This document shows, piece by piece, positions 1-46,140 of a stretch of DNA of 46,140 bases (its first letter is position 1; every line of letters starts with the position of its first letter). This DNA comes from Beijerinckiaceae bacterium (GTDB taxonomy: Bacteria > Pseudomonadota > Alphaproteobacteria > Rhizobiales > Beijerinckiaceae). The stretch lies in contig JALOTF010000046.1 in NCBI GenBank assembly GCA_025458025.1, forward strand, positions 1 to 46,140, read 5' to 3'. Below the pieces are notes generated by a model. That model was not told where the DNA came from and made no database searches. It saw only the letters and a program-made list of their open reading frames with translations. The position numbers and the translations under genes were made by a program.

Positions 1-525
1 CCTGTGCCGGGCAAGGTCGGGCCGGATGGCCGACCGCTGGCGCCCGCCGCGCGTCCGCAAGGCCTCACGCCGCCCAATCCGCCGGTGGTCACTCCGCCGC
101 GTCCGCCGGGAATGCGGGATCCCGCAGCGAATCCGCCTTCCGCGCGTCGCCCGGTTGGTGATCCCACCTTGCCCCAGCCGCAATTCCGTCCGCCGCCGCC
201 GCAGGGTCGCCCTATGCCGCAAGTACAGGGCGGCCGCGTGACGGCTCCGCCGATGATGAACCCTATCGGCCCGCAAGTGCGCCCGCCGCGCCCGGATGCG
301 CGCCCAGCCCCGCCGATGATGCGCTCGCCTCAGATGAACGCGCCGCAGCCGATGCGACAGGCGCCGCCCATCGCGCGGCCCATGCCACCGGCACCGCCTG
401 TGGTGCGGCAGACCGCTCCGCCGCCGATGGCGCGACCCACTCCACCACCCATGGCGCGGCCTGCGGCACCGGCACCAGGTCGTCCTGGCTGCAACGAAAA
501 GCAGCGCGCCATGGGGCAGTGCTGA
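1..525 (+). CDS. Proline-rich protein, C-terminal part (5' end outside window)
   Basis: The reading frame is open from the first base of the window, so the start lies upstream and only about 174 C-terminal residues are seen. The sequence is dominated by proline, arginine, alanine and methionine, with repeated PPPMARP, RPxPP and MRxP-like units and no recognisable fold. It ends in a short cysteine-containing tail (GCNEKQRAMGQC). Such tails occur on exported low-complexity proteins of Hyphomicrobiales, but the signal peptide region is not visible here, so export is only a guess. The gene converges on the dehydrogenase at 621-1490 and the two share a terminator. The function is unknown. Confidence 0.6.
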   Translation, partial: PVPGKVGPDGRPLAPAARPQGLTPPNPPVVTPPRPPGMRDPAANPPSARRPVGDPTLPQPQFRPPPPQGRPMPQVQGGRVTAPPMMNPIGPQVRPPRPDARPAPPMMRSPQMNAPQPMRQAPPIARPMPPAPPVVRQTAPPPMARPTPPPMARPAAPAPGRPGCNEKQRAMGQC

Positions 526-547
526 GCCATGCGTCCAAGCTAAAAAC

Positions 548-573
548 AAAAGGCCGGGGAGACCCGGCCTTTT
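548..573. terminator. Bidirectional intrinsic terminator
   Basis: A perfect stem (AAAAGGCCGGG / CCCGGCCTTTT) closes a 4-nt GAGA loop. It has an A-run on one side and a T-run on the other, so it can work in both directions. It lies between the convergent genes ending at 525 and 621. Confidence 0.85.
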
Positions 574-620
574 CCATGCATTCCGCGCTTGGCATTCCGC
601 CTGTATGCAGCGAGAGGCGA

Positions 621-1490
621 TCAGCGCTCCAGCCGTGCGATGAGGCTCGACGTATCCCAGCGCTTGCCACCCATCTTCTGCACTTCGGAATAGAACTGGT
701 CCACCAGAGCCGTCACCGGCAGGTTCGCACCGTTCTTGCGCGCTTCATCCAGCACGATGCCGAGATCCTTGCGCATCCAGTCCACCGCGAAGCCGAAATC
801 GAACTTGCCGGCATTCATGGTCTTGCCGCGATTCTCCATCTGCCAGGAGCCGGCGGCCCCCTTGGAGATCACCTCCAGCACCGCCTCGATATCGAGGCCG
901 GCGCGCTTGCCGAAATGGATCGCCTCCGACAGGCCCTGCACGAGGCCGGCAATGCAGATCTGGTTCATCATCTTGGTAAGCTGGCCCGCGCCCGAAGGCC
1001 CAAGCAGGCGGCAGGCCCGCGCGAAGCTCATGATCACCGGCTCGGCCTTGGCATAGGGCTCGGCATCGCCGCCGCACATCACGGTGAGAACGCCGTTCTC
1101 GGCACCGGCCTGACCGCCTGAGACGGGCGCATCAATGAAGGCGAAGCCCTTTTTCAACGCCGCGACATGCAGTTCCCGCGCGACTTCCGCACTGGCCGTG
1201 GTGTTGTCGACGAAAATCGCGCCAGCCTTCGCGCCATGGAAGGCACCATCCGGCCCGGTCATCACGGCGCGGAGGTCGTCATCATTGCCGACGCAGGCGA
1301 AGATGAAATCCTGCCCTTCGGCGGCTTCCTTTGGCGTGCGCGCGGCCTTGCCGCCATGCTGCGCGGCCCACGCCTCCGCCTTGGCGAAGGTGCGGTTATA
1401 GACCGTCACCTCGTGACCGCCCTTGTTCTTGAGATGCCCGGCCATGGGATAGCCCATCACGCCGAGCCCGAGGAATGCGACCTTCGCCAT
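621..1490 (-). CDS. NAD(P)-dependent beta-hydroxyacid dehydrogenase (3-hydroxyisobutyrate dehydrogenase family)
   Basis: This 289-residue protein has the expected length for the family. The N-terminal Rossmann fold starts with the dinucleotide-binding loop GLGVMGYPM (residues 7-15). A substrate-loop signature, DAPVSGGQAGA, follows near residue 120, and the catalytic lysine motif GxxGxGQLTKMMNQ lies near residue 170. The C-terminal all-helical domain is complete. Family members oxidise 3-hydroxyisobutyrate, tartronate semialdehyde or related short hydroxyacids with NAD(P)+; the sequence alone does not fix the substrate. It is the last gene of a minus-strand unit, 36 bp after an ABC permease gene. 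The encoded transporter may therefore supply a compound feeding amino acid or branched-chain catabolism, which is inference. A GGGAAGAG ribosome-binding site precedes the ATG. Confidence 0.88.
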   Translation of the reverse strand: MAKVAFLGLGVMGYPMAGHLKNKGGHEVTVYNRTFAKAEAWAAQHGGKAARTPKEAAEGQDFIFACVGNDDDLRAVMTGPDGAFHGAKAGAIFVDNTTASAEVARELHVAALKKGFAFIDAPVSGGQAGAENGVLTVMCGGDAEPYAKAEPVIMSFARACRLLGPSGAGQLTKMMNQICIAGLVQGLSEAIHFGKRAGLDIEAVLEVISKGAAGSWQMENRGKTMNAGKFDFGFAVDWMRKDLGIVLDEARKNGANLPVTALVDQFYSEVQKMGGKRWDTSSLIARLER

Positions 1491-1526
1491 CGTTCTCTTC
1501 CCTGTTCTTGTTGTTCGTGCCGGCGG

Positions 1527-2243
1527 TCAGCGCATCGCGAGATGCCGCGTCAGCCGCGTTTCCATGAGGCCCCAGACCCGCCGGATGATCTCCACGAGCG
1601 CGAGATAGATCAGCGCCGCCCAGAGGTAAATGGAGAGATCGAAACTTCGCGCGAAGGCGAGGCGCGTGGCACCCATCAGATCAAACAGCGTCACCAGCGA
1701 GGCGATCGCGCTCACCTTGATCATAGTGATGAGCTCATTGCCGAGCGGGCGCAGGCCGATCAGCAACGCCTGCGGCATCTCGATTTTGAGGAAGATCGCC
1801 GTTGGGCGCATGCCGAGCGCGCGCCCCGCCTCCATCTGGCCCTTCGGCAGGGCCTGCAAAGAGCCACGGATGATTTCCGCCTGATAGGCCGCCGTATTCA
1901 CCGTGAAGGCGAGGAGGCAGCAATAGAACGGCTCGCGGAAAAACCACCACAGGCCCAGATCCTGCCAGAACACCCGGAACGTGCCGAGCCCGTAATAGAT
2001 GAGAAAGAGCTGGCAGAGCAGCGGCGTGCCGCGAAAGAACGTGGTGTAGCCGGCAATCGCATAGCGCACCGGCTTCGGGCCCCTGAGGCGCAGCAGGCCC
2101 AGCCCGATGGCCAGCACAAAGCCGAGAGTGGACGAGATGCCCACGAGCTTCAGTGTCAGCACCAGGCCATCGGCCATGCGACAGCCATAGCGCTCGAGAA
2201 CCTCGTGGCCGATGTAGAAACCGGGAGCCTCGCACCATCTCAT
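1527..2243 (-). CDS. Polar amino acid ABC transporter permease (HisM type)
   Basis: This 238-residue inner-membrane permease of the His/Glu/Gln/Arg/opine family has several hydrophobic segments. It carries the EAA loop that contacts the ATPase, around EAGRALGMRPTAIFLKIEMPQAL. The start is taken as the ATG at 2243, which overlaps the stop of the preceding permease gene in an ATGA junction; the frame stays open further upstream but that part reads as shadow sequence. It should pair with the product of 2240-2950 to form the membrane channel fed by the binding protein at 3037-3816. No ATPase gene is adjacent, so the ATP-binding subunit must come from elsewhere or be shared. Confidence 0.88.
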   Translation of the reverse strand: MRWCEAPGFYIGHEVLERYGCRMADGLVLTLKLVGISSTLGFVLAIGLGLLRLRGPKPVRYAIAGYTTFFRGTPLLCQLFLIYYGLGTFRVFWQDLGLWWFFREPFYCCLLAFTVNTAAYQAEIIRGSLQALPKGQMEAGRALGMRPTAIFLKIEMPQALLIGLRPLGNELITMIKVSAIASLVTLFDLMGATRLAFARSFDLSIYLWAALIYLALVEIIRRVWGLMETRLTRHLAMR

Positions 2244-2950
2244 CGCGCGAAACCCCGGTTGGCGCGCATTTCCATGCGACCGATTCCCCAGGCCGAGAGG
2301 ATGGAGAAGAAGAGGTAGATGAGAAGTGCGGCGGAGAAGAACAGGAAGGGCTCTTTCGTTGCCACATTCGCGCGGGTCGCGATGAACATCACATCCTGCA
2401 GCGTGATGACCGAGACCAGCGAGGTCTCCTTCAGCAGCACCATCCAGTTGTTGCCAAGGCCGGGCAGGGCCACGCGGAAGAGCTGCGGGAGCACCACGAG
2501 ACGGAAGGCCTGCCCGCGCGTGAGGCCGAGCGCCGCCGCACCCTCGCGCTGGCCCTTGGAGATGGAGTTGAGCGCGCCCACCCACACTTCCGACGAAAAG
2601 GCCGCCAGCACGAGGCCCAGAGCCATCATGCCCGCGAGGAAGGGCGAGATCGACAGCGAGCCGGAAAAGCCGAGCCCGCTCCAGAGCCGCTGCAGCAGGA
2701 TCTGCCCGCCGAAATAGATGATGTAGAGCGTGAGCAGTTCCGGCACGCCCCGGAACACAGTGGTGTAGAGCGTCGCGAGCCCCGAAATGATTTTCGATTG
2801 CGAGCGACTCGCCAAAGCCACCAGCAGCCCGAGCGCCAGCCCGAAGGGCAGGGTGGCGAGCGCGATGGAAATGGTGACGAGCGCGCCCTGCAACAGTTCA
2901 TCGCCCCAGCCGGTATCGCCGAAGGAGAGCAGGGAGAGGTATTTTTCCAT
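2240..2950 (-). CDS. Polar amino acid ABC transporter permease (HisQ type)
   Basis: This 236-residue membrane protein is the partner of the HisM-like permease, with which it overlaps by 4 nt. Its N-terminal amphipathic stretch is followed by a transmembrane segment (GALVTISIALATLPFGLALGL). It has the FRGVPELLTLYIIYFG motif typical of this permease family. The EAA loop is EGAAALGLTRGQAFRLVVLPQ (written in parts: EGAAALGLTRGQ then AFRLVVLPQ). It lies 86 bp downstream of the binding protein gene, separated from it by a strong hairpin. Operon order is binding protein, HisQ, HisM, dehydrogenase. Confidence 0.88.
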   Translation of the reverse strand: MEKYLSLLSFGDTGWGDELLQGALVTISIALATLPFGLALGLLVALASRSQSKIISGLATLYTTVFRGVPELLTLYIIYFGGQILLQRLWSGLGFSGSLSISPFLAGMMALGLVLAAFSSEVWVGALNSISKGQREGAAALGLTRGQAFRLVVLPQLFRVALPGLGNNWMVLLKETSLVSVITLQDVMFIATRANVATKEPFLFFSAALLIYLFFSILSAWGIGRMEMRANRGFAR

Positions 2951-2987
2951 GCGGGGGGAGGCCTCGCGGGCAGGCCGTCACAAGGGA

Positions 2988-3012
2988 AGGCGGGGCCGGT
3001 TCAGCCCCGCCT
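2988..3012 (-). promoter_or_regulatory. Intercistronic hairpin between binding protein and permease genes
   Basis: A perfect 8-bp G+C stem (AGGCGGGG / CCCCGCCT) with a 9-nt loop lies between the binding protein stop and the permease start, without a U-run. Hairpins at this place in ABC operons commonly protect the abundant binding protein mRNA and damp permease expression. That role is inferred from position. Confidence 0.55.
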
Positions 3013-3036
3013 CATGGGTTCAGGCAAAAACCGGCC

Positions 3037-3816
3037 TTACTGGATTGCCTTCTTGCCCAGCCACTTCATGGCATGCTTGTCGAGCGTGCCGTCGGTCTTG
3101 GATTCCGCGATCGCCTTGTTCAGCATGGCTTTCAGCGCGGCATCCTCCTTGCGGATGGCCATGCCGACGCCCGGACCGTGAATGGCCGCGTCACGCTTCA
3201 CTTCGGCGACGATCTTGCAGCAATCCTTGCCCTTGTCCTTCAGGAAGCTCTCGAGCGCCTCGAGATCCGCCACGATGTAATCAAGACGGCCATTCAGAAG
3301 GTCGAGATTGGCTTCCTCCTGCGTGGGGTAGGGCCGGATCGTTGAATCCTTGTAATAGGCCTCGAGGAAGTTCATGTGGATGGTCGAGCCCTGCGCGCCG
3401 ATCGCCTTGCCCTTGAGGGCTGCGGGCGAGATGTCGGTCGAGGTGATCGACTTCGCGCCGACCATGGCGATCGGGGTCGAGGTGTAGACATCGGTGAAGT
3501 CCACCCGCTTCTGGCGCTCGGGCGTCGCGTTCATGCCGGCGACGATCACGTCATACTTCTTCGAAAGCAGCGCGGGGATGATGCCATCCCAATCCTGCAC
3601 CACCCAGGTGCACTTCACTTTCATCTTCGCGCAGAGATCGTTCATGTAATCGATCTCGAAGCCTTCCAGCTCCTTCTTGGCGTTCAGGTTGTTGTAGGGA
3701 GGATAGGCGCCCTCGGTGCCGATCTTGATCTCGGTGATCGCTTGCGCCTGCGCGCCCGTGGCGAAGCCCGTGATCGCCAGGGCTGCTGCCGCGAGAAGAA
3801 CGCGTTTGGTGGTCAT
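3037..3816 (-). CDS. Periplasmic amino acid-binding protein of ABC transporter (SBP family 3)
   Basis: A 259-residue exported binding protein. The signal peptide is MTTKRVLLAAAALAITGFATGAQA, cleaved after AQA near residue 24 (the string is described here in two halves: MTTKRVLLAAAA and LAITGFATGAQA). The mature part opens with IKIGTEGAYPPYNN, the usual family 3 start that forms the ligand pocket. Further hallmarks are GFEIDYMNDLC, VAGMNATPERQKRVDFTDVY and a GxxxGAQGSTIH hinge region. The ligand class is lysine/arginine/histidine/glutamine-like polar amino acids; the exact ligand is not determined. The start is the ATG at 3816 after an AGGGAG site; the open frame further upstream lacks a signal peptide and is ignored. 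It is the first gene of the minus-strand unit 3816 to 621. Confidence 0.9.
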   Translation of the reverse strand: MTTKRVLLAAAALAITGFATGAQAQAITEIKIGTEGAYPPYNNLNAKKELEGFEIDYMNDLCAKMKVKCTWVVQDWDGIIPALLSKKYDVIVAGMNATPERQKRVDFTDVYTSTPIAMVGAKSITSTDISPAALKGKAIGAQGSTIHMNFLEAYYKDSTIRPYPTQEEANLDLLNGRLDYIVADLEALESFLKDKGKDCCKIVAEVKRDAAIHGPGVGMAIRKEDAALKAMLNKAIAESKTDGTLDKHAMKWLGKKAIQ

Positions 3817-3884
3817 GGATGAACTCTCCCTGTTTTTCCGTTGGGTTGCGAATGGCCCATGGGCCTTCACACCTGCAAGGACAC

Positions 3885-3908
3885 TGCCAAGGAAAAACCG
3901 GCTTGGCA
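3885..3908. promoter_or_regulatory. Inverted repeat in the divergent ABC operon / mrp promoter region
   Basis: TGCCAAG and CTTGGCA form a perfect 7-bp inverted repeat with a 10-bp spacer, 69 bp upstream of the ABC binding protein start. A second perfect palindrome, GGCCCATGGGCC, sits at 3854-3865. Either could be an operator for the transport operon. This is seen only as symmetry; no regulator is identified. Confidence 0.35.
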
Positions 3909-4021
3909 ATTGAGGTTGGTGCATTGGTGAACCATCGCCTTGCGACGGCTCTGCGCATTCCCTCATTGACCTTGCGGCGGGCAGGCCCATAACGCCGGAA
4001 ACAATTACGAAGGCCGAACCC

Positions 4022-5140
4022 ATGTCTGATAAAGCCGCCATCCTTGAGGCCCTCGCGCAGGTCACGATGCCCGGAGGCGGCACGCTCGCCGGCAGTGGCG
4101 CGCTGTCGGATATCATCGTTCATCAGGGCAAGGCCTATTTCTCGATCTCTGTCGCGGCAGATCAGGTTCAGGCCTCCGAAGGGCTGCGCAAGGCGGCGGA
4201 AGATGCGGCGAAGGCCGTTCCGGGAATCGTCTCCGCGCTGGTGACGCTCACGGCCGAGAAGGCGCCGTCGCGTGCTGCACCTCAGCCAGCGAAGCCCGCC
4301 GGCCCGGCGGCGTCCGGTCCGATGAGCCCGGCGCGCCTTGCGGTGCAGGGAGTGAAGCACATCATCGCGGTGGCGAGCGGCAAGGGCGGGGTGGGCAAAT
4401 CCACGACCTCCTGCAATCTCGCGCTGGCTTTCGCGGCGCGTGGGCTCAAGGTCGGCGTGCTCGATGCCGATATTTACGGCCCCTCCATGCCGAAGCTCTT
4501 CGCGATCCACGGCAAGCCGACGCTCGCCGGCGGGCGCACGCTGAACCCGATGCAGAATTACGGCGTCAAGGTGATGTCCATCGGCTTTCTGGTGGATGAG
4601 GAGGCGGCGATGATCTGGCGTGGGCCGATGGTCATCTCTGCCATCCAGCAGATGCTGCGCGAGGTCGCCTGGGGCGAACTCGATGTTCTCGTAGTGGATA
4701 TGCCGCCGGGCACCGGCGATGCACAGCTCACCATGGCGCAGAACGTGCCGCTTGCGGGGGCTGTCATCGTTTCCACCCCGCAGGATCTCGCGCTGATCGA
4801 TGCGCGCCGCGGCGTGGCGATGTTCCGGAAGGTCGAGGTGCCGATCCTCGGTGTCATCGAGAACATGAGCTACTTCATCGCGCCCGATACGGGGAAGCGC
4901 TACGACATTTTCGGCCATGGCGGTGCGAAGGCCGAAGCCGCCCGCCAAGGCGTGCCCTTCCTCGGCGAGATCCCGCTCGCCATGAATATCCGCGAGCGTT
5001 CCGATTCGGGGCTTCCGGTGGTCGTCACCGAGCCGGATGGCCCGCATGCCGCCGCCTATCTCGCGATTGCGGATCAGGTCTGGGGCCTGCTGGAGGGGCA
5101 GGGTGCGCGGAAGTCTGCCCCAAGGATTGTCTTTGACTGA
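4022..5140 (+). CDS. mrp: Mrp/ApbC-type Fe-S cluster carrier ATPase
   Basis: This 372-residue cytosolic protein has an N-terminal DUF59/MIP18 domain (about residues 1-80), a proline/alanine-rich linker and a deviant Walker A P-loop, SGKGGVGKST (about 120-129). Further ParA/MinD-type motifs are VLDADIYGPSMPKL and VVDMPPGTGDAQLT. Mrp proteins are scaffolds or carriers for Fe-S clusters. The usual C-terminal CxxC, which follows ENMSYF and helps bind the bridging cluster, is absent: this protein reads ENMSYFIAPDTGKRYDIF (about 281-298), with no cysteine. It is transcribed away from the ABC operon and lies upstream of a TRAP binding protein gene. The Shine-Dalgarno sequence is weak. Confidence 0.92.
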   Translation: MSDKAAILEALAQVTMPGGGTLAGSGALSDIIVHQGKAYFSISVAADQVQASEGLRKAAEDAAKAVPGIVSALVTLTAEKAPSRAAPQPAKPAGPAASGPMSPARLAVQGVKHIIAVASGKGGVGKSTTSCNLALAFAARGLKVGVLDADIYGPSMPKLFAIHGKPTLAGGRTLNPMQNYGVKVMSIGFLVDEEAAMIWRGPMVISAIQQMLREVAWGELDVLVVDMPPGTGDAQLTMAQNVPLAGAVIVSTPQDLALIDARRGVAMFRKVEVPILGVIENMSYFIAPDTGKRYDIFGHGGAKAEAARQGVPFLGEIPLAMNIRERSDSGLPVVVTEPDGPHAAAYLAIADQVWGLLEGQGARKSAPRIVFD

Positions 5141-5316
5141 GCCGCGCCATACTTGCGGTAGGCTCATGCCCCATGCGAGGAAAGCGCATGGGAGGCTGCC
5201 CTTTCCTTGCGCAAAAACGGTTGCGTAAAGTGCAGGCTTGCCTACAACTCGGGCTGTGAATTTAAGGGCTCGGGAGAGAACCGCCTTTAAAACACAACCA
5301 AAAAGGGAGAAAGTGA

Positions 5317-6405
<1,089 letters not shown>

Positions 6406-6431
6406 TTTCAGCCCCCTCGCGAAAGCATCAG

Positions 6432-6457
6432 CGGCGGCCTTCGGGCCGCCGTTTTTT
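6432..6457 (+). terminator. Intrinsic terminator after TRAP binding protein gene
   Basis: The stem CGGCGGCC / GGCCGCCG closes a UUCG tetraloop and is followed directly by six T residues. This is a textbook rho-independent terminator, 26 bp after the stop codon. Confidence 0.92.
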
Positions 6458-6493
6458 GTTGCGATCCCGACCTCTCCATCCGGAGGGCCCGTC

Positions 6494-6958
6494 ATGAGCA
6501 GCATCGACCACCCGCATATCCGTCGTCTCGGGGCGGATGATCTTGGGGCCATGCATGGCCTGCTCGACCTCTTCGCGCGGGTCTTCGAGGATCATGAGAG
6601 CTATTCCTGCGCGCGGCCCGATGCGGCTTATCTCACCCGGCTCCTGGCCGAACCCACGTTCTTCGCGATCGTCGCGGAGGTGAGTGGCGTGGTGATCGGT
6701 GGGCTCGCGGCCTATGAGTTGCGGAAGTTCGAGCAGGCACGCAGTGAGATCTATCTTTACGACCTCGGCGTGCTGGAAGCCTGGCGCCGGAAGGGCATCG
6801 CCACCCGTTTGATTGACGCACTGAGGGCAGAAGCAACGCGCATCGGCGCCTGGGTCATCTTCGTGCAGGCCGATTACATCGATCCTCCAGCCATTGCCCT
6901 CTATGAAAAGCTCGGGACGCGCGAGGAGGTGCTGCATTTCGATATCGCCCTGCACTGA
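6494..6958 (+). CDS. GNAT acetyltransferase, AAC(3)-I-like (putative aminoglycoside 3-N-acetyltransferase)
   Basis: This 154-residue protein of the GNAT superfamily matches the AAC(3)-I aminoglycoside acetyltransferases in length and in signature blocks recalled from that family. The blocks are an N-terminal MxxLLDLFARVFEDxxSY region, IGGLAAYELRKFEQARSEIY, YDLGVLEAWRRKGIATRLI (the acetyl-CoA pyrophosphate loop is RRKGIA near residue 98) and VQADYIDPPAIALYEKLG followed by REEVLHFDI. AAC(3)-I enzymes acetylate the 3-amino group of gentamicin-type aminoglycosides using acetyl-CoA. This copy is chromosomal, has the base composition of its neighbours and is not next to an integron or IS. It may be an intrinsic relative with another amine substrate. 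A GGAGGG site lies 6-7 nt before the ATG. Activity is untested. Confidence 0.8.
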   Translation: MSSIDHPHIRRLGADDLGAMHGLLDLFARVFEDHESYSCARPDAAYLTRLLAEPTFFAIVAEVSGVVIGGLAAYELRKFEQARSEIYLYDLGVLEAWRRKGIATRLIDALRAEATRIGAWVIFVQADYIDPPAIALYEKLGTREEVLHFDIALH

Positions 6959-6981
6959 AACCGGTGCGCAGTGCCAGAAAA

Positions 6982-7007
6982 AAAGCCCGGCCTTGCGACC
7001 GGGCTTT
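6982..7007. terminator. Bidirectional intrinsic terminator
   Basis: The stem AAAGCCCGG / CCGGGCTTT has an 8-nt loop and flanking A-rich sequence. It lies between the convergent acetyltransferase and dctM genes and can serve both. Confidence 0.8.
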
Positions 7008-7030
7008 CCTGTTGTGAGGGGAGGGCCGCT

Positions 7031-8869
7031 TTACGGCGCCTTGGGCTGGGGCATGCCCGGCATGATGATGCCGCCAGGCGCGCCGCCACCCGGAGCACCG
7101 AGGCCCGGAATGCCACCACCGAAGCCCGGCGGGGGGCCGAAGCCGCCACCACCCGGAATGGTGAGGTTGCGCATCTGCTCCTCCACCTTCTTCGGATCGA
7201 TGGTCACCTGCTGGCCCTTGTAGACCATGACCATCTGCGGGAACGCGATGACGAGGCCGACCATGATGCATTGGATCACCACGAACGGCACCGCACCCCA
7301 GTAGATCTGCCCCGTGGTCACCGGCTCCATCGTTTTGCCCGTCACCTTGTCCGTGTAGGCCAGCTTGGGCGCCACGGATCGGAGGTAGAAGAGTGCAAAG
7401 CCGAAGGGCGGATGCATGAAGCTCGTCTGCATGTTCACGCCGAGGATGACGCCAAACCAGATGAGATCGATCCCGAGTTTCTCCGCCGGCGGGCCAAGCA
7501 GCGGCACGACGATGAAGGCGAGCTCGAAGAAGTCGAGGAAGAAGGCGAGCAGGAAGACCATCACGTTCACGACGATCAGGAAGCCCGTCTGGCCGCCCGG
7601 AAGCGAGACCAGCAGGTCTTCCACCCAGCGATGGCCATTCACGCCGTAGAAGGTCAGCGAGAACACGCGCGCGCCGACGAGGATGAACACCACGAAGGCC
7701 GAGAGTTTCGCCGTGGAATCCAGCGCCTGGCTCATCAGGCTGAGGGTCAGGCGACGCTTCGCCACAGCGATGATCATCGCGCCCGCAGCACCCATTGCGC
7801 CGCCTTCGGTCGGGGTTGCAAGCCCGATGAAGATGGTGCCGAGCACGAGGAAGATAAGGCCCAGCGGCGGCATGAGAACGAGGATGACCTCGGTCGCGAG
7901 CCGCGAGAGCAGGTTCAGCTTCAGCGCCTTGTTGGTGACCGCGATGATGTAGGCCACGATCATGGCCGCAAAGCCGGCGATGATGCCTTCGGAGCCCTTC
8001 TGCACATAGCCGACGAGCAGGCTCGACTTCCAGAAGGCAAGGCCGAAGGTGAGCAGGCCCACCACGGCGAGCGACGTCACGCCACCGCCCAAAGTCCGGG
8101 CCTCGCTCGGCAAAGCCGGGCAGGACTTCGGATAGAGCAGCGACATCAGGAAGACGTAACCGGCATAGAGACCGGAAAGCACGAGGCCGGGGATGAAGGC
8201 ACCCTCGTACATGTCGCCCACCGAACGGCCTAGCTGGTCGGCCATGACGATGAGAACCAGAGACGGCGGGATGATCTGCGCGAGCGTGCCCGAGGCGGCG
8301 ATGACGCCCGAAGCAAGGCGGCGATCATAGCCGTAACGCAGCATGATCGGCAGCGAGATCAGGCCCATCGAGATCACCGAAGCCGCGACCACGCCGGTGG
8401 TCGCTGCAAGCAGCGCACCCACGAAGATGACCGCGTATGCAAGACCACCGCGGATCGGCCCGAAGAGCTGGCCAATCGTGTCCAGCAGGTCTTCAGCCAT
8501 GCCCGAGCGCTCAAGGATAAGGCCCATGAAGGTGAAGAACGGGATCGCGAGCAGCACGTCATTGTTCATCGTGCCATAAACGCGTTCCGGCAGGGCCTGC
8601 AGGAAGTTGGGCACGAACAGGCCCATTTCGATGCCGACCACCGCGTAGAAGAGCCCGCAGGCCGCCAGCGCGAAGGCCACGGGGTAGCCCAGCAGCAGGA
8701 ACATCACCAGCGAGGTGAACATGATCGGCGCCATGTAGTATTCAACCCAGCCCCAGAAGCCGGGTTTCATGACAACCGGACTCGACGCGAAGGCCGGATC
8801 AGCAAAGATAAAGGCAACCACCGCACATGCGATCAGGGCGCCCGTGAGACGAACGAGACGATTGAACAT
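7031..8869 (-). CDS. dctM: TRAP transporter large permease subunit (DctM family) with Gly/Pro-rich tail
   Basis: This 612-residue inner-membrane protein is longer than the common DctM length of about 430. The core shows many hydrophobic helices and DctM hallmarks such as AIPFFTFMGLILERSGMAEDLL, GVVAASVISMGLISLP and ASGTLAQIIPPSLVLIV. The extra length comes from a central hydrophobic insertion (about residues 235-330) and a soluble tail. The last 45 residues are nearly all glycine, proline and alanine. DctM forms the ion-coupled translocation channel with DctQ. The gene starts 17 bp downstream of dctQ. Its partner binding protein is probably the TakP-like protein at 5317-6405. Confidence 0.92.
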   Translation of the reverse strand: MFNRLVRLTGALIACAVVAFIFADPAFASSPVVMKPGFWGWVEYYMAPIMFTSLVMFLLLGYPVAFALAACGLFYAVVGIEMGLFVPNFLQALPERVYGTMNNDVLLAIPFFTFMGLILERSGMAEDLLDTIGQLFGPIRGGLAYAVIFVGALLAATTGVVAASVISMGLISLPIMLRYGYDRRLASGVIAASGTLAQIIPPSLVLIVMADQLGRSVGDMYEGAFIPGLVLSGLYAGYVFLMSLLYPKSCPALPSEARTLGGGVTSLAVVGLLTFGLAFWKSSLLVGYVQKGSEGIIAGFAAMIVAYIIAVTNKALKLNLLSRLATEVILVLMPPLGLIFLVLGTIFIGLATPTEGGAMGAAGAMIIAVAKRRLTLSLMSQALDSTAKLSAFVVFILVGARVFSLTFYGVNGHRWVEDLLVSLPGGQTGFLIVVNVMVFLLAFFLDFFELAFIVVPLLGPPAEKLGIDLIWFGVILGVNMQTSFMHPPFGFALFYLRSVAPKLAYTDKVTGKTMEPVTTGQIYWGAVPFVVIQCIMVGLVIAFPQMVMVYKGQQVTIDPKKVEEQMRNLTIPGGGGFGPPPGFGGGIPGLGAPGGGAPGGIIMPGMPQPKAP

Positions 8870-8886
8870 CGGACTGATCCTGACCG

Positions 8887-9489
8887 TTACTTCTTGATGA
8901 TGCCGGCTTCTTCGGCGACCTTCAGCAGGCGTTCGGCCTCGGCTTCCGCAGCCGCACCATGGCCCACCACAGCATTTGCGTCCTCAAGGTCGCCCCTGAT
9001 GATCGCGACGCGCTTGATGAGTTCCGAAAAGGCCTGCAGCAGCAGCAAAACGAAGCCGAGCGGCACGAGGATCTTCGCCGGCCAGACGGTGAGGCCGCCC
9101 GCATTCATGGACTGCTCGTTGATTTCAAACGAGCGCATGAAGAATGGCCAGCCGTGCCAGATCATGATCCAGCAGAAAGGAATCAGGAAGAAAATGTGGC
9201 CCACGACATCAATCCAGTCGCGGGTGCGCTTGGCGAAATGGCTGGTCACCACGTCGATGCGGATATGCTCGTTCTTGAGGAACGTATAGGCCGCCCCGAG
9301 CATGAACACGGCACCGAAAAGGTACCACTGCATTTCAAGCCATGAATTGGACGAGATGTTGAACAACTTGCGGATGACGGCGTTCACCGTCGAGATCACC
9401 ACCGCCGCAAGAATTGCCCATTTGACAATCTGGCCGACGCGCGTGTTCAACGCGTCGATGATCCCACTGATTTTTAGAAGATTTTGCAC
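8887..9489 (-). CDS. dctQ: TRAP transporter small permease subunit (DctQ family)
   Basis: An approximately 200-residue membrane protein with four hydrophobic segments. It has the DctQ signature WLEMQWYLFGAVFMLGAAYTF followed by NEHIRIDVV (given in two parts). The C-terminal extension of about 35 residues is alanine/glutamate-rich and cytoplasmic in character. I place the start at the GTG at 9489, which has GGGAG six bases upstream. An in-frame GTG at 9528 is possible but has no clear ribosome-binding site. It is the first gene of the dctQM pair; the 285-bp region upstream holds its promoter, which I could not assign with confidence. Confidence 0.88.
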   Translation of the reverse strand: MQNLLKISGIIDALNTRVGQIVKWAILAAVVISTVNAVIRKLFNISSNSWLEMQWYLFGAVFMLGAAYTFLKNEHIRIDVVTSHFAKRTRDWIDVVGHIFFLIPFCWIMIWHGWPFFMRSFEINEQSMNAGGLTVWPAKILVPLGFVLLLLQAFSELIKRVAIIRGDLEDANAVVGHGAAAEAEAERLLKVAEEAGIIKK

Positions 9490-9774
9490 GCCCTTCTCCC
9501 TTCGGACCTGTCCCACATGTTTTCTCACACGGGCATCTTCGTGTTTCGATTTGGCTGCATCTTGAGAAAGCTGCGGCCAATCCTTTCGTAACCTGCGTGG
9601 TGACCCACATCACGCATCGGACCTTCAGGATCCAAGCCTGTGCCATGGCAGAAGGCCCGGCCCCGCACAACCGCCCCCCTCCTGCGGTTTCGGCATGCGC
9701 TCCCTGCGCGGCCGGTATGGTTGAGAAGGTGCTAACGCAGCGCGATGCGCCTGACAAGCGCCCGGCGCCCGGGC

Positions 9775-10677
9775 TCAGGCCGGTGGAACGCTTTCGCGCT
9801 CTTCCCGTCGGCGCACGCGCTCCCGGTGGATGGTGTAGACGCCGCTGGCGAGGATCAGCACGAGCCCGATGACCGAAAGCGGCCCCGGCACATCGCCGAA
9901 CATCAGGAAGCCGATCAGGACCGCCCAGACAATGACGCTATAGCGGAAGGACGAAACCACCGAGAGATCTGACTTCCGATAGGCCTCGATGATCGCATAA
10001 TTGCCGATCAGCACCAGGAATCCGGCTCCGGCCAATGCCAGAAGCACATGCGTCGGCAATGGCTTCCAGACGCCGTTGTAAAGCGCAAGGCTGCCGCCGG
10101 CGACCAGTGTTCCGCAGGTCGTGGTCACGGTCAGCATCATGCTCGGCAGATTCGCCGGCATGCGCCGCGTCAGCGTATCGCGCACGGCGATCAGGATCGT
10201 GCCCGCAAACACCATCGACACTGCCCAGTATGGCACAACGCGCCCCTCAGGCTGCAACACCAGGAGGATGCCGATAAAGCCAACGGTAATGGCGCTCCAA
10301 CGGCGCCAGCCCACTTTTTCACCGAGGAAGATGGTGGAGAAGGCCGTGATGATCAGCGGCACGAGCATGGTGATGGCAGTGGCCTCGGCCAATCCGATTC
10401 CCGCGAGAGCCGCGATGTAGAGTGTCGCAATCACTCCCTCGATGCTCGCGCGCGTCACCGCAAAACGGCTTGCGACGAAATGCAGTTCGCGCCAGCGCCC
10501 TGTGACCGTGATTGCAACCACCAGCAGCGCGAGGCTGAAGAGCCCGCGCACGACCAGAGCCTGCCCGGTATCCAGCTCCGTCCGGGCATATTTCATCAGC
10601 GCATCGTTGCCGATGAAGAACAGCATGGCGAGCATCATCGCCACAATGCCGCGCAGGTTGGTTTGGCTTTGCTGCAT
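9775..10677 (-). CDS. EamA/DMT family transporter
   Basis: This 300-residue inner-membrane protein of the drug/metabolite transporter superfamily is made of two EamA repeats, each of about five helices. The first repeat ends around GIGLAEATAITMLVPLIITAF and FLGEKVGWRRW, a typical EamA block. The second ends in FRYSVIVWAVLIGFLMFGDVP. The substrate is unknown; relatives export amino acids, metabolites or riboflavin. The start is the ATG at 10677, preceded by GGAG; a TTG at 10701 would add eight residues. The C-terminus is highly charged (RERVRRREERE), consistent with a cytoplasmic end. Confidence 0.85.
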   Translation of the reverse strand: MQQSQTNLRGIVAMMLAMLFFIGNDALMKYARTELDTGQALVVRGLFSLALLVVAITVTGRWRELHFVASRFAVTRASIEGVIATLYIAALAGIGLAEATAITMLVPLIITAFSTIFLGEKVGWRRWSAITVGFIGILLVLQPEGRVVPYWAVSMVFAGTILIAVRDTLTRRMPANLPSMMLTVTTTCGTLVAGGSLALYNGVWKPLPTHVLLALAGAGFLVLIGNYAIIEAYRKSDLSVVSSFRYSVIVWAVLIGFLMFGDVPGPLSVIGLVLILASGVYTIHRERVRRREERESVPPA

Positions 10678-10852
10678 GGCGCTCCGGGGGGCATGCGGCA
10701 ATCACCGCAAGGCATGATAGACCGCTGCCATCAGCATTAACGCAGAATTAAAGCGTTTATGTTAGCTGTAAACAATCGTGTGGAATATCAGCAGATTGGT
10801 TTATTCTACCGAAGGTTTCCCCTGAACCGAATACGTCTTCGAAGGCCATTGC

Positions 10853-12613
10853 ATGACCTCCGGACTCCGCCTTTTTGCCCGTTTCAAGACTGTTTCAGAG
10901 CCTATTTTGACCTCCGCGGTGGAGGTTCCTGTCGCACCGGCCGAGAAGCCCGCGCAAGGTGACAGCGCCATCACCCATGCGCTTGATCTTTTCGAGCAGG
11001 ATGTGCTGCGCATCTCGAATGGGCTCGCCCGCGAAAGCAACGATGCCGCCGACCGGCTCGGCGACAGCATCAAGCGGCTCGATGCCGTGGAAATCGCCAT
11101 CGACCGGCTGCGCTGGCATAGCGAATCCGTGAATGAGCAAGTCGCTGGCGTGGCCCATTCGACAGATCTGCTGGCGCAGGCCGCAACCGAGATTTCCGGC
11201 ACCATCGAGCAGGTGCATCGCTGTTCGGCTTCCGCGCAGTCACGCACCGAAAGCTCCACGCGCGATTTCCAGAGCCTCGGCCACGCCGTGCGGGAGATCG
11301 GCAGCCAGTTGAACGCCATCGGCGAAATCGCCTCGCGCACCAATCTCCTCGCGCTGAATGCGACCATCGAGGCAGCGCGCGCGGGCGAGGCCGGGCGTGG
11401 CTTCTCCGTGGTGGCACAGGAGGTGAAGGCCCTGTCCGTTGCTTCCGCGCAGGCGGTTTCCGCCATTCGCGAGCGCATGGCGGCGCTGGAGGCCGTAACG
11501 CAGCGCGCGATTGTGGGGATGACCGGCATTTCCGCTGACATCGCTGAACTCGCGCCGATCTGCGCCGGCATTTCCGGCGCGGTGCAGGAACAGCGCACGA
11601 CCATCGACAGTCTACGCCAGCAGATGGAAAGTGCGCAGAATGCGGTGGAAGGCGTGGTCCACGAGGTCGGCTCCATCGCCAATGTCGCGGCTGAGGCACG
11701 CCAGAACAGCCTTGATGCGAATGACATCAGCCGCCATGCCGCTGGTGAGGCCTCGCAGCTCGGTCGGCGCGTCGTCACGGTGCTGCGCTCCATGCCGGTG
11801 GCCAATCGCCGGCAGCACGAGCGCTTCCCCATCGATCTTTCCCTGCGCATCCGGAACGGCACGACAACACTTGCCGGCCACAGCTTCGATCTCAGCGAGG
11901 GCGGCATGCTCCTCCGGCCGATCGATGGTTTCACCCCGGCGATCGGTCGTGTGATCGAGGCTGAAGCCTCGCGCATCGGCAGCCTGCGCCTCAAGGTGGT
12001 GAATGTCTCGCCGCTCGGCATTCATTGCGCTTTTGCCGAGCCCGGTGCCGAGCTGCTCGATTCCGTGCGGCGTGAAATCGAGACGTTCCGGCAGGTGCAT
12101 GCGCCGCTGGTCGAGCGCGCGCTGGATCTGGCGACCGAAATTGTCACGGTGGTTGATCGCGAATTGACGACAGGCAAGCTCACCATGCCCGCGCTCTTCG
12201 ATGTGGATTATCGCCCGATTGCCGGCACGGACCCGGTGCAATTCGAGACGCAGTTCCTGCGCTCCTTCGAAAGCATCCTGCCGCCGATTCTCGAGCGCGC
12301 GCTGGAGGCGGACAGCCAGCTGGTCTTCGCGCTAGCCATTGACCGCAACGGCTATATTCCGGTGCATAACCGCAAGTTCAGCCAGCCGCAGCGGCCGGGT
12401 GAGCGGGCCTGGAACATCGCAAATTGCCGCAACCGCCGCATCTTCGATGATCGCGCCGGCCTGCTCGCGGCGCGCGTTATCGGCTCCTCGCTGATCCAGA
12501 CCTACAACCGTGACATGGGAAACGGCACGTCGGTGCAGATGAAGGAAGTCGATGCGCCGCTTCGCATCCGCAACCAGCATTGGGGCGGCGTGCGGATGGC
12601 CTACCGGCTCTGA
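10853..12613 (+). CDS. Soluble methyl-accepting chemotaxis-like receptor with PilZ and C-terminal sensor domain
   Basis: This 586-residue protein has no transmembrane segment, so it should be cytosolic. Residues about 90-310 form a long MCP coiled coil with the kinase-contacting tip ([22 protein letters not shown], then [17 protein letters not shown], about 157-195). A PilZ domain follows (about 315-410) with both c-di-GMP motifs, RQHER (RxxxR) and DLSEGG (DxSxxG). The C-terminal 170 residues look like the Cache-like domain seen at the end of some alphaproteobacterial receptors, with [15 protein letters not shown] and [18 protein letters not shown]. The likely role is coupling c-di-GMP level and an unknown ligand to CheA or a related kinase. 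No che genes are nearby. The ATG follows GAAGG. Confidence 0.85.
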
Positions 12614-12621
12614 TTAAACCA

Positions 12622-12649
12622 TCACGCGAAGCAAAACCGCTTCGCGTGA
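12622..12649. repeat. Palindrome related to the REP-like family; possible shared terminator
   Basis: TCACGCGAAGC and GCTTCGCGTGA form a perfect 11-bp stem with a 6-nt loop. The 15-base string AACCGCTTCGCGTGA is identical to part of the element at 26005-26047 (minus strand), so this looks like a shortened or inner version of that family. It sits between the convergent MCP-like gene and moaA. It lacks a T-run. Confidence 0.7.
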
Positions 12650-12661
12650 CGATCACCCGCT

Positions 12662-13690
12662 TCAGCCGCCGGTCATGCTCATGTGACGGCCCACGGCGGG
12701 AATGTTCGTCTTCCGGTCGATCACGAAATCATGCCCCTTGGGCTTTCTTGAAATCGCGGCCTCGATGGCCTGCATCAGTGCGTCATCGCTTTCGCTTTGT
12801 CGCAGGGGTTTGCGCAGATCAGCGGCATCTTCCTGCCCGAGGCACATGAAAAGCGTGCCGGTGCAGGTGAGGCGCACCCGGTTGCAGCTTTCGCAGAAAT
12901 TATGCGTGAGCGGCGTGATGAAGCCGATGCGACCGCCCGTTTCCTTGGCGGTGAAGTAGCGCGCCGGGCCGCCCGTGCGATGGCTCGATTCTTCCAATGT
13001 GAGCTGGTCCATCAGGCCCGCACGCATTTGGCTCAGTGGAAGGTATTGATCGGCGCGATGGCCATCGACCTCGCCCAGCGGCATTACCTCGATGAAGGTG
13101 ATGTCCATTCCGCGCCCATGCGCCCAGCGGATCATCGGCAGGAATTCGTCCTCGTTGAAATCCTTCAGGGCCACTGCGTTGATCTTCACGGCGAGGCCGG
13201 CTTCCTGCGCGGCATCGATGCCCGCGAGCACCTTGTCGAGCGCGCCCCAGCGGGTGATCGCGCGGAACTTCTCGGCATCGAGCGTATCGAGCGAGACATT
13301 GATGCGCTTCACGCCGCATTCCGCGAGTTCGCGCGCGAAACGCTGGAGCTGCGAGCCATTAGTGGTGAGCGTGAGTTCCTCCAGTGCGCCGGAATCGAGG
13401 TGGCGCGAGAGCGAGCGGAACAGGGTCATTATGTCCCGCCGCACCAGCGGCTCGCCACCGGTGATGCGTAGCTTCTTCACGCCCCGCCGCACGAAGGCCG
13501 AGCAGAGCCGATCCAGCTCTTCCAACGTGAGCAGATCCTGCTTGGGCAGGAAGCTCATATGCTCGCTCATGCAATAGACGCAGCGGAAATCGCAGCGATC
13601 TGTCACCGAGACGCGCAGATACTCGATGCCCCGGCCGAACGGATCGACCAGCTCGGGCGCGGCGACAGGGGAGATGATGGGCGTGGTCAT
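12662..13690 (-). CDS. moaA: GTP 3',8-cyclase MoaA (molybdenum cofactor biosynthesis)
   Basis: This 342-residue radical SAM enzyme catalyses the first step of molybdopterin synthesis, GTP to 3',8-cyclo-7,8-dihydro-GTP. The N-terminal cluster motif is CDFRCVYC (CxxxCxxC, about residues 33-40), followed by the SAM-binding ITGGEPLVR. The C-terminal second [4Fe-4S] site is [18 protein letters not shown]. The chain ends in the conserved double glycine (MTGG) that completes the active site. No other moa or mob gene is adjacent. It is transcribed divergently from the DUF971 gene and converges on the MCP-like gene. Confidence 0.97.
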
Positions 13691-13872
13691 GAACCGGTAC
13701 TCATCCTCGAACGGGCTGCGGCCGGGCCGCTCCCTTTTGGTTTGTCACTAAACTGCCGCGTCTGGCCGGATTGGCAAGAGGCGACATGTTGGCAAGAGCC
13801 TTCCTGCGCTCTAACTCGAAACAAAGCCTTGCGCCATCGCAGGCACGCCTTCGCATCCACAAGGTTTCCACG

Positions 13873-14256
13873 ATGACTGACTCCACCGCCTGGCCCACCG
13901 AGATCCGCGTCAGCGCCGATCGCAAGATTCTGCATGTCGGGTTCGAGGATGATTTTTCCGGCACGATTTCGGCGGAATTGCTGCGCGTGCGCTCGCCCAG
14001 CGCGGAAGTGCAGGGGCATTCGCCTTCCGAGCGCAAGACCGTGCCCGGCAAGAGCAATGTGATGATCCTCGGCGTCGAGCCCGTAGGGAACTACGCGATC
14101 CGCATTCGCTTCGATGACATGCATGACAGCGGCATCTATGGCTGGCCGCTGCTGCGGCGCTTCGCTGGCGAGGGCGATGCCATGATGGCGGAGTACGAGG
14201 CGGAGCTTGCCGCGAAGGGCATGAGCCGCGATCCGAAAATCCTTCCCCGGCGCTGA
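13873..14256 (+). CDS. DUF971 (GBBH-like N-terminal domain) protein
   Basis: This 127-residue protein matches the stand-alone DUF971 family: TEIRVSADRKILHVGFEDDFSGTISAE, then a basic stretch and GVEPVGNYAIRIRFDDMHDSGIYGW. The same fold forms the N-terminal domain of gamma-butyrobetaine hydroxylases. Stand-alone copies occur near Mrp or Fe-S and molybdenum cofactor genes, so a cofactor-related role is possible but unproven. The start is the ATG at 13873; an upstream in-frame ATG would add 34 residues without homology. The gene is divergent from moaA. Confidence 0.82.
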   Translation: MTDSTAWPTEIRVSADRKILHVGFEDDFSGTISAELLRVRSPSAEVQGHSPSERKTVPGKSNVMILGVEPVGNYAIRIRFDDMHDSGIYGWPLLRRFAGEGDAMMAEYEAELAAKGMSRDPKILPRR

Positions 14257-14263
14257 AACGAAA

Positions 14264-14289
14264 AAGGCCGGCCCCGAAGGACCGGCCTT
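14264..14289. terminator. Bidirectional intrinsic terminator
   Basis: The stem AAGGCCGG / CCGGCCTT has a 10-nt loop. On the minus strand it is followed by five T residues, so it terminates the L,D-transpeptidase transcript best. It may also serve the DUF971 gene. Confidence 0.8.
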
Positions 14290-14312
14290 GAATAACTGTG
14301 CTCTGGATGCGC

Positions 14313-14885
14313 TTAGCGCAGCACAACCACGCGGGTGCCGACCTTCACACGCTCATAGAGGTCGATCACGTCGGCGTTCAGCATGCGGATGCAGCCCGAC
14401 GACACGGCCTGACCGATCGTCTCCGGCTCGTTCGAACCATGGATGCGATAGAGCGAGGTGCCGAGGTAAAGCGCGCGGGCGCCCATCGGGTTGCCTTCAC
14501 CGCCGGGCATGAAGCGCGGCAGGTCCGGGCGGCGACGCAGCATCTGCGCCGGCGGCGTCCAGGACGGCCACTCGGCCTTGCGGGTCACGGTCTTGGTGCC
14601 AGCCCAGGAGAAGCCCGGACGGCCCACGCCCACGCCATACTTCATCGCGCGACCGTTCGGCAGAACGAGGTAAAGGCGCTTCTCGTTCGTGTCGACGACG
14701 ATCGTGCCCGGCGCGTAGCGGCCCTTGTACTCCACTTCCTCGCGCGGGATCGGCGAAGCGAAGAAACGCACGTCATCCGCCATCATCAGCGGCTGGCGGG
14801 TAACAGGATCGATTTCGGCGGAGGCCTGCGACAGGGTCGCAAGACCGGCAAGGCCTGCAAGAACGAGCGTGCGGATGAGGCGCAT
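14313..14885 (-). CDS. Exported L,D-transpeptidase (YkuD domain)
   Basis: This 190-residue protein has a signal peptide (MRLIRTLVLAGLAGLATLSQASA). The YkuD catalytic signature is HGSNEPETIGQ followed by SSGCIRMLN, with the catalytic cysteine at about residue 165. Upstream lies the usual IVVDTNEKRLYLVLPNG strand pair. It would form 3-3 peptidoglycan cross-links or attach proteins to peptidoglycan in the periplasm. The start is the ATG at 14885, with GGGAG upstream. A longer frame starting at 14927 would put extra residues before the signal peptide. Monocistronic, with its own terminator. Confidence 0.92.
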   Translation of the reverse strand: MRLIRTLVLAGLAGLATLSQASAEIDPVTRQPLMMADDVRFFASPIPREEVEYKGRYAPGTIVVDTNEKRLYLVLPNGRAMKYGVGVGRPGFSWAGTKTVTRKAEWPSWTPPAQMLRRRPDLPRFMPGGEGNPMGARALYLGTSLYRIHGSNEPETIGQAVSSGCIRMLNADVIDLYERVKVGTRVVVLR

Positions 14886-15155
14886 CAGAGCCAACTCCCA
14901 GAGATTCAGCGTAGTTCGATTATTCAATGAAGTTTTCTATGCCGATGCCACGGTTAACAAAGCAAGACCCTTCACGGAACCGTGAGCGCCTCTCGGGGAA
15001 GGCTATGCAAGCCTCTGTCGGATTGTTGTATTTTTACGACTCCGTGCAAACGGCCCTGTGCAGGGTTGCCTGATCCGGGCAGGTCACGCCGGCAAAAATT
15101 CCGCATCCCCCGCGCTTGACGGAGCCGGTGCTTCTCGCGTATCCCCCGCTCCACC

Positions 15156-15230
15156 GGGCGCGTAGCTCAGCGGGAGAGCATTCGCTTCACACGCGAAGGG
15201 TCACAGGTTCAATCCCTGTCGCGCCCACCA
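15156..15230 (+). tRNA. tRNA-Val (anticodon CAC)
   Basis: The 7-bp acceptor stem is GGGCGCG / CGCGCCC. The anticodon stem TTCGC / GCGAA closes the loop TTCACAC, with anticodon CAC at 15188-15190. The T arm carries GGTTCAATCC, and the 3' CCA is encoded at 15228-15230. It reads GUG valine codons. No integrated element adjoins its 3' end. Confidence 0.96.
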
Positions 15231-15291
15231 TTTCTTTCCGGTGCAAAATTCTGGTTTGGCCTTCAGGGGCCATTCCATTGACTTGACTGGT

Positions 15292-17382
15292 TTATTCCAG
15301 CCGGATGCTCACGCGCCGCGTCTCGCCCAGCCGGTCGATCACCGCGATTTCCGCAAAACCACGCCCCGGCGCGGGCAGGGCGATCGAGCGTCGCATCTGG
15401 CTTTCGGAAGCGGGGACACCGTTCAGCAGCAGCGTGAAGGGCGGTGATCCGCCCTGCAGCTTCACCATCAAGGCGGCCTCCGCGCCGTCACGCAGGGAAT
15501 CGCTGTCGAGCTTCGCGCCATCCGGTGGATAGGCGATCTGAAGCGCAGGGCGGGTCGCGGCGGCGATGGTCTTGGCGACATCCTGCCGCAGGTGCCGCAA
15601 CGGCGGTGGTAGGGCCGAGGTCCGTGCCACGATGGCCTCCGCCGGGCGCGGCGGAATGCCCGGCTGCAGCCCCGCACGCTGGAAGGCCTCGAACAGGATG
15701 GGCGCCGCGCTGCGCCGCCCCACGAGACCGGGAACCGGCGCGTTATCCGCCCGGCCCACCCACACCCCGATGGCATGGCGCTTGTCGAAGCCGATGGCGA
15801 AGGCATCGCGATAACCGAAAGAGGTGCCCGTCTTGAAGGCGATGCGCCCCGGCGGGCCATTGTCGGGCGGTGGCGCGCCGAGCAACACATCCGCCGCGTA
15901 CCAGCTCGCGACCGGGCTCGTGAGTGTGACGGAGACAGCGGGCTCTTCCGCGCGTTCGCGGGGGAGAACAAGTTCGCCGCCACGCCCGATCGCCGCGATG
16001 AGCGCCGTGAGGTCCTGCAACGAAATCCCCAATCCGCCGAGCGCGATGGCAAGGCCGGGGCTTGTTTCATCCGGCATGTAGAGGCGCACACCGCTCTGGC
16101 GGATGCGGCTGAGGAATTTCTGCGGCCCGAGGGCATTGAGAAGTTCCACCGCAGGCAAATTCAGCGATTGCTGGAGCGCCGCGCGCGCCGTCACCAGCCC
16201 CTGGAATCCGGGATCGAAATTCTCCGGTGCATAGAGGCCGAAGCGCAAGGCGCGATCTTCCAGCAGCGTTTCCGGGTGGGCGATCCCCTCGTCGAAGGCG
16301 AAGGCATAGACGAAGGGCTTCAGCGCCGAACCGGGCGAGCGCACGGCGCGCGTGAGGTCGATGCCGCCAGCGCGGGCCGCATCGAAGTAATCCGCGCCCC
16401 CCACTGCCGCGCGGAGTTCGCCAGTCGCGAGATCGATGGCGACAATCGCCACCGAGATATTCGGACCGAAAGGCTCGGCGCGCTCGCGTGCGAGTTGCTC
16501 AAGGCTCATTTGCAGTGCGCGATCATAGGTCGTGACGATGCGGCGCTGATCCGGGTTTGCGGCTACAAGCGCTTCCGCGCGATGCGCCGCATGGCGCGGA
16601 AAGGCGCGGCGCGCGGTAGGGACCGGTTCATCCGTGCCGCGCGCAAGGTCAGCCTCTGGGAGGATCTTCGCCTCGCGGATGCGGGCGAGAACGCGCTCGC
16701 GCGCAGCCGTTGCGGCCTCGGGGAAGCGATCCGGGCGGCGCGTTTCCGGCGCTTGCGGCAGCGCGACAAGCAGCGCGGCTTCCGCCATCGACAGGCGCTT
16801 CGGCTCGCGACCGAACCAGCCGAGGGCGGCGGCGCGCACGCCCTCCACATTGCCGCCGAACGGTGCAAGCGCCAGATAAAGCTCCAGGATTTCACGCTTG
16901 GAGAAGCGCCGTTCCAGCTCCATCGCGCGCAGGGCTTGCCGCGCCTTGGCCCGCAGGGAACGCTCCTCGCGCGGTTCCAGCAGGCGCGCGACCTGCATGG
17001 TCAGCGTCGAACCGCCGGAGACGACGCGTCCACTGCGCGCCATCTGCCAGCCGGCGCGCAAAAGCGCCAGCGGGTCCACGCCAGCATGGCCGTAGAAGCG
17101 CCGGTCCTCATAGGCCACGAGCATCTCGATATAGCGCGGATCGACATCATCGAGCGTGACGGGCATGCGCCAGCGGCCATCGGCCATCACGAAGGGCCGC
17201 AGCAACCGCCCCTCGCGGTCAAGCACCACGGTCGAGCGCTCGGAGGCGCGCGCCATGTCGAGCTTCGGCAATTGCCGGATCGCGATTTCCAGCGCGCCCC
17301 AGCCGAGGAGCGGCAGGGCAACGAGGCTCGCGGCGGCGAGCCGCCACTTGCCCATCGCTCTCAGCCGCTCCCTCAAGGCCAT
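15292..17382 (-). CDS. pbpC: Penicillin-binding protein 1C (bifunctional transglycosylase/transpeptidase)
   Basis: This 696-residue inner-membrane enzyme has one N-terminal anchor (about residues 14-32). The GT51 glycosyltransferase domain carries AYEDRRFYGHAGVDP (catalytic Glu near 91) and SGGSTLTMQVARLL. The transpeptidase domain has SALK (SxxK, near 350), the SLN motif in LQQSLNLPAVE and KTGTS (near 515). The C-terminal 85 residues form the BiPBP_C domain characteristic of PBP1C. The start ATG directly follows the stop of the alpha-2-macroglobulin frame (TAA-ATG), so the two are co-transcribed. This pairing is conserved in many proteobacteria and links protease trapping to peptidoglycan repair. 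Confidence 0.96.
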   Translation of the reverse strand: MALRERLRAMGKWRLAAASLVALPLLGWGALEIAIRQLPKLDMARASERSTVVLDREGRLLRPFVMADGRWRMPVTLDDVDPRYIEMLVAYEDRRFYGHAGVDPLALLRAGWQMARSGRVVSGGSTLTMQVARLLEPREERSLRAKARQALRAMELERRFSKREILELYLALAPFGGNVEGVRAAALGWFGREPKRLSMAEAALLVALPQAPETRRPDRFPEAATAARERVLARIREAKILPEADLARGTDEPVPTARRAFPRHAAHRAEALVAANPDQRRIVTTYDRALQMSLEQLARERAEPFGPNISVAIVAIDLATGELRAAVGGADYFDAARAGGIDLTRAVRSPGSALKPFVYAFAFDEGIAHPETLLEDRALRFGLYAPENFDPGFQGLVTARAALQQSLNLPAVELLNALGPQKFLSRIRQSGVRLYMPDETSPGLAIALGGLGISLQDLTALIAAIGRGGELVLPRERAEEPAVSVTLTSPVASWYAADVLLGAPPPDNGPPGRIAFKTGTSFGYRDAFAIGFDKRHAIGVWVGRADNAPVPGLVGRRSAAPILFEAFQRAGLQPGIPPRPAEAIVARTSALPPPLRHLRQDVAKTIAAATRPALQIAYPPDGAKLDSDSLRDGAEAALMVKLQGGSPPFTLLLNGVPASESQMRRSIALPAPGRGFAEIAVIDRLGETRRVSIRLE

Positions 17383-20300
17383 TTACGGCCTCGCGGCATT
17401 CGCAAACGGCGCGATCTGCGCTTCACCGAAGCCGGTGCGGCCGAAATTCTCGGGCGCATACATGTCCTCGATGATCGCGGCAGGATGCGTGTAGGTGCCC
17501 GGCGTCACGGCGCGCACCACATAGGCCAGCGTGAGGTTCGGGCGCTTGTCATTCGGCGTATATTCGAGCGCGGCAACGAAGCGATCGTCGCGCGCTTCGA
17601 TATTCTCCGTGCCCAGCAATTCGCCGAGGAAAGCGAAACCTTCCGTGTTCGCCGCGCCACCGATGGCCGCGTTCTCGATTTCGAGACCCGCAGGGAGCGG
17701 ATCAACCACCAGCAGGCGCGCCTGCCGCTTTAGGTTATCCTTCAGCGAGAGCTTCACGATGTAGCGCTCGTTCTGGCGGAACTGGTCGGGCCGGATTTCC
17801 TGTCCCTTCAGCGTGAAATAGCGCCGTTCGATGCCATAAGCCTTCTCAATGGCGGGCTCTGGCCGCAGCGGAATGCCCGAGACATTGAGGATGACGCGCA
17901 TATCCGCGCCGCTCTCGTTCTTCAGCGACAACGCCTTCGCATCGAGCGCCGTGCTCGAAAGCGAGCGGTGGAACGGACCTCTGCGGCTCTGGCCATCGAC
18001 CGAAATCGTGAAAGCCTCCATCTCCTTCTGCAGGGCCTGCGCAGCGAGCACCATAAAGCTCTGCTCCTGTGTGGAGAGGTAGCGGCGCTTCCCGCGCATT
18101 TCCTCCAGGCTGGCAGAGATGCGCTGCGCCAGCGCCTTGTCGCCCTCGCTCTCACCGATCAGCGCGAGAATCCCCGCGCCATCGCGCAGTTTCGAGCCGT
18201 AATCCGCGCGATAACCCTCGCTTTCGTTGAGCGCGGCGAAAGCCTGCCCCGCTGCAGCGAAAGCGGTGTTGGCACGCGCCCGATCGCCCAAGGCAGCGAG
18301 TGCTGCCGCGATCTGCGCCTTCGCCAGCGGGGAGGGGAAGGCGTTGAGCTTGTTATCCGCGAGATAGCGCAAATCGCCCATCACCGGGCGACCATTGCGC
18401 GCGAGCACATAGAGCGCATAGGCCGTGCCGGCTGCTTCCTCCGGCCGCACCTCGCCCGCATTCACCACCTGATTGCGCAGGCGATCGAGCGCGAGCGTGA
18501 AGGCATTGGCCGGCACCGCGAAATTGCGCTCGCGGGCCCGCGTGAGAAAATCCGCCACGAAGGCATCGAGCCAGAGATCATTCCCGCCAATGCTCCAGAG
18601 CCCGAAGGAGCCGGAGCCGGACTGGCGCGCCAGCACGCGCTCGATCGCATCGTTGATGCGCCCATCGACAGAACCATCCAGAGCGAGATTTTCCTGCGTC
18701 GCCAGTCGGTTCACATAGAGCAGCGGCATCGCGCGCGAAGTGATCTGCTCGGTGCAGCCATAGGGGTAGCGATCAAGGCTCGCGAGCAGGCCCGCCGCAT
18801 CGAGCGCGGTATAGGGCGAGGCGGAAACGCCCACCGAACCCGAGCCGGGCACCATGTCCGAGAGGAGATCGCGCGAGATTTCCAGCGTCTGCCCGTTGGG
18901 AATGGGCCGCGCGATGCGGTTCACCACGCTCGGCGCAGAGGATTTCACGGGCAGGCGCAGCGTCTGCGCGAGGTTTTGCCCGCTCCCTGCGAAGGTGAGC
19001 TCAATCTCGGCCATGCCGAGGCCCGCGCCGGTGAGCGGCAGCACGAGATCGGTTTTCTTGCCCTTCTCGATGCGGAGGTTTTGCCACGCCGGATCAAGCG
19101 CGGCGGTGACCGGGCCCTTCAGGTTCACATCGAGCTTGTAGGTGCCGGTTTCAGCCTCCACCGGGTTGATCTCGATATGAAGCTGCGAGCGATCGCCGAG
19201 AGCGAGGAAGCGCGGAGTCGTCGCCTGCACCACCACGGGATCGCGGATGGTGACATCGGCGGAAGCTTCGCCCGTGCGGGTTTTCGACCACACCACCGCC
19301 ATCACCTTCACCGAGCCGTTGAAGGCGGGGATGTCGAAGGTGACATTCGCCGTGCCATCCGGCCCGACCTTCACGACACCGGAGAAGCGCGCAAGCGGCT
19401 CCTGAGTCGGCTTTTCGCCAGCGAGCGGGGCCGCGCCATCGCCACCGGAGCGGATCGCGCCACGCGTCCCCTGCATGCCGTCGATCAGCGCGCCATAGAG
19501 ATCGCGGAACTCACCCGCGAGTTGCCGCTGGCCGAAGAAATGCGCGGTGGCATTCGGCGGCTGGTAGCGCGTGAGGTTGAGAATGCCGTTATCGATAGCC
19601 GCGACCGTGATGAAGGCTTCCTCACCGGCGGGAATGTTCCCCACCTTGATCGGCAGGCTGAGGGTGCCACGCGGGCGAATGAGTTGCGGTGCGCCCAGAT
19701 CCAGCGCGAGCTTGCGCTGATCCGCGCCGATGGAGAACCACGAGAGCCCGAGCGCGCGGCCGGGCATGCGCTTTTGCTGCGCATCGAGCGGGCGATGCGC
19801 CAGCGCCACGAGATAGGCGCCGGGCCCCCAATCGGCGGAGACTTTCAGCCGGATATTCGCGCCCTCTGCCGGGAGATCGACCGTTTCGAGATGCGCCACG
19901 CGATCAGAGATCACGGCGATCGTCGCCTTGCCCGCAGCGCGCGGGGTGAGGCGAATGTTCATCGTATCGCCATCGGCATAGGCCGGTTTGTCGAGCACGA
20001 CATCGAGCACATCGGGCGTATCGGCCTTCGCTTCCGCCACGTAGCCGATCGTGAAATCGAAGGCGGTTTCAGCCGTTTCCGAGCCCACGCTCCGCACCTC
20101 GATGCGATGGTTGCCCCAGCCGACCTGCGCCGAGATTTCAGCCAGAGCCGTTTCGCTGGTGGCGAGATCGCCATCGGCCACGCGGCGCGTGGTGGTGATC
20201 GCCTCGTAGGTCCAGCGGCCCTCCTTGAAGAACCACTGGTAGGTTTTCGTAATCCGCGAGAGCTGCCATTTCAGCCCAGTGCGCGCGAGGCGCTTGCCTT

Positions 20301-22173
20301 GTCCCGTCGCGAGGATGACGCCGAATTTCGCCGTGCCGCCGGCCTGAAGCTGGTCGGCCTCGAAAAGCGGCTTCACGCCAATGGCCACGCCCTTTGGCAC
20401 GATGGGGAGCACCAGTGTGCGCGTCATACCGCGCCCGCCATTCTCATTCGCGGTCAGGATGAATTCCGCCTCCAGCGGCAGGCTCGTTTCAGGCTCCGTC
20501 ACGGGTATCACGAGCTTCGCCTTGCCCTGCGCATTGGAGCGCACAGTCTCTTCGATGGGCGTGCGCAGCGGCTCGACCGGTTCATCGGCGAGGCCCACTT
20601 TGAAGCCCGCAAAGCCGGGTATGGCGCTCTCCTTCGCGACCCGCACGAGGATTTCACCGGTCACCGCGAGGTCAGCCCCCGGCGCGCCATAGAGATAGCG
20701 GATATCCGCCTCGATCTCGGCATCCTGACCGGATTGAAGCACAGGCGCAGCGGCCTTCAGCGTGAGTTCGAGCCGCTCGGGAACATAATCCTCCACGAGG
20801 AAGGTCGTCTCGCCAATCGCCGGACGCTTGGGATCGGAGAAGACCTGCGCGCGCCACGTGCCCACCGAAGCATTCGAGAGCAGCGGCACGGAGAGCGCGC
20901 GGCCGCCAGCACCCTGATCCTCGACCAGCGCGCGGCGATATTCCATGCCATCGGGACGCTTGATCACCACGGTCAGCGGCAGGCCGGAAACGGTCGCGCC
21001 GCGTGCATCACGCAGCAAGGTCGTGAGATAAACCGTTTCGCCGGGGCGATAGACGCCGCGCTCGGCATAGGTCATGGCATCGAGGCCCACCGGCGCGATG
21101 CGGCCCTTCACGCCGCGATCCGTGAGGTCGAAGGCGGTCTGGTTCAGATCGAGAAAGCCGTAATCGCCCGCGATTTCCGCCGTCACGAGGCCGGGCTGCA
21201 ACCCGCCGGTGCCGCGCGAGAGGCCCGCCTCGAACTTCGCGACGCCCTGCCCATTGGTGCGCATGGTGCCGAGAATCTCGTTGTTTTTCGCGATCAGCTT
21301 CACCTCGGCATTGGCGACCGGCGCGGCATTGGCCAGCGAGCGCATGAGCACCGTCAGGCCATCGCCACCGGAAAAGGCCGTGAGGCCAAGGTCGGACACC
21401 ACGAACCATTGCGTGGCCAGCGCCTCGTAATCCGTGTCGCCATCGCCATCGGGCGAGGTGGCCTCTCGGAACTCGCCGGGCTTGGCCACAAGCAGGTAAA
21501 CACCGGGCTTCAATTCGCCCACGGCCTCCTGCACCGGGAAGGCGGTGGTCACATCCTTGTTGAGTTCGCTGGTGACAGCCATCGTGCCGGTCCAGACCTG
21601 CTGGCCGGATTTCTCGATGATCTCGCGCATCTTGTAGGGCTCGATGGCATCGAGGAATCCGCCTTCGCGCACCGCGTTGATGAGGTTGCGATCACCGATG
21701 CGCAGAACCTTCACGCCGAGTTGCGTGGTGTTGACCGAGACGACCGGAATGCCCTGCTGGCCGGTTTTCGGCAGCACATAAGCCCGGCCAGAGCCCCGCG
21801 CGGACGGTTTCCGGTCGCGCACATAAATGTCGTAATCGGCATTCTTAAGCAGGTTTTCGCCGGGAATGGTGGAGGGGATGCCTGCGCGCAGCACGATGCC
21901 GTAGCGCTCGCCATGGCGCAGGCCCTCGACGCAGATCTGGCTGTCCTCGGCCTGCACGGCGAAATCACCCCGGCCCGTGATGGCCACGAAGGGCGCGAAA
22001 TCCACCCGGCCCCGCGCCAGAGGCTCGGAGAAGGTGAAGCAGGCGCGCGGATTGGCAGAATCGGCATCGACCTCGTTGTTGGTGAGGCGGAAACCGCGGG
22101 ATTCGCGCAAGGTTTCATAGGCACATCTCGCGCCACTCGAAAACCTCGCCAAGGAGGAACAGCGAGGCGGCAT
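17383..22173 (-). CDS. Alpha-2-macroglobulin family protein, main frame (5' end disrupted)
   Basis: The frame holds up to 1596 codons of a bacterial alpha-2-macroglobulin, a periplasmic protease-trapping protein. Visible parts are an MG2-type block with ERGVYRPGETVYLTTLLRD (near 374), EDYVPERLELTL (near 460), the A2M core FNGSVKVMAVVWSKTRTGEA and FLALGDRSQLHIEI (near 990). The thioester motif GCTEQ is encoded at 18745-18759, with the cysteine near residue 1140. No signal peptide exists in this frame: it lies in the separate frame 22115-22603. Homology begins around CAYETLRESRGFRL, encoded near 22130; the first 20 codons are shadow sequence. A frame-disrupting deletion therefore separates the export signal from the body, so either the gene is a pseudogene or the sequence has an error. 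It is co-transcribed with pbpC. Confidence 0.85.
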   Translation of the reverse strand: MPPRCSSLARFSSGARCAYETLRESRGFRLTNNEVDADSANPRACFTFSEPLARGRVDFAPFVAITGRGDFAVQAEDSQICVEGLRHGERYGIVLRAGIPSTIPGENLLKNADYDIYVRDRKPSARGSGRAYVLPKTGQQGIPVVSVNTTQLGVKVLRIGDRNLINAVREGGFLDAIEPYKMREIIEKSGQQVWTGTMAVTSELNKDVTTAFPVQEAVGELKPGVYLLVAKPGEFREATSPDGDGDTDYEALATQWFVVSDLGLTAFSGGDGLTVLMRSLANAAPVANAEVKLIAKNNEILGTMRTNGQGVAKFEAGLSRGTGGLQPGLVTAEIAGDYGFLDLNQTAFDLTDRGVKGRIAPVGLDAMTYAERGVYRPGETVYLTTLLRDARGATVSGLPLTVVIKRPDGMEYRRALVEDQGAGGRALSVPLLSNASVGTWRAQVFSDPKRPAIGETTFLVEDYVPERLELTLKAAAPVLQSGQDAEIEADIRYLYGAPGADLAVTGEILVRVAKESAIPGFAGFKVGLADEPVEPLRTPIEETVRSNAQGKAKLVIPVTEPETSLPLEAEFILTANENGGRGMTRTLVLPIVPKGVAIGVKPLFEADQLQAGGTAKFGVILATGQGKRLARTGLKWQLSRITKTYQWFFKEGRWTYEAITTTRRVADGDLATSETALAEISAQVGWGNHRIEVRSVGSETAETAFDFTIGYVAEAKADTPDVLDVVLDKPAYADGDTMNIRLTPRAAGKATIAVISDRVAHLETVDLPAEGANIRLKVSADWGPGAYLVALAHRPLDAQQKRMPGRALGLSWFSIGADQRKLALDLGAPQLIRPRGTLSLPIKVGNIPAGEEAFITVAAIDNGILNLTRYQPPNATAHFFGQRQLAGEFRDLYGALIDGMQGTRGAIRSGGDGAAPLAGEKPTQEPLARFSGVVKVGPDGTANVTFDIPAFNGSVKVMAVVWSKTRTGEASADVTIRDPVVVQATTPRFLALGDRSQLHIEINPVEAETGTYKLDVNLKGPVTAALDPAWQNLRIEKGKKTDLVLPLTGAGLGMAEIELTFAGSGQNLAQTLRLPVKSSAPSVVNRIARPIPNGQTLEISRDLLSDMVPGSGSVGVSASPYTALDAAGLLASLDRYPYGCTEQITSRAMPLLYVNRLATQENLALDGSVDGRINDAIERVLARQSGSGSFGLWSIGGNDLWLDAFVADFLTRARERNFAVPANAFTLALDRLRNQVVNAGEVRPEEAAGTAYALYVLARNGRPVMGDLRYLADNKLNAFPSPLAKAQIAAALAALGDRARANTAFAAAGQAFAALNESEGYRADYGSKLRDGAGILALIGESEGDKALAQRISASLEEMRGKRRYLSTQEQSFMVLAAQALQKEMEAFTISVDGQSRRGPFHRSLSSTALDAKALSLKNESGADMRVILNVSGIPLRPEPAIEKAYGIERRYFTLKGQEIRPDQFRQNERYIVKLSLKDNLKRQARLLVVDPLPAGLEIENAAIGGAANTEGFAFLGELLGTENIEARDDRFVAALEYTPNDKRPNLTLAYVVRAVTPGTYTHPAAIIEDMYAPENFGRTGFGEAQIAPFANAARP

Positions 22174-22603
22174 CCTCCGATTTGTTGCGGCTCCGCTGAT
22201 AGGCGAGATAGGCGGCGGCCACCGCGCGTTCCTGCATCTCGTAGCGCTCGCGCCAGTCGCGCGGGTTCAGCGCCTTTGCCGCGCGGGCAAGAAGCCGCCA
22301 GGCGTTCGGATCACGCGGGGCAACCACCACGGCCTGATTGGCGAGGGGGAGGGCCGCGCGGGCATTGTCGCGCCCCAACGCGGCGTTCCCTTCGCGCAGG
22401 ATGCGGGCAAGCTCCGCATTGGCCGGCGGGCTTACCTCGCGCTTCAGGCGCTCTTCCACTTGCGCGGCTTGCGCGGCGAGATCATCACGGGTGAAGGCCT
22501 TCTGCGGGGCCTGCGCCAGAGCGGGCAGGGCGAGCAACCCCAGAAATGCCGCAAGAATGGACCAGCGGCTTGCCGCTTTCGCGACCCAGGCTTTGGAGAC
22601 CAT
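22115..22603 (-). pseudogene. Alpha-2-macroglobulin N-terminal fragment with signal peptide
   Basis: This 162-residue frame begins at an ATG with GGGGGAGG six bases upstream and encodes a signal peptide ending ALPALAQA. A helical, TPR-like region follows (NAALGRDNARAALPLANQAV, PRDWRERYEMQERAVAAAYL). This is the usual N-terminal part of Hyphomicrobiales alpha-2-macroglobulins. It stops at 22115, immediately after EVFEWREMCL, while the expected continuation (YETLRESRGFRL) is in the other frame. From memory of the family, about 25-35 residues normally lie between these points. The break is therefore a small deletion that is not a multiple of three, or a sequencing artefact. Confidence 0.75.
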
Positions 22604-22727
22604 CGAAACCTCCCCCGAGGATTTTTGAATGCTCCACCCTATCACCGGCTGCCGCACGCGCAATGCAGGGCTTGCGAGGCCGCGCGCGGCGGATCATGCT
22701 GAACAAGAGCCAAGGGGAGGGCAGAAC

Positions 22728-24089
22728 ATGCGGCGGAATCCTGCACGGGCATGGATTGTCGGGGGAGCCATCGCTCTGGGCATTGCGCTCGCGAACCCGG
22801 CTTATCCCCAGGCATCGCCGCCCGCGAACGCGCCAAGGGTCGATCCCGCACAGGTCGCGGCGGCCAAGGCCTTCGAGGCCTTTGATCCCGCCGAGCGGCG
22901 GGCCATCCAGCGCGATCTGGTCTGGGCCGCGAATTTCGCCGGTGCCGCCACAGGCGAATTCGGCCCGCTGACCTTCGCGGCGCTGAAGCGCTTTGAGGCC
23001 GAGGCCAAGCGCCCGCAGGATGGCCTGCTATCGCCCGATGAGCGGCAGTTGCTCACGCGCATGGCCGATGCCGGTCGCAAGGCGCTTGGCTTCGTGATCG
23101 AGACCGATCCGACCTCGAAAATGCGCATCGGCGTGCCCACCCGCATTCTCGGCAAGCGCTCGACTGGCCCGGCCGGCCTTTCGCGCTGGCAGGATGCGGG
23201 GGAGGCGGCGACGCTCGATCTCAGCCTCGGCAAGCCGGAGGACAAGCTGGAAGCGCTGTTCGAGCGTGGCACAACGGCGAATGTTCCCGGCCGGAAGATC
23301 ACCTACAAGCTGCTCCGGCCCGATTTCTTCGTCATTTCCGGCGAGACACAGACGGGCAAGTTCTATCGCCGGCTGGAAAAGGGGCCAGATGGCATTCTGC
23401 GCGGCTTTTCTATCGGCTTTGACAAGCGTCTCTCGCCGGAATTCGACCGTCTGGTCATAGCCATGGCGAGCACCTTCGAGGCGTTTCCGGTGGCTCAGCC
23501 GACTGGTGTCGCGACGGGCGGAACTGCTGTTCCAATCACCTCAACCCGGCCCGCTGCACCGGAGCCGAAGCGCGTGAGCGCGGTGGAAATTGCGCCCGGC
23601 AAGTTTATCACGGCTGCCAGTGCAGCCTCTTGCAAGGGCCTCGCGCTGGGCAATGCGCCGGTGACGATCGAAAAGCGCGGGGAGACACTGCTCCTTCTGG
23701 CGATTGCGCGTGACGGTGGCAAGCCGCTGTCTCTGGCGGCCACGACCGGCGGCGAGGCGATCCTGCTCCAGCGGGACCGGGCCGGCGCGCTACAGACCGC
23801 GAATGCCTTGCTCGCGGCGGGGCGCGCGGAAACGCCGCTTCAGGCTGGTGGTGCCGGTGCCGCGCTGGTGGATCGCAGCGGGCAGCTCGTTGGGCTCGTG
23901 GTGGAAGAGCCAAGGCTGGTGACGCAGGTCGCCGGCGTGGTGCCCGCGAGCCGCTATCGCTTTGTCGATGCGAAGGCACTCGCCGATTTCGCGGGCCTCA
24001 CGCCCGCTGCCAACGGCACGCCGCGCGCGATGAGCGCGGTGGCGGCGGAGGCGGGACGCGCGGTTGTGAGCCTTGCCTGCGGGGAGTGA
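22728..24089 (+). CDS. Exported protein with peptidoglycan-binding-like N-terminus and degenerate protease-like C-terminus
   Basis: The protein has 453 residues and a signal peptide (MRRNPARAWIVGGAIALGIALANPAYPQA, residues 1-29, cleaved after PQA or nearby; described by its ends MRRNPARAW and NPAYPQA). Residues about 50-110 resemble the peptidoglycan-binding helical unit of rhizobial serine-protease-like proteins (AFDPAERRAIQRDLVWAANF, GEFGPLTFAALKRFEAEA). The middle has a conserved IGVPTRILG block. The last 150 residues have a chymotrypsin-like pattern, but I do not see a clear His-Asp-Ser triad, so enzymatic activity is doubtful. The ATG follows GGGGAGGGC. It is divergent from the macroglobulin gene and abuts the convergent phosphatase gene with no gap. 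Confidence 0.65.
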   Translation: MRRNPARAWIVGGAIALGIALANPAYPQASPPANAPRVDPAQVAAAKAFEAFDPAERRAIQRDLVWAANFAGAATGEFGPLTFAALKRFEAEAKRPQDGLLSPDERQLLTRMADAGRKALGFVIETDPTSKMRIGVPTRILGKRSTGPAGLSRWQDAGEAATLDLSLGKPEDKLEALFERGTTANVPGRKITYKLLRPDFFVISGETQTGKFYRRLEKGPDGILRGFSIGFDKRLSPEFDRLVIAMASTFEAFPVAQPTGVATGGTAVPITSTRPAAPEPKRVSAVEIAPGKFITAASAASCKGLALGNAPVTIEKRGETLLLLAIARDGGKPLSLAATTGGEAILLQRDRAGALQTANALLAAGRAETPLQAGGAGAALVDRSGQLVGLVVEEPRLVTQVAGVVPASRYRFVDAKALADFAGLTPAANGTPRAMSAVAAEAGRAVVSLACGE

Positions 24090-24773
24090 TCAGGCGAGCA
24101 GGCTGTCCACGGCTTCATCCAGCGCATCGAAATGGTGGATGAGCCGGTCGGGCCCCAGTTCTGCCATCGGCACATTGGTGTAGCCGAAGCTGACCCCGAT
24201 GGTTGGAATGCCCAGATTGCGCGCGGTTTCAAGGTCGGTGATGCTGTCCCCGACCATGATCGTCCGCTCCTTCGTGCCGCCACAGGCGCGGATGGTCTCG
24301 GCCAGCACGCGCGGATCGGGCTTGAAGAACGGATAGGTCTCGCGCCCCACAATAGCGCGGAAGCGGTTCTTCACACCCAATGCCTCGACCAGTGCAAGCG
24401 AATGCGGCTCCGGCTTGTTGGTGCAGATCGCGAGCGTGAAGCCCTTGGTGGCGAGGCGATCCAGTGCGTCTTCCACGCCGTCGAAGAGGTGGCTCTCCTC
24501 CGCGATGCGATCGAGATAGATCGGCAGGAAATCCGCGAAGAGGGCTTCGAGTTTCTCCGCTGATAGCGGCACACCCGAGGCCTTGAAACCTCGTTCGATC
24601 AGCGCTTTGGCGCCGGCACCCACGAGTTCGCGCGCTTTCGCGGTCGGCAAGGCCGGGAGGCCCTCGCGGGTCAGCAGGATGTTCAGCGTCGCCATGATAT
24701 CCGGCGCAGTTTCGGCCAGCGTGCCGTCGAGATCGAAAACCAGCGTGCCACGCATCGGGGCGAAACCTTTCAT
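24090..24773 (-). CDS. gph: HAD hydrolase, phosphoglycolate phosphatase-like
   Basis: This 227-residue HAD-superfamily phosphatase has motif I FDLDGTLAETAPD (nucleophile Asp near residue 14), motif II in ICTNKPEPHS, a motif III lysine in FFKPDPRVL and motif IV in MVGDSITDLETARNLGI. The helical cap between motifs I and II is of the Gph type. It most likely dephosphorylates 2-phosphoglycolate formed during DNA repair; related sugar phosphatases cannot be excluded. An alternative ATG lies at 24755. Its stop codon touches that of the convergent gene (TGATCA). Confidence 0.85.
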   Translation of the reverse strand: MKGFAPMRGTLVFDLDGTLAETAPDIMATLNILLTREGLPALPTAKARELVGAGAKALIERGFKASGVPLSAEKLEALFADFLPIYLDRIAEESHLFDGVEDALDRLATKGFTLAICTNKPEPHSLALVEALGVKNRFRAIVGRETYPFFKPDPRVLAETIRACGGTKERTIMVGDSITDLETARNLGIPTIGVSFGYTNVPMAELGPDRLIHHFDALDEAVDSLLA

Positions 24774-24892
24774 GCTTCAGGAAGCCGCTTGTGCGGGGCG
24801 GATTTCGCGCCCGCATTCGGCTAGGCTTCCCTAACGGAAGGAAGCGATTCGCTTCAAGCCGGTGTTGATGATCCGGTTTCGGGGAGGGGAGC

Positions 24893-25270
24893 ATGCCTCA
24901 TCGTCATCGAGTGGCCGTTGCGGGAATGGCTGGCGCGCTGCTGGCGATTGCGGGGCCGGCTCTGGCGGAAACCTTCATGTTCGTGCCCGCGCCACACCAG
25001 GAGCTGAACCGCATCTTCCGGGTGGATCGCGCCACGGGTGAGGTTGGCGCCTGCAACTACGCGATCAAGGACGAGAACAGCATCGGCCTTACCGTCTGCT
25101 ACCCCGCCGGCGAGGGCGCGAAAGCGGGCGAGGCGGGCGATTACGCGCTCGTCGCCTCCAATCACAAGGCGGAGGCGGGCATTTATCGCGTCAACCGGCG
25201 CACGGGCGATGTCAGCGTCTGTTTCGTGCGCGGAGATCAGGAAGTGGTCTGCACGGCTCCCGCACGCTAA
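24893..25270 (+). CDS. Small exported protein with two RVxRxTGxVxxC repeats
   Basis: This 125-residue protein has a signal peptide ending GPALAE. The mature part contains two similar units, IFRVDRATGEVGAC...LTVC and IYRVNRRTGDVSVC...VVC. Each is a short strand-turn-strand with a cysteine pair, likely disulphide-bonded in the periplasm. The repeat pattern suggests a small beta-rich domain duplicated in tandem. I do not recognise a named family. A very strong GGGGAGGGG site precedes the ATG. It starts divergently from gph. Confidence 0.75.
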   Translation: MPHRHRVAVAGMAGALLAIAGPALAETFMFVPAPHQELNRIFRVDRATGEVGACNYAIKDENSIGLTVCYPAGEGAKAGEAGDYALVASNHKAEAGIYRVNRRTGDVSVCFVRGDQEVVCTAPAR

Positions 25271-25435
25271 CGCTCTGGGTCGGCGGTCTTCGTTCTGCCG
25301 CATATCCGGCGTCCGTTCAGGGGGTTGTCGTCATCGCCGGAAGGCCGTAAGGGCGTTGGCCAAGCTTTTCGGGCGCAAAACGCGCCTCCTCCATTCCGGT
25401 CCGGGCATGCCGGGCCTGCAAGAGACGGGTGGTCC

Positions 25436-25984
25436 ATGATCGGTTTTTCTCGCGCGTTTTCGCTTCGCGCCCTTGCGCTGGCTGGCGCGCTCGTGCTGTC
25501 CGGCGCGGCCTTCGCGCAGGCGCCTGCCCCTGCCGCTTCCGCTCCCAAGCCGCCGCCGACGAATTTCCCGGCCTCGCATCTCGCGATCGCGGCCGAGGTG
25601 CTCAAGACCTCCGGTTTGATGCGCACCTTCGAGGCGAGCACCCCGAACGTGGTGCAGATGCTGCGGGCGAACGTGAGCCGCACCCGCCCCGAACTCGTTC
25701 GGCAGATCGAGGAATCCCTCAAGATCGTCGAGACCCGCATGGGCGACATGACCAATGACGGCCTGAAGGGTGCCGCCGGTTACCTCGCCGCGCGCATGAC
25801 CGAGGCTGAACTGAAGGAAGTGAACACCTTCCTCGTGAGCCCCGTCGGCAAGAAATATGTCGATACGCTGCCGCTCTTCATGGAAGATCTGCTGCCTTAC
25901 ATCGAGCAGTGGACGCAGGTTGTCGGCCAGGAAGCCATGGCCGTGTTCCGTGCGGAAATGGCCAAGCGCGGCGCGCCGCTCTGA
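25436..25984 (+). CDS. DUF2059 exported protein
   Basis: This 182-residue protein has a signal peptide (MIGFSRAFSLRALALAGALV...AFAQA) and a short Ala/Pro linker. The helical DUF2059 domain is indicated by LAIAAEVLKTSGLMRTFE, AGYLAARMTEAELKEVNTFL and SPVGKKYVDTLPLFMED. DUF2059 proteins are periplasmic with no settled function. The start is the ATG at 25436; an in-frame upstream extension lacks a signal sequence. It is followed by a palindromic repeat and then an intrinsic terminator. Confidence 0.85.
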   Translation: MIGFSRAFSLRALALAGALVLSGAAFAQAPAPAASAPKPPPTNFPASHLAIAAEVLKTSGLMRTFEASTPNVVQMLRANVSRTRPELVRQIEESLKIVETRMGDMTNDGLKGAAGYLAARMTEAELKEVNTFLVSPVGKKYVDTLPLFMEDLLPYIEQWTQVVGQEAMAVFRAEMAKRGAPL

Positions 25985-26004
25985 TTGAGGGGTTCTTGTC
26001 GGTC

Positions 26005-26047
26005 GCATGTTCTTCACGCGAAGCGGTTCCACTTCGCTCGAACATGC
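26005..26047 (-). repeat. REP-like palindromic element (intergenic copy)
   Basis: A 43-bp inverted repeat with outer arms GCATGTTC / GAACATGC and inner arms GCGAAG / CTTCGC. On the minus strand it aligns base for base (one gap) with the elements at 33734-33777 and 38912-38955, sharing GCGAAGTGG, CCGCTTCGCGTGAAG and ATGC ends. The similarity to the gltX copy continues outside the arms (TTGGAGCATG on the left, ATGCGACC..ACAA on the right). It sits 21 bp after the DUF2059 stop. Confidence 0.85.
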
Positions 26048-26072
26048 TCCAACTTCACAGCCTTGTGTGATG

Positions 26073-26104
26073 CGGCGCGGGTGCAATCCATCCGCGCCGT
26101 TTTT
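26073..26104 (+). terminator. Intrinsic terminator after DUF2059 gene
   Basis: The stem CGGCGCGG / CCGCGCCG with an 11-nt loop is followed by five T residues. It lies just upstream of the glutathione reductase gene. Confidence 0.88.
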
Positions 26105-26146
26105 ATGTCAGCGGTTCGGCGAGCTGTGCTTTGAGCGGGGGCGGAT

Positions 26147-27535
26147 ATGGAATTCGATTGTGATCTCTTCGTCATCGGCGGTGGTTCGGGCGGCGTTCGC
26201 GCGGCGCGTATCGCAGCGGGGCACGGCGCGCGGGTGATGCTTGCGGAAGAGTTCCGCATGGGCGGGACGTGCGTTATCCGCGGCTGCGTGCCGAAGAAGC
26301 TCTATGTGCTCGCCGGGCGTTTCGCACGTGATTTCCGCGAGGCCAAGGGCTTCGGCTGGGCCGTTGGCGAGGTGAGCCATGACTGGAGCGCGCTCGTCTC
26401 CGCCAAGGAAGCCGAGATTACCCGCCTCGAAGGGCTCTATGCCAGGGGGCAGGCCAGCGCGGGCGTAACGGTGGTAAAATCCCGTGCGGTGCTGGAAGGC
26501 CCGCATGACGTGCGGATCGTGAGCGAAAACCGCGTTGTGCGTGCGAAGCATATCCTCATCGCGACCGGTGGGCGGCCCAATCTCGATGAGAAGCTTCCGG
26601 GCATCGAGCATGTCGTGACCTCGAACGAAATCTTTGACCTGAAAGAGTTCCCGAAGCGCATCCTCATCGCGGGCGGCGGCTATATCGCGCTCGAATTCGC
26701 CGGGATATTCCGGGATCTCGGCGCAGAAGTCACCGTGATCTATCGCGGCGAGAAGCCTCTGCGCGGATTCGATGAAGACCTGCGCGATGGTCTGATCGAC
26801 GCCTACAATAAGGCGGGCATCCGCTTTGTGCTCAGCGACACGTTCAGCCGCATCGAGAAGACTGGCGAAGGCCTCATCGGCCACACGAAAGCGGGTGAAA
26901 AGCTCGTGGCGGACCAGATTCTCTTCGCCATCGGCCGGGCGCCGAATGTCGATGGCTTGGGTCTGGAGAAGGCCAGCGTGGCGTTGGGCAAGGATGGCGC
27001 GATCGTGGTCGATGCCGCCTCGCGCACCAATATTCCGCACATTTTCGCGGTTGGCGATGTTACGAACCGCGTGAACCTCACGCCCGTTGCCATCCGCGAG
27101 GGGCATGCCGTGGCGGACAGCCTGTTCGGCGGCAAGAAGGGCATCGCGCCGTGGATCGTGGATCACGCGAATATCCCCACGGCGGTGTTTACCACGCCGG
27201 AACTCGGAACCGTCGGCCTCACGGAGGCCGAGGCGCGCGCGAGTTTCCCGATGGTTGATCTCTACAAGACCTCGTTCCGTGCGATGAAGGCCACGCTGTC
27301 GGGCTCGGATGACCGGGTGATGATGAAGCTGCTTGTGGATGGCGAAACCGATCGCATCCTCGGCTGTCACATCCTTGGCGAGGGCGCAGCGGAGATGATC
27401 CAGCTCGTGGGCATCGCGGTGAAGATGGGCGCGACCAAGCGTGACTTCGATTCCACCATGGCGCTTCACCCCAGCGCGGCTGAAGAACTCGTGACCATGC
27501 GCACGCGCACAGCACGCTTCGAGCGCGCAAGCTGA
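26147..27535 (+). CDS. gor: Glutathione-disulfide reductase
   Basis: This 462-residue FAD enzyme reduces glutathione disulphide with NADPH. It has an N-terminal FAD fold (VIGGGSGGVRAARIAA), the redox-active disulphide GGTCVIRGCVPKK (cysteines near 42 and 47), an NADPH fold with GGGYIALEFAGIF and an arginine-bearing YRGEKPLRGFD loop that fits NADPH over NADH. It also has ATGGRPN, the second FAD block IFAVGDVTNRVNLTPVA, and the interface base motif HPSAAEELVTM with the catalytic histidine. The CVIRGC form distinguishes it from dihydrolipoamide dehydrogenase. It stands alone, after a terminator. Confidence 0.95.
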   Translation: MEFDCDLFVIGGGSGGVRAARIAAGHGARVMLAEEFRMGGTCVIRGCVPKKLYVLAGRFARDFREAKGFGWAVGEVSHDWSALVSAKEAEITRLEGLYARGQASAGVTVVKSRAVLEGPHDVRIVSENRVVRAKHILIATGGRPNLDEKLPGIEHVVTSNEIFDLKEFPKRILIAGGGYIALEFAGIFRDLGAEVTVIYRGEKPLRGFDEDLRDGLIDAYNKAGIRFVLSDTFSRIEKTGEGLIGHTKAGEKLVADQILFAIGRAPNVDGLGLEKASVALGKDGAIVVDAASRTNIPHIFAVGDVTNRVNLTPVAIREGHAVADSLFGGKKGIAPWIVDHANIPTAVFTTPELGTVGLTEAEARASFPMVDLYKTSFRAMKATLSGSDDRVMMKLLVDGETDRILGCHILGEGAAEMIQLVGIAVKMGATKRDFDSTMALHPSAAEELVTMRTRTARFERAS

Positions 27536-27651
27536 CCAAGCCCCGGTACCTGACACCGCGAAAGCCATTTCCTCTCGCCAGAACGGGCATTTGCAGTTAA
27601 ACAGCGCTTCCGCCCTCGGGGGAGGGCGTGTTTCAAAAGAATGGTGCTGTC

Positions 27652-29064
27652 ATGACCTCGCGTGCGCTCGATAATGTTGCAAAGAAGCCTTGGGCCCCGA
27701 CGTCCTGGCGCTCTTTTCCGATCGCGCAGGTTCCGAGCTATCCGGATTCTGCCCTTCTGGAAGCAACCGAGAAGCAGCTCCAGAGCTTTCCGCCGCTGGT
27801 TTTTGCGGGCGAGGCGCGCAAGCTCAAGCGGGCGTTGAGCAAGGTCGCGGCGGGTGAGGCCTTCCTGCTTCAGGGCGGGGATTGCGCCGAGAGCTTTGCG
27901 GAGCATTCCGCGAACCACATCCGCGATTTCTTTCGTGTTTTCCTGCAGATGGCGGTGGTGCTCACCTATGCCGGCTCCTCGCCGGTGGTGAAGGTGGGCC
28001 GCGTGGCCGGCCAGTTCGCGAAGCCGCGCTCCTCGCCGGTCGAAAAGCATGACGGCGTAGAATTGCCGAGCTATCGCGGTGACATCATCAACGGCATCGA
28101 TTTCACGCCGGAAGCGCGCATCCCCGATCCACGCCGGCAGATCGAGGCCTATCGCCAGTCTGCGGCGACGCTGAACCTCATCCGCGCGTTTGCGACCGGC
28201 GGTTATGCCAGCCTCGACAATGCCCAGAAATGGGTGCTCGATTTCGTGCAGAACAGCCCGGCCTCGCATCGCTATCTCGATCTCATCGGGCGCATCACGG
28301 AAGCGCTGCAATTCATGCGCGCCATCGGCATCAATTCCGAGACGCACCCAGAAATGCGCCTCACGGAGTTCTACACGAGCCACGAGGCGCTTCTGCTCGG
28401 CTACGAGGAGGCGATGACCCGCGAGGATTCGACCCATCCGGGCGAATATGTCGCAACCTCGGGCCACATGCTCTGGATCGGCGACCGCACGCGGCAGCCA
28501 GACCACGCGCATATCGAGTTCTTCCGGGGTATCCTGAACCCGATCGGCCTGAAATGCGGCCCGTCGCTCACGCCGGACGGGCTGCTTGAACTCATCGACA
28601 TCCTGAACCCGGATAACGAGGCGGGCCGCCTCACGCTCATCTGCCGCTTCGGCTCCGACAAGGTGGGCAACCACCTGCCGGATCTGATCCGCGCGGTGAA
28701 GCGCGAGGGCCGGAATGTCGTGTGGTCGTGCGATCCGATGCACGGCAACACGATCTCGCTCGGTGCTTACAAGACCCGGCCGTTCGAGCGGATCCAGCAG
28801 GAAATCAAGAGCTTCTTCCAGATCCACCAGTCCGAAGGCACCTATGCCGGCGGCATCCATCTCGAAATGACCGGCAAGAACGTCACGGAATGCACTGGCG
28901 GCGCGAAAACGGTTACCAACGAGATGATCGCCGACCGCTACGACACCTTCTGCGATCCGCGCCTTAATGCGGAGCAGGCCATCGAGCTGGCCTTCATGGT
29001 CGCGGACCTGATCAAGAAGGAAAAGAGCGAGCTGGGCACGCTGGTACCAGCGGCTGCGGAATAA
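27652..29064 (+). CDS. Class II 3-deoxy-7-phosphoheptulonate (DAHP) synthase
   Basis: This protein of about 470 residues catalyses condensation of phosphoenolpyruvate and erythrose 4-phosphate, the first step of the shikimate pathway. It is of the class II (plant-like) type. Visible blocks are [19 protein letters not shown] at the N-terminus, [11 protein letters not shown] with the metal-ligand cysteine, [42 protein letters not shown] and [16 protein letters not shown] take the ATG at 27652. A GTG at 27628 adds eight residues but is very close behind its GGAGG. An intrinsic terminator follows. No other aromatic biosynthesis gene is adjacent. Confidence 0.94.
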
Positions 29065-29087
29065 CGTTCGCGCACGCGCAGGAGTTC

Positions 29088-29114
29088 AGGGCGGGTCTTC
29101 GGGCCGCCCTTTTT
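29088..29114 (+). terminator. Intrinsic terminator after DAHP synthase gene
   Basis: The stem AGGGCGG / CCGCCCT with a 9-nt loop is followed by a run of T residues. Confidence 0.85.
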
Positions 29115-29241
29115 CATGAATTGTTAGCCATGTTTCCTGGCATTGGCGAGGCGTGGCGCGCGCCACAGGAATGCCGCGATTCCGAGAGGTTTTTTTAAGG
29201 TTTCGGTTAGAAACCTGAGCGCCTCAGCACGGAGACCTGTC

Positions 29242-29541
29242 ATGCGTTATCATCTCTCCGCCGTGGCCGCCGGCGCCATCGCCGCCCTTGCCATCATGTT
29301 CCACACGCCGTCGCAGGCCGCACAGGGCCGCAACGCCGCTGCCGCCGCGGGTCTCGCGATCGGTGCCGCCGGTGCCTATATGCTCATGCAGGGTGGCTCG
29401 CGCGCTGAACCGGTCGTCGAGGAAGAAGTGATCGTCGAGCGCCGTCGCCCGCGCTATGTTCCCACCTGCCGCATGGAGCGGAAGAAGGTGTGGATCGATG
29501 AGGAAAGCTACACCTATCGCCGTGTCGAGGTGTGCGAGTAA
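29242..29541 (+). CDS. Small exported glycine-zipper protein (paralog of next gene)
   Basis: This 99-residue protein has a signal peptide (MRYHLSAVAAGAIAALAIM...SQA). An Ala/Gly-rich hydrophobic stretch follows (AAAAAGLAIGAAGAYMLM), then an acidic segment. The C-terminal motif TCRMERKKVWIDEESYTYRRVEVC has two cysteines about 23 residues apart (given as TCRMERKKVW and YRRVEVC). The next gene encodes the same C-terminal pattern, so the two look like diverged tandem duplicates. A GGAG site lies 8 nt before the ATG. The function is unknown; an outer-membrane or periplasmic location is inferred. Confidence 0.75.
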   Translation: MRYHLSAVAAGAIAALAIMFHTPSQAAQGRNAAAAAGLAIGAAGAYMLMQGGSRAEPVVEEEVIVERRRPRYVPTCRMERKKVWIDEESYTYRRVEVCE

Positions 29542-29678
29542 CCGCGCTTCCTGAACATGAACGGCAGGCAACAATGCCGTTCAGCTTCGGGCCAAGGTTA
29601 AGGCTCTAATCTCCGAAGCATGAAGACCGGATGCGAACGGATCGCGTTCGCCAGGTCTTCCGGTTCGGAGACAGAGCC

Positions 29679-30128
29679 ATGATGAATTCGCTTCCCCTCG
29701 GCAAGAAGGTTGCCGCCGTCGCGCTCGCTGCCCTGACGATGGGCGCTGGCCTCACCATGACCGCCGGCCAGGCCGAAGCTCGCGATGGCCGCAAGGGCGC
29801 TCTCATCGCAGCCGGTGTTCTCGGCGCGCTCGCGGTGGGTGCTATCGCGGCCCAGGCCAACGAATCCCGCTATGGTTACGTTGATGACGGCTATGCCGCC
29901 GATGATGTCTACGCTCCGGGTTATCATCAGCCGCGCACGGTCTATCAGCAGCCGGTGCAGTATTACGCACCGCATCCGGGTTACGGCTATCACCGTCCGC
30001 ATCGCCCGCGTCATCCCGGCTATTCGGAAACGGGCTATTCCTATCGCGGCCCGGTCTGCAAGCTGAAGAAGCAGCAGGTGTGGGATGGTTATGGCTGGCG
30101 TTTCCAGCGCGTACAGGTCTGCCGCTGA
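29679..30128 (+). CDS. Small exported Tyr/His/Pro-rich protein with glycine zipper
   Basis: This 149-residue protein has a signal peptide ending GQAEA and a glycine-zipper-like segment (GALIAAGVLGALAVGAIAAQ). A low-complexity YxxPGYHQP / HPGYGYHRPHRP region is rich in tyrosine, histidine and proline. The C-terminal motif VCKLKKQQVWDGYGWRFQR ends in VQVC and matches that of the upstream gene. The histidine-rich part could bind metal, which is speculation. The start is the first of two adjacent ATG codons, after GGAG. A strong terminator follows. Confidence 0.78.
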   Translation: MMNSLPLGKKVAAVALAALTMGAGLTMTAGQAEARDGRKGALIAAGVLGALAVGAIAAQANESRYGYVDDGYAADDVYAPGYHQPRTVYQQPVQYYAPHPGYGYHRPHRPRHPGYSETGYSYRGPVCKLKKQQVWDGYGWRFQRVQVCR

Positions 30129-30154
30129 TCGGTAAGGTCACGCCATGAAAACGG

Positions 30155-30182
30155 AAAGCCCGGCCGCGAGGCCGGGCTTTTT
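30155..30182. terminator. Bidirectional intrinsic terminator
   Basis: The stem AAAGCCCGGCC / GGCCGGGCTTT closes a GCGA tetraloop, with a T-run on the plus strand. It lies between the convergent genes ending at 30128 and 30227. Confidence 0.92.
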
Positions 30183-30226
30183 GCAATTGCCGTGGGGGCC
30201 CGGCAATCGATCAGAATCTCACGCGA

Positions 30227-31105
30227 TCAGAATTTCACGCCGCCGGCCACGCGTGCGGTGTTGATCGCCATTTCCGGGCGCGTGCCGCCCGAGGCGAACT
30301 GGATGTACTGCCATTCCGCGCGCAGGAAGACATTCGAGAAGAACGCCATATCCACGCCCGCGCCCACCGCGCCGCCATAGGAAATGCCACGATGGCGCAT
30401 GGTGTAGCTGTTCGAAACCGTGCCGCGCAGGGTGTAGACCGGTGTGCCGGTGACAGGGTCGGTCGTCACCGCGAATTGCGAGGTCGTGCCATCGGCGGTT
30501 GCCGTGCTGGTGATGTTGCCGAAGGCCACACCGGCCGTGAGATACGGCATGAAGTAACCGGCAGCCCAGCCCACGCGGCCGCGCAGGGTATACCAGTCAT
30601 CGAGCTGGCTGCGGGCACGGGCGCTGACCGTAGTGTTCCAGATATCGGTGCCGGTCGAGGCGGCACTCAGGGCACGGGTGATCGGGCCGGAGGCGGAGGA
30701 GGTCGAAATCCTCGAGCGGGAGTAATCCACCTCCATGCCGAGCACGACATCATCCCAGAGGTAGTTGTAGCCGGCGAAAACGCCGAGGCTCGTGCCCTGC
30801 TTGATGGCCGACCCGAGATGAATCAGCCCCGGAATCTGGTCCGTGATGGCGAGGCTCGGCAGCACGTTGCGGCCGAGTTGCGGCCCCAGCGCCGAATAAT
30901 CCGATCGCGCAGCGGAAATGCCGGCATGGACACCGACATAGACACCGGCCCAATCCACGCCCGAGTTTTTCGGCTCGGCCTCCGGCGCATAGGCGCCGCG
31001 CAGGTAATCGGCAGCCTGTGCGCCCGATGTGGCCGCGACTGCCAGGACCGTCAGGCTCCCGAGGCGCTGGAGGGTCTTCCTCCCGAGCAAGCGATGAACC
31101 GACAT
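30227..31105 (-). CDS. Outer membrane beta-barrel protein (Omp25/porin-like family)
   Basis: This 292-residue protein has a signal peptide (start MSVHRLLGRKT, end SGAQA). The mature part begins ADYLRGAYAPEAEP, then WAGVYVGVHAGISAARSDYS, the typical opening of Hyphomicrobiales outer-membrane beta-barrels. Later strands include LGVFAGYNYLWDDVVLGMEVDYS, YTLRGRVGWAAGYFMPYLTAG and VFLRAEWQYIQF. The C-terminus ends in phenylalanine (VAGGVKF), as expected for a BAM-assembled barrel. The ATG at 31105 has AGGAG upstream. It may have a structural or surface role; no ligand is inferred. Confidence 0.88.
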   Translation of the reverse strand: MSVHRLLGRKTLQRLGSLTVLAVAATSGAQAADYLRGAYAPEAEPKNSGVDWAGVYVGVHAGISAARSDYSALGPQLGRNVLPSLAITDQIPGLIHLGSAIKQGTSLGVFAGYNYLWDDVVLGMEVDYSRSRISTSSASGPITRALSAASTGTDIWNTTVSARARSQLDDWYTLRGRVGWAAGYFMPYLTAGVAFGNITSTATADGTTSQFAVTTDPVTGTPVYTLRGTVSNSYTMRHRGISYGGAVGAGVDMAFFSNVFLRAEWQYIQFASGGTRPEMAINTARVAGGVKF

Positions 31106-31308
31106 GGATGAACTCCTGTAACCTGACCTGAACCCGGACACGCCCCGCGAGGCAGAACGCGCCATGGGGCTTCATGCAGCCAAGAGTAAAAAAGTAACCT
31201 TACCCTCGGGTTAAGCGGGCCTGCCTCCATTCGCTCCGTTTTGGCACGTTCTGCCTTGGCAAAGCCCACGATTGTCAGGGGAGGCGGAGGGGACTACATG
31301 CCATTGCC

Positions 31309-33066
31309 ATGAATGGTGCTCCGATGAACGCTGCCCCCGCTCGCCTCACCCTCGCTCTCGCGCAGGTGAACCCGATCCTAGGCGATATCGCCGGCAATCT
31401 CGCGCGGGCGCGCGATGCGCGGTCCAAGGCTGCGCAAGCCGGGGCTGAGATCGTGATGTTCCCGGAATTATTCCTGATCGGCTATCCGCCGGAGGATCTT
31501 GTGCTGAAACCCGCCGTGCAGGATGCCTGCCGGCAGGCGCTCGATGATCTCGCCCGCGACACCGCCGATGGCGGCCCCGCCGTGCTGATCGGCTTGCCAT
31601 GGAAAGAGGGGGGCAAGCTTTTCAATGCCATTGCAGCGCTCGATTCGGGACGAATCACCGGCGTGCGTTTCAAGGTCGATCTGCCGAATTACGGTGTGTT
31701 CGACGAAAAGCGCGTGTTTGATTCGGGGCCCATGCCCGGCCCGCTGCCCCTGCGTGGTGTGCGCCTCGGCCTGCCGATCTGCGAGGATATCTGGACGCCG
31801 GAGGTGGTCGAATGCCTCTCGGAGACGGGGGCAGAAATCCTGCTCGTGCCGAATGGCTCGCCCTATCGGCGCGGCGTGGCGGATGAGCGGATGAATGTTG
31901 CCGTGGCGCGTGTGGCTGAAAGCGGGCTCGCGCTGGTCTATCTCAATCAGGTCGGCGGGCAGGATGATCTCGTCTTCGATGGCGCGAGCTTCGGGCTTAA
32001 TCCCGGTGGCGCCATGGCCTTCCAGATGCCCGGTTTCCGTGAGGATTTGCAGCTCATCACGCTGGAGCAGGGCGCTTCGGGCTGGCAGATCTCAGAAGGC
32101 CCGAAAGCCTTGCTCGCCGAGCAGGACGAGGCGGATTACACCGCCTGCATGCTGGGCCTGCGCGATTACGTCGAGAAAAACCGCTTCCCCGGCGTAGTCC
32201 TCGGCCTTTCCGGCGGTATCGATTCCGCAATCTGCGCGGCGCTCGCGGCGGATGCCCTCGGGCCGGATCGCGTGCATGCGGTGATGCTGCCCTATCGCTA
32301 TACCTCGGAGGATAGCCTGATGGACGCCAAGGATTGCGCGAGCGCGCTGGGTATCCGCTACGACATCCTGCCGATCGCCAGCGCGGTGGAGGGGCTGGAA
32401 GCTGCGGTGGCACCCATCTTCGCCGGCACGAAACGCGACATCACGGAAGAAAACGTGCAATCGCGCGCGCGCGGCACGATCCTCATGTCGATCTCGAACA
32501 AGTTCGGACCGATGGTCGTGACCACCGGCAACAAAAGTGAGATGAGCGTGGGCTATGCCACGCTTTATGGGGATATGAATGGCGGCTTCAACCCCATCAA
32601 GGACCTCTACAAGATGGAGGTCTACCGCCTTTCGGCCCTGCGCAACCGCTGGAAGCCCGCGGGCGCGAGGGGCCCGGATGGCACGGTGATCCCCGAGAAT
32701 ATCCTCGTGAAGGCTCCCACCGCCGAATTGCGCGAGAACCAGAAGGATCAGGATTCGCTGCCGCCTTACCCCGTGCTCGACGACATTCTCGAATGCCTCG
32801 TCGAGAAGGAGATGCGCGTGGCCGACATCATCGCGCGCGGGCATGACCGCGCGACCGTGGAGCGCATCGAGCATCTGCTGGCCATCGCCGAATACAAGCG
32901 CCGGCAATCCGCGCCCGGCGTGAAGGTCACGCGCAAGAATTTCGGCCGCGACCGCCGCTACCCCATCGTCAACCGCTTCCGCGATCGCTCGGAGGGGGCA
33001 TACGCCCCGGATCAAGGCATCCAGCCCGAGCCGATGAAGAGCCTCAGCGAGGCCTATGATGGCTAA
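31309..33066 (+). CDS. nadE: Glutamine-dependent NAD+ synthetase
   Basis: This 585-residue two-domain enzyme makes NAD+ from deamido-NAD, ATP and glutamine. The N-terminal nitrilase-type amidase (about residues 12-260) shows the Glu-Lys-Cys triad in FPELFLIGYP, FKVDLPNYGVFDEKR and LPICEDIW. The C-terminal synthetase has the ATP-binding loop LGLSGGIDSA (near 298) and YTSEDSLMDA, MSISNKFGPMVVTTGNKSE and KDLYKMEVYRL. It overlaps the start of gltX by 8 nt, so translation is probably coupled. An ATG 15 nt downstream is an alternative start. Confidence 0.96.
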   Translation: MNGAPMNAAPARLTLALAQVNPILGDIAGNLARARDARSKAAQAGAEIVMFPELFLIGYPPEDLVLKPAVQDACRQALDDLARDTADGGPAVLIGLPWKEGGKLFNAIAALDSGRITGVRFKVDLPNYGVFDEKRVFDSGPMPGPLPLRGVRLGLPICEDIWTPEVVECLSETGAEILLVPNGSPYRRGVADERMNVAVARVAESGLALVYLNQVGGQDDLVFDGASFGLNPGGAMAFQMPGFREDLQLITLEQGASGWQISEGPKALLAEQDEADYTACMLGLRDYVEKNRFPGVVLGLSGGIDSAICAALAADALGPDRVHAVMLPYRYTSEDSLMDAKDCASALGIRYDILPIASAVEGLEAAVAPIFAGTKRDITEENVQSRARGTILMSISNKFGPMVVTTGNKSEMSVGYATLYGDMNGGFNPIKDLYKMEVYRLSALRNRWKPAGARGPDGTVIPENILVKAPTAELRENQKDQDSLPPYPVLDDILECLVEKEMRVADIIARGHDRATVERIEHLLAIAEYKRRQSAPGVKVTRKNFGRDRRYPIVNRFRDRSEGAYAPDQGIQPEPMKSLSEAYDG

Positions 33067-34468
33067 GCCCGTCTTCCGTTTTGCCCCGTCGCCTACGGGC
33101 TACCTGCATATTGGCAATGCCCGCACCGCCCTGTGGAACGCGCTGATGGCGCGTAAAAGCGGCGGAACCTTTCTGCTGCGCTTCGATGACACCGATACAG
33201 AGCGCTCCCGGCAGGAATTCGCGGACGGCATCCTTGAGGATCTGGCTTGGCTGGGGATTCCGCCGGACCGCATCGAGCGGCAATCCGATCGTGCCGCGCG
33301 ATACGCCGCCGTGCTCGAGGATTTCAAGGCGCGCGGGCTGGTCTATCCGGCCTATGAGACCGCCGAGGAACTTGATCGCAAGAGGAAGCGCCAGCAGGCG
33401 CGGGGCCTTCCGCCGGTTTATGATCGCGCGGCTCTGGCGCTCACCGATGCGGATCGCGCGAAGCTCGAAGCCGAGGGGCGGCAGCCGCATTGGCGCTTCA
33501 GGCTCTCCGGGCAAACCGTGCGCTGGCAGGATGGCGTGCGCGGCGAGTGCCATATCGAGACGGCCTCATTGTCCGATCCCATCCTCGCGCGCGCTGAAGG
33601 GCAGGTGCTATACACCTTCGCGAGCGTGATTGATGACGCCGATTTCGGCATCACCCATGTGTTGCGCGGCGAGGATCATGTCGCGAATACCGCGGTACAG
33701 ATCGAGCTTTTTCAGGCTTTGGGTGCAGCTGGAGCATGGGCAAATGAAGTCGATGCCGGTTCGCGTGAAGCCCATGCGACCACAATAAGGCTTCCGGCTT
33801 TCGCGCATCACAACCTCATCGCCTCCGCCACCGGCGAGGAGATGTCGAAGCGCACGGGCGCGCTCTCGCTGCGCTCGTTCCGGGCGGAGGGTGTCGATCC
33901 GCTGGCGGTGGCGATTGTCGCGACGCTCACCGGCACGTCCGAAGCCATCCGCCCGCTGGAAGGGCTCGATGCCTTGGCTGATCTGCTCGATCTTTCCAAA
34001 TTCTCCCGTGCACTCACGAAGTTCGATCCGGCGGAGATCACCGACCTCTCGGTGAAGCTGCTGCATGCCAAGCCCTTTGCAGCCCTTCAGGAATCGCTTG
34101 CCCATCTCGGAATTTCCGGTCCCAAGGCGGAAGCTTTCTGGGCGGCAATCCACGGCAATGTGAGCCGGCTGGAGGAGGTGCGCGAATGGTGGAGCCTGCT
34201 GATTGAGCCCCAGAATTTCGCCGTGGCCGAAACGGATTTCCTCAGCGAATGCGCCGGCCTGCTGCCTGCCGAGCCTTTTGGTGTCGAGACATGGAGCCAG
34301 TGGGTTGGTGCGATTCAGGCGAAAACAGGCCGGAAGGGCAAGGCGCTCTTCATGCCCCTTCGCCTTGCGCTCACGGGGCGCGAGCAGGGGCCGGAGTTGA
34401 AGGCCGTGTTGCCCCTCTTAGGGCGGGCTGAGGCTCTGGCGCGTTTGGTGCCGGCGCAACGACTCTGA
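33059..34468 (+). CDS. gltX: Glutamate--tRNA ligase with an in-frame palindromic-element insertion
   Basis: This class I aminoacyl-tRNA synthetase has about 469 residues. Its catalytic motifs are FAPSPTGYLHIGNARTALWN (HIGH-type) and EEMSKRTGALS (KMSK-type, near 261). The C-terminal helical anticodon-binding part is present. Between IELFQALGA and PAFAHHNLI, where relatives have only one or two residues, this protein carries about 20 extra residues including AWANEVDAGSREAHA. These are encoded by a REP-like palindrome at 33734-33777. The reading frame stays open through it. Many Alphaproteobacteria have two GltX proteins, and which copy this is cannot be told. The second of two adjacent ATGs is preferred, with GAGG six bases upstream. 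The 3' end overlaps the convergent DUF2865 gene by 98 bp. Confidence 0.93.
   Translation: MAKPVFRFAPSPTGYLHIGNARTALWNALMARKSGGTFLLRFDDTDTERSRQEFADGILEDLAWLGIPPDRIERQSDRAARYAAVLEDFKARGLVYPAYETAEELDRKRKRQQARGLPPVYDRAALALTDADRAKLEAEGRQPHWRFRLSGQTVRWQDGVRGECHIETASLSDPILARAEGQVLYTFASVIDDADFGITHVLRGEDHVANTAVQIELFQALGAAGAWANEVDAGSREAHATTIRLPAFAHHNLIASATGEEMSKRTGALSLRSFRAEGVDPLAVAIVATLTGTSEAIRPLEGLDALADLLDLSKFSRALTKFDPAEITDLSVKLLHAKPFAALQESLAHLGISGPKAEAFWAAIHGNVSRLEEVREWWSLLIEPQNFAVAETDFLSECAGLLPAEPFGVETWSQWVGAIQAKTGRKGKALFMPLRLALTGREQGPELKAVLPLLGRAEALARLVPAQRL
33734..33777 (+). repeat. REP-like palindromic element inside gltX
   Basis: A 44-bp inverted repeat with outer arms GCATGGGC / GCCCATGC. It aligns without gaps to the element at 38912-38955 and with one gap to that at 26005-26047, sharing GCCGGTTCGC, TGAAG and the GCAT / ATGC ends. 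The arm-tip triplet is GGG/CCC here, TTT/AAA and GTT/AAC in the others, so pairing is kept while sequence varies. Flanks TGGAGCATG and ATGCGACC are shared with the 26005 copy. It is translated as about 15 residues of GltX. Confidence 0.85.
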
Positions 34469-35627
34469 CCTGCCGGCGCAAGCCGTCAGCCCCGATCACT
34501 TCCTGCATCTGGCCCTGGCCCCCATTCAGCACGCGCTCGCTGCCGAGGCGCGGGCCGATGCCCGCAGAAGCGGTGCCGGCAGTGGGGATCGCTGCATCCG
34601 GGATCGGAGCAGGCTCTTCCGCAGCGGGTGCAGGGGCGGGCGCGTTGCGCGTGTTGCGCGCACTGGCTGACTGGCGCTGCTGGGCTGCCCCGCGCACTTC
34701 CTTCGGGCGAGACATGGCCTCGGCCTGCTCGCGTGTCACCACAAGGTCGCCCTTCCGGGTTTCCACAAGGTCTTCCTGCCCCTTGGCGAGTTGCGCCGCA
34801 GTGTAGCCCGGCGGGCGGCAGAAGCAGGCATTGTCGCGATTTTCGCGGTATTTCAGCGCGAAGGGGTAGGATGTATAGGCCTGCCCGTCGCGGGTGGCGG
34901 CGGTCTCGATCTCCGCGCCGAGGCGCATATACATCACCATGGTCTCGGCCCCCGGACAGAGCGCCTGGCAAACTTGACCATGTTCGTCACGCGCCGTCAG
35001 GCCCTCGAAATTCACAGGGAAGAAGAAGCCGTCACAGGTGCGCACGCAAACCGGCGTGCGGCCACCGAGGCGGGCCTTTTCCTTCAGTTCTTCGTCGAAT
35101 TCCGGATCGAGCGTGGTCAGCGTTTCACGACGCTGATCGACCGTGGCGCTGGAGCCGAAGAGCCGTTCGAGAATGCCGGGCTCCTGCGGCTGGGCATAGA
35201 TCACGCCACGCTGCGGCGCGGCCTGCTGGGCGCCATCACAACCATAGCGTTGATAGGCCGCGAGCAATTGCGCGCGGCGGGGTGCATTCGCATCCGCCGG
35301 CTCGGTCTGCCGTAGCCGGGCTTCCATCTGCTGGGTCTGGGCCGCAAGCGGCGCACAAACGGCCGGTGCACTGCCAAGGCCGAAGAAGCCGCGCGGCTGG
35401 TCGCAGCCATTGGCGCGCATGGCATTGCGGGCATTGGCGATTTCGGACCGCAGCCGCGCCGCCTCGCGCGGGTTGCCCCCGGCATTGCTCCGCGGGAGAT
35501 TGGCAAGCTCGGCCCGGATGGTGTTGCACATCGCGGGTTGTGCGTGGGAAGGAGTCGCGACTGTCAGCGCGAAAAGGCCCGCGAGCAACAGCCCCATGCC
35601 CGGGAAAAGGAAGTTGCCTGCGCGCAT
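34371..35627 (-). CDS. DUF2865 exported protein
   Basis: This protein of about 418 residues has a signal peptide (MRAGNFLFPGMGLLLAGLFAL...PSHAQ). The DUF2865 core is recognised by VCVRTCDGFFFPVNF, GQVCQALCPGAETMVMYMRLG and NACFCRPPGY, a cysteine-rich module specific to Hyphomicrobiales. The N-terminal third has helical cysteine-bearing segments (MCNTIRAELANL, CAPLAAQTQQMEARL). The C-terminal 110 residues are Pro/Ala-rich and disordered in character. The start is the ATG at 35627, with AAGGG upstream; longer in-frame starts exist at 35654 and a TTG at 35675. Its last 98 bp lie antisense to the end of gltX. The function is unknown. Confidence 0.85.
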   Translation of the reverse strand: MRAGNFLFPGMGLLLAGLFALTVATPSHAQPAMCNTIRAELANLPRSNAGGNPREAARLRSEIANARNAMRANGCDQPRGFFGLGSAPAVCAPLAAQTQQMEARLRQTEPADANAPRRAQLLAAYQRYGCDGAQQAAPQRGVIYAQPQEPGILERLFGSSATVDQRRETLTTLDPEFDEELKEKARLGGRTPVCVRTCDGFFFPVNFEGLTARDEHGQVCQALCPGAETMVMYMRLGAEIETAATRDGQAYTSYPFALKYRENRDNACFCRPPGYTAAQLAKGQEDLVETRKGDLVVTREQAEAMSRPKEVRGAAQQRQSASARNTRNAPAPAPAAEEPAPIPDAAIPTAGTASAGIGPRLGSERVLNGGQGQMQEVIGADGLRRQVRVVAPAPNAPEPQPALRGATRPSTPAPARAP

Positions 35628-35787
35628 CGAGCCCTTGGCCTTGGAAGCCGGCATGGCCGGTTGATTCTGAAACAAGGAAAACCGTTACGGCCCGATTGTG
35701 AAGCGAGCAAGGCGGAGGAAAGGGATTCCCCGGCTCATTTGCGGGAAATCACGCGGGTTTGACGGAATTCCGGGGTATCCAGATTGC

Positions 35788-36291
35788 TCAGGCGTCCGGA
35801 TCGTGATCCTCGCCGCTGGCCTTCAGGCGCGCCATCAACTGCCCGAGGACGCGATTGAGCGTGGCGAGATCATCGGGGCGGATATCCTGCGCAAGATCCT
35901 GCGCGAATTGGCGCGCCATGGGCACGATTTCGGCATAGATCGCCTGACCGCGCGGGGTCATGGCGAGGAAGGCCTCGCGCATATCCTGCCGATTGGGGCG
36001 GCGGGCCACGAGATGACGCTTCTCCAAAGCCGCCACAGCGCGGCTCACGGTGGTCTTGTGCATGCGGGAATGCAGACCGATCTCGCGGGCGGTCATTTCC
36101 GAGAACTGGCCGAGGGTCGCGAGAATGCGCCATTCGGGAATCGAAATGCCGAAGCGCTCGCCATAGACGCGCGCGAGACTCTGGCTAACTAGGGTCGCCA
36201 GCACATTCAGGCGGTAGGGCAGGAAACCTTCGAGTTCCAGCACATCGCTCTCCGTCTCGACCGGATTGCGCTTCTCCGAAAGGGAATCCAT
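35788..36291 (-). CDS. MarR family transcriptional regulator
   Basis: This 167-residue winged-helix regulator has the DNA-reading core MTAREIGLHSRMHKTTVSRAVAALEKRHLVARRPNRQDMREAFLAMT, seen as helix-turn-helix ARIGLHSRMHKTTVSRA-like residues then the wing RRPNRQDMRE. Flanking helices would form the dimer interface. It lies next to the TRAP/FAH/flavin hydroxylase cluster, and MarR regulators of such clusters are commonly relieved by aromatic or phenolic ligands, so it probably controls that cluster. An inverted repeat upstream could be its operator. The ATG at 36291 is preferred over a GTG one codon earlier. Confidence 0.9.
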   Translation of the reverse strand: MDSLSEKRNPVETESDVLELEGFLPYRLNVLATLVSQSLARVYGERFGISIPEWRILATLGQFSEMTAREIGLHSRMHKTTVSRAVAALEKRHLVARRPNRQDMREAFLAMTPRGQAIYAEIVPMARQFAQDLAQDIRPDDLATLNRVLGQLMARLKASGEDHDPDA

Positions 36292-36372
36292 CACTCATGC
36301 CTTCATTGCACGGCACGAGCGCGATGCGCGTTGCCTTTCTGTATCCTCGCACCGTTCTGTGTGCGGCGCAAC

Positions 36373-36417
36373 ATGAAACCCGTTAAACCCTTGTCAAAAA
36401 AGGAATTATGGTTTCAT
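36373..36417. promoter_or_regulatory. Candidate marR promoter and operator
   Basis: ATGAAACC and GGTTTCAT form an 8-bp inverted repeat with a 29-bp spacer. A perfect -35 box for the minus strand, TTGACA (36392-36397), lies inside it. The half-site ATGAAAC recurs at 37705-37711, in the divergent promoter region between the TRAP binding protein and FAH genes. Autoregulation by the MarR protein is inferred. Confidence 0.4.
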
Positions 36418-36520
36418 TGTCCCGGATCTGCCTCGTCGATGCCTCTCTTGCCTCATCTTGAGGCAGGGGCGCACCTATCCCTGCCTCCCGCGTAACCGTC
36501 CTGGATCTTGGCGGCGCAGA

Positions 36521-36589
36521 TCAGCCACGCTCCCGTTGGCGGATGTTGCAACAGGGGCGAGGCGTCAGCCACGCTCCCGTTGGCGGATG
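36521..36589. repeat. 25-bp direct repeat at the 3' end of the second TakP-like gene
   Basis: An identical 25-bp sequence occurs at 36521-36545 and 36565-36589 (period 44 bp). It begins TCAGCCACGCTCCC and ends TTGGCGGATG. The second copy encodes the last codons and stop of the TRAP binding protein gene; the first lies just beyond the stop. It looks like a small tandem duplication. Confidence 0.85.
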
Positions 36590-37671
36590 CTGATTGTGTC
36601 GTAGGAATATTCGCCGATTTTCCACCATGGGGTGACATCGCCGAGATAAGCGTTGACGCTCTCGAGGCCCTTCGCGAAGAGCGGGCTCTGGGCGGCATAT
36701 TCGGCATAAACGGCCTTGGCGGCGTCATAGGCGGCATCCATCACCGCCAGCGGGAAGGCGCGCAGCTCGGTGCCCGCCCCCAGCAGGCGCTTCAACGCCG
36801 GCGCGTTCACGGCGTCATACTTCGCGAGCATCCAGTTGTTGGCGCTCTCGCTCGCCTGCACGAGGACGGCCTGATAATGCTTCGGCAGGCGGTTCCACTG
36901 CTCGAGATTGACGCAGAGATGGAGCATCGCGCCGCCCTCCCAGAAGCCCGGGAAGTAATAGTATTTCGCGACTTTCTGGAAGCCGAGCTTCTCGTCATCA
37001 TAGGGGCCGACGAATTCCACTGCATCCAGCGTGCCTTTTTCGAGCGCCGGATAGATGTCCCCGGGCGCGATCTGTTGGGGCACGACGCCGAGCTTGCGGA
37101 GCACCGCGCCGCCGGTGCCGCCAATGCGGAATTTCAGCCCGTTGAGATCAGCCAGACTGTTGATTTCCTTGCGAAACCAGCCGCCCATCTGCGTGCCGGA
37201 ATTGCCCGCAGGGAAGGAGATGGCATTGAACTTCGCGAGCGCTTCGTTGACGATCTTCTCACCACCGCCGAAATGCCACCAGCTGTGCTGCTGCCGCGCA
37301 TTGGGGCCGAAGGGCAGGCCCGTGCCGAGCCCAAGCGCGGGTTCCTTGCCCACATAGAAATAGGTCGGCGTGTGGCAGCACTCGATCGCACCGGAGGTGA
37401 CCGCATCCAGCGCCTGAAGGCCGGGCACGATCTCGCCGGCCGCGAAGGCCTGGATCTGGAACTTGCCGTCCGTCGCTTCGCCCACGAGCTTCGCCAGCTG
37501 CTGGGCCGTGCCAAAAATCGTATCGAGCTGCTTGGGGAAGCTTGAGGTCAGCCGCCACTTCACTTCCGGCATGCTCTGCGCAATCGCCGGCTTCGCAAGC
37601 GTGGTGGCTGCGACACCTCCCGCCAGGCCCGAAAGCAGCATCTCCCTGCGCCGCATGGTCGTCCGCGTCAT
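36565..37671 (-). CDS. TRAP transporter substrate-binding protein, TakP-like (second copy)
   Basis: This 368-residue DctP-family protein has a twin-arginine-type leader (MTRTTMRRREMLLSGLAGG) cut after KPAIAQ. It is clearly paralogous to the product of 5317-6405: the segment from KPAIAQ through WRLTSSFPK is identical, and [31 protein letters not shown] and EFVGPYDDEKLGF match closely. The ligand is expected to be a 2-oxoacid or another organic acid. No dctQ or dctM gene is near, so it may share a membrane pair encoded elsewhere. It is divergent from the FAH gene. The ATG at 37671 has AGGAG seven bases upstream. Confidence 0.92.
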   Translation of the reverse strand: MTRTTMRRREMLLSGLAGGVAATTLAKPAIAQSMPEVKWRLTSSFPKQLDTIFGTAQQLAKLVGEATDGKFQIQAFAAGEIVPGLQALDAVTSGAIECCHTPTYFYVGKEPALGLGTGLPFGPNARQQHSWWHFGGGEKIVNEALAKFNAISFPAGNSGTQMGGWFRKEINSLADLNGLKFRIGGTGGAVLRKLGVVPQQIAPGDIYPALEKGTLDAVEFVGPYDDEKLGFQKVAKYYYFPGFWEGGAMLHLCVNLEQWNRLPKHYQAVLVQASESANNWMLAKYDAVNAPALKRLLGAGTELRAFPLAVMDAAYDAAKAVYAEYAAQSPLFAKGLESVNAYLGDVTPWWKIGEYSYDTISIRQRERG

Positions 37672-37897
37672 GACCTGTCTCCTGCCTCTCAAAAGTAGTT
37701 GCGGATGAAACTGGTTTGACCTTCAATCCGCTTTGTGGTGTTGCTTGCTGCAGGATTGCACAGGCCTTCCGCCGCGTCACGCCCTTCAGGTTTTTCTGCA
37801 TGAGAATTTCAGCCTTCGCCCTTCCCGCCGGAACCGCAGGGGCGCATGATCGCACCAGCGCGGCCATTGAGATGTCGCGTCAGGGAAGGAACTGCGC

Positions 37898-38908
37898 ATG
37901 AAGCTCGCCTCGTTGAAATCCGGCCGCGATGGTCGTCTGGTTGTCGTCTCGAACGATCTCACCCGCGCGACGGACGCGACCCACATCGCACCGACCCTGC
38001 AGGCCGCTTTGGATCGCTGGGAGCTGTTCGCGGGCGCGCTGGCCGATCTCGCGGAGGGGCTGGAGCATGGCTCGGTGCCTGCTTTCCGCTTCCATGAGCA
38101 TGATTGCGCGAGCCCGCTGCCGCGCGCCTACCAGTGGGTAGATGGATCGGCCTATGTGAACCACGTCGAACTCGTGCGGAAGGCGCGCGGCGCCGAACTG
38201 CCCGCGAGCTTCTGGACCGATCCTCTCATGTATCAGGGGACATCGGACGCCAATATCGGCCCGCGTGATGCGGTGCGAGTGGCCTCGGCAGATTATGGCA
38301 TTGATTGCGAGGCGGAAATCGCGGTCATCACGGGGGATGTGCCCGCCGGCGCCACCCGCGAGCAGGGACTCGCTGCCATCCGGCTCGTGATGCTCGTGAA
38401 TGATGTGTCCTTGCGCAACCTCATCCCGGCGGAACTCGCCAAGGGCTTCGGCTTCCTGCAATCGAAGCCACCGAGCGCCTTCTCGCCGGTCGCGGTCACG
38501 CCGGATGAACTCGGCGACGCCTGGAAGGATGGCAAGCTCAGCCTGCCGCTGATGACCGCCATCAACGGCCATGCTTTCGGAAAGCCCGAGGCAGGCGAGG
38601 AAATGACTTTCGATTTCGGCACGCTGATCGCCCATGCGGCGAAGACGCGGCCGCTTTCCGCCGGCACGATTGTCGGTTCGGGCACGGTCTCGAACCGCGA
38701 CCCCGATGGCTCGCCGGGCCGGCCGGTGGGTGAGGGCGGTCGCGGTTATTCCTGCATCGCCGAGTTGCGCATGGTCGAGACCATCCGCGATGGCCAGCCC
38801 AAGACGCCGTTCCTCGGCTTTGGTGATACCGTTCGCATCGAGATGCGCGACCGCAAGGGCCACTCGATCTTCGGCGCCATCGAAAACCGTATTGAACCTG
38901 CCGTGTGA
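37898..38908 (+). CDS. Fumarylacetoacetate hydrolase family protein
   Basis: This 336-residue protein of the FAH superfamily acts on C-C bonds of acylpyruvate-type products of aromatic ring cleavage. Visible parts are an N-terminal cap, FRFHEHDCASPLPRAYQWVDG, the metal-binding acidic block DYGIDCEAEIAVITGDV and LVMLVNDVSLRNLIP. The C-terminal block is AGTIVGSGTVSNRD. Family members include fumarylacetoacetases, acylpyruvate hydrolases and decarboxylases; the reaction cannot be assigned more precisely. It is the first gene of a plus-strand unit with the MBL, flavin hydroxylase and DUF2783 genes. A GGAAGG site precedes the ATG. Confidence 0.9.
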   Translation: MKLASLKSGRDGRLVVVSNDLTRATDATHIAPTLQAALDRWELFAGALADLAEGLEHGSVPAFRFHEHDCASPLPRAYQWVDGSAYVNHVELVRKARGAELPASFWTDPLMYQGTSDANIGPRDAVRVASADYGIDCEAEIAVITGDVPAGATREQGLAAIRLVMLVNDVSLRNLIPAELAKGFGFLQSKPPSAFSPVAVTPDELGDAWKDGKLSLPLMTAINGHAFGKPEAGEEMTFDFGTLIAHAAKTRPLSAGTIVGSGTVSNRDPDGSPGRPVGEGGRGYSCIAELRMVETIRDGQPKTPFLGFGDTVRIEMRDRKGHSIFGAIENRIEPAV

Positions 38909-38911
38909 AAA

Positions 38912-38955
38912 GCATTTTCAAGCGAAATGGTCGCCGGTTCGCCTGAAGAAAATGC
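38912..38955 (+). repeat. REP-like palindromic element (intergenic copy)
   Basis: A 44-bp inverted repeat with outer arms GCATTTTC / GAAAATGC and inner arms GCGAA / TTCGC, plus the conserved centre GCCGGTTCGC. It starts 3 bp after the FAH stop and ends 22 bp before the MBL gene start, so it would be transcribed as an intercistronic hairpin. It is the same family as the elements at 26005 and 33734. Confidence 0.85.
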
Positions 38956-38977
38956 GTGAGTAAAAAAAGGAGCAGCT

Positions 38978-39934
38978 GTGAGCACGCCTGCTTTTGCATC
39001 CGTCAACGACATGACGGAGAAAAAGATCACCTTCGCCGAGATCGGCGAGGGCCTTTACGCCTTTACCGCCGAGGGCGATCCCAATACGGGCGTCATCATC
39101 GGCGATGACGGCGTGCTGATCGTCGATGCGCAGGCGACGCCCGCGATGGCGCAAGCCGTCATTGAGCGGGTGCGCTCGGTGACAGATAAACCTATCACCC
39201 ATGTGCTGCTCTCGCATTATCACGCGGTGCGCGTGCTCGGCGCCTCGGCCTACAAAGATGCGAAGACGATCCTCGCCTCGGACGCCACGCGCGATCTCAT
39301 CGTCGAGCGCGGCGAGCAGGATATGGCGAGCGAGATCGGCCGCTTCCCGCGCCTCTTCCGGGGGCAGGAGACCATTCCGGGCCTGACTTGGCCGAGCGTG
39401 ACTTTCGCCACCGAAATGAGTGTGTGGCTGGGCAAGCGCGAGGTGCGCATCCGCCATCTCGGGCGGGGGCATACGGCAGGCGATACCATCGCCTGGGTGC
39501 CCGATGCCGGGGTGATGTTCTCAGGCGATCTCGTGGAATACAAATCCGCCTGCTATTGCGGCGATGCGCATTTCACGGATTGGCCGCAAACGCTGACGAG
39601 GCTCGCGGGCTATGATCCGGTGGCGCTTGTGCCGGGGCGCGGCGATGCCCTCACGGGTCGTGACAAGGTGAAGGCAGCAATTGCCGGCACGACCGATTTC
39701 CTCCAGACGCTCTACGGCACCGTGCAGAAATCCGTGGCGCGCGGCGATGACCTGAAAACCGCTTACAAGGCCGTGCGCGCCGCGATGGATGGGCCTTTCG
39801 GTGCTTATGCCATCTACGAGCATTGCCTGCCCTTCAACGTCTCCCGCGCCTATGACGAGGCGAAGGGCATCGCGCATCCCGTGATCTGGACCGCCGAGCG
39901 CGACCGCGCGATGTGGGCTGCGTTGCAGGCCTGA
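38978..39934 (+). CDS. MBL fold metallo-hydrolase with altered metal motif
   Basis: This 318-residue protein has the metallo-beta-lactamase fold: GVLIVDAQATPAMAQ strand-turn, then SHYHAVRVLGA at the place of the HxHxDH motif (about residues 79-89), GRGHTAGDTIAWV with a third histidine, and VMFSGDLVEYK with the bridging aspartate. The first motif keeps HxH but lacks the following Asp-His, so the second metal site is probably absent or built differently. The same variant is known to me from relatives next to flavin hydroxylases. The start is a GTG with AGGAG five bases upstream. It lies four bases before the flavin hydroxylase gene. Confidence 0.88.
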   Translation: MSTPAFASVNDMTEKKITFAEIGEGLYAFTAEGDPNTGVIIGDDGVLIVDAQATPAMAQAVIERVRSVTDKPITHVLLSHYHAVRVLGASAYKDAKTILASDATRDLIVERGEQDMASEIGRFPRLFRGQETIPGLTWPSVTFATEMSVWLGKREVRIRHLGRGHTAGDTIAWVPDAGVMFSGDLVEYKSACYCGDAHFTDWPQTLTRLAGYDPVALVPGRGDALTGRDKVKAAIAGTTDFLQTLYGTVQKSVARGDDLKTAYKAVRAAMDGPFGAYAIYEHCLPFNVSRAYDEAKGIAHPVIWTAERDRAMWAALQA

Positions 39935-39938
39935 GCCG

Positions 39939-41507
39939 ATGCAGCAGCCCTACGCCACCTTCCGTTACGATCCCTCGCCGGACCAGAAGCGCGCCACGCC
40001 CACGCGACATAAGGTGGTGATCATCGGCGCGGGACCGGTGGGGTTGAGCCTCGCGATCGACCTTGCGCTTCGCGGCCATGCGCCGGTTTTGCTCGACGAT
40101 TCCGACCGCATCGGCGAGGGGAGCCGTGCCATCTGCTTTGCGAAGAAGACGCTGGAAATCTTCGATCGCCTCGGTGTTGCGGGCCCTCTGGTGGCCGAGG
40201 GTATTTCGTGGAAGAAGGGCAAGGTTTTTCAGGGTGATCACCTGCTCTACACCTTCGATCTGCTGCCCGAGGACGGGCACAAGATGCCCGCCTTCATCAA
40301 CATCCAGCAATTCGTGGTGGAGAAGGCTCTGGTGGATCGCGCCATGGAACTGGGAGTCGATCTGCGCTGGAAGAACCGGGTTTCCGGCATCGAGCCGCAG
40401 AATGACGGCGTGCGCCTTGCCATCGAGACGCCCGATGGCGAATATCGCCTCCATGCCGATCATGTGATCGCCTGCGATGGCGCGCGCTCGCCCGCCCGCG
40501 CCATGCTCGGGCTCGATTTTCCCGGCGAGGTCTTCGAGGAGCAGTTCCTCATCGCCGATGTGAAGATGGAGGGCGATTTTCCCACGGAGCGCTGGTTCTG
40601 GTTCGATCCGCCGTTCCACCCCGGTGGCTCGGCCTTGCTGCATCGCCAGCCGGACAATATCTGGCGGATCGACCTGCAACTCCCGGCGACGGCTGACGCT
40701 AATATCGAGAAGCAACCGGAACGCGTGCGCCCGCGTATCGAGGCGATGCTGGGTCATAGCGATTTTTCCCTCGAATGGGTTTCGATCTACCGCTTCCGTT
40801 GTTTGCGTCTTGAGCGTTTCCGGCATGGCCGGGTGATCTTCGCGGGTGATGCCGCGCATCAGGTCTCGCCCTTCGGCGCGCGCGGTGCCAATTCCGGCAT
40901 CCAGGATGCGGAGAACCTCGCCTGGAAACTTGCTGCCGTACTCGATGGCGACAGCCCCGAGAGCCTGCTCGAAACCTACGATTCCGAACGGGGCGAGGCG
41001 GCCAACGAGAACATCGCGCATTCCACCCGCTCGACCGATTTCATCGCGCCGCAAAGCGAGGCGGAGCGGCTTCTGCGGGATGCGGCGCTCGCATTGGCCG
41101 CGAACCATGGATTTGCGAAGCGCATGGTCAATTCCGGTCGCCTTTCCATGCCCACGGCCTATGCGGAAAGCCCACTTTCAACGGCTGACGAGGGCGATTG
41201 GCCGCGCGGCCCCGCGCCGGGCGCGCCCATTCCGGACGCGCCCTATGGCAAGGGCTTTCTCAGCGAACATCTCGGACGCGATTTCACGCTTCTTGCGGCA
41301 GATGATGCGACCGCACGGCTCGCGCCGCCGGGTGTCGCGGTTCTCGTCGCGAACGAAGCGGTAGCCGAACGCTTCGGGCTCAATCCGGGCGGAGCCACCC
41401 TCATCCGGCCCGATGGCCATGTCGCGGCGCGCTTCCAGCGGGCCGAAAAGGGCGCGATTCGCGCGGCCCTGCGCCGTGCGCGCGGCAAGGCGGGGGAGGT
41501 AGCGTGA
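39939..41507 (+). CDS. FAD-dependent aromatic hydroxylase (class A flavin monooxygenase family)
   Basis: This 522-residue protein has the NAD(P)H/FAD motifs of single-component aromatic hydroxylases such as MhpA and PobA. The N-terminal fold has VVIIGAGPVGLSLAIDLALRG; a DG motif lies in ADHVIACDGARSPAR; and the second FAD block is GRVIFAGDAAHQVSPFGARG followed by ANSGIQDAENLAWKLA. The C-terminal 120 residues form the thioredoxin-like tail seen in this group. It would insert one oxygen atom into a phenolic substrate. The substrate is unknown. It overlaps the DUF2783 gene by one base and is four bases after the MBL gene. Confidence 0.9.
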   Translation: MQQPYATFRYDPSPDQKRATPTRHKVVIIGAGPVGLSLAIDLALRGHAPVLLDDSDRIGEGSRAICFAKKTLEIFDRLGVAGPLVAEGISWKKGKVFQGDHLLYTFDLLPEDGHKMPAFINIQQFVVEKALVDRAMELGVDLRWKNRVSGIEPQNDGVRLAIETPDGEYRLHADHVIACDGARSPARAMLGLDFPGEVFEEQFLIADVKMEGDFPTERWFWFDPPFHPGGSALLHRQPDNIWRIDLQLPATADANIEKQPERVRPRIEAMLGHSDFSLEWVSIYRFRCLRLERFRHGRVIFAGDAAHQVSPFGARGANSGIQDAENLAWKLAAVLDGDSPESLLETYDSERGEAANENIAHSTRSTDFIAPQSEAERLLRDAALALAANHGFAKRMVNSGRLSMPTAYAESPLSTADEGDWPRGPAPGAPIPDAPYGKGFLSEHLGRDFTLLAADDATARLAPPGVAVLVANEAVAERFGLNPGGATLIRPDGHVAARFQRAEKGAIRAALRRARGKAGEVA

Positions 41508-41710
41508 TGGCGGATCTCATCACCGAAAACCGCTTCGCCGATCCCGATCGCGCCTTCCGCCGGCTCATCGAGGCGCGGCGCGGGCTCTCGCCGGAGGAAG
41601 CAGCGGCGCTGGATTGTCGCCTCGTGCTGCTGCTCGCAAACCACATAAGCGACGATCATGTGCTTGAACAGGCGATCGCCGCCGCAACGGCTACGATGAA
41701 GGCGGATTGA
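41507..41710 (+). CDS. DUF2783 small protein
   Basis: This 67-residue protein matches the DUF2783 pattern: DPDRAFRRLIEARRGLSPEEAAALDCRLVLLLANHI with a short helical end (key parts IEARRGLSPEE and LVLLLANHI). Such proteins are found directly downstream of flavin hydroxylases in Alpha- and Betaproteobacteria and may assist them; the role is unproven. The ATG overlaps the hydroxylase stop by one base (TGATG), with GGGGGAGG upstream, so translation is coupled. Confidence 0.85.
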   Translation: MADLITENRFADPDRAFRRLIEARRGLSPEEAAALDCRLVLLLANHISDDHVLEQAIAAATATMKAD

Positions 41711-41774
41711 AATCGCGCGCTTTCATCCGCATCTCTTGCGGGCCATAACGGTGCCTGTCCAACGGGAGATCGCC

Positions 41775-42278
41775 ATGATCCGCTTTCTTGCTGCCCTCTT
41801 GCTGGCCGGGCTCACCGCTTTGCCCGCCGCTGCGCAATCACCTGATCTCATTTTCAAGAAATCCACCGTATTCCGCCTGCTGACCTGGGACGACAAGCTT
41901 GCGACCTACGCGATCGACGATCCCGATATCGAGGGCGTCGCCTGCCATTACACCGTGCCGGAAAAGGGCGGCGTGGCCGGCGGCCTCGGCCTCGCGGAGG
42001 AGGTGTCGGATATTTCGCTCGCCTGCCGGCAGGTCGGCCCGGTGAAGTTCAGGAACAAGACCGAGCAGGGCGAGGTGATGTTCCGCCAGTCGCGCTCGCT
42101 GCTCTTCAAGCGGATGCAAATCGTGCGCGGCTGCGATGCCAAGCGCAACGTGCTGGTTTATCTCGTCTATTCCGACAAATTGATCGATGGCAGCCCGAAG
42201 AACTCCACCTCCACCGTGCCGATCATGCCGTGGGGGCAGGCCGAGGCGCCGCGCTGCGCGGACTGGATAAAGGGCTGA
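41775..42278 (+). CDS. creA: CreA family exported protein
   Basis: This 167-residue protein has a signal peptide (MIRFLAALLLAGLTALPAAAQS). The mature part follows E. coli CreA as recalled: YAIDDPDIEGVACHYT, GGVAGGLGLAEEVSDISLACRQVGP, GEVMFRQSRSLLFKRMQIVR, CDAKRNVLVYLVYSDKLIDGSPKN and VPIMPWGQ. CreA is periplasmic and its biochemical role is not known. The ATG at 41775 has GGGAG seven bases upstream. It stands apart from the catabolic cluster (64 bp gap) and converges on the gene at 42333. Confidence 0.9.
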   Translation: MIRFLAALLLAGLTALPAAAQSPDLIFKKSTVFRLLTWDDKLATYAIDDPDIEGVACHYTVPEKGGVAGGLGLAEEVSDISLACRQVGPVKFRNKTEQGEVMFRQSRSLLFKRMQIVRGCDAKRNVLVYLVYSDKLIDGSPKNSTSTVPIMPWGQAEAPRCADWIKG

Positions 42279-42286
42279 ACAGCAAA

Positions 42287-42308
42287 AAGGCCGGTGCGAG
42301 CCGGCCTT
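42287..42308. terminator. Bidirectional intrinsic terminator
   Basis: The stem AAGGCCGG / CCGGCCTT has a 6-nt loop and a five-T run on the minus strand. It lies between creA and the convergent small exported protein gene. Confidence 0.85.
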
Positions 42309-42332
42309 GTCATCCGTGCGAAGGCTGAAGCC

Positions 42333-42650
42333 TCACTCGCGGCAGGAAATCAGGAAGCTGTCGACCGGCTTCTGCGCAGTGCCCGCCGTGCCGGTGATCT
42401 CGTCCGGCGCGAGCTTGCGATAGGCGAGGGCGGCCTTGAAGCCCTTCGATTCGCACCAGGCATTCGCGACGATGCGGCCGCAATCCCCGCCGGTCGCGAG
42501 GCAATCCTGCGTGCCGTAGCCATCCGAGCCTGCGACCACGAAATCGCGCGGTTTCGGACGGGCCTCGGACTCGCTGCCCGAACCGGCCGCGATGGCTCCG
42601 GCGACCGCCGCCATGGCGAGGCAGGCGAAAACGCTTAAACGCTTGCGCAT
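42333..42650 (-). CDS. Small exported protein with four cysteines
   Basis: This 105-residue protein has a signal peptide (MRKRLSVFACLAMAAVAGAIAA). A Ser/Glu/Pro-rich linker is followed by a compact domain with the cysteines in TQDCLATGGDCGRIVANAWCESKGF and FLISC. The GYGTQDCL...VANAWC pattern is shared with unnamed proteins of Hyphomicrobiales as I recall, but no function is known. GGAAGG precedes the ATG. Monocistronic, with its own terminator. Confidence 0.78.
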   Translation of the reverse strand: MRKRLSVFACLAMAAVAGAIAAGSGSESEARPKPRDFVVAGSDGYGTQDCLATGGDCGRIVANAWCESKGFKAALAYRKLAPDEITGTAGTAQKPVDSFLISCRE

Positions 42651-43021
42651 GTTCTGTCCTTCCCGGAAGAGCGATACAACCTGAGATAGACAGATTGACT
42701 CCGAATGCGTTGAGGTTCCGTTAACGGATATGTCGTGGGCGCGAAAAGCGGATCACGATCATGGGAGACTTGCGCTTGCTGCATTGCAGCAAGAATGTGC
42801 CGGGCATGCCGTGCCATTCCCCGGCTTGACCGGAAACCGGGTTTGGGGCATTAACCTCGGCATGAAACGGGTTTCGATCGCGATTTCGGCGATTATTTGT
42901 GGCTAGTGCCCTCGGCGCTGGCCTCGTCTCGTTTACCTCCTCCACCTAAGGTTCACGAACAGAAAGCCAGCGCCGGCGGCGCCTGCTTTGGGTTGGCCTG
43001 TGGCTGGCCGGGTGAGGGGAC
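42651..43021 (+). promoter_or_regulatory. 371-bp intergenic region and leader upstream of cysS
   Basis: No convincing gene is seen here. On the plus strand a sigma70-like promoter is possible: TTGACC at 42826-42831, a 17-bp gap, then CATTAA at 42849-42854. A perfect 8-bp hairpin, CTTGCTGC / GCAGCAAG, lies at 42775-42793. CGGCGCTGGC (42913-42922) is exactly complementary to GCCAGCGCCG (42966-42975), which would close a loop holding CCTCC sequences. The transcript would have a leader of about 150 nt before cysS. The minus-strand half must hold the promoter for 42333-42650. Confidence 0.4.
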
Positions 43022-44521
43022 ATGACGGCTCAATTGCGGCTCTACAACACGCTGACGCGGAAGAAGGAACTCTTCACGCCGCTCGATCCCTCACGCGTGC
43101 GGATGTATGTCTGCGGACCCACGGTCTATGATTTTGCCCATATCGGCAATGCGCGGCCGGTGATTATTTTTGACGTGCTGTTCCGCCTGCTGCGGCACAT
43201 CTATGGCGCGGGAAACGTCATCTACACCCGGAACATCACGGATGTGGACGACAAGATCAACGAACGCGCCGCGCGCGATTACCCCGATCTTCCGCTGAAC
43301 GAGGCCATCCGCAAGGTCACGGAGGGCACGAACGCGCAGTTTCAGGCGGATGTCGCGGCGTTGGGCTGCCTGGAGCCGACGCATCAGCCGCGCGCCACCG
43401 CGCATATCCAGGGCATGCTGGATGTCACCCAGCGGCTGCTCGACAAGGGCTTCGCCTATGTCGCGGAAGGCGCGGAGGGCAAGGAAGTGCTGTTCGCCGT
43501 CACGGCCATGCCGCGCTATGGCCAGCTCTCAAACCGCAAGCTGGAGGAGCAGGAAGCTGGCGCGCGCGTGGCGGTGGAGGCGCACAAGCGCAATCCGGGC
43601 GATTTCGTGCTCTGGAAGCAATCCTCGGCGGATCAGCCGGGCTGGGAGGCGAGTTTCCGCGTTTCAGGCGGAACGGTTTCCATTTTCGGCCGCCCCGGCT
43701 GGCATATCGAGTGCTCGGCGATGTCGATGGCGACCCTGCTGGAGCCCTTCGGCGGCGGCCTCGCTTGCGATGACCCCGTTAAGAACACCTTCGATATCCA
43801 TGGTGGCGGCATCGACCTCGTGTTCCCGCATCACGAGAACGAGATTGCGCAATCCTGCTGCGCCTTCGGATCTGAGAAAATGGCGCAGATCTGGATGCAT
43901 AACGGGTTTTTGCAGGTCGAAGGGCGGAAGATGTCGAAATCGCTCGGCAACTTCCGCACCATCCGCGAGGTGCTGGCCGATTGGCCGGGCGAAGTGGTGC
44001 GCTTCACGATGCTAAAGACTCATTATCGCCAGCCAATCGACTGGACCCTAAAGAGCTTGGAGGAGAGCTTTCGTGTATTGCGGCGACTTGCGACACACAC
44101 AGAAGCTGTGAAAAAATCTGAGCTTCACCGGGATTTTGACGAACAGAAGCCTTTGCTTGGAAACTATCTTCTGGATGTTCTTCCACCGCTTCTCGATGAT
44201 CTGAATACGCCGTTGGCAATTTCTCGTTTGAGCGCAGCCATGCAGGGTGGTCAAAGTCTAGGACCAAACTCTCTTGCAGCTTCACTGAAGTTGCTTGGAC
44301 TTGAGGCGCTTGTCGGCCAGCAATGGCCAGAACCCTCATTGCAAGGTGTTGATGAAGTTCAAATCAACGCCTTCATCTCCCTCCGCCTCGCCGCCCGCGC
44401 GGCCAAGAACTGGGCGGAATCCGATCGCATCCGCGATGAACTCGCGAGCATGGGCATTCAATTGAAAGATGGCAAGGATACGGATGGCAATCCGATCACC
44501 ACCTGGGAGGTGAAGCGATGA
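43022..44521 (+). CDS. cysS: Cysteine--tRNA ligase
   Basis: This 499-residue class I synthetase charges tRNA-Cys. The N-terminal motif is [17 protein letters not shown] (zinc cysteine near residue 30 and HIGH-type HIGN). Other zinc ligands are the cysteine in [12 protein letters not shown] and the His/Glu of [20 protein letters not shown] lies near 303. The DALR and C-terminal domains are present. The 3' third (about 44011-44370) is much richer in A+T and uses codons rare in its neighbours, suggesting a recombinant segment. The stop overlaps the start of cimA (ATGA). GAGGGG lies before the ATG. Confidence 0.97.
44011..44370 (+). other. AT-richer mosaic segment within cysS
   Basis: Counting bases in 44041-44340 gives 151 G+C of 300 (50 percent), against 38 of 60 (63 percent) in 43921-43980. 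Codons such as CTA, ACA, TCT, GGA, CCA and AAA cluster here and are rare on both sides. The frame and the protein motif order are intact. The borders appear sharp, near ATGCTAAAG and near GTTCAAATC. Confidence 0.7.
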
Positions 44522-46128
44522 CTCGCGAACGCCTCTACCTCTTCGACACCACGTTGCGCGATGGCGCGCAGACCACAGGCGTGGATTTCTCGCTCGCCGA
44601 CAAGCGCAAGATCGCCGAGATGCTGGACAAGCTCGGCATTGATTACATCGAGGGCGGCTATCCCGGCGCGAATCCGGTCGATACGAAGTTTTTCGAAAAG
44701 CCCCCGCAAACGCGCGCCACCTTCACTGCCTTCGGGATGACCAAGCGCGCGGGCATTTCCGCCTCGAATGATCCCGGTTTGCAGGCGCTGGTGCAGGCCG
44801 GTGGCAAGGCGATCTGCTTTGTCGCCAAATCGTGGGATTACCACGTTGAATTCGCGTTGGGCTGCACGCTCGCGGAAAACCTCGAAGGGCTGGCCGACAG
44901 CGTGAAGGCCGCCATCGCCGCGAACAAGGAAGCGATGGTCGATTGCGAGCATTTCTTCGATGGCTTCAAGGCCAACCGCGCCTATGCGCTGGATTGCGTG
45001 AAGACCGCGCATGATGCCGGCGCGAGCTGGGTTGTGCTCTGCGACACCAATGGCGGCACGCTGCCGCATGAGGTCGAGGCCATCGTGGGCGAAGTCGTGA
45101 AGGCTGTGCCGGGCGTGCGGCTCGGCATCCACGCCCATGATGATACCGGGCAGGCCGTCGCGAACAGCCTCGCGGCGGTGAGGGCAGGGGCCCGGCAGAT
45201 CCAGGGCACGCTGAACGGCCTCGGCGAGCGCTGCGGCAATGCCAATCTCTGTACGCTCATTCCCACGCTGAAGCTGAAGGCGGATTTCGCGGAAAAGTTC
45301 GAGATCGGCGTGACGGATGCCGCTTTGGCCACGCTGTCCGCCGTTTCCCGTGGCTTCGATGAGCTGCTGAACCGCGTGCCGAACCGGCAGGCGCCTTATG
45401 TCGGCGCTTCCGCTTTCGCGACCAAAGCCGGTATCCATGCCTCCGCGCTCATCAAGGACCCCAAGACCTACGAGCATGTCGAGCCCGAAAAGCTGGGGAA
45501 TCGCCGTCTCGTGCTGGTTTCGACTCAGGCCGGGCGCTCGAATGTGCTGGCGGAACTGGATCGCCTGGGCGTGGCCGTGGCGAAGGATGATCCGCGCGTT
45601 AGCCGCATTCTCGATGAGGTGAAGGAGCGCGAGGCGCTGGGCTATTCCTATGAGGGGGCGGATGCGAGTTTCTATGTGCTCGCGCAGCGCTTGCTCGGCC
45701 GCGTGCCGGAGTTTTTCAAGGTCGAGCGCTTCAAGGTGAATGTGGAGCGTCGCTACAACGCCAAGGGCGACCTGATGACCTTCTCCGAGGCCATCGTGAA
45801 GGTGCGAATCGGCGAGACGACCCGTATCTCGGCGGCGGAAGGTGATGGCCCGGTCAACGCCCTCGACAAGGCCCTGCGGAAAGATCTCGGGCGTTACCAG
45901 AGCCACATCAAGGGTTTGAAGCTGACGGACTTCAAGGTCCGTATCTTCCAAGGCGGCACGGATGCCGTGACCCGCGTGCTGATCGATTCGACCGATGAAA
46001 CCGGCGAAAGCTGGACCACCGTGGGTGTCAGCGCGAACATCATCGACGCCTCGTTCCAGGCGCTGACGGATTCGGTGATCTACAAGCTCTTGCGCATGCA
46101 CATGGCCGGCGCCCTGCCGGCGGAATGA
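44518..46128 (+). CDS. cimA: (R)-citramalate synthase
   Basis: This 536-residue enzyme of the DRE-TIM/LeuA family condenses acetyl-CoA and pyruvate to citramalate for isoleucine synthesis. The N-terminal motif is [18 protein letters not shown], with the catalytic Arg-Asp pair. Metal and base residues lie in [18 protein letters not shown] and [15 protein letters not shown]. The C-terminal 130 residues form the LeuA-type regulatory domain ([22 protein letters not shown]), where isoleucine may inhibit. The length and the [13 protein letters not shown] segment fit CimA rather than 2-isopropylmalate synthase. It overlaps cysS by four bases. A sequence starting AAAAAGGGGCC follows the stop and runs off the window; it may be half of a terminator. 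Confidence 0.93.
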
Positions 46129-46140
46129 AAAAGGGGCCGA

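Follow-up and report, generated by a model that had tools for sequence, protein, structure and literature searches.

Comparative sequence analysis points to a palindromic repeat inserted in frame into gltX and other genes of a Beijerinckiaceae bacterium

Introduction

Palindromic repeats inside protein genes are known from Rickettsia, where the RPEs are in-frame palindromic repeats that encode a conserved peptide and lie in non-structured protein segments (passages on RPEs in PMC10969869 and PMC2996958). As further cases of protein-coding palindromes, PMC2996958 cites repeats of Wolbachia and of an archaeon, Methanocaldococcus jannaschii. In 2013, GTAG and CGTC REPs were reported inside genes of many bacteria, with tRNA synthetase genes in X. 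oryzae, “E. lithoralis” and S. alaskensis among them; the sections on REPs in that study describe the CGTC type as mostly alphaproteobacterial, with rhizobia among the carriers and no dedicated transposase for its families, and name no intragenic case from Hyphomicrobiales (PMC3733652). The intergenic palindromic repeats of rhizobia comprise RIME, the Sm-repeats and the AB and C palindromes (passages on these elements in PMC2573895).

The subject of this work is a palindrome found in a stretch of 46,140 nt (hereafter, the window) of the contig JALOTF010000046.1 of a Beijerinckiaceae bacterium (assembly GCA_025458025.1). A first-pass annotation of the window had treated palindromes in protein genes as a phenomenon established for Rickettsia. 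This is correct but too narrow, as the known cases also include Wolbachia, M. jannaschii and the intragenic REPs. “E. lithoralis” and S. alaskensis are free-living alphaproteobacteria, and the host of the present repeat is presumably free-living, judging from named relatives such as Rhabdaerophilum.

Compared by description only, as given in the passages on RPEs, the repeat resembles RPEs in that the same palindrome occurs in unrelated genes and elsewhere, in frame and with empty sites in relatives; it differs in its Hyphomicrobiales host and in its unit of 57–63 bp, RPEs being given a length of about 150 bp. RIME, the Sm-repeats and the AB and C palindromes, likewise compared with it only by their description in passages of PMC2573895, are also intergenic palindromes of Hyphomicrobiales. 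The literature searched, including by the repeat sequence and with thin coverage of subscription journals, yielded no description of this family. It is therefore apparently an undescribed, new Hyphomicrobiales family among the protein-coding palindromes.

Results

The Insert in gltX

The gltX gene of the window (33056..34468, plus strand) encodes a glutamate–tRNA ligase type protein of 470 aa, which scores 301.6 bits with NCBIfam TIGR00464 (cut-off 289.95). Relative to sister species, it contains an in-frame insert of 60 nt net (33727..33786, plus strand, boundaries accurate to within a few bases), and the PF00749 stretch stops at residue 225, where the insert starts. As the first-pass annotation had stated, the reading frame is kept and both catalytic motifs are intact: the ORF is open across the insert, and the HIGH-type motif HIGN (33107..33118) and the KMSK-type motif MSKR (33842..33853), both on the plus strand, are unbroken.

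Within the insert lies a 48-nt copy of the palindromic repeat (33733..33780, plus strand), matched by our covariance model R1 with 53.1 bits and an E value of 9.2e-14 over the whole genome. Positions 33734–33777 read GCATGGGC...GCCCATGC, that is, a perfect 8-bp outer stem (left arm 33734..33741, right arm 33770..33777) enclosing a partly decayed inner stem; the copy with its flanks reads AWANEVDAGSREAHAT in frame. The copy looks like a decayed member of the family. Folded alone, it reaches a z-score of only -1.09, with 31 of 200 shuffles equally good; the evidence for the insertion is therefore its membership in the family and the empty alleles rather than its folding.

The insert is missing at this site in all 80 fetched GltX orthologs. 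The spacing between RGEDH and F-A-H-H, measured by pattern, is 40 residues in the GltX of the window versus 20–25 in 64 of the 80 orthologs, and the remaining 16 were read by eye. The insertion of about 20 residues and its absence in relatives, as proposed in the first-pass annotation, are thus borne out by alignment. The same 20 residues, conserved in distant GltX proteins that lack the palindrome, were not seen among the 80 orthologs either. Lineage-specific inserts are common in aminoacyl-tRNA synthetases, and an ancient insertion peculiar to GltX, similar to the repeat only by coincidence, might be considered for this reason; its absence from every ortholog fetched and the strength of the repeat match (E 9e-14) make its probability negligible, and a conserved GltX insertion is ruled out by the same orthologs. 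Sequence comparison thus confirms that a palindromic repeat has been inserted in frame in gltX, one of several such events in these genomes.

One part of the first-pass annotation found no support, namely that this gltX copy is an essential gene. A GltX relative is present in 61 of 61 genomes searched, and the genome under study (G000) has two GltX-type proteins, that of the window (C57) and C99, with 40% identity to it, in addition to a shorter GluQRS-like match (C92). Because of the second GltX-type protein, essentiality of the gltX copy in the window cannot be assumed.

Architecture and Copies of the Repeat

R1 was built from 23 copies of the window or the rest of the own genome; the rsmB and rsmH copies described below were included, and those in gltX, the oligopeptidase B gene and ratA were excluded. 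The two intergenic elements of the window that had been proposed as counterparts of the gltX palindrome are both real. One lies at 26002..26048 on the minus strand (R1 65.5 bits, fold z -6.33), and the other at 38911..38958 on the plus strand, 2 nt behind a stop codon (67.6 bits, fold z -2.17); since both were used in building R1, these scores hold by construction. In the R1 alignment, 98.9% of the pair cells are paired and 18 cells are changed on both sides, and none of 500 shuffles was as high on both measures; both-sided changes affect five of the eight pairs of the outer helix. The 48-nt hairpin consists of two 8-pair helices with an internal loop and a 3-nt loop, followed by an A-rich tail. 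An Rfam scan of the window found only a tRNA above the gathering score, and no such match for the repeat.

The own genome (3.29 Mb in 153 contigs) contains at least 46 R1 matches at E ≤ 0.01, with 150 of 2364 candidates scored. Copy numbers per genome are lower bounds throughout, at most 150 candidates having been scored in each genome and 50 in each during the order-wide search. Out of 54 own-genome matches listed, four overlapped others, leaving 50 for inspection (the 46 and four weaker ones). A short palindrome at 12626–12655 of the window, CACGCGAAGC...GCTTCGCGTG, matches the core of the repeat weakly (E 0.03).

The common place of the repeat is directly behind genes. By a rule based on coding potential, 20 of 44 own copies begin -3 to +6 nt from a stop codon of the same strand, and for 11 of 44 a converging stop lies 8–17 nt beyond; four weak copies (L173, L180, L181, and L182) were oriented against the strand of R1 in this count, which leaves the 20 unaffected, as they include none of these four. 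The repeat also occurs in tandem, with 57–63 bp per unit and the A-rich tail included, in the related genomes G004, G007, and G010. In at least 4 of 14 stretches (L303, L305, L306, and L312), a different sequence of the form GAGCATCCGATCT...TCGGTCAG follows the repeat arrays and is perhaps a second mosaic element.

In the order as a whole, R1 matches at E ≤ 1e-6 were found in at least 29 of 121 genomes and 23 of 84 genera, the own genome included. Plasmids of Methylobacterium, Bradyrhizobium, Xanthobacter, and Chelatococcus are R1-positive; in one plasmid of Xanthobacter and one of Chelatococcus, the repeat begins directly 3' of the stop codon of the upstream gene. Copies in Xanthobacter and Chelatococcus plasmids that seemed intragenic were rejected, as the overlap amounts to the last two bases of annotated genes. 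Plasmids of S. meliloti carry a 31-nt stretch with 93.5% identity to half of the repeat query in BLAST, and the pSymB stretch gave no R1 match at E ≤ 0.01.

A small palindrome with a high copy number, tandem copies and a position near the 3' ends of genes, which PMC3733652 also reports for REPs, recalls a REP/RAYT-type element that is moved by an IS200-family Y1 transposase and enters genes by chance. GTAG and CGTC REPs are likewise small palindromes by gene 3' ends that are sometimes intragenic, tRNA synthetases included. CGTC REPs, however, have a stem of 8–9 bp, a loop of 4–5 nt, A-T first pairs and a CCA tail. Here there are two helices of 8 pairs, the loop has 3 nt, the outermost pair is G-C in 23 of 23 R1 copies, and the terminal CGTC is present in only five of the 23 (CGAC in 11, a GTAG end in none), so a CGTC REP was rejected on its end sequence and stem. 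The identification as a GTAG REP/RAYT was rejected as well, because the RAYT (Y1) transposase domain PF01797 was found in none of nine repeat-rich genomes (at least 43 repeat matches each; two only 78–83% complete), in contrast to 5 of 14 control genomes. Taken together, we regard a transposase-driven REP/RAYT system as unlikely.

Copies Inside Other Genes of the Genome

The covariance-model search for copies in coding genes, which the first-pass annotation had suggested, showed at least 6 of the 50 inspected own-genome matches to be intragenic. Besides gltX, they lie in rsmB (L151), rsmH (L157), the gene for oligopeptidase B (L166), a ratA-like gene (L167), in which the repeat is in reverse orientation, and a SRAP gene (L188). 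Five of these at least six copies match at E ≤ 0.01; the SRAP copy is weak (R1 E 0.19) and, by eye, appears to be a variant with the same architecture as the repeat. The 50 matches were inspected by coding potential and only 12 were read as translations, so that six in-gene copies is a minimum. Long open frames were dropped as evidence for genes, since many of them are spurious in these genomes; genes were recognized by homology, by coding potential and by empty alleles.

For the comparison of alleles, five segments were joined as one query, and orthologs were taken from seven related genomes. The rsmB insert is present in the own genome and G007 and empty in G010, G004, G003, and G006. The rsmH site is filled in the own genome and G005 and empty in G004, G007, G010, G001, and G006; G003 carries a short insert of another kind. 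In the oligopeptidase B gene, the own genome, G005, and G003 have filled alleles, and G004, G007, G001, and G006 empty ones. The ratA-like gene is filled in the own genome and empty in G003, G006, and G001; at this site, G004 (similar length) and G007 (shorter) have stretches no longer resembling the repeat. The SRAP insert occurs in the own genome only, with empty alleles in G010, G005, G004, G003, G001, and G006. The comparison covers these genes except rsmB in G005 and G001, ratA in G005 and G010, SRAP in G007, oligopeptidase B in G010, and gltX in G010 at the insert site.

Each of these six conserved genes with an in-frame copy has empty alleles in some relatives. The net lengths relative to the empty allele were 45, 48, 54, 57, 60, 63, or 66 nt. 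Each of these values is divisible by three, which is partly expected, because frameshifting inserts would go unrecognized as intragenic. No convincing target-site duplications were seen by eye at the filled/empty junctions.

The phylogeny of the genomes, calculated from alignable columns with some genomes lacking some of the genes, was ((((own,((G004,G010),G007)),G005),G003),(G001,G006)) with support of 96–100. Given this tree and the distribution of alleles, rsmB, rsmH, and oligopeptidase B each require either loss or repeated gain at one site; of the two, loss is our tentative preference.

The alleles also bear on the question of an artefact. The allele of gltX with the insert is known from one genome, in a fragmented assembly of 153 contigs, and assembly or binning might in principle have pasted a repeat into the gene. 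Against this, the insert is in frame, and the gltX copy is unlike every own copy compared: its best-scoring partner, L149, with the same arm sequence, reaches an alignment score of 48 of a possible 63. Moreover, orthologous inserts in rsmB, rsmH, and the oligopeptidase B gene recur across separately assembled genomes. An artefact is consequently very improbable.

Another explanation is that the insert is functional and selected, either through an RNA structure that regulates the gltX mRNA or as a useful loop of the enzyme. In favor of this, the outer stem of the gltX copy is perfect, and the frame of the oligopeptidase B insert is open over three species. Still, the inner stem in gltX is partly decayed and the fold hardly exceeds that of shuffled sequence, the inserts are present or absent among sisters, and they are carried by unrelated proteins; we therefore consider such a function improbable.

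In-Gene Copies in Related Genomes

The gltX gene of the sister genome G005 (L061) has a different 57-nt in-frame insert at another site (about 3533–3589), with the core GGAAAAGTGGAAACCGGTTTTCC. It gave no R1 match at E ≤ 0.01, and by eye it appears to be a palindrome-bearing variant with the architecture of the repeat.

Further inserts were found with a profile of the translated repeat, inspection and family searches: two in valS of G004, one in valS of G010, and one each in argC, lutB, and the N-acetylmuramoyl-L-alanine amidase gene of G008. The two inserts in valS of G004 (L295) are 189 bp apart, and their repeats are identical over 48 nt; the second, of 60 nt, is empty in G010 (L296), which has the first only. 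The comparison with empty alleles covers gltX, rsmB, rsmH, oligopeptidase B, the ratA-like gene, SRAP, and this second valS insert. The evidence for the first valS insert and those in argC, lutB, and the amidase gene consists of repeat matches, open frames, and interrupted or lengthened family profiles at the insert. In PDB comparisons, the ArgC alignment continues across the insert and shows no clean gap, whereas the LutB matches stop short of it.

From the listed matches with long open frames, 21 rows in the favored frame (see below) were picked by hand; the rows other than these inserts were spurious frames, lay upstream of genes or extended gene ends. Five long frames (L286 and L298 in G004; L280, L287, and L294 in G008) have the repeat as their C-terminal end, a possible source of new protein tails.

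Reading Frame and Encoded Peptide

In 34 own copies, the frame AFSSEVxxGSREENA was open in all 34, the reverse frame AFSSREPxxTSLENA in 33, and both HFQAKWxPVRVKKMR and the reverse HFLHANR in 31, among the six frames translated. All forward in-gene copies found use the first of these, which gives a polar peptide; the searches partly favored that frame. The profile searches covered the first three of these four mostly open frames, and the query alignment A3 came from copies in the favored frame, so the test of frame preference is partly circular. In a frame-agnostic scan of the own genome, 4 of the 5 in-gene copies at E ≤ 0.01 were in the AFSSEVxxGSREENA frame.

Coding potential on both sides of the repeat was found for 13 of 31 long frames in the favored frame; two of these 13 lie at ORF edges, and the 31 include seven known beforehand. 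For the AFSSREPxxTSLENA and HFQAKWxPVRVKKMR frames, the corresponding number was 0 of 44 cases (12 and 32 rows, hand-picked among the listed matches with long open frames). The both-sided rule also rejects two cases accepted by homology, the amidase and the oligopeptidase B of G003. The AFSSEVxxGSREENA peptide is net acidic (-1.9), and its share of disorder-promoting residues is the highest by a small margin (0.64 vs 0.47–0.62).

Predicted Structure of the GltX Loop

The AlphaFold2 model of GltX had a mean pLDDT of 90.0 and a pTM of 0.85; it was based on an alignment of 35 sequences, selected from a longer list without L127, L133, and L085, the last of which has a stop codon within its range. 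Residues 227–242, inside the insert, are the sole run of three or more residues with pLDDT below 50, placed between the helix 206–228 and the strand 248–252. The insert maps between residues 246 and 248 of the solved GluRS structure 4g6z. According to the AlphaFold2 model, it would probably add about 20 residues as a disordered loop.

Discussion

Overall, the insert in gltX is very probably one copy of a short, palindromic Hyphomicrobiales repeat that is occasionally added in genes and appears to survive when the frame and the site tolerate it. The repeat is a hairpin of about 48 nt with an A-rich tail, commonly situated directly behind stop codons, and copies would now and then be added inside genes by movement of the repeat. 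Such a copy may survive if its added length is a multiple of three, if orientation and phase give the polar, net acidic peptide AFSSEVxxGSREENA or decayed forms of it, and if the site tolerates a loop. In the present case, GltX would carry about 20 extra, probably unstructured residues. Subsequently, the palindrome may decay with the frame kept open, or the insert may be lost.

Our observations at the sequence level (the insertion itself, filled and empty alleles, the open frame, the family, and the frequent placement behind stop codons) form the basis of this scheme. The disorder of the GltX loop is a prediction of the structural model, and translation of the inserts, selective tolerance, loss, and movement of the repeat are inferred steps.

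A more far-reaching interpretation is that the repeat is a portable peptide-coding module, kept in such a form that it encodes a soluble, disordered, acidic linker in one orientation and frame. The repeat would then have evolved to spread by entering genes and would constantly supply core enzymes of Hyphomicrobiales with new loops, which are gained repeatedly and lost cleanly. We consider this unlikely, and prefer the occasional addition of a tolerated repeat, as set out above.

In conclusion, the present findings would extend the protein-coding palindromes to a group of Hyphomicrobiales with genomes of 3–4 Mb and many close relatives. Since filled, decayed, and empty alleles can be compared at a single site, the movement of the repeat, the choice of frame, tolerance of the peptide versus selection, and changes in the enzymes become testable. 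The two identical 48-nt copies in valS and the two different gltX inserts in sister species may serve as good material for such tests.
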